This document shows, one piece after another, positions 1-64,000 of a stretch of 64,000 bases of DNA (its first letter is position 1; each line of letters opens with the position of its first letter). Under the pieces are notes generated by a model. It ran no database searches, had not been told where the DNA came from, and saw only the letters and a program-made list of their open reading frames with translations. The position numbers were made by a program, and so were the translations under genes. This DNA comes from Alteromonas salexigens (GTDB taxonomy: Bacteria > Pseudomonadota > Gammaproteobacteria > Enterobacterales > Alteromonadaceae): NCBI RefSeq assembly GCF_025628895.1, contig NZ_JAOTJC010000005.1, positions 62,001 through 126,000 of the forward strand, read 5' to 3'.

Positions 1-280
1 CTGTTTATTAATGCGAAATGACTAAAGAATAGACCGCATTACAGGATGGGTTGTCGATATAATACTAATAAATAAGTTTTGTTGACCGGATGGTCAGGTT
101 TGGCGCTGAAGTTGGTGTGTAAACAGTATGTTAACACGCATTTTTGCACCAGGCTGTCATCATAATGCAACACAACGCGACAACAATCCTGATGCCGAAA
201 ACGAAAGCAGCATGCACTTATATATGGGCCGTAAGAGCCACAATACAAGTGCAATTCCGCCTAAAATAAGGGAAACACAC
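1..280. other. Upstream region of first TonB-dependent receptor
   Basis: No convincing gene lies here. An open frame runs upstream from the receptor start to 128, but its translation does not look like protein and it precedes a good signal peptide. A perfect TATAAT hexamer lies at 58-63, without a clear -35 at 17 bases. Just downstream, at 83-96, is the inverted repeat TGACC-GGAT-GGTCA, which could be a repressor site. The -10 call and operator are inferences from base pattern alone. Confidence 0.35.
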
Positions 281-3200
281 ATGATTAGTAAAACTCAGTT
301 CACTCGCGTTGCGATGGCTGTTGCTCTGTCAGTTGGTGTCGCTACCACTGCCGTGGCTAACACAGGTCAGTCGTCAGCTATGCGTGGTACGATTGTCGGG
401 CCGCAGGGTAATCCTGCTGCAGGTAGTGCAATTACCATTCTTCACCAGCCTTCTGGCACAGTGAAAGAAGCCACTGTAAACGCAGAAGGTTTGTTCTCTG
501 CGCGTGGTCTGCGTGTTGGTGGTCCCTACACCATCATTGTTGAGTCAGACAAATTTCAGAGCCGGGTTATCGAAGGTGTTTATCTTGACCTGAACGATAC
601 CTTCCAACTGAATGCACAGCTTGAGTCTGTGTCTGACGTTGAGCGTATCGTGGTAACCGGTACCCGTGACTTCTTCTCTAACAGTGGTTCTGACTCGGTA
701 TTTGGTGAAGAGTTCATCAACAATGTGGCCACGTTCAACCGTGACCTGAAAGATGTGGTACGTAATAACCCACTGGCAGCGGTAAGCCCTGACGGTGACG
801 AACTGAGTGTTGCCGGCACCAACCCGAAATACAATGCCGTGACCATCGATGGCGTGGGCATTAACGATACTTTTGGTCTGCAAAGCAATGGTTACCCCAC
901 TTCACGTCCGCCTATTTCACTGGACGCTGTTGAGCAGGTATCGATTGAATACGCACCATTTAATACCCGTGCCGGTAAGTTTGGCGGCGGTAACATCAAC
1001 GTGGTTACCAAGTCTGGTACCAATGAAGTATCAGGTTCCGTGTTCTTTGAAACGGTTCCTACCACTGGTGATGCGATCGATAACCGCGACCCAGACGGCG
1101 ATGTTGAGTTCCCTACCACTAACGAAGAAGAGTCTTACGGCTTTACGTTAGGTGCGCCGTTAATTGAAGACAAACTGTTCTTCTTCGGCTCTTATGAGAA
1201 GTGGGAAGAAGATGTTGTTCTGGATTTTGACCCATCAACGTATTCAGCTGAAGCATTAGCTGACGCCAATTCTGTAGTCAATATTCTGCAAAGCAAGTAT
1301 GGCATTACTGACTCAATCGGTGGTGCTCCTGCTCCTAACGAAGATGAAAAAGTACTCATCAAACTGGACTGGAACATTAACAGTGATCATCGTGCAGATA
1401 TAACCTACAGCAAGCAGGAAAGTGCACAGGCGCGTAACTTTAATGACTCGCCTCGGGATATCCTGCTGACCTCTAACGGTTGGACTTCAGAACAAACCAA
1501 CGAATTTATCACTGCGCACATTTACTCTGACTGGACAGCAGACTTCTTCACTGAAATCAGCATGTCATATAAAGAGTTCGAGCAAGCGTCGGTTACCAAG
1601 AATTCACTGGGCGAAATTAATGTTCGTGGCGAAGCGGTTGATGTTGTAGCGGGACAAGATCAGTTCCGTCACGCCAACGTACTGGCCAACGAAGTATTTA
1701 ACCTCGGCTTCCACGCGACTTACCTTGCCGGTGACGTTGAATACAAGTTTGGTGCTGAGATGGAAGATACCACCAACTACAACCTGTTTGCCGAAGGTTC
1801 AGATGGTGTGTGGGAATTCGACAGCATTGAAGATTTCGAAGCTGGTGAAATCGCTGAGTTTTACTACAGCAACGCATTCACGAACAATGAACAGGATGTG
1901 GCTTACGACGTAGACAGCACCACTTACGCGCTGTACGGCGATGCCACCTTTGACCTGACTGATGACATTATTGTTACTGCCGGTCTGCGGTATGAGTACC
2001 TGTCAGTTGATCAGGCGCCTATGCTGAACCAGAACTTCCTGGACACTTACAACTTTGAAAATACTGAAAACCTGGATGGGTTTGATATCTTCCTGCCACG
2101 TGCCAGCTTCAACTGGACTGTCAGTGATGCGGTAACAGTACGCGGTGGGCTTGGACGCTATACCGGTGGTACGCCACTGGTGTGGATTTCCAATGCTTAC
2201 ACTAACGATGGTGTGACTCTTGATTCAGTAACATTGGATTCGTTGGACCCGTCACAGGTTGACTTTACGTCTGTACCTCAGGCGGCCCGCGATGCGTTGT
2301 CACAGGGTTCCGGCAGCACTAACCAAATCGACCCTGATTTCAAACTGCCTTCAGACTGGCGTTATCAGTTAGCCGCTGACGTGGTCTTTGATGTTCCTCA
2401 CCTGGGTGAAGACTTCGCGTGGACCACAGAGCTGACCTACGTTGACCGTGAAGACAGCGTATACTGGGTAGACTTGTCTCGGGTTGATAATGGCAATCGC
2501 ACCGCAGATGGTCAGCGCATTATCTGGGACAATGTTTACGACGGTACCGAATTTGAAGACAATTTCGATATTCAGCTGACTAATTCTGATGACGGTGGCC
2601 GCAGCATTCTGTTGACCACAGCACTGAATAAAGCCTGGGATAACGGCTTCTCCTTTAATGCCTCGTACACCAACCAGGACATTACCGAAGCTAACCCTGG
2701 CACCAGTTCACGTGCGGTTTCTAACTACCAGTATGAAGTAACACTGAACCGTAACAACCCACTGGTGGGCACAGCATACTACGAAGTTGAGCATCGTTTT
2801 GTACTGAACTTAGGCTACAAAACTGAGTTCTTCGAAGGTTACGAAACCAACTTTAACCTGTTCTTCGAGCGCCGCTCTGGCCGTCCATTCTCATGGACCC
2901 TGGGTGCGTTCCGTGACGGCGACCTGGGTGACCAGCCGGCACTGGATGATTCGGATATCTACATTCCTTACATCCCGACTGGTGCGGACGATCCAAACAT
3001 GGACTTCGCCGCGGGCCTGAGCTACGAAGAAATTATGGCCATCGCCGAAGAAGCTGGGGTTGCTGGCGCTGCCGGTGGCTATGTTGAGAAATACTCAGCG
3101 ACGCAGCCATGGTTTGCGACTGCTGACCTGTACATTTCTCAGGAAGTACCGGGTTTTGTGGAAGGTCATAAAGGTAAGGTTTACCTGACTGTGTCTAACT

Positions 3201-3403
3201 TTGCGAACATGCTGAATGATGACTGGGGCAAAGTGTACCGCATGCGCTTCCCGCAACAGATCCTGTTCGACTATGACGTAAATGAACAAGGCCAGTATAT
3301 CTACAGCGAGCGCTTCGGTGGAACCGAGACTGCTAACTTCGATACCTTCGATGTTTCAGAGTCTACCTGGCGACTGAAAGTTGGCGTTAAATACACATTC
3401 TAA
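281..3403 (+). CDS. TonB-dependent receptor, Oar-like
   Basis: Outer-membrane TonB-dependent receptor of 1040 residues; the substrate is unknown. I chose the ATG at 281 because it follows the ribosome site AGGGAAA and starts a signal peptide (MISKTQFTRV, hydrophobic core, cleavage near AVA-N at residue 26). Residues about 33-115 form a carboxypeptidase-regulatory-like beta-sandwich (GTIVGPQGNPAAGSAITI, then GLRVGGPY). A TonB-box-like ERIVVTG follows, then a plug domain with VTIDGVGINDTFG and NINVVTKSGTNE, and a long beta-barrel ending in the aromatic C-terminus KVGVKYTF typical of porins. It lacks the plug cysteine pair seen in the next gene. The two receptors are clearly paralogous but each has its own terminator. 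Related receptors are often linked to peptide or polymer uptake in Alteromonadales; that role is only inferred here. Confidence 0.93.
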   Translation: MISKTQFTRVAMAVALSVGVATTAVANTGQSSAMRGTIVGPQGNPAAGSAITILHQPSGTVKEATVNAEGLFSARGLRVGGPYTIIVESDKFQSRVIEGVYLDLNDTFQLNAQLESVSDVERIVVTGTRDFFSNSGSDSVFGEEFINNVATFNRDLKDVVRNNPLAAVSPDGDELSVAGTNPKYNAVTIDGVGINDTFGLQSNGYPTSRPPISLDAVEQVSIEYAPFNTRAGKFGGGNINVVTKSGTNEVSGSVFFETVPTTGDAIDNRDPDGDVEFPTTNEEESYGFTLGAPLIEDKLFFFGSYEKWEEDVVLDFDPSTYSAEALADANSVVNILQSKYGITDSIGGAPAPNEDEKVLIKLDWNINSDHRADITYSKQESAQARNFNDSPRDILLTSNGWTSEQTNEFITAHIYSDWTADFFTEISMSYKEFEQASVTKNSLGEINVRGEAVDVVAGQDQFRHANVLANEVFNLGFHATYLAGDVEYKFGAEMEDTTNYNLFAEGSDGVWEFDSIEDFEAGEIAEFYYSNAFTNNEQDVAYDVDSTTYALYGDATFDLTDDIIVTAGLRYEYLSVDQAPMLNQNFLDTYNFENTENLDGFDIFLPRASFNWTVSDAVTVRGGLGRYTGGTPLVWISNAYTNDGVTLDSVTLDSLDPSQVDFTSVPQAARDALSQGSGSTNQIDPDFKLPSDWRYQLAADVVFDVPHLGEDFAWTTELTYVDREDSVYWVDLSRVDNGNRTADGQRIIWDNVYDGTEFEDNFDIQLTNSDDGGRSILLTTALNKAWDNGFSFNASYTNQDITEANPGTSSRAVSNYQYEVTLNRNNPLVGTAYYEVEHRFVLNLGYKTEFFEGYETNFNLFFERRSGRPFSWTLGAFRDGDLGDQPALDDSDIYIPYIPTGADDPNMDFAAGLSYEEIMAIAEEAGVAGAAGGYVEKYSATQPWFATADLYISQEVPGFVEGHKGKVYLTVSNFANMLNDDWGKVYRMRFPQQILFDYDVNEQGQYIYSERFGGTETANFDTFDVSESTWRLKVGVKYTF

Positions 3404-3430
3404 TAACGATAAATAACGTCAAACACCTCA

Positions 3431-3461
3431 AGCCGGTTACCTCAGGGTAACCGGCTTTTTT
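3431..3461 (+). terminator. Rho-independent terminator after first receptor
   Basis: A perfect 10-base stem (AGCCGGTTAC / GTAACCGGCT) with a 6-base loop is followed by six T residues, 27 bases after the receptor stop codon. Confidence 0.93.
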
Positions 3462-3705
3462 AATTATTTTATTTATCGTCCTCGCCGGATGTCATTTGCC
3501 TGTCAGGCCGTTCCCTGCCGCTGTCATGGCACAGAAATAAATGTCTGCTACCCTCCTCATTGTTGGTTAAATTTCATTCGCTATGTAACTCGTGTCACAA
3601 AAGTGTCATATTAACCAGCGAGAATCGAGCCGCTGTTACCTGTGGGCCGCTTATGTTGCTTTCACATGGTTCAAAAAAATAGAGTTAAAACAAGGGAAAC
3701 ACATC
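3462..3705. other. Intergenic region before second receptor
   Basis: No gene is supported between the terminator and the second receptor start at 3706. An in-frame upstream extension to 3592 exists, but it carries no sensible protein and would bury the signal peptide. The promoter of the second receptor should lie here; I could not pick a convincing -35/-10 pair. Confidence 0.5.
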
Positions 3706-6700
3706 ATGCACACATCATCCAAACTGAGCCGCATTGCGGTCGCAGTTGCGCTGTCTGTCGGGTTGTCTACAGCCGCTGTGGCTCAACAGACATCATCCGG
3801 TATTCGCGGAAACATCACTGGGCCTCAGGGCAATGCTGATGCTGGCGCCACAATAACAATTTTGCATATTCCATCGGGAACAGTGCGTGAGGCCGTGGTT
3901 GGCGAGAGTGGTCAATTCTCGTTAAAAGGCTTACGGGTAGGTGGTCCTTATCAGATTATCGTGGACTCCGACCGCTTCGAAGATACTGTGGTAGAAGATG
4001 TGTATCTAACTCTGGGTGAAGACTACAACCTGAGCATGGCACTGGAAGCCGAGCGCGATATCGAAAACATCGTGGTGACCGGGTCCGCTATCAGTGCCAC
4101 TGCGTTTAACGAACGTGGTCCTTCTGCTACCTTTGGTTTAGAAGAGCTTGAGCAAGCACCGTCTATCAACCGCAATATCACCGATATCGTGCGTATCGAC
4201 CCGCGAATTTATGTAGATGAGTCTCGTGGCGATGAAAACTCAATTCGCTGTGCCGGTAAAAGCCCCCGCTTTAACAGCTTTACCCTGGACGGTGTGCGAG
4301 TGAACGACTCTTTCGGTCTGAACCAGAACGGTTATCCCACCGAGCGTATGCCTTTCCCTTACGACGCTATTGAGCAGGTTGCCGTTGAGCTGGCACCCTT
4401 TGATGTGATGTACGGAGGCTTTACTGCCTGTAACATCAACGCAGTGACCAAGTCAGGTACCAACGAAATTCACGGCAACGTGTTTGCTGATTACACCAGC
4501 GACAGCTTCCGCGGTGACTCAATAGAAGGCGACAAAGTTGACGTCGGTAATTACTCCGAGCGTCGCTACGGCTTTACCGTAGGTGGCCCGCTGATTGAAG
4601 ACAAACTGTTCTTCTTTGCAGCGTATGAAAAACTGGAAGGGGCAAACCTGTTCTTCCGCGGACCAACAGGTTCGGGTGCGGCAGATCAGGTGGATATTAC
4701 CCAGGCTGAGCTTGATGAAATTGCCAGCATCGCGCGGGATGTCTATCAGTACGATCCGGGTCCAATTCCTTCAAGCTTCGATAATGAAGATGAAAAAGTG
4801 TTGCTGAAACTGGACTGGAACATCAATACCCAGCACCGCATGTCGTTAACGTACAACTATAACGATGGCAACAACTTCACCGAGTCCGACGGTGACAACG
4901 ATGAGTTTGAATTTGCTAACCACCTGTACGAGCGCGGCGCTGAGCTGGAATCGTGGGTAGGTGTATTGTATTCAGACTGGACCGATCAATTCACCACTGA
5001 AGTCCGGGTAGGCTACCTTGACCTGCAAAACCGCCAGAACTCAGTAGGCGGTACTGACTTCGGTGAAATTCGTGTTGAAACCGATGACGTTGATGTTTAT
5101 CTGGGTGGCGATGACAGCCGTCAGTCAAACGTTCTGGGCTACGACCTGCTGAACCTGTCATTCCGCGGTTTCTACTACTTCGATAATGGCCATGAGCTGA
5201 CGTTCGGATTAGAGCGTGAGTCGCTGGATATTTTCAATCTGTTTGTTCAGCACACCGAAACTGAAATTCGTTTCGACGGCATTGAAAACTTCCGTAACGG
5301 GTTTGCCGATGCGATTTATTACAACAATGCGCCCTCACATAACCCGGAAGATGCCGCGGCTGACTGGGGCTACGCGTTAAATACTGCCTATGTTCAGGAT
5401 GAGTTCTACTACGGTGATTTCACTTTCATGCTGGGCATGCGTTATGACTGGTATACGTCCAGCGACCGACCTGAAGAAAACACAGACTTTGTGGCTGACT
5501 ATGGTTTCTCCAACACGGAAACTCTGGATGGAGAAGGTCTTTGGCAACCACGTATTGGCGTAACCTATGAGTGGACCGAAGACACCACATTGCGTGGTGG
5601 TTTAGGCCTGTACTCGGGTGGTAACCCCAATGTATGGATCTCAAACAGCTTCTCAGCAAATAACGTGCTGCAATTCGGGCAACGTGGCCGTTCGTTCGGT
5701 TATACCGATGGTTCACGCTCACTGTTTGATGACGACGTAGTGTATGCGGGTCTGGAAGACGGTGTACCAAATGGCCCAGGCTACGGTATTCCGCAAGAGC
5801 TGTATGATGCTGTGTCAGGTGGCGTAGGTGACAACTTCGAAATTAACTATCTTGAGCCGGGCTTCAAGGTGCCCTCGGAGTGGAAACTGTCTCTGGGTGT
5901 TACTCATATATTCCCACAGCAATATGTGGTTACTGCAGACTTGTTAGTGAGCCGTCGCCAGGATCAGGCCATCATTTTACGTGGTGACCTGGAGCAGGTG
6001 GGTACTACCGAGGACGGTTATCCTCAGTATGACAGTGTCCGCGAACCCAGCTTCAAGCTGGCTAACTCCGAAACCGACAGTACCTCGTTGACTGCATCAA
6101 TTGGCGTAGCCAAGCAATACGACAACGGCATCGACTTCACGGCCGGTTACTCGTACAACGACGCTGAAGATGTGCAGCCTATGACCAGTGCGGTGGCGTT
6201 CTCGAACTACACCAACCGCGCGTTCTTCGACCCGCAGGAGCAGGTGTCTTCTACGTCGAACTACAACATTCGTCATCGTTTCACCGCGACACTGAACTAC
6301 GAGACGCTGTGGTTTGACGATTACGCCACACGCTTCTCGCTGTTTGGTTCACTGAACGAAGGCCAGCCGTACAGCTTTGCGTATAACGGTACGGTTGACC
6401 CTTATGGCTTCACGCCGTTCCTGGACTTCGCGGAAAACGTCCTGGAGCCAGGTGCTGAGCGTAACAGTGAGTACGGTTCATGGTGGGGCAAGCTGGATCT
6501 GCGGGTTACCCAGCAGCTGCCAGGCTTCTCTGAAGGTCACAGTGCACAGGCATTCTTCGTGGTTGATAACCTGACGAACCTGCTAAACGATGACTGGGGT
6601 ATTCTGGAACAGGTTGATTTCCCTAACCTGGTTGGGCCGGGTGACCGTGCAGAATCCCGTGTTGGTGATGCGTCACTGTACGAAATTCGTGTAGGCGTTG

Positions 6701-6714
6701 AATACCGCTTCTAA
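3706..6714 (+). CDS. TonB-dependent receptor, Oar-like, with plug cysteine pair
   Basis: Second TonB-dependent receptor, 1002 residues, paralogous to the preceding gene across its whole length. The ATG at 3706 is preceded by AGGGAAA and opens a signal peptide with cleavage near AVA-Q at residue 26. Next come a carboxypeptidase-regulatory-like domain (RGNITGPQGNADAGATITI), the TonB-box-like ENIVVTGS near residue 121, a plug domain, and a barrel ending in RVGVEYRF. Cys182 (SIRCAGKSPRF) and Cys242 (GGFTACNINAVTKSGTN) have no counterpart in the first receptor and could form a periplasmic disulfide. The ligand is unknown. No transporter or hydrolase operon is attached that would name it. Confidence 0.93.
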   Translation: MHTSSKLSRIAVAVALSVGLSTAAVAQQTSSGIRGNITGPQGNADAGATITILHIPSGTVREAVVGESGQFSLKGLRVGGPYQIIVDSDRFEDTVVEDVYLTLGEDYNLSMALEAERDIENIVVTGSAISATAFNERGPSATFGLEELEQAPSINRNITDIVRIDPRIYVDESRGDENSIRCAGKSPRFNSFTLDGVRVNDSFGLNQNGYPTERMPFPYDAIEQVAVELAPFDVMYGGFTACNINAVTKSGTNEIHGNVFADYTSDSFRGDSIEGDKVDVGNYSERRYGFTVGGPLIEDKLFFFAAYEKLEGANLFFRGPTGSGAADQVDITQAELDEIASIARDVYQYDPGPIPSSFDNEDEKVLLKLDWNINTQHRMSLTYNYNDGNNFTESDGDNDEFEFANHLYERGAELESWVGVLYSDWTDQFTTEVRVGYLDLQNRQNSVGGTDFGEIRVETDDVDVYLGGDDSRQSNVLGYDLLNLSFRGFYYFDNGHELTFGLERESLDIFNLFVQHTETEIRFDGIENFRNGFADAIYYNNAPSHNPEDAAADWGYALNTAYVQDEFYYGDFTFMLGMRYDWYTSSDRPEENTDFVADYGFSNTETLDGEGLWQPRIGVTYEWTEDTTLRGGLGLYSGGNPNVWISNSFSANNVLQFGQRGRSFGYTDGSRSLFDDDVVYAGLEDGVPNGPGYGIPQELYDAVSGGVGDNFEINYLEPGFKVPSEWKLSLGVTHIFPQQYVVTADLLVSRRQDQAIILRGDLEQVGTTEDGYPQYDSVREPSFKLANSETDSTSLTASIGVAKQYDNGIDFTAGYSYNDAEDVQPMTSAVAFSNYTNRAFFDPQEQVSSTSNYNIRHRFTATLNYETLWFDDYATRFSLFGSLNEGQPYSFAYNGTVDPYGFTPFLDFAENVLEPGAERNSEYGSWWGKLDLRVTQQLPGFSEGHSAQAFFVVDNLTNLLNDDWGILEQVDFPNLVGPGDRAESRVGDASLYEIRVGVEYRF

Positions 6715-6735
6715 TTCGCACAGCGAAACATATAG

Positions 6736-6766
6736 AAAGCCGGCCACTCTGTGACCGGCTTTTTTT
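6736..6766 (+). terminator. Rho-independent terminator after second receptor
   Basis: A 12-base stem with one C/A mismatch (AAAGCCGGcCAC / GTGaCCGGCTTT), a TCT loop and a following T run lie 21 bases after the stop. Confidence 0.9.
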
Positions 6767-6897
6767 ATGCCTGACGTACCCAGAGCCCCGAAGAGTGAGC
6801 AAGGACCCACTATTACTGATTTCTTTTATAAAATTAATAATCTGCTTTGGCGCAATACCAGTACCCATCTTAGATGACACTTTTGAAAGGAGGGTAC

Positions 6898-7584
6898 ATG
6901 AGCAAGCGAATTTTAATGGTAATGACGTCACACGAAGTGCTGGGTGATACGGGCAACAAAACCGGCGCGTGGCTGGAGGAGTTTGCTGCACCGTACTATG
7001 CCTTTGTCGACGCCGGGTACACGGTAACGCTGGCGTCTACGATGGGCGGACAGGTGCCTCTTGATCCAAATAGCCTGGGTGATGACGCGATGACCGATGC
7101 TACCCGTCGTTATGCCGATGACGAGCAGGCAAGGTCCGCGTTAGCTTCCACGATCCCGTTGGAAGACGTGATCGCGGATGAGTTCGATGCCGTGTTTTAT
7201 CCCGGCGGGCACGGCCCGTTGTGGGATCTGTCTGACAATGCCCACTCCATTGCACTGATTGAAGCGATGGCGAAAGCCGATAAGCCGATTGGGGCAGTAT
7301 GTCACGCGCCCATTGTACTGAAAGAGGTGAAAGGGCCTGACGGTAACGCATTCATCAAAGATAAGGACGTGACCGGGTTTACCAATGCGGAAGAAGAGGC
7401 GATGGAGCTGACTCAGGTGGTGCCTTATCTGGTTGAAGACGAGCTGGTAAAACAGGGCGGTAAGTTTTCAAAGGCAGACAATTTCGAACCCCATGTGTGC
7501 GAAAGTGATCTGTTGGTGACCGGACAGAACCCGGCCTCCTCAAAGCCTGCGGCCGAGGCGCTTATTGCACGGCTGGGTAAATAA
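6898..7584 (+). CDS. DJ-1/PfpI family protein (glyoxalase III/Hsp31-like)
   Basis: A 228-residue class I glutamine-amidotransferase-like protein of the DJ-1/PfpI superfamily. The start at 6898 follows an excellent ribosome site (AAAGGAGGG), so the longer frame from 6874 is not used. The nucleophile elbow GAVCHAPIV puts the reactive cysteine at about residue 135 with an adjacent His136. YPGGHGPLWDL near 101-111 is the oxyanion region, and SHEVLGDTGNKTGAWLEE near 11-28 carries the acidic residue that tunes the cysteine. This pattern matches the Hsp31/HchA-like branch, whose members act on methylglyoxal or as protein-repair chaperones in the cytoplasm. The exact activity here is inferred. It is a single-gene unit ended by its own terminator. 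Confidence 0.88.
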   Translation: MSKRILMVMTSHEVLGDTGNKTGAWLEEFAAPYYAFVDAGYTVTLASTMGGQVPLDPNSLGDDAMTDATRRYADDEQARSALASTIPLEDVIADEFDAVFYPGGHGPLWDLSDNAHSIALIEAMAKADKPIGAVCHAPIVLKEVKGPDGNAFIKDKDVTGFTNAEEEAMELTQVVPYLVEDELVKQGGKFSKADNFEPHVCESDLLVTGQNPASSKPAAEALIARLGK

Positions 7585-7603
7585 GCCTTATATTGTGAGT
7601 AGA

Positions 7604-7630
7604 AAGGGGAGCGTTTTGCTCCCCTTTTTT
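7604..7630. terminator. Convergent terminator between DJ-1 gene and argR
   Basis: Stem AAGGGGAGC / GCTCCCCTT with a 5-base loop, followed by a T run on the plus strand. It sits between convergent genes, and the minus-strand copy has a short T-rich tail, so it may serve both. Confidence 0.88.
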
Positions 7631-7635
7631 TATTG

Positions 7636-8100
7636 CTAGACGTTGTCGAACAGGTCTTCCACCCGTTGTCGTAAGTCTTCAATTTTTTCCACATCGGCAG
7701 GGGCTATAAAAATGGTATCGTCCCCGGCAATGGTCCCCAGCACGCCGTCTTTTTTGCTCAGCGAGTCGAGCAGCCGGGCAATCAGTTGTGCCGCGCCGGG
7801 ACTGGTGCGGATAATCACCATCACGTTGTTATGCACAATATCCAGCACTAATTGTTTTAACGGGCTTTTGGCGGTAGGCATGCCCAGCTCAGGCGGCAGG
7901 CAGTACACCATGTCACCACGGGCGTTGCGGGTGCGCACGGCGCCAAATTTACTCAGCATGCGCGAAATTTTAGACTGGCTGATATTGTCGAAACCCTGTT
8001 CTTTAAGTGCTTCAACAATTTCGCCCTGCGAGCCATAGCTTTCAGCTTTCAGTATCTCTTTGAAAGCCTTAATTAATTGTTCTTGTTTTTGATTTGCCAT
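7636..8100 (-). CDS. argR: Arginine repressor ArgR
   Basis: Arginine-responsive transcription factor of 154 residues, the usual family length. The ATG at 8100 ([13 protein letters not shown]) was chosen over an upstream frame to 8190, which reads through the operator region. The N-terminal winged helix (about residues 5-75) contains the [19 protein letters not shown] recognition helix. The C-terminal half carries the hexamerisation and arginine-binding segment, with a [11 protein letters not shown] signature near 125. It is transcribed away from mdh, an arrangement conserved in gammaproteobacteria. The shared upstream region holds an ARG-box-like operator, consistent with autoregulation. Confidence 0.96.
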
Positions 8101-8173
8101 AGTGCCCTGTAAACAATTCGAGGGTGAAGAAAGGGGATATATTGTGCCGGAGAGGTGAACTTTGTGCAATTTA

Positions 8174-8212
8174 ATTGCATAATCATTCACGATTTTGAAT
8201 ATTGCTCAAAAA
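8174..8212. promoter_or_regulatory. Candidate tandem ARG boxes (ArgR operator)
   Basis: TGCATAATCATTCA at 8176-8189 differs from the ARG-box core TGAATWWWWATTCA at two positions. A second half-site TGAAT begins at 8196, 20 bases further on, followed by the weaker ATTGCTCA. The 20-base offset resembles the unusual two-base spacing reported for the argR operator of E. coli. The site lies 70-120 bases before both argR and mdh, so ArgR could control either. Confidence 0.55.
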
Positions 8213-8321
8213 GTTGTGCCCATTGCCAGCCAATGGGCTATAAGGTGATTGAGTTTTCCCCTTCGTTGCATTAGTGTGACGTTCCCTTTTTTATACGTGA
8301 GTATTCCATAGGAGAAATGGT

Positions 8322-9260
8322 ATGAAAGTAGCCGTGTTAGGTGCTGCCGGTGGTATTGGTCAAGCGCTGTCTTTGTTGTTAAAAACACAACTGCCAGCAG
8401 GTTCTGAATTAGCGCTGTATGATGTTGCGCCAGTTGTACCTGGTGTTGCTGTTGATTTGAGCCATATCCCCACTGCGGTAAAAGTAACCGGTCACGGTAA
8501 AGAAGACCTGGCAGATGCGCTTACCGGATCTGATGTTGTGCTGATCCCTGCCGGCGTACCCCGTAAGCCTGGTATGGACCGCTCCGACCTGTTTAATATC
8601 AATGCTGGCATTGTGCAAAACCTGGTTGAAGGTGTTGCTGAGCATTGTCCGTCTGCGTGCCTGGGTATTATCACTAACCCGGTCAATACCACAGTGGCGA
8701 TTGCAGCAGAAACCCTGAAAGCGAAGGGTTGCTACGACAAGAACAAATTGTTCGGTGTCACTACGCTGGACGTGATCCGTGCAGAAACCTTCGTAGCCGA
8801 ACTGAAAGACGTAGACCCAGCGGTTACTCACGTACCGGTAATTGGTGGCCACTCGGGTACCACTATTCTGCCGTTGCTGTCTCAGGTAGAGGGCGTATCC
8901 TTCTCTGATGACGAAGTTGCCAGCCTGACAAAACGTATCCAGAATGCCGGTACCGAAGTGGTAGAAGCGAAAGCCGGTGGTGGTTCAGCCACACTGTCTA
9001 TGGGTCAGGCCGCTGCCCGTTTCTGTCTGTCGCTGGTAGCGGCAATGCAGGGCGAGAACGTAGTTGAGTATGCCTACGTACAAACTGATGACAGCGATGA
9101 CGCAGCATTCTTTGCACACCCGGTACGCCTGGGCGCGAATGGGGTAGAAGAAATCCTGCCGTACGGTGAACTGAGCGACTTTGAGCAGAAAGCCAAAGAA
9201 GACATGCTGGAAGGTCTGCGTGGCGACATCAAAATGGGCGTTGACTTCGTTAACGGCTAA
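8322..9260 (+). CDS. mdh: Malate dehydrogenase (NAD-dependent)
   Basis: TCA-cycle enzyme interconverting malate and oxaloacetate, 312 residues, the normal length of the E. coli-type enzyme. The N-terminal Rossmann motif is [16 protein letters not shown]. The substrate arginine region is [14 protein letters not shown] and the catalytic histidine lies in [13 protein letters not shown] near residue 177. The start at 8322 follows GGAGAA. It is divergent from argR and ends in its own terminator, so it is monocistronic. Confidence 0.98.
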
Positions 9261-9293
9261 TCCCTGCTGACACTTTCGCATTCAGCTATACAG

Positions 9294-9328
9294 AGCGCCT
9301 TTCCTTAACGGGGAAGGCGCTTTTTTTT
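9294..9328 (+). terminator. Rho-independent terminator after mdh
   Basis: Stem AGCGCCTT / AAGGCGCT with a short interior, followed by eight T residues, about 35 bases after mdh. Confidence 0.92.
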
Positions 9329-9397
9329 GTTATTGCGTGTGTGGCGCGGAAGAGCTGGTGTATGCTAAAGCATCATGATTAAGAGAAGGAATCACCC

Positions 9398-10411
9398 ATG
9401 AAACAAGGATTGTTAACAGCTGTACTGCTGGTACTCATAAATTTTCCGGTTATTGCTGACAGCGAAACTTACGAACCGCCCCCTGCGGCATTTCGCTCGC
9501 CAGAACTTACCTACACCGGGGCCGCCATCCCATTTTCCAGTTATGCCGAATGGCTGACGGCAGTCAAACAACAGTCCAAACCTTTACTTCGCGCCGAACG
9601 ATGGCAGCGCAGCATTGATCCCCGTGACTTTGATCGCCTGAAGGCAGCCACCGATGCACACTGGTTAACCTATCAGTCAGATGGCCTGACTATTGCCGGG
9701 GTAATTGCCTATCCCACAGCCCCCGTATCAGAGAAGCTTCCGGTAGTTATTTATAACCGTGGGGGCAATAGTCGTCACAACGTCACACGCACACGCCTTT
9801 ACAATATGCTGCTTCCAATTGCGGAACAGGGGTATATTGTACTGGCCAGTAATTACCGTGGTTCAAAGTACAGCGAAGGCACCGATGAATTCGGCGGTAA
9901 CGATGTGAATGACGTGCTGCGGCTGATTGATATTGCCAAAACTTTGCCCGGGGCCGACGGTAGTAAGATAGCGCTGATGGGGGTTAGCAGGGGGAGCATG
10001 ATGAACTGGCTGACATTGCGTAAGCGCCCTGAGAACATTTCTGCCGCGATAATGATAGCAGGCAGCGTTAATGCCTTTAACAGCACTCAGCGCCGTCCTG
10101 AAATGAAAAAACTCATGGCCAGTATGATTCCGGGTTTTGCTGATAATCAAAAAGCAGAGCTTGAACGTCGATCTTCAATTTACTGGATGGACGAACTGGA
10201 CCGCAACGTACCCATTTTATTGCTTCACGGTACTGACGACTTACGCGTCAGCTACGATAACGCCACACTGGCCGCAGAACGCCTCTCTGCGTTATCTCAT
10301 CCGCATAAACTGGTCACATTTTCCCATGGCGATCACAGTCTTTCGTTTTACCGCACACAAATGCTGACCGAAGTGATCGCGTGGCTTGATCGCTATTTGC
10401 AGGACACATAA
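9398..10411 (+). CDS. Secreted alpha/beta hydrolase, S9-like
   Basis: A 337-residue protein with a signal peptide (hydrophobic LLTAVLLVLINFPVIADS, cleavage near residue 21) and a C-terminal alpha/beta-hydrolase fold of the prolyl-oligopeptidase/dienelactone-hydrolase type. PVVIYNRGGNSRHN contains the oxyanion region, MGVSRGSMMNW carries the nucleophile serine (GxSxG), LLLHGTDDLRVSYDN supplies the acid and FSHGDHSLSF the histidine. A full catalytic triad is therefore visible. The substrate (peptide or ester) is unknown. It stands alone between mdh and convergent ppc. Confidence 0.85.
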   Translation: MKQGLLTAVLLVLINFPVIADSETYEPPPAAFRSPELTYTGAAIPFSSYAEWLTAVKQQSKPLLRAERWQRSIDPRDFDRLKAATDAHWLTYQSDGLTIAGVIAYPTAPVSEKLPVVIYNRGGNSRHNVTRTRLYNMLLPIAEQGYIVLASNYRGSKYSEGTDEFGGNDVNDVLRLIDIAKTLPGADGSKIALMGVSRGSMMNWLTLRKRPENISAAIMIAGSVNAFNSTQRRPEMKKLMASMIPGFADNQKAELERRSSIYWMDELDRNVPILLLHGTDDLRVSYDNATLAAERLSALSHPHKLVTFSHGDHSLSFYRTQMLTEVIAWLDRYLQDT

Positions 10412-10424
10412 AACTGCACCAATA

Positions 10425-10452
10425 AAAAAGCCCGCGTGAAGCGGGCTTTGTA
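10425..10452. terminator. Bidirectional terminator between hydrolase and ppc
   Basis: Stem AAAGCCCGC / GCGGGCTTT with loop GTGAA. The A run on the left becomes a strong U tract for minus-strand ppc transcripts; the plus-strand tail is shorter. Confidence 0.88.
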
Positions 10453-10471
10453 TTGATAGATGAATGATTAC

Positions 10472-13096
10472 TTAGCCGGTATTGCGCATACCGATGGCGA
10501 TACCCGCAATGGTCACCATCATGGCACGTTCCAGCTCACTGTTCTTGGCATCTTCACCGGCTTCCCGGATACGTTCGAGCAACTCAATTTGCAGATAATG
10601 CAGGGGCTGCAGATACGCCGCGCGAACCTCCATTGACTCTTTGCCGGAGGGATCGTTTGCCATAATGCTGTCCTGACCGGTCAGCGCAAGCAGCGACTCG
10701 ATGCTTTCTTCCAGTTCAGTGCGTAACGCCTTCCCAAAGTGTTTCAGTTCGTCCGGTACCAGCCGGGCATCGTATTCTGCGCTGATGCGGGGGTCGGCTT
10801 TATGAAACACCATATCCAGCATCGACAGCCGTGAACGATAGAAAGGCCATTCGGTGAACATTTCGTTGACGATTTTCTCGTCGCTTTCAGATTTCACTTT
10901 GTCGATAGCGCGCATCACGCCTAACCATGAGGGCAACACCAGTCGCGTTTGCGCCCAGGCGAATATCCATGGAATAGCGCGCAGGCTCTCGATCCCGCCC
11001 TGCGGTTTACGCTTAGAAGGACGGCTGCCCAACGGCAGTTTACCCAGCTCCTGTTCCGGAGTGGCTACCCGGAAGTAAGGGACAAAGTCTTTGTCCTGAC
11101 GGACGGTGGCGCGGTAATTATCGCGGCCCAGCCCGGCCATCTTGGTGATAAGCTCACGCCACTCCTGCTTCGGTGCCGGGGGCGGGAACAGCATGGCTTC
11201 GATTATCGCGCTGGTATAAATACCCAGGCTGCGTTTTGCCAGTTGTGGCATCCCAAACTTATAGCGAATGGTTTCACCCTGCTCAGTTACCCGGAAGCCG
11301 CCATCCAGCGAGCCGGGAGGCTGTGAGTGAATAGCCGCATGGGCAGGCAGACCGCCCCGGCCAATAGTACCACCACGGCCGTGGAACAGCGTCAGGGTGC
11401 AGTCGAATTCCTCGGCCAGTGCAACCAGCGCTTCCTGCGACTCATACTGCGCCCAGCCTGCAGCCAGTGCGCCGGCATCTTTCGCTGAGTCAGAGTAACC
11501 AATCATGACGTACTGCTGGCCTTTCACATAGCCGCGATACCAGTCGATAGACAACAGCTTGCGCATCACGATCGGCGAATTATTCAGATCGTCTAGCGTT
11601 TCGAATAACGGCGCCACCGGCATTGGCCAGGTTACGCCGGCTTCCTGCAGCAGGAGCTGAACGGCCAGCACGTCAGACGCTTCGCTGGCCATAGAAATAA
11701 TATAAATACCAAAGCCAGTCTGGCTGTGCTTGGCAATAACCCGACAGGTATCCAGTACTTCTTTCACATCATCAGACGCATTCCATTTCGCCGGGAATAA
11801 GGGCCGCTTCGAGCTAAGCTCACGCAGCAGGAAAGCCTGCTTGTCCTCTTCACTCCACTGCCCGTAGTCACCCAGACCCAGATAACGGGTCAACTCGCTG
11901 AGTACATCAGCGTGCCGTTCGGAGTCCTGACGAATATCCAGTTTTAACAGGTGAACGCCGAAGCAGCGCGCACGGCGAATGGTGTCCAGCAGAATACCGT
12001 CTGCCACCACTTTCATGCCGCAGTCGCACAATGAGCGATAACACAGCAGCAGCGGCTCCATCAGCTCTTCATTGCTGGTGATCCAGTCGGATTCATCCGG
12101 ATTTTTACCGGCCAGGTAGTCTGAAATACCGTCGCGGGTAGCAATGAACCGGCGAACGAGCGGGCGTAGCAGGGCCCGATATGGTTCATTAGCATCATCA
12201 CCCACAATCGCGCGTAATTCGTCATTACAGTCGAACATTGAGAGCTCGACCTGTAACTGGTCAAGATCCATGGCGAACAGCTTGGCGGCGCGCTTACGGG
12301 CCAGTAATAAGACCTGTTCGGTGACCTTGGACGTTACAAAAGGGTTACCGTCACGGTCGCCGCCCATCCAGGAACTCAGCTGCACAGGCGCTGCATCAAG
12401 AGGCAGGGCCACCTGGTAATCTTTCTGCAGACGATCATTAAGCTCGCGCAGGAAATCAGGCACGGCTTCCCACAGTGAGTTTTCAATCACTGAAAAGCCC
12501 CAGCGCGCTTCATCTACAGGGGTAGGGCGCTCAGAGCGGATTTCTTCGGTGTGCCAGGCCTGGGCAATCAGATCGGCAATGCGGGTTTCAATTTTTTCAC
12601 GCTCGGCGTCGGTGATGCTGTCCTGATGCAGTTCTTTCAGACAGCGGGCCAGCTCCTTATGCTTATGGATAAGAGTGCGCCGGGTAACTTCGGTGGGATG
12701 CGCGGTAAGCACTAAATCGATATTCAGTTTGGCGACGGCTTTTTGCACGTCTTCGGCGGACAATTCGGCTTTGTCGAGATGTTCGAACAAGGCATCGATG
12801 GAGGCGTCCACATTCATGGCGCTGTTGTATTCCTGCTCGGCAATGTTGCCCAGGTTCAGAAACTGAGCAAAGGCCCGGCCTACCGTTAACAGGTCCGAAT
12901 CTGACATGGTTTTGAAAATTTCTTTCAGATTTTCACTGCGTTTGTCATCGCCCTGATATGAAGCACGCCCGTCTTTACGGATGGTTTCAATCTTATCGAG
13001 CCACTCCTGCCCCAGTTGTGCCTGGATAGTTTCTCCCAGGGTTTTGCCCAGGTAACGAACCGTGTCTTTTAGTTCCGCATCATAGTGTGATTGCAT
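10472..13096 (-). CDS. ppc: Phosphoenolpyruvate carboxylase
   Basis: Anaplerotic enzyme making oxaloacetate from phosphoenolpyruvate and bicarbonate, 874 residues, full length. Diagnostic motifs are VLTAHPTEVTRRTL near residue 132 (catalytic His), SWMGGDRDGNPFVT, GYSDSAKDAGALAAGWA, FHGRGGTIGRGGLP and the family C-terminus MRNTG. It is monocistronic and convergent with the hydrolase. Together with mdh nearby it feeds the oxaloacetate pool, though the two are not in one operon. Confidence 0.98.
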   Translation of the reverse strand: MQSHYDAELKDTVRYLGKTLGETIQAQLGQEWLDKIETIRKDGRASYQGDDKRSENLKEIFKTMSDSDLLTVGRAFAQFLNLGNIAEQEYNSAMNVDASIDALFEHLDKAELSAEDVQKAVAKLNIDLVLTAHPTEVTRRTLIHKHKELARCLKELHQDSITDAEREKIETRIADLIAQAWHTEEIRSERPTPVDEARWGFSVIENSLWEAVPDFLRELNDRLQKDYQVALPLDAAPVQLSSWMGGDRDGNPFVTSKVTEQVLLLARKRAAKLFAMDLDQLQVELSMFDCNDELRAIVGDDANEPYRALLRPLVRRFIATRDGISDYLAGKNPDESDWITSNEELMEPLLLCYRSLCDCGMKVVADGILLDTIRRARCFGVHLLKLDIRQDSERHADVLSELTRYLGLGDYGQWSEEDKQAFLLRELSSKRPLFPAKWNASDDVKEVLDTCRVIAKHSQTGFGIYIISMASEASDVLAVQLLLQEAGVTWPMPVAPLFETLDDLNNSPIVMRKLLSIDWYRGYVKGQQYVMIGYSDSAKDAGALAAGWAQYESQEALVALAEEFDCTLTLFHGRGGTIGRGGLPAHAAIHSQPPGSLDGGFRVTEQGETIRYKFGMPQLAKRSLGIYTSAIIEAMLFPPPAPKQEWRELITKMAGLGRDNYRATVRQDKDFVPYFRVATPEQELGKLPLGSRPSKRKPQGGIESLRAIPWIFAWAQTRLVLPSWLGVMRAIDKVKSESDEKIVNEMFTEWPFYRSRLSMLDMVFHKADPRISAEYDARLVPDELKHFGKALRTELEESIESLLALTGQDSIMANDPSGKESMEVRAAYLQPLHYLQIELLERIREAGEDAKNSELERAMMVTIAGIAIGMRNTG

Positions 13097-13328
13097 TGTA
13101 TCCTCCTGCTTGCGTGCTTTTCACCTTACTGTTTCCCGACGACGATGTCTAACGCCATAGGGTTATAAATTAAACCGTTTAGTTTAGTTCAGTTTGCTTC
13201 GAATTTTGTGTCAGGCAAGAAAATACGTGGTGTGATACACTCCCGTCCCGAAAAATACTGGCGCGTTATTCATTGTACTGATTGGATAAAACTTAACCAG
13301 TATATGTAATTTTATTTCAGGAGTTATT

Positions 13329-13949
13329 GTGACTGATACTTTCGATACAGTTGAAAAACAGGCCAGCTATGGCATTGGTTATCAGATGGGTGAGCAACTG
13401 CGCACCAACCCTTTCGACGGCATGGCAGTTGACGCTGTGGTAGCCGGATTGCGCGATGCCTTTGCTGGCGAAGCGCAGCAGGTAGACAACGACACCCTGC
13501 GTGAAGCCTTTGGTGAAATTCACCAGCGTCTGCAGGCAGCCAAAGCTGAAGCCAGCAAAGCTGTGATTGAAGAAGGTAATGCTTTTCTGAGCAAGAACGC
13601 TGAGCGCGAAGAAGTCAATGTGACTGAGTCCGGCCTTCAGTATGAAGTGCTGGCGGAAGGGGAAGGTAATTCACCTGAGGCTGACAGCACAGTACGCGTG
13701 CACTATCACGGTACCCTGCTGAACGACCAGGTTTTCGATAGCTCTTATGAGCGCGGTCAGCCGGCGGAATTCCCGGTAAACGGCGTGATCAAGGGCTGGA
13801 CAGAAGCGCTGCAGATGATGAAAGAGGGTGCCAAGTGGCGCTTGTATGTGCCTAATGAGCTGGCCTACGGCGAGCAAGGTGCAGGCGCAGCCATCGCCCC
13901 TTACAGCACGTTGGTATTCGACGTTGAGTTGCTTGACGTACTGAGCTAA
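13329..13949 (+). CDS. fklB: FKBP-type peptidyl-prolyl isomerase, FklB-like
   Basis: A 206-residue prolyl isomerase starting at GTG 13329, after a CAGGAG ribosome site. Residues 1-90 form the helical dimerisation domain typical of FkpA/FklB proteins (KQASYGIGYQMGEQL). Residues about 105-205 form the FKBP fold (VRVHYHGTLLNDQVFDSS, FPVNGVIKGW, YGEQGAGAAIAP, FDVELLDV). No signal peptide is visible, so the cytoplasmic FklB type fits better than periplasmic FkpA. It is divergent from ppc. Confidence 0.93.
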   Translation: MTDTFDTVEKQASYGIGYQMGEQLRTNPFDGMAVDAVVAGLRDAFAGEAQQVDNDTLREAFGEIHQRLQAAKAEASKAVIEEGNAFLSKNAEREEVNVTESGLQYEVLAEGEGNSPEADSTVRVHYHGTLLNDQVFDSSYERGQPAEFPVNGVIKGWTEALQMMKEGAKWRLYVPNELAYGEQGAGAAIAPYSTLVFDVELLDVLS

Positions 13950-13956
13950 CGGCGTG

Positions 13957-13987
13957 CCGGAGCAGCCTGCCATCCTGGCTGCTTCGG
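13957..13987 (+). terminator. Weak terminator-like hairpin after fklB
   Basis: An 11-base stem with one mismatch (CCGgAGCAGCC / GGCTGCTtCGG) and a 9-base loop lies 8 bases after the stop, but only TTAATTTC follows, so termination strength is uncertain. Confidence 0.5.
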
Positions 13988-14167
13988 TTAATTTCTTCAT
14001 CCGGCTTTCCTGAGCCTGCCTCACCCACGCCTGAACTCACCGGCTCCATTCTGCCTGTGACTGTTCCTACCACCCCTTTTATCCCCGGAAAACGTTGGCA
14101 AATCAGCCATTTCTTATTACTCTAGCGGTTCACGTAAACAACCTGTTAAACGGACTGATGAGTAGCC

Positions 14168-14692
14168 ATGTCCAAGCCATCGCAAGGGGATGACGAGACA
14201 CTTCCCTATACCCGTATTGATAAAATGAACGCTGCATTGTGCCGCTGGGTGAGTATTGCCACGCTTCTGATGGTCGTGGTCACTTTTCTGGTGGTGGTGC
14301 TGCGTTATGGCTTCCAGCTCGGCTGGATAGCGTTGCAGGAGTCGGTGATGTACCTGCATGCCCTGGTGTTTCTGGTAGGTATCGCCTACACCTTGCGTGC
14401 AGACGGGCATGTCCGCGTGGACGTGCTTTACCGCAAAATGGCTCCCGGTAAACAAGCGTTGGTTAATCTGCTTGGGACGGCTTTCTTTCTGATCCCGGTA
14501 TGCGTACTGATCCTGGTCGTCAGCCTACCTTATGCTGCCGAGTCATGGCGGTTGCTTGAGTCGTCTCAGGAAGCAGGCGGACTGCCACTGGTGTTCCTGC
14601 TCAAATCGTTGGTGCCGTTATTTGCCGTCCAAACCTTGTTGCAGGGTGGCAGCGATCTCTGGCGCTACTGGTATTTATGGAGGCGGGGATAA
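14168..14692 (+). CDS. dctQ: TRAP transporter small permease (DctQ type)
   Basis: A 174-residue inner-membrane protein with four predicted helices, the size and topology of the small TRAP subunit. GWIALQESVMYLHALVFL contains the conserved Q-E segment before the third helix, and HVRVDVLYRKM follows it. It starts the three-gene TRAP operon; the large permease begins 3 bases after its stop. Transcription probably starts in the 218-base gap after fklB. Confidence 0.92.
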   Translation: MSKPSQGDDETLPYTRIDKMNAALCRWVSIATLLMVVVTFLVVVLRYGFQLGWIALQESVMYLHALVFLVGIAYTLRADGHVRVDVLYRKMAPGKQALVNLLGTAFFLIPVCVLILVVSLPYAAESWRLLESSQEAGGLPLVFLLKSLVPLFAVQTLLQGGSDLWRYWYLWRRG

Positions 14693-14695
14693 GCT

Positions 14696-16063
14696 ATGGA
14701 ATGGATGGCAATTGCGCTGTTTGCCTGTGTCTGCCTGGCCTTGCTGTGTGGTTTTCCGGTGGCATTTACACTGGCCGGCACATCGTTAATTTTCGCCGGA
14801 CTGGGTCTTTTAACAGGGACGTTTGACGTCAGCTATTTGGGCGCGTTACCTAACCGGCTCTACGGGATAACCACCAATTCCACCCTCATTGCAGTACCGT
14901 TGTTTATTTTTATGGGCATCGTACTGGAAAAATCCCGGGTCGCTGAAAACCTGCTGACCGCTATGGCGGCGCTGATGGGAAAGTACCGCTCAGGTATGGC
15001 GGTATCGGTAGTGCTGGTGGGCATGCTGCTTGCCGCCAGTACCGGCATTGTGGGGGCCACAGTGGTGACCATGGGGCTGCTGTCGTTACCGTCTATGCTC
15101 AAGCGTGGCTACTCCCCCGCTTTTGCGTCCGGCGCGATTTGCGCCACCGGCACCCTGGGACAAATTGTACCGCCTTCTATTGCCCTGGTCTTACTGGGGG
15201 ACGTGTTATCCAGTGCCTATCAGCAAGCACAGTTGTCCATGGGCATATTTTCACCTGACACGGTGTCGGTAGGCGACCTGTTTGTAGGCGCGCTCATACC
15301 CGGGTTGTTGCTGGTGGCGTTGTATTTGCTGTATGTGATGTTCGCCAGCGCGCGCAGCCTGCCTGCCACGGATACCGACGAGTCTGAGCTACCCGCCATG
15401 CGAGGGTGGGCCATTTTCAATGCGCTGTTTCCGCCGTTGTTTCTTATTGTCATTGTGCTGGGTTCTATTTTGGCAGGCTACGCCACACCCACGGAAGCGG
15501 CCGGAGTGGGGGCCACCGGGGCATTGCTTCTGGCACTGCTGCAAAACCGCATGACCTGGTCGCGGTTAAAGGCGGTGATGCTCAATACCACCCAAGTCAC
15601 CTCGATGGTGTTTTTGATATTAATTGGCGCATCGGTGTTTTCGCTGGTATTTCGCGGCTTTGGTGGCGAGCGGCTTATCCACGACTTTCTGACCAACCTG
15701 CCAGGGGGAGTCATCGGCGCCATGCTCGTGGTTATGCTGGTGGTATTTATTCTTGGTTTTATTCTGGATTTTATAGAGATTACTTTTGTGGTGGTGCCGC
15801 TGGTGGCGCCGGTACTGCTGGCTATGGGCATAGATCCCGTCTGGCTGGGAATTATGCTGGCGGTCAACCTGCAAACGTCATTTCTGACGCCCCCGTTTGG
15901 GTTTGCCCTGTTTTATCTGCGGGGTGTGGCGCCGCCAAGCGTGTTGACCAGTGATATTTATCGCGGCGTGGTGCCATTTATTGGCATACAGTTATTGCTG
16001 TTAATTGCGTTAGCCGTGTGGCCGGAACTGGCTACCTGTTTACCTGATACCTTGTACAACTAA
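14696..16063 (+). CDS. dctM: TRAP transporter large permease (DctM type)
   Basis: A 455-residue membrane protein of the ion-coupled C4-dicarboxylate/2-oxoacid TRAP family, forming the translocation channel with DctQ. About twelve helices are visible. Family signatures include AVPLFIFMGIVLEKS, TGTLGQIVPPSIALVLLGD, GYATPTEAAGVGATGAL and LQTSFLTPPFGFALFYLRG. It sits between DctQ (3-base gap) and the binding protein (12-base gap). Confidence 0.96.
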   Translation: MEWMAIALFACVCLALLCGFPVAFTLAGTSLIFAGLGLLTGTFDVSYLGALPNRLYGITTNSTLIAVPLFIFMGIVLEKSRVAENLLTAMAALMGKYRSGMAVSVVLVGMLLAASTGIVGATVVTMGLLSLPSMLKRGYSPAFASGAICATGTLGQIVPPSIALVLLGDVLSSAYQQAQLSMGIFSPDTVSVGDLFVGALIPGLLLVALYLLYVMFASARSLPATDTDESELPAMRGWAIFNALFPPLFLIVIVLGSILAGYATPTEAAGVGATGALLLALLQNRMTWSRLKAVMLNTTQVTSMVFLILIGASVFSLVFRGFGGERLIHDFLTNLPGGVIGAMLVVMLVVFILGFILDFIEITFVVVPLVAPVLLAMGIDPVWLGIMLAVNLQTSFLTPPFGFALFYLRGVAPPSVLTSDIYRGVVPFIGIQLLLLIALAVWPELATCLPDTLYN

Positions 16064-16075
16064 GACGGATCCTTT

Positions 16076-17173
16076 ATGAAAATATTCGGTATAGCCGCGT
16101 TATTCGCCGGTGCTTTGATTATGCTAACGGGCTGCTCAAAAGAGACGCCCGCAACGGGGGGCGAGTCGGGGCACGCAGCAACCCAGCAAACTTTTAAGTG
16201 GAAGCTGGTCACCTCCTGGCCAAAAAACTTTCCGGGCTTAGGCCGGGGGCCGGAGACCTTTGCCGAGTACGTGAACACCATGTCCGGCGGACGCCTGCAA
16301 GTGCAGGTGTTTGGAGCCGGCGAGCTGGTGCCGGGGTTCGAGGTATTCGATGCGGTAGCATCAGGGACTGCACAAATGGGACATGCCGGCGCCTACTACT
16401 GGAAAGGTAAAATGCCCGCGGCGCCGATATTTTCTGCCATCCCGTTTGGCATGAATGTGACCGAGATGAATGCCTGGCTACATTACGGTGGCGGGCTGGA
16501 GCTATGGCGTGAACTTTACGCGCCATTTGGCGTGATACCATTCGCAGGCGGTAACACTGGCGTCCAGATGGCGGGCTGGTTTAAGCAGGAGATAAACAGC
16601 CTGGAAGATTTAGCTGGCCTGAATATGCGCATCCCCGGTTTGGGCGGTGAAGTATTCAAAGAGGTGGGTGGCGTGCCTGTGACCATGACCGGGGGCGAAA
16701 TCTTCGTCGCCCTGCAAACCGGCGCTATCGACGCTACTGAATGGGTAGGGCCATACAATGACCTGGCCTTTGGTTTATTCCGTGCGGCTGATAATTACTA
16801 CCATTCTGGCTGGCATGAGCCGGGCACGGCGCTGGAGTTCATTGTAAATGAAGAGGCCTATAATGCCTTGCCCGCCGATCTCCAGAAAATTGTTGAAGTC
16901 GCCACCCGGGCGGTCAATCAGGACATGCTGGATGAATATACGGCGCGTAATAATCAGGCTATGCAAAAGCTTATTAACGAGCACGGTGTTAAAGTGAAGC
17001 CACTGCCTGATGATGTGCTGCGGGCGCTGAAAGACGCTACCCAAAAAGTGCTGGCAGAAAAGTCTGCCCAGGACCCCATGTTTAAGAAGGTGTACGACTC
17101 TTACCGGCAATTCTACGAAGGGGTGGCCGAATATCACAAATTGTCTGAGCAGGCTTACTACAATAATCGTTAG
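16076..17173 (+). CDS. dctP: TRAP substrate-binding lipoprotein (DctP/TakP type)
   Basis: Periplasmic solute receptor for the two upstream permease subunits, 365 residues. The N-terminus carries a lipobox (LIMLTGC, cysteine near residue 21), so it is likely lipid-anchored. The body has the DctP fold. MGHAGAYYWKGKMPA, MRIPGLGGEVFKEVG, ALQTGAIDATEWVGPYND and the SGWHEPGT segment resemble the TakP branch that binds 2-oxo acids or lactate as metal salts. That ligand class is inferred from motif resemblance; dicarboxylates or sugar acids remain possible. Confidence 0.92.
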   Translation: MKIFGIAALFAGALIMLTGCSKETPATGGESGHAATQQTFKWKLVTSWPKNFPGLGRGPETFAEYVNTMSGGRLQVQVFGAGELVPGFEVFDAVASGTAQMGHAGAYYWKGKMPAAPIFSAIPFGMNVTEMNAWLHYGGGLELWRELYAPFGVIPFAGGNTGVQMAGWFKQEINSLEDLAGLNMRIPGLGGEVFKEVGGVPVTMTGGEIFVALQTGAIDATEWVGPYNDLAFGLFRAADNYYHSGWHEPGTALEFIVNEEAYNALPADLQKIVEVATRAVNQDMLDEYTARNNQAMQKLINEHGVKVKPLPDDVLRALKDATQKVLAEKSAQDPMFKKVYDSYRQFYEGVAEYHKLSEQAYYNNR

Positions 17174-17268
17174 CCAGACAAGAACGGCGGGCTGGTGGTA
17201 GCTGCTCCGAGTTGTTATCGCTATAGTCATCATTACAATACCCGCACAACTAGCAAAGGACGTAAATT

Positions 17269-18447
17269 ATGGTTATCAAGCCTAAAGTGAGAGGCTTTAT
17301 CTGCACCAACGCCCATCCGGTAGGGTGTGCTGAATCTGTGGCACAGCAAATTGCCTACGTAAAAGAACAAGGCGACTTAGGCGAAGGTCCGAAGAATGTT
17401 CTGGTAATCGGCAGTTCAACCGGCTACGGGCTGGCATCGCGGATCACCGCGGCGTTTGGTTACGGTGCCAATACGCTGGGCGTGTGTTTCGAAAAAGCGC
17501 CTACTGAACGTAAAACCGGTACGGCTGGCTGGTATAACACCGCGGCATTTCATAAGCAGGCAGAGCAGGCGGGTCTGTATGCCGACACCCTTAATGGCGA
17601 TGCGTTTTCTAATGAAATGAAAGAAGACGTGATTGCTAAGCTCAAAGAAAATATGGGTAACGTGGATCTGGTGGTTTACAGCCTGGCGTCACCCCGCCGC
17701 ACTGACCCGGCCACAGGCGTCACGTACAAGTCGACCCTGAAGCCAGTGGGTCAGGAGTACACTACCAAGACCTATGACACCGACAAAGATAAAGTGCATG
17801 AGGTGACGCTGGAGCCCGCCAACGACGAAGAAATTCACAACACCATCAAAGTGATGGGCGGTGAAGACTGGGAGTTGTGGATGGATGCACTGGCCGATGC
17901 CGGAGTATTGGCAGAAAACTGTAAAACCACAGCGTATACCTACATTGGCAAAGAGCTGACCTGGCCCATTTACGGTCAGGCGACTATCGGTAAAGCGAAA
18001 GAAGATCTGGACCGTGCCGCCGCCGCAATTATTGGCAAACACAGCGACCTGTTGGTGGAAGCCCATGTGAGCTCACTAAAAGCGCTGGTGACACAGGCCA
18101 GTTCGGCGATCCCGGTAATGCCCCTGTATATTTCATTAATTTATCAGGTTATGAAAGAAGAGGGCACGCATGAGGGTTGCATTGAACAGATATACGGGCT
18201 GTTCAACACCTGTTTATACGGTGACAACCCCACCCTCGACGAAGCGAACCGCTACCGTATGGATGGAAAAGAAACCAACGATGCCACCCAGGCGAAAATT
18301 AAAGCGCTGTGGGATCAGGTAACGCAGGAAAATTTCCACGAACTGAGCGACTACGCCGGTTACCACCATGAGTTTCTGAAACTGTTTGGTTTCGACATAG
18401 ACAGCGTCGATTATGACGCCGATGTGGACCCTCAGGTAAGCTGGTAA
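17269..18447 (+). CDS. fabV: Trans-2-enoyl-ACP reductase FabV
   Basis: NADH-dependent enoyl-acyl carrier protein reductase that completes each fatty-acid elongation cycle, 392 residues. The start at 17269 follows AAAGGA. Signatures are VLVIGSSTGYGLASRI (nucleotide binding), CFEKAPTERKTGTAGWYN, VYSLASPRRTDP and TYIGKELTWPIYGQATIGKAK, where the last Y and K are separated by eight residues as in the family active site. FabV enzymes are known to tolerate triclosan, unlike FabI. The gene is followed by its own terminator. Confidence 0.97.
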   Translation: MVIKPKVRGFICTNAHPVGCAESVAQQIAYVKEQGDLGEGPKNVLVIGSSTGYGLASRITAAFGYGANTLGVCFEKAPTERKTGTAGWYNTAAFHKQAEQAGLYADTLNGDAFSNEMKEDVIAKLKENMGNVDLVVYSLASPRRTDPATGVTYKSTLKPVGQEYTTKTYDTDKDKVHEVTLEPANDEEIHNTIKVMGGEDWELWMDALADAGVLAENCKTTAYTYIGKELTWPIYGQATIGKAKEDLDRAAAAIIGKHSDLLVEAHVSSLKALVTQASSAIPVMPLYISLIYQVMKEEGTHEGCIEQIYGLFNTCLYGDNPTLDEANRYRMDGKETNDATQAKIKALWDQVTQENFHELSDYAGYHHEFLKLFGFDIDSVDYDADVDPQVSW

Positions 18448-18464
18448 GCGGTGCAGAGAGCGTC

Positions 18465-18492
18465 AAAAAGCCGTCCTAGTGACGGCTTTTTT
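18465..18492 (+). terminator. Rho-independent terminator after fabV
   Basis: Stem AAAAAGCCGTC / GACGGCTTTTT with a 5-base loop and T run, 18 bases after the stop. Confidence 0.93.
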
Positions 18493-18889
18493 GTGCCGTA
18501 TTACAAGGGATTGCAGAGGAGTACCGGCTTTTTTACACCAATTGGTACAAAAATTTCGCTTTCTCCGTGATTTGCGTGGCACAACCCCACTGGTTAATGC
18601 TAAAATCCCGAAATTAAGTAGGGTCTAATTCTGCCCTGCTTCGTAAAAGTGGTCGTTACTGGTAAAAACAACAACAAGCCAGCGAATAGCCACTCGTCTG
18701 TCAAGAGACAAGTTAAGCGTCAGGTGACATTTCCCGTCCGGCCACAGTGTGGGTCAGTGCGGGAAGACAGTACTGAAAATTCAATAATAAGGTGAACATC
18801 ACCTGTTAGCAGTGCATTTTTGCATGATGACAGGCTGCTTTTCTGCGGTCATGCAAAAGGGTATTTTTATTAGAGTAGTGCAATTACGT
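18493..18889 (+). promoter_or_regulatory. Structured leader region of the nqr operon
   Basis: Nearly 400 bases separate the fabV terminator from nqrA and contain no gene. Three inverted repeats lie in series: TTCCCG/CGGGAA (18731-18765) enclosing CCACA/TGTGG, AGGTGA/TCACCT (18790-18804), and a perfect 10-base repeat TTTTGCATGA/TCATGCAAAA (18818-18858). The last ends 31 bases before the nqrA start. They may be operator sites or a folded 5' leader. No clear -35/-10 pair could be assigned. Confidence 0.4.
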
Positions 18890-20230
18890 ATGATTAAAAT
18901 CAAGAAAGGTCTCGACCTCCCAATTGAGGGAGCGCCGAAGCAGCAGATCTCTGACGGACCTGCTGTGACGCGCGTTGCCATTCTGGGAGAAGAATATGTT
19001 GGTATGCGTCCTACCATGCACGTTCAGCCTGGCGATAAAGTGAAGAAAGGCCAGATTCTTTTTGAAGATAAAAAGAATCCTGGTGTTAAATTCACAGCGC
19101 CAGCTGCAGGTGAAGTGGTAGAGGTAAACCGTGGTGCAAAGCGTGTTTTGCAGTCTGTAGTAGTTAAAATTGAAGGTGATGATGCCATCACGTTTGATAA
19201 AATTGCTGCTGATAAAATCGCGGCTACGCCACGGGAGCAGCTGCAAACCACACTGGTCGACTCAGGTATGTGGACTGCGTTCAGAACGCGCCCATACAGC
19301 AAGTCGCCAGCGCTGGATTCAGTACCACATTCTATCTTCGTCACAGCAATGGATACCAATCCACTGGCCGCCGATCCCACTGTTATTCTGGCCGAGCGCC
19401 AGGACGATTTCGTGAATGGTCTGAAGGCCCTCACGCAACTGAGCGGTGGCAAGGTCTACGTATGTAAAGCCGCAGGTGCGACAGTACCTACCGGTGATGC
19501 AGCGGTAGACGTGGAAGAGTTTGGTGGCCCGCACCCGGCAGGTTTGCCAGGTACGCACATCCATTACCTGGATGCCGTTGGTCCGGGTAAAGCGGTATGG
19601 CATATCAACTACCAGGACGTCATGGCTATCGGCGCATTGCTGACCACCGGTGAACTGGATAACCGTCGCGTAGTCGCTATAGGCGGCCCGGCGGCTAAGA
19701 GTCCACGTCTCATCCGTACCAAAATCGGTGCTGATGTGGCTGAGCTGACCGACAGCGAACTGGGTGATGAAGAAATCCGCGTGATTTCTGGTTCAGTGCT
19801 AAACGGCACCACCGCGCAGGGTGTACACGGCTTTTTAGGACGTTTCCACCTGCAAATTTCGCTGTTAAAAGAAGGTCGCGAGAAGAAATTCTTTGGCTGG
19901 ATCACGCCAGGCTCTGACAAACACTCCGTGACACGTGCCTACCTGGGACACCTGGGTGGCAATAAGAAATTCAGTATGACAACAACAACCAATGGCTCTG
20001 AACGTTCGATGGTGCCAATTGGTAATTATGAACGCGTAATGCCCCTGGACATCATCCCCACGCTACTGTTGCGTGACCTGATTTCCGGAGACACAGACAG
20101 TGCTCAGGCGTTGGGTTGCCTGGAGTTGGACGAGGAAGATTTGGCGCTGTGTACCTATGTATGCCCTGGCAAATACAACTATGGTCCTATCCTGCGCGAC
20201 TGTTTGACCACGATCGAGAAAGAGGGTTAA
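18890..20230 (+). CDS. nqrA: Na+-translocating NADH:quinone reductase subunit A
   Basis: Peripheral cytoplasmic subunit of the sodium-pumping NADH:ubiquinone oxidoreductase, 446 residues. The ATG at 18890 ([12 protein letters not shown]) matches the family N-terminus; the open frame from 18812 lies inside the leader inverted repeat. [22 protein letters not shown] is a biotinyl-lipoyl-like segment and the C-terminal half carries the SLBB-like quinone region. It is the first gene of nqrABCDEF; nqrB begins 3 bases after the stop. Confidence 0.97.
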
Positions 20231-20233
20231 GTC

Positions 20234-21436
20234 ATGGGTTTAAAAGCGTATTTAGAGAAAATTGAACCAAACTTTGAGCCAGGTGGGAAACACGAGAAAT
20301 GGTATGCGCTTTACGAAGCGGCGGCGACCATCTTCTACACGCCAGGTAAAGTAAACAAAGCCAACACGCACGTGCGTGACAGCATCGACCTTAAGCGCAT
20401 CATGATTCTGGTATGGATGGCAACATTCCCAGCCATGTTCATGGGCATGTACAACATTGGTCTGCAGGCATCAGAAGCGTTTGCCGCAGGGGCAGGCACA
20501 CTGCCTGATACCTGGCAGGCAGGACTGTTTACCGCCCTGGGTGGTGATCTGACCGATGCCAGTTGGCTGGGTATGATGGCCTACGGCGCCTGTTTCTGGC
20601 TGCCTATTTACGCCGTCACCTTCATTGTCGGTGGCTTCTGGGAAGTACTGTTTGCCTCGGTGCGTAAACACGAAGTCAACGAAGGTTTCTTCGTTACATC
20701 GGTGTTATTTGCGTTAACGCTACCGGCTACCATCCCGCTGTGGCAGGTTGCGCTGGGTATTACCTTCGGTGTGGTTATTGCCAAAGAAGTATTCGGCGGA
20801 ACGGGCCGTAACTTCCTTAACCCGGCCCTGTCTGGCCGTGCCTTCCTGTACTTTGCTTACCCTGCACAAATCTCAGGGGATCAGGTATGGGTAGCAGCTG
20901 ACGGTTACTCGGGTGCAACTTCATTGAGCCAGGCTGCGTCAGGCACACTGGACTACACCAACATGGATCAGTGGATGAACAGCTTCTTCGGAACCATTGC
21001 CGGTTCTGCGGGTGAGGTTTCTACACTGGCTATTATCATTGGTGGCCTGTTCATCATGTACATGCGCATTGCCAGCTGGCGAATTGTCGCCGGGGTGGCA
21101 TTAGGCGTGGCCTTCTTATCGACCCTGTTGAATATCATCGGCAGCGATACTAATCCCATGTTCGCGATGCCGGCTTACTGGCACTTCGTGATTGGTGGTC
21201 TGGCATTCGGGATGTTCTTCATGGCTACGGATCCGGTGTCGGCATCGTTTACCGATCAGGGTAAGTGGGCCTACGGTATCTTTATCGGATTTATGACTGT
21301 ATTGATTCGCGTCCTGAACCCGGCCTTCCCGGAAGGCATCATGCTGGCAATTCTGTTTGCTAATCTGTGGGCGCCACTGTTCGACTACTTTGTCGCGCAA
21401 AGCAATATTAAGCGGAGGATAGCTCGTGTCGGCTAA
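20234..21436 (+). CDS. nqrB: Na+-translocating NADH:quinone reductase subunit B
   Basis: Integral membrane subunit carrying covalent FMN and lining the sodium path, 400 residues. The flavinylation motif SGAT is present ([10 protein letters not shown], Thr near 229), the site modified by ApbE encoded downstream. About ten membrane helices follow the N-terminal amphipathic segment. Its end overlaps the nqrC start by 11 bases. Confidence 0.97.
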
Positions 21437-22190
21437 GAAAGAGTCTCTTGGAAAAACAGTCGGCATCGTTGTCGCCGTCTGCCTAGTATGTTCTATCGTG
21501 GTATCTGGTGCAGCAGTAGGCTTACGCTCGCTGCAGCAAACCAATGCCGCGCTGGATAAGAAAACCAACATTCTGACTGCGGCCGGTTTGTATGAAACCG
21601 GCATGAGCAACAAGCAGATTGAATCTACCTATGCTAACCGCGTTGAACAGCGTTACGTAGATTTGGAATCAGGCCAGTTTACTGACATGCCTGAGGCAAA
21701 TTACGACATGTACAAAGCGGCGAAGCAGCCTGACTACAGCTCGCCGGTAACCGACAGTAATGTCGGTTTCCAGCGTCGTCCAGACGTTGCGAGCGTGTGG
21801 ATGGTACGTGACGATGCGGGCGATGTATCGCGCATTATCCTGCCGGTACACGGTAGCGGTCTGTGGGATCTGATGTACGGCTTTCTGGCTATCGACAACG
21901 ACGGTCAGACAATTCGTGAATTGATCTACTACCAGCAGAAAGAAACCCCCGGACTGGGCGGTGAAGTTCAAAACCCGGCGTGGCAGGATAAATGGGACGG
22001 TAAGAAACTTTATGAGAATGGCGAAGTGGCTATTCGTGTGAAGAAAAACGCTAACCCTAATAACCCACATTCAATCGATGCACTGTCAGGTGCAACGCTT
22101 ACCAGTAACGGTGTCGAGAACACCATTCGTTACTGGACTGGTGAACAGGGCTTTGGCGAGTTCCTGAAGCAACAGGCATGGCGTTCATAA
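21426..22190 (+). CDS. nqrC: Na+-translocating NADH:quinone reductase subunit C
   Basis: Subunit with one N-terminal membrane helix and a periplasmic FMN-binding domain, 254 residues. It starts at GTG 21426 inside the end of nqrB, after AGCGGAGGA. The flavinylation motif is [13 protein letters not shown] with the modified threonine near 224. ETPGLGGEV and the [14 protein letters not shown] segment are typical of the family. Confidence 0.97.
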
Positions 22191-22200
22191 GGGGATTTTC

Positions 22201-22833
22201 ATGGCAGATACTAAAGAAATGAAAAAGGCCCTACTGGGGCCTATCCTGGACAACAACCCAATCGCCTTGCAGGTACTGGGTATTTGTTCAGCTCTGGCAA
22301 TTACGACCAAACTGGAAACAGCCTTGGTAATGTCACTCGCGCTGACCAGCGTTGTGGCCTTCTCAAACCTGTTTATCTCGTTAATTCGTAATCAGATTCC
22401 GTCAAGTGTGCGGATTATTATTCAGATGACCATCATTGCCTCACTGGTAATCGTGGTAGACCAAATTCTGAAAGCGTACTCCTATGAGATATCCAAACAG
22501 CTTTCGGTGTTCGTCGGCCTTATCATCACGAACTGTATTGTAATGGGTCGTGCCGAGGCATACGCCATGAAGAGTCCACCTCTGATGAGCCTGATGGACG
22601 GTATTGGTAATGGTCTGGGTTATTCCTTCATTCTGATTGTTATCGGTACCATTAAAGAGCTATTTGGTTTCGGCACCATTCTGGGGTACGAAATCCTGCC
22701 ATTGGTTCAAAACGGTGGCTGGTATCAGGGTAACGGGTTATTGATTTTGCCGTTCAGCTCATTCTTCCTGATTGGCGGTATGATTTGGTTCATCCGGACC
22801 ATTCGCCCAGAACAAGTTGAGCCAAAGGAGTAA
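22201..22833 (+). CDS. nqrD: Na+-translocating NADH:quinone reductase subunit D
   Basis: Six-helix membrane subunit of 210 residues, homologous to NqrE and Rnf[21 protein letters not shown] is the characteristic N-terminus. [14 protein letters not shown] contains the conserved cysteine that helps hold the intramembrane iron centre between NqrD and NqrE. It lies 10 bases after nqrC and 3 bases before nqrE. Confidence 0.97.
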
Positions 22834-22836
22834 GGC

Positions 22837-23445
22837 ATGGAACATTATATTTCATTATTTGTTCGCTCAATTTTTGTTGAGAATATGGCGCTGTCACTGT
22901 TCTTGGGTATGTGTACATTTTTGGCCGTATCAAAGAAAGTTAAAACAGCCATGGGTCTGGGTGTTGCGGTAATTGTGGTACTGGGTATCTCTGTACCGGT
23001 AAACCAGATTATCTATGTAAACATTCTCGCGCCAGGCGCGCTGGCCTGGGCAGGCTTCCCGGATGCGGATTTGAGCTTCCTGAACTTTCTGACCTTTATC
23101 GGTGTAATTGCTGCACTGGTACAGATCCTGGAAATGAGTCTGGATAAGTTTTTCCCTGCACTGTACAACGCGCTGGGTATCTTCCTGCCGTTGATTACGG
23201 TGAACTGTGCCATCTTCGGTGGTGTTGCCTTCGCGGTACAACGCGAATACAACCTGACCGAAAGTGTGGTTTACGGCGTAGGTAGTGGCATCGGTTGGGC
23301 AATTGCGATTGTCTTGCTGGCTGCAGTTCGTGAAAAACTGAAATATGCCGATATGCCTGACGGTATTCGTGGTCTGGGCTCTGTGTTCATGATCGCGGGT
23401 CTGATGGCACTTGGGTTCCAGTCTTTCACCGGTATTCAGCTGTAA
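22837..23445 (+). CDS. nqrE: Na+-translocating NADH:quinone reductase subunit E
   Basis: Six-helix membrane subunit of 202 residues, pseudo-symmetric partner of Nqr[21 protein letters not shown] is the standard N-terminus. [14 protein letters not shown] and [14 protein letters not shown] contain the conserved cysteines of the intramembrane iron site. Its order and tight spacing match the canonical operon. Confidence 0.97.
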
Positions 23446-23465
23446 TCGAGCTCGGGAGCATATAA

Positions 23466-24698
23466 ATGAATCAAATTGAAATATATCTTGGCGTCGGCAT
23501 GTTCATTGCCATCGTTTTGGCGCTGGTATTTATCATCATGTTTGCCAAGTCACGGCTGGTTCCCAGCGGCGACGTAAAGATCACCATTAACGATGATCCG
23601 GAAAAAGCAATCCAGACACAGCCAGGCGGCAAACTGCTGGGCGCGTTAGCGGAAGCCGGTATCTTTGTATCGTCTGCATGCGGTGGCGGTGGCTCATGTG
23701 GCCAGTGTCGTGTAGATGTGAAATCTGGTGGCGGTGAAATCCTGCCAACTGAGCTGGATCACATTACTAAGCGTGAAGCCCGTGAAGGTTGCCGTTTGTC
23801 ATGTCAGGTTGCAGTTAAGCAGGACATGGACATCGAACTGCCTGAAGAAGTATTCGGCATTAAGAAGTGGGATTGTGAAGTTATTTCTAACGACAGCAAA
23901 GCCACTTTCATTAAAGAACTTAAGCTGAAAATCCCTAACGGTGAAAGCGTGCCGTTCCGTGCCGGTGGTTACATTCAGATTGAAGCACCAGCACACCACG
24001 TGAAGTACAAAGACTTCGATATTCCGGACGAGTACCGCGGTGACTGGGAACGCTTTGGCTTCTTTGATATTGAATCAAAAGTAGACGAAGAAGTTATTCG
24101 TGCTTACTCGATGGCGAACTACCCGGAAGAAGAAGGGATTATTATGCTGAACGTGCGTATTGCTACGCCGCCGCCTAATAACCTGAGTCTGCCGGCCGGT
24201 AAGATGTCGTCGTACATCTGGAGCCTGAAAGAAGGTGATAAAGCTACAATCTCTGGTCCGTTTGGTGAGTTCTACGCGAAAGACACCGACGCCGAGATGG
24301 TATTCGTGGGCGGTGGTGCAGGTATGGCACCCATGCGTTCACACATCTTCGATCAGCTTCGTCGTCTGAAAACCGATCGCAAGATCTCTTTCTGGTACGG
24401 CGCTCGTTCACTACGTGAAATGTTCTATGTAGAAGATTTCGACGAACTGGCAGAAGAGAACGAGAATTTTGAGTGGCATGTGGCCCTGTCTGATCCCCAG
24501 CCTGAAGATAACTGGGAAGGCGATACTGGCTTCATTCACCAGGTCTTGTTGGAAAACTACCTGAAAGACCACCCGGCACCTGAAGATTGTGAATTCTACA
24601 TGTGTGGTCCGCCTATGATGAACGCGGCGGTTATCAACATGTTGAAAGATCTGGGTGTTGAAGATGAAAACATCATGCTGGATGACTTCGGCGGTTAA
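23466..24698 (+). CDS. nqrF: Na+-translocating NADH:quinone reductase subunit F
   Basis: NADH-oxidising entry subunit, 410 residues. One N-terminal helix anchors it. The 2Fe-2S domain follows with [13 protein letters not shown] and CRLSCQV ligands (residues about 70-112). A ferredoxin-reductase-like FAD domain ([13 protein letters not shown]) and an NADH-binding domain ([27 protein letters not shown]) complete it. It is the last gene before a strong terminator. Confidence 0.98.
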
Positions 24699-24720
24699 GC
24701 TGACATTGCGTGATGAATGA

Positions 24721-24747
24721 AAAAGGGGGCGCGAGCCCCCTTTTTTT
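24721..24747 (+). terminator. Rho-independent terminator after nqrF
   Basis: Stem AAAAGGGGGC / GCCCCCTTTT with a GCGA tetraloop and seven T residues. It separates the six structural genes from the maturation genes apbE and nqrM. Confidence 0.95.
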
Positions 24748-24852
24748 ATAGCGGATTGCTGGCCAGTGTATACACTCACTACGGGGGTACTTACAGACTG
24801 GGTAAACTCGGGCGGAGTAATTTGCCAACGCACCGCAGTGACATGAACTGGA

Positions 24853-25896
24853 ATGAAATACCGAGGGAAAACCGTGAGAAATACAGCCTGGAAAAGTTGG
24901 ATAGTCATAGCTGTGCTGGTGGTATTAAGCGCCTGTAGTAGTGAGACTGTTCCGGTGGTGCATATGAGCGGACAAACGATGGGCACCACTTATAATATCA
25001 AGTTCGTAGCCGAGGAGAGTGAGGCTACCCGCGAATTACAGCAGAAGGTTGATCGCCGGTTAGCAGAAATAAACCAGCTGATGTCGACCTATGACACTAC
25101 TTCTGAATTATCACGGTTCAATCAGTATCGCTATACCAACGATTTTCCGGTGTCGGACGAAACCCTGGTCGTGGTCAATGAAGCGTTACGGTTAGGGGAG
25201 TTAAGCGAGGGCCGGCTGGATATTACAGTAGGGCCACTGGTTAATTTGTGGGGGTTCGGCCCCAACAAGCGTCCAAGCTCAGTGCCCAGTGACGAGGAAA
25301 TCGCGTCAGTACGTGAATATGTGGGTCTGGATAAGCTGACGGTGACGCCAGACGGGCTCAATAAAGCCCATCCCATGGTTTACGTGGACTTGTCGACTAT
25401 TGCGAAAGGCTACGGAGTGGATCAGCTTGCTGAACTGATAGAGCGTCACGGGCACACCAATTATCTGATAGAAATTGGCGGTGAAATGCGGGTGCGCGGA
25501 CATCGCGGTAATGGCGATGAGTGGTTAATTGCCATAGAAAAACCGGTTGTAAATGAACGCGCAGTGCAAAAAGTGGTCTCAATCGGTAACAACGCTATTG
25601 CGACCTCGGGTGACTACCGTAATTACTACGAGGAAGATGGCGTCCGCTATTCGCACCTTATCGATCCTCAGACCGGCAAACCGGTAACCCACAATTTGGT
25701 ATCTGTGACTGTTGTCCATCCATCATCGATGACTGCTGATGGGCTGGCTACTGCCTTTAATGTGATGGGGTGGGAAGGCGCAAAACGCATAGCGGAGCAG
25801 GAGTCGCTGGCGGTCTTTTTGATAAAGAAAACCGAAGACGGATTTAAGGAGTTTGCATCGCCAGAATTTGATAGAATTGTCGATGTACACAATTAG
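24853..25896 (+). CDS. apbE: FAD:protein FMN transferase ApbE
   Basis: Periplasmic lipoprotein that attaches FMN covalently to the SGAT threonines of NqrB and NqrC, 347 residues. The lipobox is VVLSAC (cysteine near 28). MSGQTMGTTYNIKF, GRLDITVGPLVNLWGFGP, VDLSTIAKGYGVDQL, IEIGGEMRVRG and SHLIDPQTGKPV are ApbE motifs. A GTG at 24874 (preceded by GAGGGA) would give a shorter signal peptide and is an alternative start. It follows the nqrF terminator, so it needs either readthrough or its own promoter. Confidence 0.95.
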   Translation: MKYRGKTVRNTAWKSWIVIAVLVVLSACSSETVPVVHMSGQTMGTTYNIKFVAEESEATRELQQKVDRRLAEINQLMSTYDTTSELSRFNQYRYTNDFPVSDETLVVVNEALRLGELSEGRLDITVGPLVNLWGFGPNKRPSSVPSDEEIASVREYVGLDKLTVTPDGLNKAHPMVYVDLSTIAKGYGVDQLAELIERHGHTNYLIEIGGEMRVRGHRGNGDEWLIAIEKPVVNERAVQKVVSIGNNAIATSGDYRNYYEEDGVRYSHLIDPQTGKPVTHNLVSVTVVHPSSMTADGLATAFNVMGWEGAKRIAEQESLAVFLIKKTEDGFKEFASPEFDRIVDVHN

Positions 25897-25921
25897 TACG
25901 AACACGTTTAGGGGTTAAAGC

Positions 25922-26155
25922 ATGTCCACGTTTATTCTTGCATTTGTATTCTTCCTGGCTATGGTCCTGGCTATGGCAGTAGGATATCTGGTGCAACGAA
26001 AATCTATTTCCGGAAGCTGTGGCGGCCTGGGAGCATTAGGTATCGAAAAAGCCTGTGATTGTCCGGAGCCGTGTGACAGGAAAAAATCGCGTATGGAAAA
26101 AGAAGAAGCGCGCCAGCGAAAGCTCAAAGAGTGGAAAGAAAATCAGATTTTATAA
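25922..26155 (+). CDS. nqrM: Na+-NQR maturation protein NqrM
   Basis: A 77-residue membrane protein (DUF539) needed to assemble the NQR complex, probably by supplying iron to the NqrD/NqrE site. One N-terminal helix (FILAFVFFLAMVLAMAVGYL) is followed by a cysteine cluster (CGGLGALGIEKACDCPEPC) and a charged tail. It lies 25 bases after apbE and is closed by a terminator. Confidence 0.95.
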   Translation: MSTFILAFVFFLAMVLAMAVGYLVQRKSISGSCGGLGALGIEKACDCPEPCDRKKSRMEKEEARQRKLKEWKENQIL

Positions 26156-26160
26156 AAATC

Positions 26161-26186
26161 AGGCGGGGTTTCCCGCCTTTTTTTTG
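26161..26186 (+). terminator. Rho-independent terminator after nqrM
   Basis: Stem AGGCGGG / CCCGCCT with loop GTTT and eight T residues. Confidence 0.93.
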
Positions 26187-26391
26187 CCTGTATAAGCCCT
26201 ATTCACCGGCCTCTTTCAACCCCAGGCCTAAAGCACTTCCGGCCATACCCGGCCTCCATTTTTAGCACGACTATTAAGTCTCCAGCCAGTGGGTGTGTAT
26301 CTGGCTGGTCTTTCCGTATATCCCACGCGTAGGCAGTCATACGCTGACGTAAATTGGCGCTGGCAGGACGTCCAGCGTTTGCGCTAGAATA

Positions 26392-26407
26392 CTGGCTATG
26401 TATACAG
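26392..26407. promoter_or_regulatory. LexA-like SOS box upstream of dinB
   Basis: CTGGCTATGTATACAG matches the 16-base CTGT-N8-ACAG pattern at seven of the eight conserved positions. It lies 13 bases before the chosen dinB start and just after a TAGAAT -10-like hexamer (26385-26390), where a repressor would block initiation. Confidence 0.72.
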
Positions 26408-26419
26408 GTGAGCTTCCCC

Positions 26420-27490
26420 GTGCGAAAAATTATCCATATTGACATGGACTGCTTCTACGCAGCTGTGGAGATGCGCGATAATCCGTCGTTAAAGTCGGTG
26501 CCTATTGCCATTGGCGGCAGTTCCGCGCAGCGCGGGGTCATCTCTACCTGTAACTATCCCGCCCGTAAATACGGCATACGTAGCGCCATGGCCACTGCCT
26601 ATGCCATGCGGCTATGCCCTGATTTGGTGCTGGTTAAAGGGCGCATGGATGTGTATGCGCGGGAGTCTCAGAAAATTCGCGCTATCTTTGCCGACTACAC
26701 CGATCTCATCGAGCCGTTATCACTGGATGAAGCCTACCTTGATGTTACCAATACACGCTTGTTCGGCGGCAGTGCCACGCTCATAGCCGAAGATATTCGC
26801 CGTCGCATCAGTGAAGAGCTGGATCTCACCGCCTCAGCTGGCGTGGCGCCGTGTAAGTTCGTGGCCAAGGTTGCCAGCGATGAAAACAAACCTGATGGCA
26901 TCTGCGTGGTAACCCCTGATAAGCTTGACCGCTTTGTCCGCACCCTGCCATTAGAGAAAATACCCGGGGTAGGGAAAGTCACCTTGCAGAAGCTGCATCG
27001 AATGGGGCTGAAAACCTGTAGTGATGTACGCCAATATCCGTTTGAGCGCTTACAGCGGGAGTTGGGCAAGTTTGGCAGCGTATTATGGAACCGGGCTCAC
27101 GGCATTGACGACAGAGCGCTGACGGTGTCGCGGGAGCGCAAATCGATAGGGGTAGAGCGAACCTTGAATGAAGACATTCACACCCTGGAAGAATGCCTGG
27201 CTTTTCTTCCGACGTTGTGGGAAAAGCTACAGGAGCGCATTGAGAATCACCGCAAGCGCACCGGGCGGGAAGTGAGAATTCGCACCCAGGGCGTGAAGCT
27301 GAAATTCAGCGATTTTCAGCTGACAACGGTAGAGCACCGTCAGGGGGAATTAAATCAGGACTATTTTCATACCCTGATGCAAGAGGCCTACGCCCGGGCT
27401 ACAGGGCGGGGGATCCGCCTGGTGGGGCTTCACCTTGGGCTCGCCGATCCTATGGACATTCAGCAGTTACCATTACCTTTTGAGGAGTAA
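26420..27490 (+). CDS. dinB: DNA polymerase IV
   Basis: Y-family translesion polymerase, 356 residues. The GTG at 26420 (reading (M)RKIIHIDMDCFYAAVE) follows AGGTGAG at 7 bases. The ATG at 26354 is rejected because it lies upstream of the -10 and SOS box. Catalytic acidic motifs are IDMDCFYAAVE and LSLDEAYLDVT; then come TASAGVAPCKFVAKVASDE, the helix-hairpin-helix IPGVGKVTLQKL and the little-finger domain ending at a beta-clamp-like QLPLPFEE. DUF1653 begins 2 bases after the stop. Confidence 0.97.
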   Translation: MRKIIHIDMDCFYAAVEMRDNPSLKSVPIAIGGSSAQRGVISTCNYPARKYGIRSAMATAYAMRLCPDLVLVKGRMDVYARESQKIRAIFADYTDLIEPLSLDEAYLDVTNTRLFGGSATLIAEDIRRRISEELDLTASAGVAPCKFVAKVASDENKPDGICVVTPDKLDRFVRTLPLEKIPGVGKVTLQKLHRMGLKTCSDVRQYPFERLQRELGKFGSVLWNRAHGIDDRALTVSRERKSIGVERTLNEDIHTLEECLAFLPTLWEKLQERIENHRKRTGREVRIRTQGVKLKFSDFQLTTVEHRQGELNQDYFHTLMQEAYARATGRGIRLVGLHLGLADPMDIQQLPLPFEE

Positions 27491-27492
27491 TC

Positions 27493-27726
27493 ATGTCGCA
27501 AAGCACTATCAAACCAGGCCGCTATCAGCATTATAAGGGACCTTTTTATGACGTGCAGGGCGTGGCCCTGCATTCAGAAACCGAAGAGCCGTTAGTGGTA
27601 TACCGTCCCTGCTACGGCGAGCGCGGCCTGTGGGTCAGGCCGCTCGCCATGTTTACGGAGTCCGTTGAAGTGGATGGCCGCACCCAGCCGCGCTTTGCTT
27701 ACGTAGGAGAGAGTGAAGAAGCGTGA
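27493..27726 (+). CDS. DUF1653 domain protein
   Basis: A 77-residue protein made almost entirely of a DUF1653 domain (GRYQHYKGPFYDVQGVALHS, VVYRPCYGERGLWVRPLAMF). The function of the family is not known to me. It begins 2 bases after dinB with its own ribosome site (GAGGAG), so it is probably co-transcribed under the same SOS-type promoter. Confidence 0.85.
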   Translation: MSQSTIKPGRYQHYKGPFYDVQGVALHSETEEPLVVYRPCYGERGLWVRPLAMFTESVEVDGRTQPRFAYVGESEEA

Positions 27727-27800
27727 GAGTAGTGCAGGATGATCTATACTCAGCCCGGGAACATAAAACCCTCAGGCCCTAACGAGTAACGGACACTACC

Positions 27801-28658
27801 ATGATTAAAAAGTTTACCGCACTGGCAGCCAGTGCAGCGATGCTAATGGCTGTCAGCAGCCAGGCGAATGACCGCTTCGCAGATGTAAAAATAAAGGCAA
27901 CGGCGCTAAAAGGTGCAGTTCATATGTTGCAAGGCGCCGGCGGAAACATTGGGGTGTCCGCCGGGGAAGACGGTATCCTGATCATTGACGATCAATATGC
28001 GCCGCTGGCAGAAAAAATCGCTGCTGCGTTGGGCGAGCTGGGCAGTGACTCTCCGCGCTATATTGTCAATACGCATTATCACGGCGATCACACCGGCGCC
28101 AATGCGTTTTTTCATGAACACAAAGACTCAACCATATTCGCCCATAAAAATGTGCGTGTCAGGCTGGCAAACGATGACAAGGTCTCGGCAGCAGCGCTGC
28201 CGGTGGTAACCTATGCACAGGGGCTCACGTTACATTTCAACGGTGAAACCGTGCATGTGATGCATTTACCTGACGGTCATACCGACGGCGACAGCGCGGT
28301 CTGGTTTGAAGAGCCGGATGTGTTACACACCGGCGACCTGTTTTTTAATGAGCGTTTTCCCTATATAGACCTTAAAGGCGGCGGTAGCGTGACAGGCTAT
28401 ATTGAGTCGGTAAAAACCTTGTTGGCGAAGATTGATGATGACACCGTGGTCATACCCGGTCACGGACCGCTGGCGGATAAGGCTGATTATCAACAGTTTC
28501 TGGATATGATTGAAGCCACCCGGGAGATTGTGCTGACCCACAAACGTGAGGGCAAAACGGTAGAGGAAGTGGTGGCTGCCGGGTTAGGTGACAAGTGGCA
28601 GAGCTGGAGCTGGAAATTTATCACTGAGGAAAAGTGGATCCGCACGTTGTATCAGTAA
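27801..28658 (+). CDS. Secreted metallo-beta-lactamase-fold hydrolase
   Basis: A 285-residue exported protein with a signal peptide (FTALAASAAMLMAVSSQA, cleavage near 22). The metal site is NTHYHGDHTGANAF (HxHxDH), followed by LPDGHTDGDSAVWF, HTGDLFFNERFPYID and VVIPGHGPLADK, all typical MBL-fold ligands. It resembles quinoprotein-relay-like or cyclase-like MBL proteins rather than true beta-lactamases. The substrate is unknown. It is a single-gene unit. Confidence 0.87.
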   Translation: MIKKFTALAASAAMLMAVSSQANDRFADVKIKATALKGAVHMLQGAGGNIGVSAGEDGILIIDDQYAPLAEKIAAALGELGSDSPRYIVNTHYHGDHTGANAFFHEHKDSTIFAHKNVRVRLANDDKVSAAALPVVTYAQGLTLHFNGETVHVMHLPDGHTDGDSAVWFEEPDVLHTGDLFFNERFPYIDLKGGGSVTGYIESVKTLLAKIDDDTVVIPGHGPLADKADYQQFLDMIEATREIVLTHKREGKTVEEVVAAGLGDKWQSWSWKFITEEKWIRTLYQ

Positions 28659-28686
28659 GCGTTAACTTATTTGATTATCAACCAGC

Positions 28687-28718
28687 AAGCGCGCAGCAAA
28701 GTTGCCGCGCGCTTTTTT
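28687..28718 (+). terminator. Terminator between MBL gene and permease
   Basis: Interrupted stem AGCGCGC-GCAA / TTGC-GCGCGCT followed by TTTTTT, lying between convergent genes. The last bases touch the permease stop codon. Confidence 0.85.
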
Positions 28719-29985
28719 ATTGGTGACGCTTGCGGGTGAAAACCCCATATAACACTGCGCCAACGACACACTCCCCCACCAGGAACCACCAGGCCTGTTG
28801 ATCAGACTGGGCTACCGACCACCCGCAGGTGACAAGGGCCAGCACTGGTATAAGGTAACGGGTCACGCGGCTGGTGACAGAACGGGAACCCGGCCACTGA
28901 CGCTGTAACTTCAGCAATGCCAGAATGCAAATCGCGTACACCAGCAGCCGCGCCAGTACGCTGGCTATAGCCAGCCACACAAAGCTACCACTTACCGCCA
29001 TGACCGCCGCAAATACACACAATAAACCAATGGACACATCCGGGGTGGCGAACCTGGGATGAATGCGGGCCAGGATTGCCGGCAGCGTGCCTTCCTGAGC
29101 CATTGCAAAGGTGAGCCGCGAGGTGCTGATACTGTTGGCCAGTAAGTTACCCGCCACAGACACGACGGCGGTGAGTGTCATGATCATGGCCCCGACCGGG
29201 CCGAACAGCGCGTTTGCCAGTGCAATCAGTGGTGCATCATCAGGGGGGAGCGGGCCCATGACCTGCCAGTACACGTATTGCACCAGACAGTAGAAGACCG
29301 CAATGGCAATGACTGTCAGCATGAGTGCGCGAGGAATAGTGCGTGCAGGGCGTTGGGTTTCCCCGGAGGTGACCACCACGGTTTCAAAGCCGATGAAAGC
29401 ATATAAGGTTAATAACGCACCGGTGCCCAGGGTGCCCAGTTCCGGTAACTCAATGGCAAGAGGCCGTGAGGGCATTTGGTACCATCCCACCCCAATCAAT
29501 AATAAAAACGGCAGTAGTTTTAGTACTGTAATGGCATCGAGTGTACGAATAGCGCGGCGCACGCCGGTTACATTCACCACGAACAACAACAGGCTAAGCA
29601 CTAAAATGGCAGTGACTTCGCCCATGGGCAGTTGCAGTTGCGGCCACACATAGCCAGCATACAACAGTAGCACATGCATGTTGGCCGCAATGGCTGTAGA
29701 CCGCGCCAGATAATACAACCAGCCGGTCTGAAAAGCCGCGAAGCGTCCAAAGGCTGCCTCACTGTATACTGTCGGGCCCCCGGTTCTGTGCAGGTGGGTA
29801 GCCAGCTGCCCAAAGCACCATACAATGGACAACATGAGGGCGCCAAACAGTAAAAAGATCCACGGGCTGGCGGCCCCCAACGTGGCGGCCATTTTGGCTG
29901 GCAAGGCAAAGATCCCTGCGCCAATCAGACCATTGAGCACCAGAAAGCTGGCACCCATAAAACCGATATTACGTTTTAGATCCAC
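28717..29985 (-). CDS. APC-family amino-acid permease
   Basis: A 422-residue inner-membrane protein with about twelve helices of the APC superfamily. NGLIGAGIFALPAKMAATLG is the first-helix substrate-binding signature and YAFIGFETVVVTSGETQRPARTI... begins the helix-6 region. It is the last gene of a minus-strand operon after a dehydratase and an amidohydrolase, starting 18 bases after the amidohydrolase. This suggests uptake of an amino acid or amide handled by those enzymes. The exact substrate is unknown. Confidence 0.88.
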   Translation of the reverse strand: MDLKRNIGFMGASFLVLNGLIGAGIFALPAKMAATLGAASPWIFLLFGALMLSIVWCFGQLATHLHRTGGPTVYSEAAFGRFAAFQTGWLYYLARSTAIAANMHVLLLYAGYVWPQLQLPMGEVTAILVLSLLLFVVNVTGVRRAIRTLDAITVLKLLPFLLLIGVGWYQMPSRPLAIELPELGTLGTGALLTLYAFIGFETVVVTSGETQRPARTIPRALMLTVIAIAVFYCLVQYVYWQVMGPLPPDDAPLIALANALFGPVGAMIMTLTAVVSVAGNLLANSISTSRLTFAMAQEGTLPAILARIHPRFATPDVSIGLLCVFAAVMAVSGSFVWLAIASVLARLLVYAICILALLKLQRQWPGSRSVTSRVTRYLIPVLALVTCGWSVAQSDQQAWWFLVGECVVGAVLYGVFTRKRHQ

Positions 29986-30003
29986 CCGGAACGCCTCGTT
30001 GTG

Positions 30004-31656
30004 TTATTGGCCGCTGGCCTCAAAAACTTTGTCACCGGCAAGGTAGGTCTGCAGTACTGTTGTTTTCCACAACTCGGTCGCCGGGATCGCAAAGATGTCC
30101 TGATCAACCAGAATAAAGTCTGCCCATTTTCCTTCTTCCAGGGTGCCAATGCGCTTTTCCATATGACCTGCATAGGCAGCATCAAGGGTAAAGCCTTTAA
30201 AAGCCTGCTTGAGCGTCATGGCTTCATGGGCATACCAACCTTTTACTGGCTGATTGTTGCGGTCCTGACGGGTCACAGCGGCATGCAGGCCGTAGAAGGG
30301 ATTGGCTAGTTCGACCGGGAAGTCAGACCCCAGAGGAAGGGGGATCCCTGACTCCAGCAGGGTTTTCCAGGCATAGGCACCGGCCATACGATCTTCGCCA
30401 ATACGATCTTCTGCCATATTCATGTCACTGGTGGCGTGGGTAGGTTGCATGGAAGGTAAAACACCAAGCTCTGCAAAGCGGGGCAAATCAGCTACGTCAA
30501 TAACCTGAGCGTGTTCAATGCGGTTGCGCAGAGCCTTGCCGTCGGTTTGTTTGAACGATTTTTCAAACTGGTTTAACGCAAGGTGGTTAGCACGATCGCC
30601 AATGGCATGGAAGTTCAGCTGAAAGCCGGCATCCAGCACCGTATTAAATAGCGACGCAAATTCCTCAGGCTGGGTAACCATCAGACCTTCCTGATGGGGC
30701 GCATCAGAGTAAGGTGCCAGCAGTGCCGCGCCGCGGCTGCCTAAGGCGCCATCACCGTACGCTTTTACCGAGCGAATGTGCAGGAAGTCCTGTTTACCGA
30801 TCACCGGGCCATTGGCCAGCAGTTGATTTAAGTCCGGATCCGTGGCGGCAATCATGGCGTAAATCCGCACTGGCAGGGCCTCTTCTACCGCCTGTTGCAG
30901 GTAGAAGTCGTATACCGCATGACTGATTCCGGCGTCGTGCATGGCCGTGACACCCTGTGACAAGAGGTGCTGGCCCGCGGCGTCAAGCTGCGCAGCATAC
31001 TGCTTTGCACTGGCTGCCGGCATACGGCTTTCAACCAGAGCCATGGCGTTATCGATTAATACGCCGGTTGCTTTGCCGTCCATATCGCGAACAATTTTTC
31101 CGCCCGCGGGATCCGGCGTGTCCTTATTGATACCTGCCAGTGCCAGGGTCTGGCTATTGGCCCAGCCGGCGTGGCCATCAACACGAGTCAACCAGACGGG
31201 TCGGTCACTAATTTTCTCATCCAGCACGGACGCGGTAGGGAACGCTCGATCAGACCACAGCTCCTGATTCCAGCCGCGACCGGTTATCCAGCGCTGCTCG
31301 GGGTTAGCGAAGGCGTAAGCGGCCACCGTTTCGGCTGCTTCGGCGGCAGAGGTACTGTCGCGCAAATCCACTTCTAACAAATTAGCGCCTAGGCCGAGGA
31401 GGTGACCATGGGCATCAATCAGACCCGGGAGCAGGGTTTTACCGCCGCCATCCAATACCCGATCGGTCTGCTGTGAGCCACTGACATTTAATCCGGCCAC
31501 TTTGCCGTCTTCTACCAGCATATTGCTGAAGGTGATCAGGTCACCCTCTGCATTGAGGGTATAGCCGTTGACGTCTTTGACCAGCAGGGTATCTGCCAGC
31601 AGACTGACCGGGCTGAGTAGCAAAGCGGTAAGCAGGGTGCGAAATCGAATGGTCAT
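30004..31656 (-). CDS. Exported amidohydrolase, YtcJ/AepA-like
   Basis: A 550-residue metal-dependent amidohydrolase with a signal peptide (LLTALLLSPVSLLADT). LLPGLIDAHGHLLGLGANL holds the metal-binding HxH, LNFHAIGDRANHLALNQFE and RIEHAQVIDVADL contribute the next histidines, and PLPLGSDFPVE the aspartate. TLEEGKWADFILVD is the typical C-terminal sandwich. Its ATG overlaps the dehydratase stop (ATGA), so translation is coupled. Homologues cleave N-acyl or amide bonds; a periplasmic deacylation step before uptake is an inference. Confidence 0.9.
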   Translation of the reverse strand: MTIRFRTLLTALLLSPVSLLADTLLVKDVNGYTLNAEGDLITFSNMLVEDGKVAGLNVSGSQQTDRVLDGGGKTLLPGLIDAHGHLLGLGANLLEVDLRDSTSAAEAAETVAAYAFANPEQRWITGRGWNQELWSDRAFPTASVLDEKISDRPVWLTRVDGHAGWANSQTLALAGINKDTPDPAGGKIVRDMDGKATGVLIDNAMALVESRMPAASAKQYAAQLDAAGQHLLSQGVTAMHDAGISHAVYDFYLQQAVEEALPVRIYAMIAATDPDLNQLLANGPVIGKQDFLHIRSVKAYGDGALGSRGAALLAPYSDAPHQEGLMVTQPEEFASLFNTVLDAGFQLNFHAIGDRANHLALNQFEKSFKQTDGKALRNRIEHAQVIDVADLPRFAELGVLPSMQPTHATSDMNMAEDRIGEDRMAGAYAWKTLLESGIPLPLGSDFPVELANPFYGLHAAVTRQDRNNQPVKGWYAHEAMTLKQAFKGFTLDAAYAGHMEKRIGTLEEGKWADFILVDQDIFAIPATELWKTTVLQTYLAGDKVFEASGQ

Positions 31657-32666
31657 TCTTGTGGTTCCTGTTGCGAAATTATAGGGGGTTGTTGCAGGTA
31701 ATCGGTCGCCCAGATCTTTTGCATGCTGGTCTGACTGATATTACCACCTGACAGCATCACTACGGCCGTGTGCCCCGGCGGCGTATTCACTGCCCAGGCG
31801 GCAACGGCCGCCATTGTCATGGCACAGGTGGGCTCAATATGTAGCTTTAGCAGGTGATGCAGCCACTGTGTCCAGTAGGCAATCTGTACTTCGTCGACTT
31901 CATAGAAGTCATCCAGCTGTTGCAGAAGCGGAAACGTATGGGTACCGACACTGGGTGTAGCGGCACCATCGGCCAAAGTGTCCGGTGAGCCCTCCAGCGT
32001 TTCAATCTGGCCGGACTGCAGCGACCGCGCGGCATCATTGGCCGCCATAGGTTCTGCCCCGATGACCCGGGCATCGGGCATGAGTGCACGGGTGGCCAGC
32101 AAGGCGCCACTTAGCAGACCGCCCCCGCCACAGGGCGCAAAGACGGCATCGACCTTACCTGCGTCATGCAGTGCTTCCAGTGTGGCTGTGCCCTGGCCAG
32201 CAATAATATCCGGGTGGTTGTAGGGAGGGATCCATACCGTGCCCGGGGTTTCCGCGGCTTTGGCGACGGCGGCATCGGCCTCCGGGCGGGTAGGATATAC
32301 TCGCAGCTCTGCGCCGTAACTGCGGGTGGCCGCAGCTTTCACAGCAGAAATATTGTCCGCGGAATAAATGGTCGCCGGCAGGCCATACAGACTGGCCGCT
32401 TTGGCGACAGCCTGCGCATGATTGCCTGAGCTGTTGGCCACTACCCGTTCGGGGAGTGCATCCTGCTCTGCCAGGTGCGCCAGAAAATTACTGGCGCCGC
32501 GCAATTTGAAAGCCCCGGTGGTTTGCAGGCACTCCGCCTTGAATAACACCCGTTGTCCCAGCCAGTCATTTAATAGGCGGGATTCCAGCAGCGGGGTGTG
32601 CTGAACCATACCGGCAATGCGCTGAGCGGCCGCTTCCACATCGGCAAAGGTCGTTAACGCTGTCAC
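31653..32666 (-). CDS. PLP-dependent threonine/serine dehydratase
   Basis: A 337-residue fold-type II PLP enzyme that deaminates threonine or serine to an oxo acid. I chose the GTG at 32666 because AAGGAAAGG lies just upstream, and the longer frame to 32855 encodes unlikely sequence. TGAFKLRGASNFLA holds the PLP lysine, VANSSGNHAQAVAKAA the serine-rich ring, and APCGGGGLLSGALLA the phosphate loop. The regulatory C-terminal domain of biosynthetic IlvA is absent, suggesting a catabolic or racemase-like role. It leads the three-gene operon. Confidence 0.9.
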   Translation of the reverse strand: MTALTTFADVEAAAQRIAGMVQHTPLLESRLLNDWLGQRVLFKAECLQTTGAFKLRGASNFLAHLAEQDALPERVVANSSGNHAQAVAKAASLYGLPATIYSADNISAVKAAATRSYGAELRVYPTRPEADAAVAKAAETPGTVWIPPYNHPDIIAGQGTATLEALHDAGKVDAVFAPCGGGGLLSGALLATRALMPDARVIGAEPMAANDAARSLQSGQIETLEGSPDTLADGAATPSVGTHTFPLLQQLDDFYEVDEVQIAYWTQWLHHLLKLHIEPTCAMTMAAVAAWAVNTPPGHTAVVMLSGGNISQTSMQKIWATDYLQQPPIISQQEPQE

Positions 32667-33012
32667 TGCCTTTCCTTTTTGTTTGAATAAGTTATCTCTT
32701 GCTACCCTACCACCTGGCGGGCGAGCGCGCGACTGCCACTGTAGGAAGAACACGGTAAAATTACCAATTTCGCCGATGACCCGTTTGCGTCGGGTCTGCA
32801 ACAGGACATGTGAATTATGCATAAAATGTGGCTTGGCTATTTTTTCATCTGCCATTTAGTGGCTAAATTTGCTTTACTGGTAACACCGTAAAGCAACATT
32901 ATGCAGCTTCATGACGAAGCTTGCTTAATAATAGCCAGTGGGTCAGCCATGAAACTGCTTCGAGAATTGCAGCGAGTGACGGGTACTTAATAACCAGATA
33001 GGGAATAATACC
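32667..33012. other. Divergent promoter region, dehydratase / PH-like gene
   Basis: This stretch separates divergent genes. A 6-base inverted repeat (AGCTTC/GAAGCT around 32909-32925) and AT-rich sequence are visible, but no tRNA, small RNA or credible gene. It must hold both promoters; none could be defined with confidence. Confidence 0.4.
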
Positions 33013-33387
33013 ATGGGACTTTTTGATACATTGTTGGGTAACGCCAGCGAAACCGATGTGGCGGCGGTACAGGAGGAACTGGCGCCGGTGCTGGGGAACG
33101 GCGAACAGGTGGTAGCGGCTTATCGGCTGGTGCGGGATTTAACCGTATTTACCACCGCCCGTTTGATTCTAATTGACAAGCAGGGGCTGACTGGCCGCAA
33201 AGTCAATTATCATTCCATTCCTTACCGCGCCATCACCCAATTTATGGTGGAAACGGCAGGGCGTTTTGATGCCGACTCTGAGCTAAAAATCTGGGTATCT
33301 GGGCAGGGGGCGCCGGTGGAAGTGGAGCTGAGTAAATCTTCGGCGCAGCAGGTGCAGAAAACGCTGGCCGATCAGTTATTCGGTTAA
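33013..33387 (+). CDS. PH-like domain protein (bPH/DUF1696 type)
   Basis: A 124-residue cytoplasmic protein with the bacterial pleckstrin-homology-like pattern: LGNGEQVVAAYRLVRDLTVFT, TARLILIDKQGLTGRKVNY and SIPYRAITQFMVETAG, then a short C-terminal helix. The family has no settled function. The whole domain fills the protein and there is no signal or membrane segment. It is monocistronic, followed by a hairpin shared with the S8 gene. Confidence 0.8.
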   Translation: MGLFDTLLGNASETDVAAVQEELAPVLGNGEQVVAAYRLVRDLTVFTTARLILIDKQGLTGRKVNYHSIPYRAITQFMVETAGRFDADSELKIWVSGQGAPVEVELSKSSAQQVQKTLADQLFG

Positions 33388-33420
33388 CCGTAAAAGATAC
33401 GCAAAGCTATCTTCAGATAT

Positions 33421-33444
33421 AAAAAAGCGGGCAACCGCCCGCTT
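33421..33444. terminator. Terminator between PH-like gene and S8 peptidase
   Basis: Stem AAGCGGGC / GCCCGCTT with loop AACC. The preceding A run gives a U tract on the minus strand, so it chiefly serves the subtilase transcript. Confidence 0.85.
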
Positions 33445-33472
33445 ATGCGTTTTTGTTTCTGGCCCGTGGTAT

Positions 33473-35314
33473 TTAGAACACTACGGTCACAGTAGCAGAA
33501 CAGGTAGTCGTGCCTGCTTCACACACCTGGTAGTCGTAGACACCGCCACCTTTTTTATTCAGTGAATCGGTGTAGGCGCCATCGTTGGCCGTAGTAGTAA
33601 TTACGCTGCCGTCACGATAGATGTCAACGTCGTTACCCGTGGCATTTGACCAGCTCAGATCGACGGTCTGCATGCCTTTGACTTTATAGCCGTTCGCTGT
33701 CAGCGACAGGTCGCTACCGCCACCTGTGCCGCCACCGCCGCTACCACCGCCGGCGCAGCCGTTTGCGGTCAGGTAATCATTGGCGTCAGCCGCCTGTACA
33801 ATACCATGGCCGAAGTACACGTCTTTACCCGCGGCTCCCGCATCACGAGCGGTGGCTTTCAGTGCAGAGCGGATTTCCTCACCCGTACAGGTGGGGTGAT
33901 TTGACCACACCAGCGCAGCCACGCCTGCTACCGCAGGTGTCGCCATAGACGTACCGCTCATATAGCCGTAATCGCTGGCACCAATACTGATATCCACCGT
34001 AGTCGCCGCCAGCAGTTGTGCACGGTCTTCCTGCGCAGCACCTACAGCAGGGATGGTGGTGTCATTCGTTTCACCTAAGGTACCATACAGCATACCGGGT
34101 TCGTTGTTGATCACGACCGCGCCAACACCACCGGACTGCTCACAGTTATTTACCTTGTCGTAGAATGAAATGCTGCCACGGTCAATTAAACAAACTTTGC
34201 CCGAGGCATTGGTATCAACGCTATCGCCGATGCCCATAAAGTACGTAGTGGCGCTGGCTGTGCCGGCATTTTCCATGGCCGACGCAGCGACACCCGCACC
34301 GTCCGCGGTCATTGACGCCATAGTGGCGCCGCCCGCTGGGTAGGTGGACAGGGTATCAACACCACCGGCAGTGACTTCTACACAAATGGTTTCATCAGAG
34401 GTGGCATTTTTGCCCCGTCCTGAAGTGCATGACGGATATTGTGAGAAGCTAGCAATATTGTCATCGGCGTCGTTGGCACCAATCATCATAACAGCTGGGT
34501 AGCCGGCAGGATAAGAACGGACGTTGTTGCCGTCGTTACCGGCAGCAGCCACTACGAAGCCACCGTTGTTTACGAAGTCAATAAAGGCATTCTCTTCGGT
34601 GCTGTTGGCACCGCCGCCGCCCAGACTCATGTTAATGATGTTTGCACCCGCATCAGCACATTTTTGTGCAGCATAAGCGAGGTCAGAAGAATAACCCCAG
34701 CCCTCAGCGTTAAATACTTTGATGATGTGCATATCCACGCCAGGCGCCATGCCGATCACGCCATAGCTGTTATCCGCAGCGCCAATAGTGCCGGCCACAT
34801 GGGTACCATGCGGGCCACCGTTATCAAACCAGTTGCCGGTGCCGGGATCGTTGTCGCCGGTAATGCGGCTCCACACGAAATCCGGGTTAGAGCTATCAAG
34901 ACCAGAGTCGATCACACATACCTTCATACCGGCATTGGCGTCGAAAGTGACCTGGTTGGCCTGGGCCTGGTAAACCGCATAGGGCGTGATTTGCATGGCA
35001 TCCGGATCGCCGGCGTCATCATTATAAAGTGCCATGGGACGGCGTTCGTGGTCTTGCTCAACCAGTTTTACATGAGGATTGTTCATCAATCCTTTTACGT
35101 CAGATAACGACTTTCCTGAGAATGTTGCGGCAATGAATCCATTCGCGTCAATATGAATATCTGCACCTGACTGTTTAGCCAGAGCCTTGACGATGCCTTT
35201 GCTGTTGTTATCGACCTGAATGATATATCTGTCACCGGTTTGTGCGGCGACTGAAGCAGAACCCAGAGCCAGTAGAGTGGCAGCCAGAGTAGGTTTTATA
35301 GTTGTTTTGAACAT
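33473..35314 (-). CDS. Secreted S8 subtilisin-like serine peptidase
   Basis: Exported protease of 613 residues. The start at 35314 (MFKTTIKPTLAATLLALGS) gives a clean signal peptide; an ATG nine codons upstream is possible. An I9-type propeptide spans about 26-95. The S8 triad is Asp136 (VIDSGLD), His169 (HGTHVAG) and Ser456 (SGTSMATP). A protease-associated domain is inserted at about 340-440 (VCLIDRGSISFYDK, GGVGAVVINNEPG). After a glycine-serine linker (521-535) there is a small beta-sandwich with a cysteine pair that may bind substrate or be removed on maturation. It probably degrades proteins outside the cell. Confidence 0.94.
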   Translation of the reverse strand: MFKTTIKPTLAATLLALGSASVAAQTGDRYIIQVDNNSKGIVKALAKQSGADIHIDANGFIAATFSGKSLSDVKGLMNNPHVKLVEQDHERRPMALYNDDAGDPDAMQITPYAVYQAQANQVTFDANAGMKVCVIDSGLDSSNPDFVWSRITGDNDPGTGNWFDNGGPHGTHVAGTIGAADNSYGVIGMAPGVDMHIIKVFNAEGWGYSSDLAYAAQKCADAGANIINMSLGGGGANSTEENAFIDFVNNGGFVVAAAGNDGNNVRSYPAGYPAVMMIGANDADDNIASFSQYPSCTSGRGKNATSDETICVEVTAGGVDTLSTYPAGGATMASMTADGAGVAASAMENAGTASATTYFMGIGDSVDTNASGKVCLIDRGSISFYDKVNNCEQSGGVGAVVINNEPGMLYGTLGETNDTTIPAVGAAQEDRAQLLAATTVDISIGASDYGYMSGTSMATPAVAGVAALVWSNHPTCTGEEIRSALKATARDAGAAGKDVYFGHGIVQAADANDYLTANGCAGGGSGGGGTGGGSDLSLTANGYKVKGMQTVDLSWSNATGNDVDIYRDGSVITTTANDGAYTDSLNKKGGGVYDYQVCEAGTTTCSATVTVVF

Positions 35315-35604
35315 AAATACGTCTTCTTCACTTGTTATCATTTTGCCTATTTGCCTAAATGCCGGCTTCTGCCGATCTTTTTTTGCATGTTATTCAGGCG
35401 CTAATGGGGCAAACCCCGAGCTTCAACTTACAGCATGAAAAGACTATTAACAATTTATTAATATAATGTTTAGTTATAAATGTATAAGTGTCGTTACTTG
35501 AGAGTTATTAAAATCATAAATGGTACGATGAGTGATTAGCGTCTAGGCTACAGAAATTAAGGGGTTGCGCTGCCGCGCAGTGAAATTTTGTGGAATAAGT
35601 AGAA
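35315..35604. other. Upstream region of the S8 peptidase
   Basis: No gene is supported. The part from 35430 to 35540 is notably AT-rich and should include the subtilase promoter on the minus strand. Otherwise nothing is recognised. Confidence 0.4.
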
Positions 35605-35637
35605 GGGAAAAAAAAAGCCACCTCGGCAGGTGGCTTT
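35605..35637 (-). terminator. Terminator of the S9 peptidase gene
   Basis: On the minus strand, the stem AAAGCCACCT / AGGTGGCTTT with a 4-base loop is followed by a long T run, 12 bases beyond the stop. Confidence 0.93.
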
Positions 35638-35648
35638 GATGACTTCAA

Positions 35649-37859
35649 CTACTCTGCGTTGGGATGCAGGTTTCGGTTGAAGAAGTTAGTGATGGTTTTG
35701 TACAGATGGATGCCTGTTTGCTTACCACGAATGCTGTGCTTCTTGCCTGGGTAGTCCATGGTTTCAAACGGAATCGCCAAGTCCTGCAGATGTTTATACA
35801 ACATGGTGCTGTGCGTAAACAGAACGTTGTCATCGGCCATTCCATGGTAAATCAGCAAAGAACCTTTCAGGTCTTTCGCATAGGGGAAGACCGAGGCTTT
35901 GGTGTAGGCGGCATCGTCAGTTTTGGGATTACCCATGTAACGTTCGGTATAATGAGTATCGTATAAGCGCCAGTCGGTCACCGGGGCACCGGAGACACCT
36001 GCCTTGAAATAGTCGCCGGCTTTGAACATGGTCATCAGAGTCATATAGCCACCGTAACTGTGCCCGTGCACGCCAATGCGCTCCGGGTCGACGTAAGGCA
36101 GGGTGCGCAGAAACTTAACACCGGCAACCTGATCTTCCACTTCGATACTGCCCATTTGCTTATAGATGGGATCTTCGAACGCTTTACCGCGGTAGTTAGA
36201 GCCTCGGTTATCCAGTGAAAATACCACATAGCCCTGATCTATCCAGTATTGCATGAGCAGGCCACGATTGCCGCCCCAGCTGTTGTTCACCACCTGCGCG
36301 TGTGGACCACCGTAAAGATACACAATAACCGGGTGCTGTTTTTCCAGATTCTCGGGCTTGTACAGCCGGTATTGCAGCTCGGCGCCATCGTCGGTGGTCA
36401 GGGTGCCAAACTCAGGCTTAGTCCAGCTATCCATATACGGATGAAGTGGGTGGTCATTGTCTACTTCGTTACGCTCCAGCCAGGTAATTTGCTTGCCATT
36501 CGCTTTATGCAGGCTGACCTGGTAGGGGGAGTTGACGGTAGAGAAACGGTCGATATAAATCGACGCGTCGCCACTGAAAGTGATTTGGTGGAAACCATCA
36601 CGTTCGGTGATACGGGTAACAGTGCCGCCTTTCAGCGGCGCGCTGTATAAATGGCTTTCAAGGGGGGTGTCTTTGCGGCCTGTGAAGTACACCTTGTTCT
36701 GTTCAGTGTCGACAGCCTTCAGTGAGTCGACCACCCAGTCACCAGAGGTAATCTGCGTAACTAATGTGCCGTCGTTGTTGTACAGGTAGAGGTGTTTAAA
36801 ACCATCGCGCTCTGACGCCCAGATAAACTGATCGCGATCGCTTAAAAACGTCAGATCGTCATGCAGATTCACCCAGGTTGGGCTGGACTCTGTCAGCAGT
36901 ACCGACTGCTTCTGGCTGGCCAGGTGGTAAGCCCGCAGTTCCAGTGTCTGTTGGTCGCGGGTTTGCCACTGATAAGTGAAGGTGCTGCTATCCGGCATCC
37001 AGTCGCCACGGGCGAAATAGATGTCCTGGTTTTCACCCATATCCACCCAGGTCCGTTCGCCACTGGCAATATTCTGAATGGCGAGCTTCACGGTGACGTT
37101 ATCGGTGCCTGCTTTGGGATACTTCTGCTCAATCATGTCGATTTTGTCGGCATAAATTTCTGAGCGGGTGATTACTTCTACCGGTGATTCGTCGACCCGG
37201 GTGAAGGCAATGTGGCTTTCATCCGGTGCCCACCAGTAGCCGGTCATGCGGCCCATTTCTTCCTGGGCAACAAATTCTGCCATGCCGTATTTGATGTTTC
37301 CGCCGCCGTCTTTAGTAATTGCGGTTTCTTTGCCACTGGCAATATGTTTTATGTAGACATTCTGGTCACGCACGAAAGAAATATAATTGCCTTTTGGCGA
37401 CAGTTTTATATCGGTTTCAAACGCTTCTGTATCCAGTAGTTGTTTGGCCTCTTTGTCACCAAGCCGGAAATAATACACGTCGCCGCCAAGTGGGAATAGT
37501 AAGGACTCACCATCTTCAGACCATTGGTAGCTTACAATGCCGGTGCCCGATAAACGCATACGTTCCCGGCGTGCTTTTTCTTCGTCCGACAGGGTTTCTT
37601 CACCACTGTGCAGATCATCGGAATCGAACAGCATACGGGTTTCACCGCTGGCGATGTGGTATTCCCACAAATCCAGACGCTCGTAGTCGCTGGCCTTGCC
37701 TTTCAGGAAGGTGACACGCTCGCCATTGGGCGATACCTTCAGGTTACGTGGGGCATTGCCATCTAATGAGGGAGACTCGAAAATACGCTCTATTGTGAGC
37801 GTTTGAGCCTGTATTGCTGTACTTAGCATAAGGGCTCCAAACATGAGGGCTTTCTTCAT
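35649..37859 (-). CDS. Dipeptidyl-peptidase IV-like S9 serine peptidase
   Basis: A 736-residue exported peptidase. The ATG at 37859 opens a signal peptide (KKALMFGALMLSTAIQAQ); the longer frame to 37934 crosses the divergent promoter. The N-terminal eight-bladed propeller (DPP-IV N domain, with the EEMGRMTGYWWAPDES region that binds substrate N-termini) precedes the alpha/beta-hydrolase domain. Catalytic residues lie in GVHGHSYGGYMTLM (Ser), HGMADDNVLFTHS (Asp) and PGKKHSIRG (His). The family removes X-Pro dipeptides in the periplasm, complementing the nearby subtilase in peptide use. Confidence 0.94.
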   Translation of the reverse strand: MKKALMFGALMLSTAIQAQTLTIERIFESPSLDGNAPRNLKVSPNGERVTFLKGKASDYERLDLWEYHIASGETRMLFDSDDLHSGEETLSDEEKARRERMRLSGTGIVSYQWSEDGESLLFPLGGDVYYFRLGDKEAKQLLDTEAFETDIKLSPKGNYISFVRDQNVYIKHIASGKETAITKDGGGNIKYGMAEFVAQEEMGRMTGYWWAPDESHIAFTRVDESPVEVITRSEIYADKIDMIEQKYPKAGTDNVTVKLAIQNIASGERTWVDMGENQDIYFARGDWMPDSSTFTYQWQTRDQQTLELRAYHLASQKQSVLLTESSPTWVNLHDDLTFLSDRDQFIWASERDGFKHLYLYNNDGTLVTQITSGDWVVDSLKAVDTEQNKVYFTGRKDTPLESHLYSAPLKGGTVTRITERDGFHQITFSGDASIYIDRFSTVNSPYQVSLHKANGKQITWLERNEVDNDHPLHPYMDSWTKPEFGTLTTDDGAELQYRLYKPENLEKQHPVIVYLYGGPHAQVVNNSWGGNRGLLMQYWIDQGYVVFSLDNRGSNYRGKAFEDPIYKQMGSIEVEDQVAGVKFLRTLPYVDPERIGVHGHSYGGYMTLMTMFKAGDYFKAGVSGAPVTDWRLYDTHYTERYMGNPKTDDAAYTKASVFPYAKDLKGSLLIYHGMADDNVLFTHSTMLYKHLQDLAIPFETMDYPGKKHSIRGKQTGIHLYKTITNFFNRNLHPNAE

Positions 37860-37920
37860 TATTATCTTCTTACTTTGCAGTCGGGGAATCGATTGTAGTG
37901 AATACACAGGATGATACAAG

Positions 37921-38583
37921 GTGAGTGACAACAATTCTGCAATTGTGCTGGGAGCGACAGGTCTGGTGGGACGAGAGGTCGTTGACCGGCTGCTACACGA
38001 CCCTCGCTACACCGAAGTGACCTGCCTTGTGCGCCGACCTCTGCCTGCATCGCTGTTTCACGATCCGCAGGGCAAGCTCAACCCTGTGGTTATCGACTTT
38101 GACCAGTTACAGGAATATCAGGGCTATTTCTCGGTGAACCATGTTTACTGCTGTCTTGGCACTACGCTAAAGCAAGCTGGCAGTAAAGCGGCCTTCCGAC
38201 GGGTTGATTTTGAATATGTGCACGTGGCAGCCCAGCTCACCCGCGCACAACGTTGCGATAGTTTCGTCTGGATATCCTCAGTGGGGGCGGATGCCAGCAG
38301 TAGCAATTTCTATCTGCGGGTTAAAGGCGAACTGGAAAATGCCATTATGCGTATGCCGCAGCTTCCCCATGCCTCTGCTGTACGGCCTTCATTATTGCTT
38401 GGCAAACGAGAGGAAAGCCGCGGGCTGGAATCACTGGGTCAGAGCCTGGCGCCCTTGTTCGGGCCATTGTTACAGGGGCGTCTGAAGAAATACCGGCCGG
38501 TGAGTGCCAGTGAAGTGGCCGATAAAATGATAACGTTACAGCGCTTTACCGGGAATGGAGAGAATTTGGGTGTTTCAGTGTAA
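37921..38583 (+). CDS. NAD(P)-binding Rossmann protein (HTATIP2/YbjT-like)
   Basis: A 220-residue atypical short-chain-dehydrogenase-like protein starting at GTG 37921. The cofactor loop is VLGATGLVGREVVDRLL. CLGTTLKQAGSKAAFRRVDF and SFVWISSVGADASSSNFYL match the HTATIP2/oxidoreductase subfamily; the YxxxK motif is modified to FYLRVKG. The substrate is unknown. It diverges from the S9 peptidase and its 3' end overlaps trmN6. Confidence 0.82.
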   Translation: MSDNNSAIVLGATGLVGREVVDRLLHDPRYTEVTCLVRRPLPASLFHDPQGKLNPVVIDFDQLQEYQGYFSVNHVYCCLGTTLKQAGSKAAFRRVDFEYVHVAAQLTRAQRCDSFVWISSVGADASSSNFYLRVKGELENAIMRMPQLPHASAVRPSLLLGKREESRGLESLGQSLAPLFGPLLQGRLKKYRPVSASEVADKMITLQRFTGNGENLGVSV

Positions 38584-39286
38584 ACAATTTACTGTTAAGC
38601 AGGATAAATGCGCCATGAAGGTTAATACCGACAGCCTCATTCTGGGCAGTTGGGTTAGGGTGGCAGGGCGTTATCGTATACTGGATATCGGCACCGGCAC
38701 TGGGATCCTGGCCTTGATGCTGGCCCAGCGGGCCAGTGAAGAGGCAGTCATTGACGCGATTGAAATTGATGCTGATGCAGCAAGGCAGGCGCGGGAAAAT
38801 GTTCTGGCCTCACCCTGGGCCGATAATATCGCTGTGTGTCAGGGCTCAGTACTCACTCAGTGTCCTGGTCGCCAATATGATCTGATTGCCTGTAACCCCC
38901 CTTATTTCGCCGCTCCAGCTCAGTCCACTCAGGCTTACGCTACGCAGTCGGAGGCCCGCCAGCAGGCCAGAATGCAGGACAGTCTCAGTCCGGCCAGGTT
39001 GTTTGCATGGGTGGCTGCGTACCTGACTGCTGAGGGAGCGTTTTACTGCCTGTACCCTGCTGATCAGGTTCACGATATTGTAGAGCAGGGCAGAGCGTGC
39101 GGACTATATTGTACAGACCTGCTGTGGGTGCAAAGCTATGCCCATAAGGCTGCGCACGTGGCTGCGATGTGTTTCACGCGGCAGGAGGGCGCAGTACAGA
39201 AAGAAACCCTGGTTATTCACACAGAGACAGGCGACTATTCGGATGACTACCGGAACTTATGCCGGCCATATTATCTTAAATTCTGA
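38570..39286 (+). CDS. trmN6: tRNA1(Val) adenine-N6-methyltransferase
   Basis: S-adenosylmethionine-dependent enzyme methylating A37 of tRNA1(Val), YfiC family, 238 residues. I prefer the GTG at 38570 (FQCKQFTVKQDKCAMKV), preceded by GGAGAG at 7 bases, over the ATG at 38555. Motif I is LDIGTGTGILALMLAQ, the N6-adenine catalytic motif is NPPYF, and KCAMKVNTDSLILGSW is the substrate-side signature of the family. It overlaps the preceding gene by 14 bases, so the two are probably coupled. Confidence 0.93.
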   Translation: MFQCKQFTVKQDKCAMKVNTDSLILGSWVRVAGRYRILDIGTGTGILALMLAQRASEEAVIDAIEIDADAARQARENVLASPWADNIAVCQGSVLTQCPGRQYDLIACNPPYFAAPAQSTQAYATQSEARQQARMQDSLSPARLFAWVAAYLTAEGAFYCLYPADQVHDIVEQGRACGLYCTDLLWVQSYAHKAAHVAAMCFTRQEGAVQKETLVIHTETGDYSDDYRNLCRPYYLKF

Positions 39287-39296
39287 GCCACCAGGA

Positions 39297-39662
39297 ATGA
39301 AAAGTATGCTGCCCGACTGCTTAAAGCCTTATACACAGCGACTGGTGATTCAGCCATTCCTGTGGCGGGAGCGACAATGGCGGGTGCCTTTCTATCAGGT
39401 GTATGCCCGGTTGTCAGCACCGGTTGCCGCAGATTTCCTGACCTATCGGTCAAAAAAAGTGGCTATACTGCATCTGGGAAAGTATCATGTGCCGCTTTTT
39501 GATCCCTGTCGCCAGGGTATTGACGTATTACCCGCGCACGCGGTGGTGCTAAGCCACTGCAAAGGCAACCGGTTTGGATTATATGCGTTTCCGGCAGACA
39601 CCGTGCTGGCTCCGTTGTTCTTACCCCTGGGTACGCAATACCTGCGTCGGCAATCGCAGTAA
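39297..39662 (+). CDS. Hypothetical protein, perhaps CheW-like
   Basis: A 121-residue protein I do not recognise with certainty. The upstream frame from 39138 overlaps trmN6 and is not credible. The start is either the ATG at 39297 or the one at 39306, which has CAGGA at 9 bases. The central beta-rich stretch (VAILHLGKYHVPLFDPCRQG, then VVLSHCKGNRFGLYAFPA) loosely recalls CheW-type modules, but no chemotaxis gene is nearby. No signal or membrane helix is seen. It lies 10 bases after trmN6 and 12 before ygjV, so it is probably co-transcribed. Confidence 0.7.
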   Translation: MKSMLPDCLKPYTQRLVIQPFLWRERQWRVPFYQVYARLSAPVAADFLTYRSKKVAILHLGKYHVPLFDPCRQGIDVLPAHAVVLSHCKGNRFGLYAFPADTVLAPLFLPLGTQYLRRQSQ

Positions 39663-39674
39663 CAGGAATACACC

Positions 39675-40214
39675 ATGATGCAATATTTGGCAGAGGGCTT
39701 TGGTGCACTTGCGGTTATATTGAATTTTATTGGCTACCGGCAGAACCATGTCGATCGCTATTTGATAATATCCGCAGGAGCGTTATTGTCAGTAAGCATT
39801 CACTTTTTTATGCTGGACGCGATGGCTGCCGGGGTGGGCTGTATGCTCGCCAGTATCCGTAACATCGTGGCGCTGAAATCCCGCGCCCACAGTATTCTGG
39901 CGTTATTCGTAGCCGCGAATCTGGCCTTTTTTGCGTTCGAGTGGTTTGTACTGGAGCATAGCTGGATCATTATCATTGCTTACAGCTCATCGCTGATTTT
40001 TACCATCGGCTCTATTGTGCTGCGTGATGCGATGAAAATTCGTCAGTGGTTTCTGGTGGCCGAGTCGCTGGGACTTGCCTACGCCCTGCTGGTAGGCAGT
40101 ATCTTCGGTACAATCTTTAACATCAGCAATCTGTTCAGCATCATTACTAAGCTGATCCAAGAAAAACGTCGACTGGCGAAACCTGAACAAACGTCTGATA
40201 ACCACACCGTCTGA
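39675..40214 (+). CDS. ygjV: YgjV family inner-membrane protein
   Basis: A 179-residue integral membrane protein with about five to six helices. The N-terminus (EGFGALAVILNFIGYRQ) and the repeated small-residue helices (IISAGALLSVSIHFFML, ASIRNIVALKSR) match YgjV. Its function is unknown. It ends the plus-strand cluster started at 37921. Confidence 0.85.
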   Translation: MMQYLAEGFGALAVILNFIGYRQNHVDRYLIISAGALLSVSIHFFMLDAMAAGVGCMLASIRNIVALKSRAHSILALFVAANLAFFAFEWFVLEHSWIIIIAYSSSLIFTIGSIVLRDAMKIRQWFLVAESLGLAYALLVGSIFGTIFNISNLFSIITKLIQEKRRLAKPEQTSDNHTV

Positions 40215-40234
40215 ACGCGCCCTTCACTGAAAGT

Positions 40235-40525
40235 TTACGCTGACGCTTTCCGTCCACGGGCGGTGAGCGCCCGCCTGAGAACAAATAAATAAATGCCGGC
40301 ACAGCCGAACCGTGCCAGTCTGGCAGGTTCAGATACTTCGATACTCTGGGCGGCAGGCTCGGGTGTAACATCGCTGTCGGTGGCGCCTATAAGTGGCTCG
40401 CTGTTCGGCGCCACGTCCTTGAAATCCACCATGGCGACCAAGGGGGGCGGCGTCACATTCTGTCGCGCTGTCGCCGTTCTGTCAGGCTGGCTGGACTGAG
40501 GCCGTGGCGTCACCGGTACAAACAC
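40235..40525 (-). CDS. Doubtful small ORF with PEP-CTERM-like tail
   Basis: An open frame of 96 codons from GTG 40525 with no good ribosome site. The proline-rich middle ends in VSEPARLARFGCAGIYLFVL-RRA, which has the layout of a PEP-CTERM sorting tail (E-P, hydrophobic helix, arginines). The frame stays open upstream to about 40614 without an ATG. A separate frame from ATG 40616, with GGAG upstream, encodes a 26-residue arginine-rich peptide (KGERIRVRRRSRKA) that stops at about 40539. The two could be pieces of one frameshifted gene, or both may be chance. No signal peptide is visible. Confidence 0.25.
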   Translation of the reverse strand: MFVPVTPRPQSSQPDRTATARQNVTPPPLVAMVDFKDVAPNSEPLIGATDSDVTPEPAAQSIEVSEPARLARFGCAGIYLFVLRRALTARGRKASA

Positions 40526-40745
40526 AGAACCTGGGTTATCCTGTCCGGGCCTGCGCTTTACGGCTACGACGACGCACGCGAATGCGTTCGCCTTTATTAT
40601 TATTGTTATTCAACATGGTGAGGTTTGCTCCAGATTATTGGCTGGAACCGTTTCAACATGGTTATCCAGACAACCTTATGCTAGATCGTTGCGATCGTGC
40701 AAACGAGAGCCAGAGCCACACCTATGTATATGCTTTTGTAAGCAT

Positions 40746-40773
40746 AAAAAAACCGCCCAGAAGGCGGTTTTTT
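40746..40773. terminator. Terminator downstream of exbD
   Basis: Stem AAACCGCC / GGCGGTTT with a 5-base loop and A/T runs on both sides, so it works in either direction; it closes exbD on the minus strand. Confidence 0.92.
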
Positions 40774-40788
40774 GGTATTGAGTAAGGT

Positions 40789-41196
40789 TTAGGAACCTTT
40801 CACCAGCACTGATACTTTTTCAATGCCAGCAACTTTCACCTGGTTCATAACTTCAACCACGGTGCCATGTTCGGTGTCTTCGTGAGCCTGGATAGCTGCA
40901 GTGTCAGTGTTATTTTCCGCCAGGTAAGTCTGCGTGTTCGCAACTACGCGACGAATATCCACTTCACGACCGCCCATTGTAATGGTGCCATTCTCGTCAA
41001 TGCGAATAGACAATGAGCTTGAAGGCTTGTCGGTGTTCGACTGGTTATCTTCAGGACGGTTTACATCCAAACCTTTCTCTTTCACGAACGACGTAGTAAC
41101 AATGAAGAAAATCAACATGATGAACACAATGTCCAACATGGGCGTCATGTCAATCTGAGCCTCGTCATCGGCCGAGGTATGCTTTTTTCTTTTCAT
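40789..41196 (-). CDS. exbD: ExbD/TolR-family biopolymer transport protein
   Basis: A 135-residue energy-transducing component. A short basic N-terminus precedes one membrane helix (DMTPMLDIVFIMLIFFIVTT) that includes the essential proton-carrying aspartate in the MTPMLDIVF motif, then a periplasmic domain (LSIRIDENGTITMGG). It normally works with ExbB and TonB to power TonB-dependent receptors. No exbB, tonB or tolQ is adjacent. It is a single-gene unit between a terminator and its own upstream region. Confidence 0.93.
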   Translation of the reverse strand: MKRKKHTSADDEAQIDMTPMLDIVFIMLIFFIVTTSFVKEKGLDVNRPEDNQSNTDKPSSSLSIRIDENGTITMGGREVDIRRVVANTQTYLAENNTDTAAIQAHEDTEHGTVVEVMNQVKVAGIEKVSVLVKGS

Positions 41197-41336
41197 CTCG
41201 TATTCTTTCTTCTCTTACATTCGAGCACATTAGTATACTGTTTGTAACAAAAATGAATAGCGTTTTGTACAACACAGCCTACATCTTAACACTTGTTGCC
41301 GGAATATTGTTCAAAAAAGCCGAAAACCACGACGGG

Positions 41337-42125
41337 TTACGGTGATTTTTTAGCCAGCGCAATACCCAACTGGTAAAAGTATAGCATCAACTGTTGGTTA
41401 AGTTGATTGCGCAAACTACCATGCGGGTAGATCCCAAGTCTAGCTTCGGTGGACTTTTTCGTACCCTGCACCAGGAACGCATTTTTTATCGCGTGATCCT
41501 GAACACAGGCCTCAAAAGCCCGCGCTGCCATCTCCTGAGGCATGGCATAATAATACATTTTGAGCGCGCGATCAGCCTCGATCGATCGGATCAGGTATGG
41601 GCTGGGGCCATTAGTGGTGTCTAAGAACAAGGTGGAAAAGCACTCACACAACAGATCGTTGAGCGGATGAGGCTGGACAGTGGCATTGTCCAGCCAGGCT
41701 TGTGAGGCAAAGTTGCCGGTGGGCTTCACGGTAAACACCTTGCCGGCAATGTAGTGGTCAAACCCGTGAAACCACTCATGGGCGAGGGCGCCGCCGCCGG
41801 CATTTTTAGCCAGCGCCAGCTGGCGTTTAGCGGGGTTGTAGTGAGCGCTGGCGTGTTTTTGCCCGCCATGACCGAAAGCCAGTGAGAGCGAGCCGTTCAG
41901 CGAAATAACCTGTTCGTTGACTTGCAGAATATCGATAAGATCGTACAGCGCATCGAAGAACAGGTTGGCGGCCAGTTGTTGCTCTTCGGGGGTAACCCAG
42001 CGACCTACCGTAATACTGGCAAAATTAAACAGCTTACGGATGTCATTAAACGACACATCGGCACCATCTCTGTGGCTGGCGCCGTTCCGAAAATAGGTTT
42101 TGTGGAGTCGGCCAGGGTTAGTCAC
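41337..42125 (-). CDS. LPD1-like zincin-type protein (CLCA_X family)
   Basis: A 262-residue cytoplasmic protein. LSLAFGHGGQKHASAHYNPAKR (in part) and GALAHEWFHGFDHYIAG resemble the LPD1 domain, a zincin-like module best known from large polyvalent proteins of phages and conjugative elements. HEWFH gives an HExxH metal site and a further glutamate lies in LLCECFSTLF. Peptidase activity is an inference. It starts at GTG 42125 inside the last codons of fldB (8-base overlap), so translation is coupled. No mobile-element genes surround it. Confidence 0.8.
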   Translation of the reverse strand: MTNPGRLHKTYFRNGASHRDGADVSFNDIRKLFNFASITVGRWVTPEEQQLAANLFFDALYDLIDILQVNEQVISLNGSLSLAFGHGGQKHASAHYNPAKRQLALAKNAGGGALAHEWFHGFDHYIAGKVFTVKPTGNFASQAWLDNATVQPHPLNDLLCECFSTLFLDTTNGPSPYLIRSIEADRALKMYYYAMPQEMAARAFEACVQDHAIKNAFLVQGTKKSTEARLGIYPHGSLRNQLNQQLMLYFYQLGIALAKKSP

Positions 42126-42657
42126 TTAGCTCTTCAAGGAGCTGGTGGCACCAGGTGTGAATGCGATCATCAGTGAGATCATACTGGTTTTCATCGTCCA
42201 GTGATAAACCCACAAATTGCGTCTTGTCCTCGGTCAGCGCTTTTGACTGGGCAAAATCATAGCCCTGATTAGGCCAGTAACCGATAATCTTACAGCCAGA
42301 CGGCTGAATGGCATCATGCAGCATGCCCAGGGCGTCCTGGAACCAGTCGGTGTAGCCTATCTGGTCGCCGAGCCCGAATAACGCCACAATTTTATCACTG
42401 AGATCTAACTGGTAGACCTCGTCCCAGTGAGACTCCCAGTCTTCCTGCAGTTCGCCGAAATCCCAGGTAGAAATGCCCAAAATGAGAATGTCGTAGTTGG
42501 CGGTGTGGGTGAGGGGTTCTTCCTGAATGTTGTGCAAACAGACAACCTGGTCGTCAAACAACGCATTCAGTTGCGCCTGAATTTTTTCAGCCGCCATTTC
42601 GGTGTAACAGGTGGTGGAGCCATAAAATAGCCCGATCTTCAGTGCCGTATCACTCAT
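42118..42657 (-). CDS. fldB: Flavodoxin FldB-like
   Basis: Long-chain flavodoxin of 179 residues, a small FMN electron carrier. The phosphate loop is IGLFYGSTTCYTEMAAEKI, the FMN-stacking loops are GISTWDFGELQEDW and FGLGDQIGYTDWF. The length and the loop insertion mark it as the long-chain type. ATG overlaps the end of the phoD-like gene by 8 bases (ATGAGTGA). Confidence 0.92.
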   Translation of the reverse strand: MSDTALKIGLFYGSTTCYTEMAAEKIQAQLNALFDDQVVCLHNIQEEPLTHTANYDILILGISTWDFGELQEDWESHWDEVYQLDLSDKIVALFGLGDQIGYTDWFQDALGMLHDAIQPSGCKIIGYWPNQGYDFAQSKALTEDKTQFVGLSLDDENQYDLTDDRIHTWCHQLLEELSD

Positions 42658-44563
42658 CTTTCGCCTCTTTACTACTCTGGTGCCGGACGAATTCTACCGT
42701 TTCTCCGTTGCTACACAAAGCTTTGCAGTGCACTGTCGGGTCGTTCGGGTGTAACTCCAGCAGTCCAATGGCTGATCCATTCAGTAATTCGCCGCTGTGA
42801 TCACCCGGATCCCGGGCGCGCACCGACATATTCCGGCGACGGGTGAACACATTCAGCGGCGATGAGGGGCGGTAGAGGGCCCGGTTAAATCGGTCCAGCC
42901 AGGTAATGAGCGTGTTGGGAAAGGTATTCTTAATTCCGCTACAGGTAAACTGGGTAATATGCGGAGAGTTGCGTCGAAACCGCAGCCGGACGTCATAAAC
43001 AAACGAGTAATGGACATCACCGGACAAGATAATGAATTCCGGCGGGGTACGAAAATGCCGGAAAATATTCAGCATGACATTAGCGGTGCCTTTGTGGGCC
43101 ATCCAGTTTTCCGCGTCTACCGTGAGTGCTTTGCCCATCAGTGTGAATACTTTCTGCACCGCTTCGATGAATTTAACGCCATAGACAGGCGCTGCCGATA
43201 CGACGATCACTGCCTCTTTACCTATCAGGGACTGCTGAAATTCACACATGGCCTCCCAGTCCATCAAGCCAGAGGGCTTATTTAGACTCGACTCCGAACG
43301 CCACCGCCGGGTACGGGTATCCAGCACATTGATGGGCGGGGTGGTCTCCAGTTGGTAGTGCCACTCCTCAAAGTCGAACAGCGTGGCAATAAATTCATCG
43401 TGTTGGGCCAGCCCGCCGGGCGTGAAGGTGGCATCAATGTGTTCCTGCAGCGGGTCGAAATTCGTCGGGCAGTTGCCCCAGCCCTGACACAGCAAGTAGC
43501 CCATCAGGGCATTGCCCACCATACGTTTGGACAGTGGATGCCCGTACACCTCCTGCTCCCAGCCTCGGGTCAGGTTCCAGTCATCGGTCACATCGTGATC
43601 GTCGAATATCATGTAAGTGGGCAGGTGCGCCAGTAACCGCCGCACGGCCGGCAACGTGTCGCAAAAGCCCGTAATAGTCTGCTGCTCCTGCCGGAATTGC
43701 GGCTTATAGCGATCATCTACGGGATCTTCACTGATGTGGACAAATCGCCAGGGCGTATCGGACCAGACCAGTAGGTACATAGCCATCACTTCGGCAAAGC
43801 TGATTAAATGGTTCTGTGCATTGACCGAGGTAAAGACCGGCTTTTTCTTGGCGCCAAAAAACAATTTTGACAGCGCGGTATTGGTGGCAATTTTCGGTAG
43901 CAGCTGCTCGCGCTCATACAGGTTGTGAGGATGACCAGGCAGGGCATCACTGTGCTCAATGACTGCGCCGCTGAGAGACTCACCGAACAGCCCAAGCGCA
44001 GTTACTACCTGCTGAACAGCCTGTAACATGGGCCCGGCGACATCATCAGCGTAAATCTGATCGCCGGTCATAAGTAACAGATCAGGCCGGGGCGTCTGGT
44101 GAGTTATCGCTTCCTCCAGCAAGCTGTCTACCCGCGTCAGGGCGTCGGCACTGTCGTGATGTGGCTTACGGCACGAACCATGGAGGACCTGCCGCAGTTC
44201 AGGCTGCCAGCAAAAGCTCAATGACTGCTGACCGGGATAGTACAGGGCGGGCAGCGCGCTTTCCCAGCGCGCCTGAAAGTGAGTACTGGCAAATTGCAGC
44301 TGATAACAGACCGGCGTGGCTTTAGCTATTGGGGCGCTAAACTCCACGGTAACCAGGCCTACATAGGCATGCTTGCCCACCGGCACGTACTTACACCGGG
44401 TGGTGGCGGCAAGCGGCTTATCATGCTGGGATAACACGATATCCAGCGAGTCTGGTTGTGAGGTTACTAACCACAGGTGGCAGTGTGTTGCGGTAGTGTG
44501 CCTGACTATGGGGCCAGCCAGTACCGCCGGCATTTCTGGCGTATCGGTCACGCTGTCTCGCAT
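42650..44563 (-). CDS. PhoD-like alkaline phosphatase family protein
   Basis: A 637-residue metallophosphatase-like protein. LLLMTGDQIYADDVAGPML, YMIFDDHDVTDDWNLTRGW and FIILSGDVHYSFVYDV supply the metal-binding residues. No signal peptide or twin-arginine motif is present, unlike secreted PhoD, so it probably acts in the cytoplasm. It is the first gene of a coupled operon with fldB and the LPD1-like gene, a combination whose logic is not obvious. Confidence 0.87.
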   Translation of the reverse strand: MRDSVTDTPEMPAVLAGPIVRHTTATHCHLWLVTSQPDSLDIVLSQHDKPLAATTRCKYVPVGKHAYVGLVTVEFSAPIAKATPVCYQLQFASTHFQARWESALPALYYPGQQSLSFCWQPELRQVLHGSCRKPHHDSADALTRVDSLLEEAITHQTPRPDLLLMTGDQIYADDVAGPMLQAVQQVVTALGLFGESLSGAVIEHSDALPGHPHNLYEREQLLPKIATNTALSKLFFGAKKKPVFTSVNAQNHLISFAEVMAMYLLVWSDTPWRFVHISEDPVDDRYKPQFRQEQQTITGFCDTLPAVRRLLAHLPTYMIFDDHDVTDDWNLTRGWEQEVYGHPLSKRMVGNALMGYLLCQGWGNCPTNFDPLQEHIDATFTPGGLAQHDEFIATLFDFEEWHYQLETTPPINVLDTRTRRWRSESSLNKPSGLMDWEAMCEFQQSLIGKEAVIVVSAAPVYGVKFIEAVQKVFTLMGKALTVDAENWMAHKGTANVMLNIFRHFRTPPEFIILSGDVHYSFVYDVRLRFRRNSPHITQFTCSGIKNTFPNTLITWLDRFNRALYRPSSPLNVFTRRRNMSVRARDPGDHSGELLNGSAIGLLELHPNDPTVHCKALCSNGETVEFVRHQSSKEAKDE

Positions 44564-44771
44564 GAAGTAACAAACATATGCTAACCATAACGCGTTTTTG
44601 GTGCTTCGATAATGAGAAATTTGTCAGCAAATGCAACCAGATGCGCCAGCACTTGCCGTGGCGGCCTGCAAACGTTGCAAGTTTTTATAAACAAACGCAG
44701 AATCTACGCTGTATATGTTTCAGCGAACGGTTGCTAACGCAGCTATGAGCACAACCAACGGGAAATTCGCC

Positions 44772-45911
44772 ATGTTGAAAACCAGTCTGCCGGTGGGCTT
44801 GTCATTACTTATGTTGCTGGGCTGCTCCGATGCGCCGGCCCCTGAAGTTCAAAGTGATGAGGCCCAAAGTACTGCGCTTACGGTGACTGGCGTATGGGTT
44901 AAGGAAGCCGGCGGTGGCGTAATGGCAGATCCGCAAACATCTGGCCTGACCCATGTTAACGGGCTGCTGGCCAGCATTTCTGATGGCAGCGCGTTGCCAA
45001 ATCAGCAACGTCGTATCCACATGCTGGATCCGGCCACGGCCACTTTGATGCCCACGCCTGACGCTATGGGCATGGCGAGTCGGGTACGCCGCAGCTGCTT
45101 TGCCGATTACCTGAAAACCGAACCGGATCTGGAAGCGCTGGTGGTCGACCCCACCGACAGCACGGTGTTTTATACCGTAACAGAAGATGCTACCCGCACC
45201 GGTGCGCTGTCTGTGCGCTGTCAGAAGCGTTATGAGGAGACCGGCTCCACTGACTATCCGACCTTACTGGTGCGTCTGAAACGGCATGATGATGGTTCAG
45301 CTACTATGACCCATGTACGTCCGCTGGCGTTCGACAGTACGCTGGCGGTGGGTGACTTTCCCAACGATGGCATTGAAGGAATGGCGCTGGCACCAGACGG
45401 TACCTTATATCTGGGACTGGAAAAAGACGCCGCCGGGCAGCCGCGACTATTCTCACTCAGCCTGGACGAAAAGTTCTGGGAGTCACAGGAGTTTGCCAGG
45501 GTTGAGGATGCGGGTTTAGCCCTGCCTCACTTTGACAGTGGCAACCACCCCATTAACGGGCTTGAGTATTATCATCATGCGGCCACAGGTCAGGGGTATA
45601 TCCTTGCCGCTGCCCGCAACGATGACGAATTGTGGGTGATCAGCACTGACCCCGAGCAGTCGTATCAGCGCATTTCTTTACAATTTACTGCAGCCGTTGA
45701 CGAGGGCACCGCCGGATGTCCGCCTCAGGAAATCATGGACAATGCCTCAATTGAAGGGCTGGCCGTGATTGACCAAACACTGTGGCTGATAAATGACCCG
45801 TGGAAGAAAAATTATCTCAAAAACGTGCAGTGCGGGGCGAACGAAGAAAGGTATAAGGCAATGGCACCGCTGTTGTTTTCAGTGCCATTGCAGGCGTCGT
45901 GGTTTAATTAA
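44772..45911 (+). CDS. Lipoprotein with propeller-like (esterase-like phytase type) domain
   Basis: A 379-residue exported lipoprotein with lipobox LLMLLGC (cysteine near 17). The start at 44772 was chosen to begin the signal peptide; the frame from 44715 adds an implausible extension. The body is repetitive beta sequence, with GIEGMALAPDGTLYLGLEKD and NASIEGLAVIDQTLWLINDP resembling the esterase-like or phytase-like beta-propeller repeats. Acidic residues may bind calcium. The function is unknown. It is divergent from phoD and convergent with msrA, overlapping it by 4 bases. Confidence 0.78.
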   Translation: MLKTSLPVGLSLLMLLGCSDAPAPEVQSDEAQSTALTVTGVWVKEAGGGVMADPQTSGLTHVNGLLASISDGSALPNQQRRIHMLDPATATLMPTPDAMGMASRVRRSCFADYLKTEPDLEALVVDPTDSTVFYTVTEDATRTGALSVRCQKRYEETGSTDYPTLLVRLKRHDDGSATMTHVRPLAFDSTLAVGDFPNDGIEGMALAPDGTLYLGLEKDAAGQPRLFSLSLDEKFWESQEFARVEDAGLALPHFDSGNHPINGLEYYHHAATGQGYILAAARNDDELWVISTDPEQSYQRISLQFTAAVDEGTAGCPPQEIMDNASIEGLAVIDQTLWLINDPWKKNYLKNVQCGANEERYKAMAPLLFSVPLQASWFN

Positions 45912-46444
45912 CGCAGTTTTGACGCAAACGTTTTCTTAAACTTTGCGAGCTTGGGGGCCACCACCATTGCACAGTACTGATTTTCAGGGTTATTTTTGAA
46001 ATAGTTCTGGTGATAGTCTTCCGCCGGTACATAGTTTGATATCGGCTCAACCTCCGTCACAATGGGGTCTGGCCATACTTCATCGTCAGTCATTTCCTGA
46101 ATGATGGCCTCAGCCTCCTTGCGCTGACTGTCGTTGTGGTAAAACACCACGCTGCGGTACTGGGTGCCGACGTCGTTACCCTGACGGTTCAGCTGTGTCG
46201 GGTCGTGCAGTGCAAAAAAGATTTCCAGTACTTCACGGTAGGAGAGCAGTTCCGGATTGTAGGTCACCTGCACCACTTCTGCATGCCCGGTCTCTCCCCG
46301 GCATACCGACTCATAGGAAGGGGTAGGGTCGTCGCCACCGGCGTAACCGGAAATGGCACTTTCTACGCCTTCAACGCTATTAAACGCCGATTCAATGCAC
46401 CAAAAGCAGCCGCCTGCCAGTGTCGCGGTTTCATGGTTAGCCAT
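45908..46444 (-). CDS. msrA: Peptide-methionine (S)-S-oxide reductase
   Basis: Repairs oxidised methionine in proteins, 178 residues. The catalytic cysteine is in ATLAGGCFWCIESAF near residue 13. GYAGGDDPTPSYESVCRGETGHAEVVQV and HDPTQLNRQGNDVGTQYRS (each in part) are the standard core motifs. No MsrB domain is fused. It stands alone on the minus strand. Confidence 0.97.
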   Translation of the reverse strand: MANHETATLAGGCFWCIESAFNSVEGVESAISGYAGGDDPTPSYESVCRGETGHAEVVQVTYNPELLSYREVLEIFFALHDPTQLNRQGNDVGTQYRSVVFYHNDSQRKEAEAIIQEMTDDEVWPDPIVTEVEPISNYVPAEDYHQNYFKNNPENQYCAMVVAPKLAKFKKTFASKLR

Positions 46445-46605
46445 AGTGAATATCCTTGTGATTGCTTATGGCTCAGAGTGTGGGTCCGCCCCAGGGCAAA
46501 CACAAGTCATCCATAACAGTTTTCTTATCGTAAAACGGCATAACAAAAAGCAAAAAAGTGTGAATAAGGCGCAAGGTCTGCCTCGCACTGAAAACAGAGG
46601 TAATT

Positions 46606-47001
46606 ATGATCATTTTCTACGATGGCTACTGTCCGTTATGCCAGAGTGAAATGCGCCATCTGCAAAAGTACGATACCCAGGGTGTAATCCGGTTTGAAGA
46701 TATTCAGTCGCCGGCTTTCAGTGACCGGTTCCCCGCCCTTGATTGGCAGGCCCTGAACGCCCGTATTCACGTGCAGATGCCGGATGGCTCACTGGTCACC
46801 GGATTGGATGCCACTTACCAGGCGTGGCACGCGGTGGGCAAAGGCTGGTTGTATGCGCCACTACGCTGGCCAGTGATACGGCCTCTGGCCGATTTGGCCT
46901 ATAACTTTTTCGCCCGCCATCGCTATCGGATTTCCTACTTGTTAACCGGTAAACGTCGCGGCTGTGGTACAGCCTGTAGGGTGGAGAAACCAAATGAGTG
47001 A
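46606..47001 (+). CDS. DCC/DUF393 thioredoxin-like protein
   Basis: A 131-residue protein with the DCC-family signature FYDGYCPLCQSEMRHL, a thioredoxin-like CxxC at about residues 9-12. VTGLDATYQAWHAVGKGWLY and the hydrophobic RPLADLAYNFFARHRYRIS segment follow. Members are predicted thiol oxidoreductases of unknown partner. The 3' end overlaps the following dehydrogenase by 8 bases. Confidence 0.87.
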   Translation: MIIFYDGYCPLCQSEMRHLQKYDTQGVIRFEDIQSPAFSDRFPALDWQALNARIHVQMPDGSLVTGLDATYQAWHAVGKGWLYAPLRWPVIRPLADLAYNFFARHRYRISYLLTGKRRGCGTACRVEKPNE

Positions 47002-47722
47002 TATATACCTGGTCATTGGCGCAGCAGGCGGCATCGGCCGTACACTGGTATCGGCATGGGCCGGGCAGGGCAAACAGGTGCTGGCAGTCTCACGCACGGG
47101 CGCCCGGGATGAGAGCTGGCCTGAATCGGTGAACGTGATGGCCTGCGACAGCAGCGATGGGGACATTGCGCAGGTGGTTGCCCATATTCGCGAAAAGGCT
47201 ATGCAGGTACGTAGCGCCGTATGTACCATCGGTTTTTTACACGGCGAGCAAAATGGCGTAAAGGTAAGCCCGGAAAAACAGTTGGAAGCATTAAATGAGG
47301 CCCAGCTTAACGCTTATTTCAGTATCAATACCATTATCCCGGCGCTGTGGATAAAGCACCTGGTGTCGGTTATGCACCCCGATCACGCCACACTGGCGTG
47401 CCTGAGTGCCCGGGTCGGTAGTATCAGTGATAATCGGCTGGGGGGCTGGTACGGATATCGCGCCTCCAAAGCCGCCCTTAACATGCTTATAAAAACCGCC
47501 AGCGTCGAATACAAACGCAGAGCCAAAAACACCAGCCTGCTTTGCTATCACCCCGGCACAGTAGACACGGTATTGTCTGAACCTTTTCAGGGGAACGTCA
47601 AACCGGAGAAGCTGTTTACACCAGAGTTTACAGTCACCCGGCTGATTAACATTCTTGAAACACTCGACCCGCAAGGCAGTCCGTATTATCGTGACTGGGA
47701 CGATAAAAACATCAGCTGGTAA
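46994..47722 (+). CDS. Short-chain dehydrogenase/reductase
   Basis: A 242-residue SDR enzyme. The ATG at 46994 follows GTGGAG and opens YLVIGAAGGIGRTLVSAWA, the cofactor glycine motif. The catalytic serine and YxxxK lie in LSARVGSISDNRLGGWYGYRA-SK near 146-168. It resembles C-factor-like SDRs; the substrate is unknown. It is translationally coupled to the DUF393 gene. Confidence 0.9.
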   Translation: MSDIYLVIGAAGGIGRTLVSAWAGQGKQVLAVSRTGARDESWPESVNVMACDSSDGDIAQVVAHIREKAMQVRSAVCTIGFLHGEQNGVKVSPEKQLEALNEAQLNAYFSINTIIPALWIKHLVSVMHPDHATLACLSARVGSISDNRLGGWYGYRASKAALNMLIKTASVEYKRRAKNTSLLCYHPGTVDTVLSEPFQGNVKPEKLFTPEFTVTRLINILETLDPQGSPYYRDWDDKNISW

Positions 47723-47914
47723 TACGCCAGAGCGGGTGTGAATCGCGTTTAACATCAAGACTTTTAAAAAATCTGCTGTTACCATGCCGAACCGGGCTGG
47801 ATGCATAGTGGGCTCTCAGAGCCCTGCTATAACGCCTTCACAAGTGCATTAACAATTAAAAAAACGCATCCCCCGTAACAACGATAACAAGAAAACAACA
47901 AGAGGAAGCTGGGT

Positions 47915-49348
47915 ATGAGCGGCGCCAGAGAACAGTTCGGATCGCGCATCGGTTTTATTTTGGCAGCAGCCGGGTCTGCTGTAGGGATCGGTAACCTGGT
48001 CGGGTTTCCGGTAGGAGCAGCGAAAAATGGCGGTGGCGCCTTTCTGCTCATGTACGCCATTTTCGTCTTCGCCATCTGTCTGCCGGTTATGCTGGCTGAA
48101 ATGTCAGTGGGTCGACATGCCCGTAAAGATCCACTGGGCGCATACCGTGATTTGAGTGGCAATCAGACGCACTGGAAACTGGCGGGTTGGCTCTCAGTTA
48201 TCACGCCGTTCATGATTGCGGTGTTCTACATGGTTATTACGGTGTGGATTTTCGGCTACTTGTTTGCCGCCGTGACCGGCGACCTTGAGTTATTGGCGAA
48301 TCCGGACACCTTTGCCACCTTCATTAACTCGCCACGCATTTTCGCTTATATGGTCGTGGTGGTCGCGGTGGTCTATCTGATCTTGCAAGGCGGGGTAAAA
48401 GAAGGCATTGAGAAAGCCGCTAAACTGTTGATGCCTGCGCTGTTCGTGATGTTACTCGGACTGGTGGTATTCGTGCTAATGCAGGATAACGCCATGGCGG
48501 GTGTAGAGTTTTATCTAATCCCGGACTTTTCCAAAATCACCGCGTCGGTAGTAAACGGGGCCTTATCCCAGGCCTTCTTCTCGCTGTCGTTAGGGATGGG
48601 GATCATGATCACCTATGGCAGCTATATTGATAAACGCGCTGACGTGCCCGGCTCGGCAAAGCTGGTTGCACTGACCGATACGGCGGTGGCATTCACTGCC
48701 GGTCTGATGATCCTGCCGGCGATTTTCTCGTTTAATCCGGAGACTAACCCGGCGGAGCTCAGTGAGTCGTCCATCGGCATGATTTTCACCTATCTGCCGC
48801 AAATCTTCCTGGCACTGCAATCATCGATTGGGTATCTGGGCGCGTCGCTGGTGGCAAGCCTGTTCTTCCTGCTGGTTTTCTTTGCGGCCATCACCTCTCT
48901 GGTGTCTATCTTCGAAGTGCCAGTGGCTGCGCTGATGGATGAAAAGGACATGAACCGTAAGCCTGCGCTGCTTATTCTGGGCGTTGGCATGATCATACTG
49001 GCTTGCCTGTGCGCACTGTCGTTTGGTTACGTCGAGTTTCTGACTACCTTTACCAACTATGCCGATACGCCCAAGTCCTTCTTCGACATTGTGTATGATG
49101 TGTTTTACGACACTATCTTGCCGCTGAATGGCTTCCTGATTTGTATCTTTGTGATTTACCGCTGGAAGAAGGCCAATTTCAATGCGGCGCTGGATGAAGG
49201 GGCGCCAAACTATAAAGGCAGCTTCTTTGAGCGCTATGTGGACATTTCAGTAGGTACCTTTATTCCGGTGATTCTGCTGGTGATCTTTATTAATACAGTG
49301 GCGCTGAAGTACTTTGGCTTTAGTCTGATTGATATTTTCTTCAGCTAA
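47915..49348 (+). CDS. NSS-family sodium-dependent transporter
   Basis: A 477-residue neurotransmitter:sodium symporter family protein with about eleven to twelve helices. FILAAAGSAVGIGNLVGFP is the helix-1 sodium and substrate signature, and AFFSLSLGMGIMITYGSY lies in helix 6. It probably takes up an amino acid by sodium symport, drawing on the gradient made by NQR. Monocistronic, with its own terminator. Confidence 0.93.
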   Translation: MSGAREQFGSRIGFILAAAGSAVGIGNLVGFPVGAAKNGGGAFLLMYAIFVFAICLPVMLAEMSVGRHARKDPLGAYRDLSGNQTHWKLAGWLSVITPFMIAVFYMVITVWIFGYLFAAVTGDLELLANPDTFATFINSPRIFAYMVVVVAVVYLILQGGVKEGIEKAAKLLMPALFVMLLGLVVFVLMQDNAMAGVEFYLIPDFSKITASVVNGALSQAFFSLSLGMGIMITYGSYIDKRADVPGSAKLVALTDTAVAFTAGLMILPAIFSFNPETNPAELSESSIGMIFTYLPQIFLALQSSIGYLGASLVASLFFLLVFFAAITSLVSIFEVPVAALMDEKDMNRKPALLILGVGMIILACLCALSFGYVEFLTTFTNYADTPKSFFDIVYDVFYDTILPLNGFLICIFVIYRWKKANFNAALDEGAPNYKGSFFERYVDISVGTFIPVILLVIFINTVALKYFGFSLIDIFFS

Positions 49349-49388
49349 CCCAGACCGTGTGTGGCAGTAAACAGCGTTTACTGCCTGC

Positions 49389-49419
49389 AAAAAGGGCAGC
49401 CGTTTGGCTGCCCTTTTTT
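49389..49419. terminator. Bidirectional terminator after sodium symporter
   Basis: Stem AAAAAGGGCAGCC / GGCTGCCCTTTTT with loop GTTT; A and T runs flank both sides, between convergent genes. Confidence 0.94.
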
Positions 49420-49448
49420 GTGTGTCTACAGTGGTTATTCACGCGGGA

Positions 49449-50255
49449 CTACATCATGTCGTCCGGGGTCGCGAACCGAGGGCGTGTATCCAGCATTTCC
49501 CAGCTCCAGCGCGCATCAATGCGCTTACCCACAGGAAGTGCTGTGGTATCGTCAAACCGCGGCAACGCAAGACCTCTGGCGTGGGCCGTGCGTGGGTAAT
49601 AGTCTCCGCGCTTAGGGTGGGCAAGACTGCACAGGTGATAGGTTTTCCCCTCGCCGCCCCGGCGGATTAACTGTGTGAGGGCCGTAACCACATCAGCAAC
49701 ATGAACCAGATTAACCACCTTGTTACCGGCACTGAAATGCTTGCCAGACAAGACATTAACCGGGTGACGATCCGGGCCGACCAGACCGGCCAGCCGCACT
49801 ATACTGTAGCGATAATTGGGATAACGACGCAGACGCTTTTCAATGGCAATATGGGTCTTCGCCGACACTGTCTGAGGGTCAACCGGCGTGTTTTCGGTAA
49901 CAATATGAGTGGTTTCTTCGCCGTATACTGAGGTGGTGCTGATAAAAATAATGTGCCCTACCTTAACGTCAATCAGGGCGTCTATCAGCGCCAGCATATT
50001 GTCCAGGTAGGTATCCAGCGATGGATTGCGGCGTCCGGGGGGAATGTTAAGCAGCACTGTGGCTTGAGAGCAATGCCGGGTAAGCACGGCCGGGTCATCA
50101 CCAAGAGTAAAGGGGATAGCCTGGTAACCCTGTTGTGCGAGTTGTTGGCATTTTTCCGGTGTACGTGTGGTAGATATGACCGTCGCGGGTTCGCGGGTTT
50201 CGGCCAGGTAGTTGCCCAACCAACCGTGGCCACATAGAACAAGCGGGTGCTGCAT
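49449..50255 (-). CDS. NAD-dependent epimerase-like protein (YeeZ type)
   Basis: A 268-residue extended-SDR-like protein. The ATG at 50255 follows AGGA; the frame to 50276 adds seven unlikely residues. The cofactor motif is VLCGHGWLGNYLAETREPA, a variant of GxxGxxG, and FISTTSVYGEET carries the S/T and Y of the active site. YSIVRLAGLVGPDRHPVN is typical of YeeZ-like epimerases. The substrate is unknown. Confidence 0.85.
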   Translation of the reverse strand: MQHPLVLCGHGWLGNYLAETREPATVISTTRTPEKCQQLAQQGYQAIPFTLGDDPAVLTRHCSQATVLLNIPPGRRNPSLDTYLDNMLALIDALIDVKVGHIIFISTTSVYGEETTHIVTENTPVDPQTVSAKTHIAIEKRLRRYPNYRYSIVRLAGLVGPDRHPVNVLSGKHFSAGNKVVNLVHVADVVTALTQLIRRGGEGKTYHLCSLAHPKRGDYYPRTAHARGLALPRFDDTTALPVGKRIDARWSWEMLDTRPRFATPDDMM

Positions 50256-50312
50256 AGCGATTCCTGTTAACGACAATTTCGCTATGCTAGCACGAGTTAT
50301 TTACGCCAGCCG

Positions 50313-51116
50313 CTACATTTTCAGCTTACGGTTGGGCATATCCAGTAAGTTTAAACCGTCTAAACCACGAATATGCTGTTGCATTTGCGCCTCAGCGTCG
50401 TCAGCTCTGGCCAGTACCTCACACAAGGCATCGGCGTCACGGGTAAGCGCTTCAGCCTGCATTTCAACACGTTGTTCGAGGTCTTTACCAAAGCTCTCCA
50501 TTTTGGTTTCGAAGGCCGCCATGTCGCCCTCCATCATCATTTCCGTGCCTACGGCGATGAGGATCCGTCCCACCGATTCGGATACCAGCGACTCAAACTG
50601 CTCTTCAAAACGGGCTTCCCAGGCGTCGTCAAACCAGCCGGGCTCATCGAAACGGGAGGAGTCAATCTGAATATTTCCCTGCGCATCGTAAAACGCGGCC
50701 TGCATATCGGTTTCCAGTGAGGTGAACAACTCATTGAAGTCGGCGACCAGTTCATCGTCCGGACCCAGCAATTCGCCAAACGCTTCATTGACCGCCACGC
50801 TGGCTATATCCAGCCCCTGCGAAGCAATATTAAGTGTCATCGGGATGGCAGTTTCAAGCTGCTGGTGGTAGGTCTCTACCCAGTGTTGCTCTTGCTCTGA
50901 CAGTTTTACCCACTCGCCATTTACAGCCAGCATATAGTCTGGGGTAATGGTGAGCTGACTGCCGTTGTCCATATCGATATTCAACATACCGCTGGCGTAG
51001 CGGATATTACCTTGCAGTTCAATATCGCAAGGGTCATGGTCATCACCGTGGGCACTGGCTGATGCGGTGAACAAGGTGCTGGCGGCAACAACAAACAAAG
51101 GGATACGTGTTTTCAT
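50313..51116 (-). CDS. DUF2884/YggN-like periplasmic protein
   Basis: A 267-residue exported protein; the ATG at 51116 follows AGGAC and starts a signal peptide (TRIPLFVVAASTLFTASASA). The N-terminal half (CDIELQGNIRYASGMLNI, WVKLSEQEQHWVETYHQQLE in part) and long acidic helices match DUF2884, the YggN family, whose role is unknown. Transcribed in the same direction as the epimerase, 57 bases upstream of it. Confidence 0.85.
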   Translation of the reverse strand: MKTRIPLFVVAASTLFTASASAHGDDHDPCDIELQGNIRYASGMLNIDMDNGSQLTITPDYMLAVNGEWVKLSEQEQHWVETYHQQLETAIPMTLNIASQGLDIASVAVNEAFGELLGPDDELVADFNELFTSLETDMQAAFYDAQGNIQIDSSRFDEPGWFDDAWEARFEEQFESLVSESVGRILIAVGTEMMMEGDMAAFETKMESFGKDLEQRVEMQAEALTRDADALCEVLARADDAEAQMQQHIRGLDGLNLLDMPNRKLKM

Positions 51117-51384
51117 GATTCGTCCTATACTCTCAATACGGGTCATCCTGAATGCGGATAATCAACTAAGAGCAACAGCCAGGCCAAGTAGTAAACTTTC
51201 TTTTAAATCATTACTTTAGGCTTTTTTGGGCCTGTGAGTGAATCACATTTAGCGTGAGCATTGAGTGAGTTGATAATTTTTTGGTCAAATTCGCCACTTT
51301 TCTCAATAACAATTTTAAGGGTGAGGATATTCAAATTGTTGGCTTTCGTGCATAATACGGCCAGCGAAAAGTAAGGGTTAAAAA

Positions 51385-51576
51385 ATGTCTGATTGGATTA
51401 ACGCAATTATGTTTGGTGTGATGCTGCTGGCGTTTACACTGGGAGTGAGCTGCATAATTATGGGGTTCCTGTCATCATCGACAGGGCAGAAAGCCATGCA
51501 GGAAAAAATTGAGTACGGTTTCTTCGGCGTGTCCGGTCTGGTGCTGTGTATGCTACTGGGCTACGGCTTAAGCTGA
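51385..51576 (+). CDS. Small two-helix membrane protein
   Basis: A 63-residue protein with two predicted helices (IMFGVMLLAFTLGVSCIIMGF and FFGVSGLVLCMLLGYGL, each near 20 residues) separated by a basic-acidic loop. The upstream AAGGG and a strong terminator just after it support a genuine single gene. I do not recognise the family. Confidence 0.72.
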   Translation: MSDWINAIMFGVMLLAFTLGVSCIIMGFLSSSTGQKAMQEKIEYGFFGVSGLVLCMLLGYGLS

Positions 51577-51591
51577 TATTCCGTAACACAT

Positions 51592-51620
51592 AAAAAAACG
51601 GCGCTTAGCGCCGTTTTTTT
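51592..51620. terminator. Bidirectional terminator after small membrane gene
   Basis: Stem AAAAAACGGCGC / GCGCCGTTTTTT with a TTA loop; it serves both the small gene and the convergent MscS gene. Confidence 0.95.
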
Positions 51621-51631
51621 ATGTCCGTAAG

Positions 51632-52948
51632 TTACTCATCCGGGGTGGCGTGATCACTGTACACCGCAGGGGCTGAATGACCGGAAGCGGGTAAGTAGCC
51701 TGCCGAACCCAGGTGACTGTCCCGTTGATACACTTTCAGGTCAAACTGCGGCAACATTGCCAGAATATGGTCAAAGATATCTGCCTGTACCCGCTCGTAG
51801 GCCGTCCATTCCTTATCCACACAAAAACAATACACTTCCAGGGGCAGCCCCAGCTCATTAGGGGGTAACTGACGCACCATCAAAGTAAGTGACTGGTTTA
51901 CTCTGGGATGCTTGCTCAGATACGCCTCCAGATAGGCCCGAAATGTACCTATGTTGGTCAGCTTGCGGTTGTTCAGCAGGTCGGTTTCGTCAATGGAATA
52001 ATCGCGATGGTAGGCACGCAACTCATTGAGCTTCTTATCTATGTAATCGGAGATGTAGCGGATTTTTGAAAACCTGTCCAGCATGTCCTGACTGCATAAA
52101 TGGATAGAGTTGATGTCGATGTAAATAGCCCGCTTGATCCGGCGTCCGCCCGACTCCTGCATGCCACGCCAGTTTTTCACCGCTTCATTAGTCAGGCTGT
52201 AAGACGGTAGCGTGGAAATGGTTTTATCCCAGTTCTGCACTTTGACGTTGGTCAGGCCTATTTCCATAATTTCGCCGTCCACTTCGTATTTCGGCATCTG
52301 GATCCAGTCACCGGTAGTAAACATGCGGTTGGCAGCAATTTGGATCCCTGCGACAAACCCCATAATGGTGTCGCGAAAAATCAGCAGCAGTACGGCGGCC
52401 AGTGCCGTCAGACCTGACACAATGATCAGGGGGCTGCGCTCGATAATCAGGGAAATACTCAACAACAGTACCAGTATTGAGAAGCCCAGTTTCGCCACCT
52501 GAACAAACCCGGTTATCGACGCTTTGCGGGATAAATGCGACTCGTTGTAAATATCTTCCAGCGTGTTAAGTAAGGCGTAGAGGGCCAGTAGCGCCGAGAA
52601 CAACATATAGAGTTGCGAGCCTTTCAGTAGCAGCCCATGTAACACGGTGTCGTCGTTGATCAGTACCGGGGTCACCATGAAAATCCATATGGCGGGCACC
52701 AAATGCATCAGCCGCTTAAAAAAGCCATGATCCAGCAGGGCATTATCCCATTTCGTTTTGGTGCGCTTTATCCATAACGCAATTTGCGCACGCAGAAATA
52801 CTCTGGCTAATAACCAGAATATGAGCGCCGCAATAACAATGAAACCCAGTGCCAGCGCGTTGTAAAGTGGATCTTCGGTAGTCAGGCCGGGAAATACATC
52901 CTTTACAGTATGAATAAAGGTATCTCGAATGGATGTGGCGATTTGCAC
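51632..52948 (-). CDS. MscS-family mechanosensitive channel (YbdG-like)
   Basis: A 438-residue membrane protein. About five N-terminal helices precede the pore-lining MscS region (LTALAAVLLLIFRDTIMGFV) and the beta-domain (FTTGDWIQMPKYEVDGEIME, in part GDWI). NWDKTISTLPSYSLTNEAVK and the long cytoplasmic C-terminus fit the YbdG/MscM branch, which releases small solutes on osmotic downshock. It lies 4 bases after the downstream acyltransferase and probably shares its transcript. Confidence 0.92.
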   Translation of the reverse strand: MQIATSIRDTFIHTVKDVFPGLTTEDPLYNALALGFIVIAALIFWLLARVFLRAQIALWIKRTKTKWDNALLDHGFFKRLMHLVPAIWIFMVTPVLINDDTVLHGLLLKGSQLYMLFSALLALYALLNTLEDIYNESHLSRKASITGFVQVAKLGFSILVLLLSISLIIERSPLIIVSGLTALAAVLLLIFRDTIMGFVAGIQIAANRMFTTGDWIQMPKYEVDGEIMEIGLTNVKVQNWDKTISTLPSYSLTNEAVKNWRGMQESGGRRIKRAIYIDINSIHLCSQDMLDRFSKIRYISDYIDKKLNELRAYHRDYSIDETDLLNNRKLTNIGTFRAYLEAYLSKHPRVNQSLTLMVRQLPPNELGLPLEVYCFCVDKEWTAYERVQADIFDHILAMLPQFDLKVYQRDSHLGSAGYLPASGHSAPAVYSDHATPDE

Positions 52949-52952
52949 AGTA

Positions 52953-53843
52953 TTATTGCCCCAGTATTTGTGATATTCGGTTATCTTTCTCGGTCCACAG
53001 GCGATTTAACCAGCCCTGGAAACGTACCCGGAAGTCTTGTACATCTGCAGCCACCTGGGGTGCAGGGTCGGGCACGTCCATTACCGTAACATCTATTACT
53101 ATACGGGTCATTCGACCGCTGAGCATGGCCATCATGGGGTGGCGGTTACTGCCGGGATACAACAGCGACACATCCAGTACGTTGGTAAACAACTCTCCCA
53201 TGGTGCTTAACGTAAAGGCGACGCCGCCCGCTCTCGGTGGCAGCAAGTACCGGTAAGGGCTTACCTTACTGGCGTGTTTCTTAGTGGTAAAGCGAGTGCC
53301 TTCCACAAAGTTAATGACAGTGGTGGGTGTGGTTCTGAACTTCTGACAGTACTGACGGGTCGTTTCCAGGTCCTTGCCCTTCTTGTGGGGATATTTTTCG
53401 ACGTAGGCCCGTGAATAACGTCGCATAAAGGGCATATCCAGCGCCCAGGCACCGAGCCCGACAAACGGCAGCCAGATAAGCTCTTGCTTGAGGAAAAACT
53501 TCGGCGCCGGAATTCGCGGGGCGGCGAAATCAATCAACAAGATAATGTCCAGGTAACTCAGATGATTCGCTACAATCAGATACCAGCTCTGCTTTGACAG
53601 GTTGCCATGTACCCGATAGTCAAACTCCACGTTATTGAACAGGCGAATAAAGGCCACGCTGACTTTGCCGAAACAGAACATGAACCCATGCATGATATTC
53701 AGCAATGCGTGGCGAAATCCCGCATGGGGAACGATAAGCTTTACCAGACCTAACAGGATAATGAGACCACCCCACCAGGCCAGATTCAGGATCTGCAAGG
53801 CCGTATGCAGGATAAAAATGAAGGGCGTTAGTATTGCGTTCAT
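52953..53843 (-). CDS. YihG-like lysophospholipid acyltransferase, copy 2
   Basis: A 296-residue PlsC-type acyltransferase with an N-terminal membrane segment. The catalytic HX4D motif is NHLSYLDIILL and the acyl-acceptor motif is NFVEGTRFT; GAWALDMPFMRRYSRAYVEK is typical of YihG/LCLAT-like enzymes. These acylate lysophospholipids in the inner membrane. It is a close paralogue of the gene before it, whose TGA stop overlaps its ATG. Confidence 0.9.
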   Translation of the reverse strand: MNAILTPFIFILHTALQILNLAWWGGLIILLGLVKLIVPHAGFRHALLNIMHGFMFCFGKVSVAFIRLFNNVEFDYRVHGNLSKQSWYLIVANHLSYLDIILLIDFAAPRIPAPKFFLKQELIWLPFVGLGAWALDMPFMRRYSRAYVEKYPHKKGKDLETTRQYCQKFRTTPTTVINFVEGTRFTTKKHASKVSPYRYLLPPRAGGVAFTLSTMGELFTNVLDVSLLYPGSNRHPMMAMLSGRMTRIVIDVTVMDVPDPAPQVAADVQDFRVRFQGWLNRLWTEKDNRISQILGQ

Positions 53844-54751
53844 AATGATTGCTTAGACTCAAAGGAAGCAAGAAGCGAATCTTTGTGTTCCCAACGAGCA
53901 TTCAGCCAACGCTGAAATTCGCTGCGATTTTCGGGGTCGCTGAAGTACTCCGGACTGAACACGCCGCCGTGCACGATATCCTGCATGGGGGTGACGGCAA
54001 TATTTACCCGAATATCTTTTACCCGGCCACATACGAAGTCCCAGAACGTGGGTACGCCGTCCGGATAGTGGATGGTGACATCAAGTAACTTGTGTAGTTG
54101 ATTGCCCATGGCACTCAGCACAAAAGCGATCCCGCCGGCTTTCGGTTTTAATAAGTGGTTAAAGGGCGATTGCTGACGTTTGTGCTTTTCGGGCGTAAAG
54201 CGGGTGCCTTCCACAAAATTCATTATGCTCACAGGCTTAAAGCGGAATTTCTCACAGGCCCGCCGGGTGGTTTCCATATCCTTGCCTTTCAGGTGAGGAT
54301 TTTTTGCCAGAAACGATTTGCTATACCGGCGCATAAAAGGGAAATCCAGCGCCCACCACGCCAAACCGAGTACAGGTACCCAGATGAGCTGTTGTTTAAG
54401 AAAAAATTTAAGAAACGGAATACGACGGTTAAATACCCGCTGTAACACGAGAATATCCACCCACGACTGATGGTTGGCAATGACCAGATACCAGTCCTGT
54501 GACGATAACCCGCTAAGGCCATTAACATGCCAGCGCGTTGAACTGGTCAGCCGCTGGTTAAGATTATTTACGCCGATCCAGCCAGTGGCACACGCATCCA
54601 ACAGATACGTGATGAATTTACGCCACGGGGCAACAGGGATCAGCTTAAAAAATGATAATATGAATACCGGTATACACCAGAGTATAGTGTTCACAAAGTA
54701 CAGCAGAACCGACAGGCTGCCGACAATATTATGGCCCAAATTTTTCAGCAT
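53840..54751 (-). CDS. YihG-like lysophospholipid acyltransferase, copy 1
   Basis: A 303-residue PlsC-type acyltransferase, first gene of a three-gene minus-strand cluster with copy 2 and the MscS channel. NHQSWVDILVL is the HX4D motif, WWALDFPFMRRYSKSFLAKN and NFVEGTRFTPEKHK the acceptor side. The two copies share the same domain order but differ in the HX4D context, so they may prefer different acyl groups or acceptors. Confidence 0.9.
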   Translation of the reverse strand: MLKNLGHNIVGSLSVLLYFVNTILWCIPVFILSFFKLIPVAPWRKFITYLLDACATGWIGVNNLNQRLTSSTRWHVNGLSGLSSQDWYLVIANHQSWVDILVLQRVFNRRIPFLKFFLKQQLIWVPVLGLAWWALDFPFMRRYSKSFLAKNPHLKGKDMETTRRACEKFRFKPVSIMNFVEGTRFTPEKHKRQQSPFNHLLKPKAGGIAFVLSAMGNQLHKLLDVTIHYPDGVPTFWDFVCGRVKDIRVNIAVTPMQDIVHGGVFSPEYFSDPENRSEFQRWLNARWEHKDSLLASFESKQSL

Positions 54752-54850
54752 TGTGCTTCACCTCAAAAATTAGGTGGTTAGTGTAAACGAACTTGATCCA
54801 AAAGCCGATAGACCCTTTACTGAACCCACTAACACATATCCCGGAGATAA

Positions 54851-55989
<1,139 letters not shown>

Positions 55990-55990
<1 letters not shown>

Positions 55991-56832
55991 TGGAATTACT
56001 CAGTGAAAACAGGGCGTTTGGCGGCCGTCATTGCCGCTATCGCCATCGTTCAACGGTGAATAACTGCGATATGACATTTGCGGTATATTTGCCGCCGTTC
56101 GCGACTGCAGACAACCCCGTACCGGTGCTGTACTGGTTGTCCGGCTTAACCTGCACTGATGAAAATTTTATGCAGAAAGCCGGAGCCATGAAAATAGCGG
56201 CTGAGTTGGGTATGGCCATTGTGGCCCCGGATACCAGTCCCCGCGGAGAAGGGGTGCCTGACGATCCGGAGGGCGCCTATGACATGGGGCAGGGAGCGGG
56301 CTTTTATGTCAATGCCACCCAATCGCCCTGGCAGGATCACTACCAGATGTACGACTATGTTACCAGTGAGTTACCCGCGCTGGTGGAAGCAGAGTTGCCA
56401 GTCACCGGCGAACGGGCAATCAGTGGTCACTCCATGGGGGGCCATGGCGCCCTGGTGATTGGTTTGCGCAACCCTAACCGGTACGTTTCTGTATCGGCGT
56501 TTAGCCCGGTGGCCAACCCGACGGACTGCCCCTGGGGGCAAAAAGCGTTTTCGCACTACCTGGGCGACGATAAATCCAGCTGGCAGGCCTACGACGCCGC
56601 CGCCCTGCTGGCAGAAAAGACCCATTATGTGCCGCTGCTGGTGGAGCAAGGTCGTGCCGACCAGTTCTTAACTGAGCAGCTGAAGCCTAAGGCCCTGGTT
56701 AATGCCGCACAGAAATCTGACACACCGCTGACGTTAAACATGCATGAAGGGTACGATCACAGTTACTTTTTCATCACGTCGTTTATTGACGAGCATCTGC
56801 AGTTTCATGCCAGCCATCTAGGGTTGATTTAA
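55990..56832 (+). CDS. frmB: S-formylglutathione hydrolase
   Basis: Hydrolyses S-formylglutathione to formate and glutathione, finishing formaldehyde detoxification begun by FrmA, 280 residues. It has the esterase D fold with nucleophile serine in ISGHSMGGHGALVIG, the acid near EQGRADQFL and the histidine in GYDHSYFF. WLSGLTCTDENFMQKAGA is a family signature. It overlaps frmA by one base (TAATG). Confidence 0.96.
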
Positions 56833-56963
56833 TCTCACACAGACACCTTTCACAGTGTTCCTGCCTTAAATGTGCAGGGGCATTGTGACAAAGGTTTAAT
56901 CCAACAGTGTGATCACCACGGTGCCGTCTCCGTTTAACAGGATCTACTTACCGGGAGTCCTCT

Positions 56964-57134
56964 ATGTTCGGATTATTTAAGCGTAACCCCACTAAAAAAC
57001 TCAGAAAACAGTATGACAGCCTCTTAGAGCAGGCCATGCATGCTCAACGCAATGGCGATATCAAAACCTATTCTATGCTCACAGCCGATGCGGAGGCATT
57101 GTGGGCGAAAATAGAGACGGCGGAAGACAGATAA
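56964..57134 (+). CDS. Small DUF6435/Lacal_2735-like protein
   Basis: A 56-residue cytoplasmic protein beginning MFGLFKRNPTKKLRKQYDS, followed by a helical acidic region (QAMHAQRNGDIKTYSML). The opening and the coiled helical layout match the small Lacal_2735/DUF6435 family, whose role is unknown. The ATG has GGGAG upstream at a good distance. It is a lone gene between frmB and the GGDEF gene. Confidence 0.75.
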   Translation: MFGLFKRNPTKKLRKQYDSLLEQAMHAQRNGDIKTYSMLTADAEALWAKIETAEDR

Positions 57135-57243
57135 ACACCCCGAGGAGAGATGCACTAAGAGTGCAAAAGCCAGACGTTTCATCCCTTAAAATTTCCCGAG
57201 CAGGTCACACAGGCTTTGCTATGCTTATAAGCATATAACCATA

Positions 57244-58674
57244 ATGCAGGCAGGTGGCAGTCCACTTGCGGGAGCCTGGTCGGTGTCTTCAATTGAAGGT
57301 CTGGATATTCGCAAGATCCTGGAACATGCCCATGTCGGGGTGGTTATCCATCGCGCCGACACCTCTATCATTTACGCCAACCCCGCAGCGCTTAAGCTAC
57401 TTCAGCTGGAATACCAGGAGATCATCGGCGCTGATGCCTACGACCCGAAGTGGCACTTTATTGATGAAAGCGGCTGTCCCCTGAACCTTGACGATTATCC
57501 GGTGAACCGGGTTCAGAAAACGGGGACTAATATCGACAATGAGATAATGGGCATGGTAGATGCTGGCGGCCAGGATATCAGCTGGTTTATGGTGAACGCC
57601 TATATGGAGGGGCGGCCCGGAGCCGATTCATGTTTTGTAGTGGTGACATTCTCTGACGTGACCGCCACGGTAAAACCCTTTTCTGCGGAGGATATTTTAG
57701 AGAACGCCCAGGATGTAATAATCGTGACCGAAGCAGACGATATTGACTATCCCAACGGTCCCCGCATTGTGTACGTTAACAAAGCTTTCGAGCAACTGAC
57801 CGGTTACAGTAAAGACGAGGTTCTGGGCGAAACGCCGCGCATCTTACAAGGCTCACTTACTGATAAGGAGGCCCGCAAGAAAATTCGTTCGGCGTTACAA
57901 AAGAAGCAGGCTATTACGCAGACCTTACTGAATTATGGCCGCAATGGTCGCCCCTACTGGATGGAAATGAATATCCTGCCGCTGACTAACCGGCATGGCA
58001 CCGTCACCCATTTCGCCGCCATTCAGCGTGACGTCTCACAAATCAAGTTTCAGCAAGAGCAGTTAGAAAACCGCAATCGGGACTTGCGTGCGCTCAAGGT
58101 AAGTCTTGAGCAGAAGGTAAAGGAGCGGACGCTGTCACTCCAGCATGCCACCCGAAAGCTGGAAAAGCTGGCGTATTTCGACTCCCTTACCGAACTGCCT
58201 AACCGGCGCTTTTTTTCGGTACAGCTTGAGAAGCAAATAAAATCCTGCTCAAGGCGCAAAGCCTTGATTGCGTTTGGCCTCCTGGATATCGATAACTTCA
58301 AAAAGGTCAATGACACCCGCGGGCATACGGCGGGAGATAAAGTGCTGCAAGCTGTCGCTGCCAGCTTATGCAACTCGCTGCGTGGCGAAGATGTGGTATG
58401 CCGTTACGGCGGTGAAGAATTTGCGTTCGCGCTATCGGTTGCTAATGAACAGGAAGTGAAAGCGGCCTGTGAAAGAGTCATAGAAGGGATCCGGACAATG
58501 CAGGTGCCGGGTGCGGGCGACGCACTGGCAATAACCGCCAGTATGGGCGTCACCTACATGAAATGTGACGAGCATGCTAATGAAGCCGACCTCTGCCGGC
58601 GGGCTGATGAGTTAATGTACGAAGCCAAGAGGGCAGGCAAAAACCGTTATCTGCTTGAGCCATTAGACCAATAA
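57244..58674 (+). CDS. PAS-PAS-GGDEF diguanylate cyclase
   Basis: A 476-residue predicted cytoplasmic signalling enzyme making cyclic di-GMP. The first PAS domain spans about 17-125, the second about 150-265 (IVYVNKAFEQLTGYSKDEVL, then GRNGRPYWMEMNILPL), a coiled coil about 270-305 and GGDEF about 310-476. The active site is intact (RYGGEEFAFAL), and RGED five residues upstream is the product-inhibition site. The second PAS resembles LOV or PAC-type modules but lacks a visible cysteine motif. An internal GTG at 57283 with GGGAG upstream is an alternative start. Confidence 0.92.
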   Translation: MQAGGSPLAGAWSVSSIEGLDIRKILEHAHVGVVIHRADTSIIYANPAALKLLQLEYQEIIGADAYDPKWHFIDESGCPLNLDDYPVNRVQKTGTNIDNEIMGMVDAGGQDISWFMVNAYMEGRPGADSCFVVVTFSDVTATVKPFSAEDILENAQDVIIVTEADDIDYPNGPRIVYVNKAFEQLTGYSKDEVLGETPRILQGSLTDKEARKKIRSALQKKQAITQTLLNYGRNGRPYWMEMNILPLTNRHGTVTHFAAIQRDVSQIKFQQEQLENRNRDLRALKVSLEQKVKERTLSLQHATRKLEKLAYFDSLTELPNRRFFSVQLEKQIKSCSRRKALIAFGLLDIDNFKKVNDTRGHTAGDKVLQAVAASLCNSLRGEDVVCRYGGEEFAFALSVANEQEVKAACERVIEGIRTMQVPGAGDALAITASMGVTYMKCDEHANEADLCRRADELMYEAKRAGKNRYLLEPLDQ

Positions 58675-58846
58675 TCTGCAGTTCTTGCTACGTCTGGAGC
58701 AGGTGTAATACCCCCTTTTTCCTCGCTGACACTTTTTCTTACAGACTTCCTGCGCCCAGGCCGTGTTAATGCATCGACGCTGGCGAGCCAATAGGCTACA
58801 TTTTACCGGTTAAAAAATAATAAACTGACCGATCAGGGAGAAATTT

Positions 58847-60670
58847 GTGAAGGTATTTAAAGCGTTACTATTAAGTGCGGCGGTGGCCACTGCACTAACC
58901 GGCCCCGTAACAGCACAGCCACAGTCTGACACTACAGGCAGTGTCGCGGCTAAACAGCAAAGCGAACATGACCAGCTGTTTGCCCTGTTTGCGGCAGCCA
59001 ATGAACGTGAGCTGGCACTTAACCCTATTTCCGGCTTATTCAGGGGCGATATGCGTCGTGCCGACCGGCTGGGTGATTATCTGACTGACGCGCATACCAT
59101 TGCCATCCGCACCAATACACTGCTGAATTTGTCAGAGCTGGAAAAAATTGACCGTACTCAACTCAATGACACCGATAAGCTGGCTTACGATGTGTTTGAG
59201 TACAATCAGCAAAAACAGCTGAAAGGCACCAGCGAGGAAATCCTTGCCCTGACCGAAGTGCGCCCGGTGAACCATTTCAGTGGTTTCCATACGTTCTACC
59301 CCACCTTCGCCAGTGGCAAAGGCGCGGCCCCTTTCAATACCATCGAAGATTATGAGAACAACCTGTCCCGCCACCAGGACTACATCGACATCAGCGAGCG
59401 GGCCATTGACAAGTTCCGCGAAGGCATGGAAACCGGTGTGCTGGAAACCAAGCTGACCATTGACCGGGTTATCCAGCAATTTGATACCCAACTGGCCATC
59501 CCTCTGAAAGAGTCGCAATTCTGGGGGCCGGTGACACAGTTCCCGGACAGTTTTACCGATGAGCAGAAAGCCCGTCTGACAAAAGAGTATCTGGCTGCGA
59601 CTAAAGCCATTTATGCATCTACCGAGCGCATGCGTGACTTTTTGCGAGATGAGTATTTACCGGTTGCCCGTGAGAGCATAGGCCTAAGTCAGATGAAAGG
59701 TGGCGATAAGCTGTATAGCCACCTTATTGAAAACACCACTACTTTACCGTTAACCGCAGACTACCTGCATGAATTAGGTATGCAGGAAGTGGAGCGAATT
59801 AAAGCCGGCATGCTGGAAATTATGGATGAAGTGGAGTTTGAGGGCAGCCTGAACGAGTTTTTTGACTACGTGCGCACCGATCCTAAATTCAAGCCGGAGA
59901 GCCGGGAGGCACTGACTGAGTCCTATTATCGTATAGGCCGTGAGGTGGATGAGAAAATTGAGGACTACTTTTCCTTGCTGCCTGAAACTGACCTGGAGAT
60001 TAAACCTTACGATCCGGCCATTGAACAGTTCAGCGCTGGAGGCTCCTACCAGCGCGGCACGCCAGACGGATCGCGTCCCGGCACGTTTTATTTTAACGCC
60101 TATGACTTACCCAGTCGTCTGACTACCGGCAACGTGACGCTGTACCTTCACGAAGGCGCGCCGGGTCACCATTTCCAGATCAGTCTGGCGCAGGAAAATG
60201 AAGACCTGCCTGCATTTATGCGCTTTGGTGGGAATAACGCTTACGTAGAAGGGTGGGCGTTATATTCGGAAACCCTGGGTTATGAAATGGGCTTCTTTGA
60301 TGATCCCTGGAACCGTTATGGGACGTTACAGGACGAACAGTTACGGGCAATGCGTCTGGTCGTCGACACCGGCATCCATGCGAAAGGGTGGACCCGGGAG
60401 CAGGCTATCGACTTTATGCTGGAAAACTCGGGTATGACCCGCACTGAGGTAGTGGCCGAGGTCGAGCGTTATATTGCCATACCGTCACAGGCGCTGGGAT
60501 ATAAAGTTGGAGCACTGAAGATACAAGAATTACGTCAACAGGCCGAAGAAGAGTTAGGTGACGATTTTGATATCAAAGCCTTCCATGCCCAGGTACTGGG
60601 AACCGGCGCCTTGCCGTTGCCAATTCTGGAAGAAAAAATTGAACGCTGGATTGCCAGCGAAAAAAGCTAA
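58847..60670 (+). CDS. DUF885 family secreted peptidase-like protein
   Basis: A 607-residue exported protein starting at GTG 58847 (GGGAG upstream). The signal peptide is FKALLLSAAVATALTGPVTA. The domain is DUF885, whose metal-site signature LHEGAPGHHFQISLA (HExxxHH-like) lies near residue 430, with YVEGWALYSETLGYE downstream supplying a further ligand. Family members are thought to be zinc-dependent carboxypeptidases or M32/M3-like peptidases; that activity is inferred. It is a single-gene unit. Confidence 0.88.
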   Translation: MKVFKALLLSAAVATALTGPVTAQPQSDTTGSVAAKQQSEHDQLFALFAAANERELALNPISGLFRGDMRRADRLGDYLTDAHTIAIRTNTLLNLSELEKIDRTQLNDTDKLAYDVFEYNQQKQLKGTSEEILALTEVRPVNHFSGFHTFYPTFASGKGAAPFNTIEDYENNLSRHQDYIDISERAIDKFREGMETGVLETKLTIDRVIQQFDTQLAIPLKESQFWGPVTQFPDSFTDEQKARLTKEYLAATKAIYASTERMRDFLRDEYLPVARESIGLSQMKGGDKLYSHLIENTTTLPLTADYLHELGMQEVERIKAGMLEIMDEVEFEGSLNEFFDYVRTDPKFKPESREALTESYYRIGREVDEKIEDYFSLLPETDLEIKPYDPAIEQFSAGGSYQRGTPDGSRPGTFYFNAYDLPSRLTTGNVTLYLHEGAPGHHFQISLAQENEDLPAFMRFGGNNAYVEGWALYSETLGYEMGFFDDPWNRYGTLQDEQLRAMRLVVDTGIHAKGWTREQAIDFMLENSGMTRTEVVAEVERYIAIPSQALGYKVGALKIQELRQQAEEELGDDFDIKAFHAQVLGTGALPLPILEEKIERWIASEKS

Positions 60671-60981
60671 CAGTAATTAGTGCTTTGCAGAAACCAGCAG
60701 CGCCGTGACCGGCCTGTTGGTTTCGACAATAAGTGCTCACTTTCAATCACATCCCACTTAAAAGCAGTTCACCTCCCCGCACCTACCTCATTCTTAACAT
60801 GATATTCCGTTTTTTTGTTCCGCTGTGGTTATGGTAAAATCGCCGCTTATCTGAACGCCATTAGGCGTAAATAGTAGAAACGTCATATTCCGCATGCTGT
60901 TATTAAGGCCTTCACCTGAAGGCAGGATAATACGCACTGCTGAAAGTTGATCTTGTCATATTTGCCAGAGAGACGATGTAA
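60671..60981 (+). promoter_or_regulatory. Intergenic region with likely dusA promoter
   Basis: No gene is seen. An extended -10 element TGGTAAAAT ends at 60840, about 140 bases before dusA, preceded by a T-rich stretch but with no consensus -35 at the right spacing. The long leader between it and dusA contains no recognised riboswitch. Confidence 0.45.
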
Positions 60982-62028
60982 GTGTCTGACCTAAATAACA
61001 TTGCGCCTAATCATTCCAGTCCAGTTATCGACAGGCGTTTCTCCGTCGCGCCAATGCTGGATTGGACAGATCAACACTGTCGATACTTCTTGCGCCTTAT
61101 ATCCAGTCACGCGTTGCTGTATACCGAAATGGTGACGACCGGAGCGCTTATTTATGGCAAGGGTGATTATCTGGCGTTCAACGAAGAAGAACACCCGGTC
61201 GCCTTACAACTGGGTGGCAGTACTGCCGATGACATGGCGCGCTGCGCCGAAATGGCGCAAGCGCGGGGCTACGATGAAGTCAATATCAATGTGGGCTGTC
61301 CGTCAGATCGGGTTAAAAACGGTCGCTTCGGCGCCTGTCTGATGGCTGAGCCGGAACTGGTGGCAGCGTCAGTAAAAGCTATGCAGGCCGTGGTTGATAT
61401 TCCCGTCACCGTGAAATGCCGGATAGGGATAGACGACATGGACGAATACGCGGATTTTGCCCGCTTTATCGATATTGTCGCTGATGCCGGTTGCGATACT
61501 TTTATTGTGCATGCCCGCAAGGCCTGGTTACAGGGGTTGAGCCCGAAAGAAAACCGGGAAATACCGCCGCTCAATTATCCCCGGGTTCATCAGCTGAAAG
61601 CCTCTCACCCGGAGTTGTCGATTAGCATTAATGGTGGTATTAAAACCCTTGATGAAGCCGCCAGTCAGCTAGCCCATGTCGATGGCGTCATGATGGGTCG
61701 GGAGGCCTATGCGAATCCTTACTTGCTGGCCGATGTGGACAACACGCTGTTCGGCGCCAATACTCAGGCGCCTTCCCGCGAGCAGATAGTGTATGCCATG
61801 CAGGCCTATATTGAGCGCCAAACGGATCAGTGGTTTAAGCCCTGGCACGCGGCCCGTCATATGCTGGGGCTGTTTCAGGGACAAGCTGGCGGCCGCATAT
61901 GGCGGCGTTACCTGAGCCAGAATGGTACCGGCAAAAATCCGGATCCCAACTTGCTCATCAATGGGTTAGATGCAGTCTTAACCGCGCAGGCTAATGTGAA
62001 GACGTTTAACGAATCGAAGGTTGGTTAA
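60982..62028 (+). CDS. dusA: tRNA-dihydrouridine synthase A
   Basis: FMN-dependent enzyme reducing uridine 20/20a in tRNA D-loops, 348 residues. It starts at GTG 60982. RRFSVAPMLDWTDQHCRYF is the N-terminal FMN-binding segment, NVGCPSDRVKNGRFGACLM holds the catalytic cysteine, and FIVHARKAWLQGLSPKENR and ISINGGIKT complete the active-site barrel. In enterobacteria dusA sits next to pspG; here the following genes also lie by psp. Confidence 0.96.
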   Translation: MSDLNNIAPNHSSPVIDRRFSVAPMLDWTDQHCRYFLRLISSHALLYTEMVTTGALIYGKGDYLAFNEEEHPVALQLGGSTADDMARCAEMAQARGYDEVNINVGCPSDRVKNGRFGACLMAEPELVAASVKAMQAVVDIPVTVKCRIGIDDMDEYADFARFIDIVADAGCDTFIVHARKAWLQGLSPKENREIPPLNYPRVHQLKASHPELSISINGGIKTLDEAASQLAHVDGVMMGREAYANPYLLADVDNTLFGANTQAPSREQIVYAMQAYIERQTDQWFKPWHAARHMLGLFQGQAGGRIWRRYLSQNGTGKNPDPNLLINGLDAVLTAQANVKTFNESKVG

Positions 62029-62153
62029 AACCGCGAATCTAATTGGTCAAAAAAGCTACATTTTAATTGTCAGGCCGTCCCGGTGGCGGCCAAGTATTTT
62101 TCACCCTTCTTAAAAACCCTTTTGAATCAGTATGATAGTTTTTTATCACTGGT

Positions 62154-62169
62154 TGGCACACCTCTGGCA
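62154..62169 (+). promoter_or_regulatory. Candidate sigma-54 promoter (-24/-12)
   Basis: TGGCACACCTCTGGCA fits the pattern TGGCAC-R-N4-TTGCW with a single change in the -12 box (TGGC for TTGC), keeping the essential GG and GC pairs at the right spacing. It lies 60 bases before the small exported protein gene, leaving a leader of about 50 bases. Confidence 0.6.
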
Positions 62170-62229
62170 ATAGCAATACTGTCGCATCAACACTGGGTTG
62201 TTGCACTCACGGAAGTCAGAGGGAAACAC

Positions 62230-62520
62230 ATGAAAACGCAATCAGTAATTTTAGCTTCACTTCTCACGGCAGCATCATTCAGCGCGCCCGTTACTGCGCA
62301 GGAAATATCGTTAGAAGAGTTTGTTGGCCGGTTAATGAGCCAGGCTGTGGATGTAACCCGCCACGAAATTAACATGAGTGTCCAACAGGTGGTGGCTAAT
62401 ACCGCCCATATGTTTGACTTAGACGGCACGCTACCTGGTGGTTCAGTATCGGTGACAGACCTTGCGCAAAGCATGCGTGACGAACAAAAGGCCGCCGTGT
62501 CAGCCAGCGCGTCAGAGTAG
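62230..62520 (+). CDS. Small exported protein of unknown function
   Basis: A 96-residue protein. The ATG at 62230 follows GAGGGAAA and opens a clear signal peptide (MKTQSVILASLLTAASFSA, cleavage near PVTA-Q at 24). The upstream in-frame extension to 62083 crosses the sigma-54-like promoter and is rejected. The mature part is about 72 residues, mostly helical, without cysteine: EISLEEFVGRLMSQAVDVTR, then MFDLDGTLPGGSVS and an acidic tail. I do not recognise the family. It is followed 6 bases later by a 48-residue membrane peptide and then a terminator, forming a compact unit between dusA and pspA. Confidence 0.78.
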   Translation: MKTQSVILASLLTAASFSAPVTAQEISLEEFVGRLMSQAVDVTRHEINMSVQQVVANTAHMFDLDGTLPGGSVSVTDLAQSMRDEQKAAVSASASE

Positions 62521-62526
62521 CCGCGT

Positions 62527-62673
62527 ATGATTCAGCAATTCAGTGTGCTGCTGATCATGCTTATGCCAGTGTTGTCTTTTGCAGTGGGGGCGTTGTTATT
62601 CACCACTCGTAGTATGCGACGGCTGCTACAGCGTCGACCCCCCAAGGCTGGTTCTTCAAACAAACTGCTTTAA
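62527..62673 (+). CDS. 48-residue membrane peptide
   Basis: A short frame with one strong hydrophobic helix (QFSVLLIMLMPVLSFAVGAL) followed by a basic tail (TTRSMRRLLQRRPPK), which would leave the tail in the cytoplasm. It lies 6 bases after the exported protein gene and 1 base before a terminator stem. That placement, more than its sequence, argues that it is real. It is not similar in length or pattern to PspB, PspD or PspG as I know them. Confidence 0.6.
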   Translation: MIQQFSVLLIMLMPVLSFAVGALLFTTRSMRRLLQRRPPKAGSSNKLL

Positions 62674-62712
62674 AGTAGATAACGTTCATCTTGTTATCTG
62701 CTTTCTCTTTTT
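62672..62712 (+). terminator. Rho-independent terminator after small-protein unit
   Basis: A 12-base stem with one G-U pair (AAAGTAGATAAC / GTTATCTGCTTT), a 9-base loop and a T-rich tail. It starts inside the stop codon of the membrane peptide. Confidence 0.82.
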
Positions 62713-62991
62713 CTACCACCCGGTTTATTTCCCCTCTGTAACGCCTTAATCATCCCACTGGGTAGTGTGCACGCTAGATGCTTCCCCATATTGACTACCC
62801 CATTCAGATACTCACTAACGTGCCTGCGCGTCGGTATCGCGCCAATCCTGCTCTGTCACTAAACACCCAGTGGCGAAAAAGACAAACCGGGTTAGTCAAA
62901 TTCACTACTTATCATTGTCTAGCTCACAAATTATACCGACTGTTTAAGCGGTTTTTTAATAATTTCAATTAAAAACAACAAGTTAAAAATA
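62713..62991. other. Intergenic region upstream of the pspA promoter
   Basis: A 64-codon open frame (62778-62972) has no ribosome site and unlikely composition, and is not called. The stretch is the expected place for activator (PspF-type) binding sites, but no site could be assigned by eye. No divergent pspF is present. Confidence 0.4.
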
Positions 62992-63007
62992 TGGCACAGG
63001 TGTTGTA
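62992..63007 (+). promoter_or_regulatory. Sigma-54 promoter of pspA
   Basis: TGGCACAGGTGTTGTA matches TGGCAC-R-N4-TTGCW at all but one position. It lies 64 bases before the pspA start. Psp operons are classically sigma-54 dependent, so both pattern and context agree. Confidence 0.82.
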
Positions 63008-63070
63008 ATAACCAAATAACTTTCACTAATTCACTACGTGAAAATTTACAGGTAAACACAGGAGATGGTT

Positions 63071-63742
63071 ATGGGCATGTTTTCAAGAATGACAGACATT
63101 GTGCAGGCTAATATTAACGCCATGCTGGATAAAGCCGAAGATCCGGAAAAAGTGATTCGTCTGATTATCCAGGAAATGGAAGAAACGCTGGTGGAGATTC
63201 GTTCGGAAGCGGCGAAGTTCCTGGCAGAACAGAAACATTTAGATCGTCAGCTACAGCGGGTGAATAAAGAAGTCACCGGTTGGCAGGAAAAAGCGCAACT
63301 CGCCATTGATAAAGATAAAGAGACCCTGGCCCGGGCGGCGCTCGCAGAAAAACAGCGTTACGCTCAGCAGGCCGAGTCACTGCAACAACAACACGATACT
63401 ATCAGTGAGTCATTGGCGCAGCTGCAGGGTGATACCGGTCGGCTGAACGAAAAACTGGCCGAAGCGAAAGCGAAACAAAAGGCCATGGTGACACGTCAAC
63501 ATTCTGCATCAGTGCGGCTCAAAGTTAAGGCGGTAGAGCATAGCGATAAGATAAACCACGCTATGGCGCGCTTCGACCAGTACGAGCAACGTATTGACCA
63601 GCTCGAAGCACAGGTGGATGCATATGAGTTTACCGGCTCTGCTACACAGCCTCATTCACTGGATGCGCAGTTCCGTGCGCTGGAAGAGAATGATGCCATC
63701 GAGCGCGAACTCAACGCCATGAAGAAAAATAAAGCGGCCTAA
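63071..63742 (+). CDS. pspA: Phage shock protein A
   Basis: A 223-residue peripheral inner-membrane protein of the PspA/IM30/ESCRT-III superfamily that protects membranes under stress. I chose the ATG at 63071 (MGMFSRMTDIVQANIN), 6 bases after AGGAG, over the ATG at 63065, since it matches the family N-terminus. The N-terminal amphipathic helix is followed by long coiled-coil helices (EDPEKVIRLIIQEMEETLVE, in part EKVIRLIIQEME). In related systems it also inhibits the activator PspF. pspC follows after 54 bases. Confidence 0.96.
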   Translation: MGMFSRMTDIVQANINAMLDKAEDPEKVIRLIIQEMEETLVEIRSEAAKFLAEQKHLDRQLQRVNKEVTGWQEKAQLAIDKDKETLARAALAEKQRYAQQAESLQQQHDTISESLAQLQGDTGRLNEKLAEAKAKQKAMVTRQHSASVRLKVKAVEHSDKINHAMARFDQYEQRIDQLEAQVDAYEFTGSATQPHSLDAQFRALEENDAIERELNAMKKNKAA

Positions 63743-63754
63743 CTGATGTCAGAT

Positions 63755-63775
63755 CCGTCCGCCTGAGGCGGACGG
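63755..63775 (+). promoter_or_regulatory. Hairpin between pspA and pspC
   Basis: Perfect 9-base stem CCGTCCGCC / GGCGGACGG with a TGA loop, followed by CCCTTTACC rather than a T run. It may attenuate transcription or protect the pspA message, giving more PspA than PspC. Confidence 0.55.
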
Positions 63776-63796
63776 CCCTTTACCAGGAGAAGATGT

Positions 63797-64000
63797 ATGA
63801 AAATTCCCAGTTCACAAAAGCGAATTTACCGTGATTTGGATAATGCAGTAATTGCCGGTGTGTGCGCTGGCGTTGCCCGCTATCTGGACATTGATTCGGT
63901 GTGGGTGCGCGGCGCGGCCATTGTATCCTTGTTTGTTATGCCTACTCTTGCCGTGCTGGCTTACCTGGCGGCAGTGTTTCTTCTGCCAAGGTGGTCACTA
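63797..64000 (+). CDS. pspC: Phage shock protein C, partial
   Basis: The first 68 codons of a PspC-domain membrane protein; the window ends within the gene. The ATG at 63797 follows AGGAGA. RIYRDLDNAVIAGVCAGVAR is the PspC signature, and one membrane helix (SLFVMPTLAVLAYLAAVFLL) is visible. PspC normally senses membrane damage with PspB and recruits PspA. A pspB gene is not present between pspA and pspC as it is in E. coli. Confidence 0.93.
   Translation, partial: MKIPSSQKRIYRDLDNAVIAGVCAGVARYLDIDSVWVRGAAIVSLFVMPTLAVLAYLAAVFLLPRWSL

Follow-up and report, generated by a model that had tools for sequence, protein, structure and literature searches.

A small exported protein in the pspG slot of Alteromonas salexigens and its relatives is a likely member of the PspF/sigma-54 regulon

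What stands in the place of pspG after dusA in Alteromonas salexigens, and does it belong to the phage-shock response? The window, a stretch of 64,000 nucleotides (NZ_JAOTJC010000005.1, 62,001-126,000), ends with dusA, two small open reading frames and a pspA-pspC pair. An earlier note on this DNA had pointed out that enterobacteria carry pspG beside dusA, and this order was indeed found in E. coli K-12. A search for pspG itself (TIGR02975) gave no match in 246 genomes of the family Alteromonadaceae, with the E. coli control being positive. The features of the locus, in window coordinates and all on the plus strand, are as follows.

60982..62028, + strand: dusA, flanking marker gene (NF008774, 1.2e-153; Pfam Dus, 3.9e-85)
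62022..62036, + strand: weak distal PspF-type enhancer site, 8.0 bits, overlapping the end of dusA
62044..62058, + strand: proximal PspF-type enhancer site, TGGTCAAAAAAGCTA, given 12.9 bits by the matrix that was trained on sequence upstream of pspA
62125..62137, + strand: weak IHF-like site, two mismatches to the consensus
62154..62169, + strand: -24/-12 (sigma-54 type) promoter element TGGCACACCTCTGGCA, one mismatch
62230..62520, + strand: S96, small exported protein of 96 aa with a signal-peptide-like N terminus and no Pfam or NCBIfam match
62527..62673, + strand: S48, single-span membrane peptide of 48 aa, lineage-restricted
62672..62704, + strand: hairpin terminator (13 pairs, -13.8 kcal/mol), then a T tract
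62871..62907, + strand: PspF-type enhancer pair of pspA (62871-62885, 11.1 bits; 62893-62907, 18.6 bits; this locus belonged to the matrix training set)
62992..63007, + strand: -24/-12 element of the second pspA, conserved in relatives
63065..63742, + strand: second pspA paralogue, 225 aa (TIGR02977, 3.7e-81)
63797..64003, + strand (the window ends at 64000): short pspC-like gene, 68 aa (Pfam PspC, 2.4e-18)

The earlier note had described a one-mismatch -24/-12 element followed by a 96-residue exported protein, a 48-residue membrane peptide and a terminator; all were present, at the positions given above, and the promoter element was conserved across the genus loci. The terminator hairpin folded with a z of -5.6, and none of 200 shuffles folded equally well. 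The two enhancer sites upstream of the S96 promoter lie 22 bases apart, and the IHF-like site was better matched in several relatives than in this genome. Comparison of sequences makes it very likely that S96, standing in the place of pspG, is controlled by PspF. The reading preferred here, which we regard as probable, assigns S96 to a family of small exported proteins, so far undescribed, that is under PspF and sigma-54 in Alteromonadaceae and some relatives, occupies the pspG slot and acts as a periplasmic effector.

The placement of the unit between dusA and the psp operon held only in part. Both dusA and pspA do flank the unit, but the psp genes found here, pspA and pspC, make up a second locus; the canonical pair of pspF and pspA is elsewhere in the genome. 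The genome carries two PspA genes, one beside dusA and one beside pspF on contig C10 (L271:4248-4937), with 51% identity between them. On that contig, pspF (TIGR02974, 548 bits, above cut-off) adjoins the first pspA, which is followed by pspB- and pspC-like ORFs (these last two read by eye). The psp genes beside S96 are accessory ones, and PspF, if it is their activator, would work on them in trans. The stop of the second pspC, just past the window, overlaps the start of a gene for a 109-aa membrane protein (L031:4001-4330) that matched nothing in Pfam or NCBIfam at E<=0.01. Also downstream of the psp genes are a DUF2333 gene and a gene for a TIGR04219 outer-membrane barrel (L031:4432-6186).

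The S96 protein was characterized across its copies. By a simple rule, a signal-like N terminus with an AxA-like cleavage site was present in 62 of 63 genus copies and in 29 of 30 members of a diverse set. The mature part comprises ~73 residues and no cysteine, with a mean net charge of about -7 in the genus copies. An AlphaFold model placed a long helix at residues 23-61 and a second at 75-94, with low confidence (pLDDT 58). The hydrophobic moment at 100 degrees did not exceed that of shuffles in either the genus or the diverse set, and a simple membrane-lying amphipathic helix was not established on this measure. A strong hydrophobic periodicity peaked instead at 90-95 degrees in three sets (genus copies, diverse members, and eight proteins from other families), with z-scores inflated by the relatedness of the sequences inside each set. 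Given this periodicity and the lack of a clear excess at 100 degrees, S96 is called probably helical; as a hypothesis, a continuous hydrophobic face could run along the helix.

Family searches gave S96 no convincing name in Pfam, NCBIfam or PDB sequences. Neither S96 nor S48 of the window matched any NCBIfam family at E<=1, TIGR02975 (PspG) included, and S96 matched no Pfam family at the same threshold. When 26 members were compared with Pfam, only scattered weak matches were returned (best NID, 0.00054, in 3 of the 26), and 30 members compared with NCBIfam behaved similarly (best PhoR, 0.0021, in two; LolA, 0.0084, in one). The single match among PDB sequences had an E of 0.53. No description of an S96-type protein was found in the literature searched, most subscription journals and the regulon databases lying outside that search. 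Earlier published work, in the part of it available, analysed which genes lie within 150 bp of pspA and pspC, and a term search of the main text of PMC11237479 turned up neither pspG nor dusA nor Alteromon-.

These properties bear on what the protein might do. It could be, although we think it rather doubtful, that S96 is a periplasmic holdase of the Spy/CpxP kind, keeping mislocalised secretin or outer-membrane subunits off the inner membrane. Such a protein would be small, exported, acidic and probably helical, as S96 is; the phage secretin pIV induces Psp, according to the available text of PMC3128695, and the TIGR04219 barrel gene lies downstream of pspC. However, the window S96 fell into no Pfam family at E<=1, no chaperone family was recognised among the weak Pfam matches of the 26 members, and NCBIfam offered weak matches only, LolA in a single member of 30.

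The distribution of S96 was then established at two depths. A single-sequence query detected the gene in 58 of the 59 genomes of the genus that were searched, the one miss (G033) being an assembly 87% complete, and in none of 39 genomes from other families of the order. The 58 genomes hold 63 copies, 27-58% identical to the window S96 in the sets compared. A profile reached 92 of 246 family genomes, in 26 of 52 genera, at E <= 0.001 (some of these matches are weak); the other 154 had no match to a profile that is itself weak for so divergent a protein. A search of the genome contigs with the window S96 alone returned no relative.

Recurrent linkage to pspA had been set beforehand as a test of the proposal, and it was borne out. 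Of the 58 genus loci, 57 showed dusA and 55 pspA; of the three in which pspA was not seen, one lies at a contig end (G046), one on too short a stretch (G034) and one beside pspC only (G031). In 47 primary loci of other genera, a non-random selection from the profile-match list, dusA was present in 45, pspA or pspC in 44 and pspA in 35. Ten of the genomes behind the 12 primary loci without pspA were checked, and each had one pspA elsewhere. The arrangement varies: some genera have an S96-type gene directly before pspA, where another divergent small exported gene can follow dusA, and five genus genomes carry tandem copies, every copy with its own -24/-12 element. A gene that looks by eye like a rhodanese gene separates dusA from S96 and pspA at three loci (L130, L133 and L137); E. 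coli PspE is also annotated as a sulfurtransferase. At two others (L109:1886-3856; L126, reverse-complemented 1730-3715) dusA is parted from S96 by an opposite-strand gene that looks by eye like an NAD synthase.

Eleven further copies occupy a second locus, with no dusA or psp gene within the fetched stretch. All 11 nevertheless had a -24/-12 element, and the best enhancer score was at least 11.2 bits in every one. In both annotated second loci (L061:2498-2776 and L140:4374-4667) the neighbour is a gene for a DUF808 membrane protein, so that DUF808 may have some connection with the phage-shock response.

The psp neighbourhood also admits a different role, which we judge unlikely: that S96 is under PspF control but is a regulator, reporting the state of the periplasm to PspC-type proteins or feeding back on them. 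Nine loci without pspA keep S96 beside pspC (L105, L112-L115, L121, L134, L149 and L151), each in a genome that has one pspA elsewhere. The PspC encoded here, however, is 68 aa long and offers little by way of a periplasmic domain, and the 11 second-locus paralogues lack dusA and psp neighbours altogether in the stretches fetched.

One-mismatch matches to the -24/-12 consensus numbered five in the window against 3.84 expected, so a single element is at chance level and the case for the S96 promoter rests on comparison. An element with at most two mismatches was present in 57 of the 58 genus loci (49 with one, 8 with two), and that of the last (G050) was seen separately. The enhancer was defined elsewhere: in 54 genomes of the genus a palindrome, TRGTNAAWTTNACYA, precedes pspA, usually twice and about 21-22 bases apart. 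A matrix was trained solely on 97 sites upstream of genus pspA and applied upstream of the S96 promoter, where it scored at least 9 bits in 57 of 57 genus loci (2.0% in dinucleotide-shuffled sequence), with a second site in 46 of the 57 (none in shuffled sequence). A chance -24/-12 match is ruled out by this conservation and these enhancers, though the lone element is at chance level.

As a control, the matrix was applied to E. coli K-12, where it picked out a pair of sites before pspA (-100 and -80) and a single site before pspG (-67). These numbers of PspF sites agree with PMC3709507, as far as its available text goes. The S96 sites of the genus loci lie at about -134 to -99 from the -24 box, a longer spacing than at either E. 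coli promoter.

The same pattern was found in 58 further loci, namely the 47 primary loci from other genera together with the 11 second loci (seven of these 11 within the genus). A -12 box rule requiring GC left ten of these without a promoter; TTGT-, TTGA- or TTGG-type boxes together with enhancers were near all ten, and the -12 rule was therefore relaxed for this count. With the relaxed rule, an enhancer and a -24/-12 element preceded 58 of 60 S96-type copies, the exceptions being those at L121 and L138. These loci contain 300 other ORFs with a length of 150 aa or more; the combination preceded 22 of them, and all 22 were pspA.

A strict pattern joining enhancer and -24/-12 element, which covers only sites starting TGGT and is blind to the window pspA site (starting TAGT), matched the window genome once in its entire length, at S96, and had no match in the backward control. 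In 36 genus genomes it gave 56 matches against 5 backward; by hand count, 37 of the 56 lie within about 2 kb of an S96 gene, 18 elsewhere, and one was unplaced. A separate enhancer-like site of 19.5 bits was noted at about 51186-51296 of the window, on the minus strand, 110 bases before a poor -24/-12 element; it is possibly a chance occurrence. The gene, its export-signal pattern, its linkage and the conservation of its promoter and enhancers are supported by computation. The recurrent linkage and a PspF-type enhancer common to S96 and pspA support the proposal that the pspG slot is occupied by a new member of the phage-shock regulon.

That PspF is the activator at the S96 promoter is something we infer, because about ten PspF-like activators are encoded in the window genome. 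Their number leaves room for a further alternative, in our estimate very improbable, in which another sigma-54 activator drives S96 and the common motif reflects related binding specificity. Against it, the motif trained on pspA recovers the PspF enhancers of E. coli, and a pspF scoring above cut-off is encoded by the window genome and by 18 of the 24 others checked, including all ten Alteromonadaceae among them. One could also suppose that the S96 frame is spurious and that what the promoter drives is an RNA or an ORF without function. The shortness and fast evolution of S96 and the E. coli sRNA gene pspH after pspG could lend this something, but it is barely credible: in 63 copies from 58 genomes, 27-58% identical to the window S96 in the sets compared, a single frame keeps a signal-like N terminus and a number of conserved positions, and 60500-64000 had no Rfam match at gathering scores.

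S48 fared differently from S96. The earlier note had joined the two in a model of a periplasmic factor with a membrane partner, and this model proved not to be general: an S48-like peptide closely follows only 23 of the 63 copies, compared with 2.6% in shuffled sequence. S96 and S48 do not form a constant unit, the pair being found in 19 of 58 genus genomes. Many S48-like peptides of the genus share a proline inside the span, as seen by eye. On these comparisons, S48 looks real, yet not general.

The slot after dusA was also inspected by eye in 50 loci of the order, chosen as the best dusA matches plus picks to cover families and so not a census. A small exported ORF behind a -24/-12 element was present in 13, two of them in the window's own family, and all 13 had an enhancer-like site. 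Otherwise the slot held a PspG-like membrane protein (five loci), pspC (two), pspA directly (one) or another membrane gene (three); in the remaining 26 no -24/-12 element was present in the scanned stretch, seven of these having an enhancer-like site alone. Profile comparison of the exported proteins after dusA with S96 was positive for f16 (97.2%) and gave 42.7% for f15 and 59.9% for f6/f20. In one other family, three loci (L244, L247 and L256) have a perfect -24/-12 element after dusA, without a PspF-type enhancer, before a gene for a 212-aa membrane protein.

Under the preferred reading, damage to the inner membrane would release PspF from PspA, and PspF would bind the upstream enhancer pair and activate sigma-54 polymerase at 62154-62169. 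Transcription of S96, here together with S48, would run up to the hairpin. The product would be secreted, probably via Sec, and the acidic, cysteine-free and probably helical mature protein would work in the periplasm as an effector. The mechanism we think most likely is that its long helix would rest against the stressed inner membrane from the periplasmic side, or against proteins of that membrane, and limit leakage, complementing PspA on the cytoplasmic face. We infer the PspF binding, induction, location and activity of S96 in this scheme, and the role of periplasmic effector is a plausible one.

A wider picture can be offered tentatively. It is possible, though we would not count on it, that a large part of the order has a periplasmic arm of the phage-shock response, not described in the literature searched and made up of small, fast-evolving secreted helical proteins under PspF that shield the outer leaflet of the inner membrane as PspA does the inner one. 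These proteins would be encoded in the dusA slot, at the start of the pspA operon or at a further locus (DUF808-adjacent in the two annotated cases), and the lineage with PspG would have filled the slot differently. A secreted protein in the place of pspG across many genera of the family does suggest a periplasmic effector in the phage-shock response. The locus also provides a simple, testable handle on membrane protection, with one promoter, one small gene and two markers, and it points to a conserved family to which neither Pfam nor NCBIfam gave a name.

The proposed protection of the stressed inner membrane is a likeness between S96 and PspA/IM30. PspA, however, is cytoplasmic and larger (225 aa here), and no sequence relation between the two was seen. 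Spy and CpxP are small helical periplasmic stress proteins of the Cpx/Bae regulon; S96 is predicted to be likewise small, helical and periplasmic, but its regulon differs and no sequence match was found. In its control S96 resembles the PspF regulon, with the common enhancer motif, a -24/-12 element and a position adjoining a pspA-pspC pair. The E. coli PspF targets, given as pspABCDE and pspG in the available parts of PMC9239133 and PMC2763126, include none that is S96-like. The closest parallel in arrangement is E. coli PspG (TIGR02975), which similarly follows dusA with its own -24/-12 element and PspF-type enhancer. PspG is a predicted integral inner-membrane protein according to the available text of PMC2763126, whereas S96 has a signal-like start and a soluble-looking remainder.
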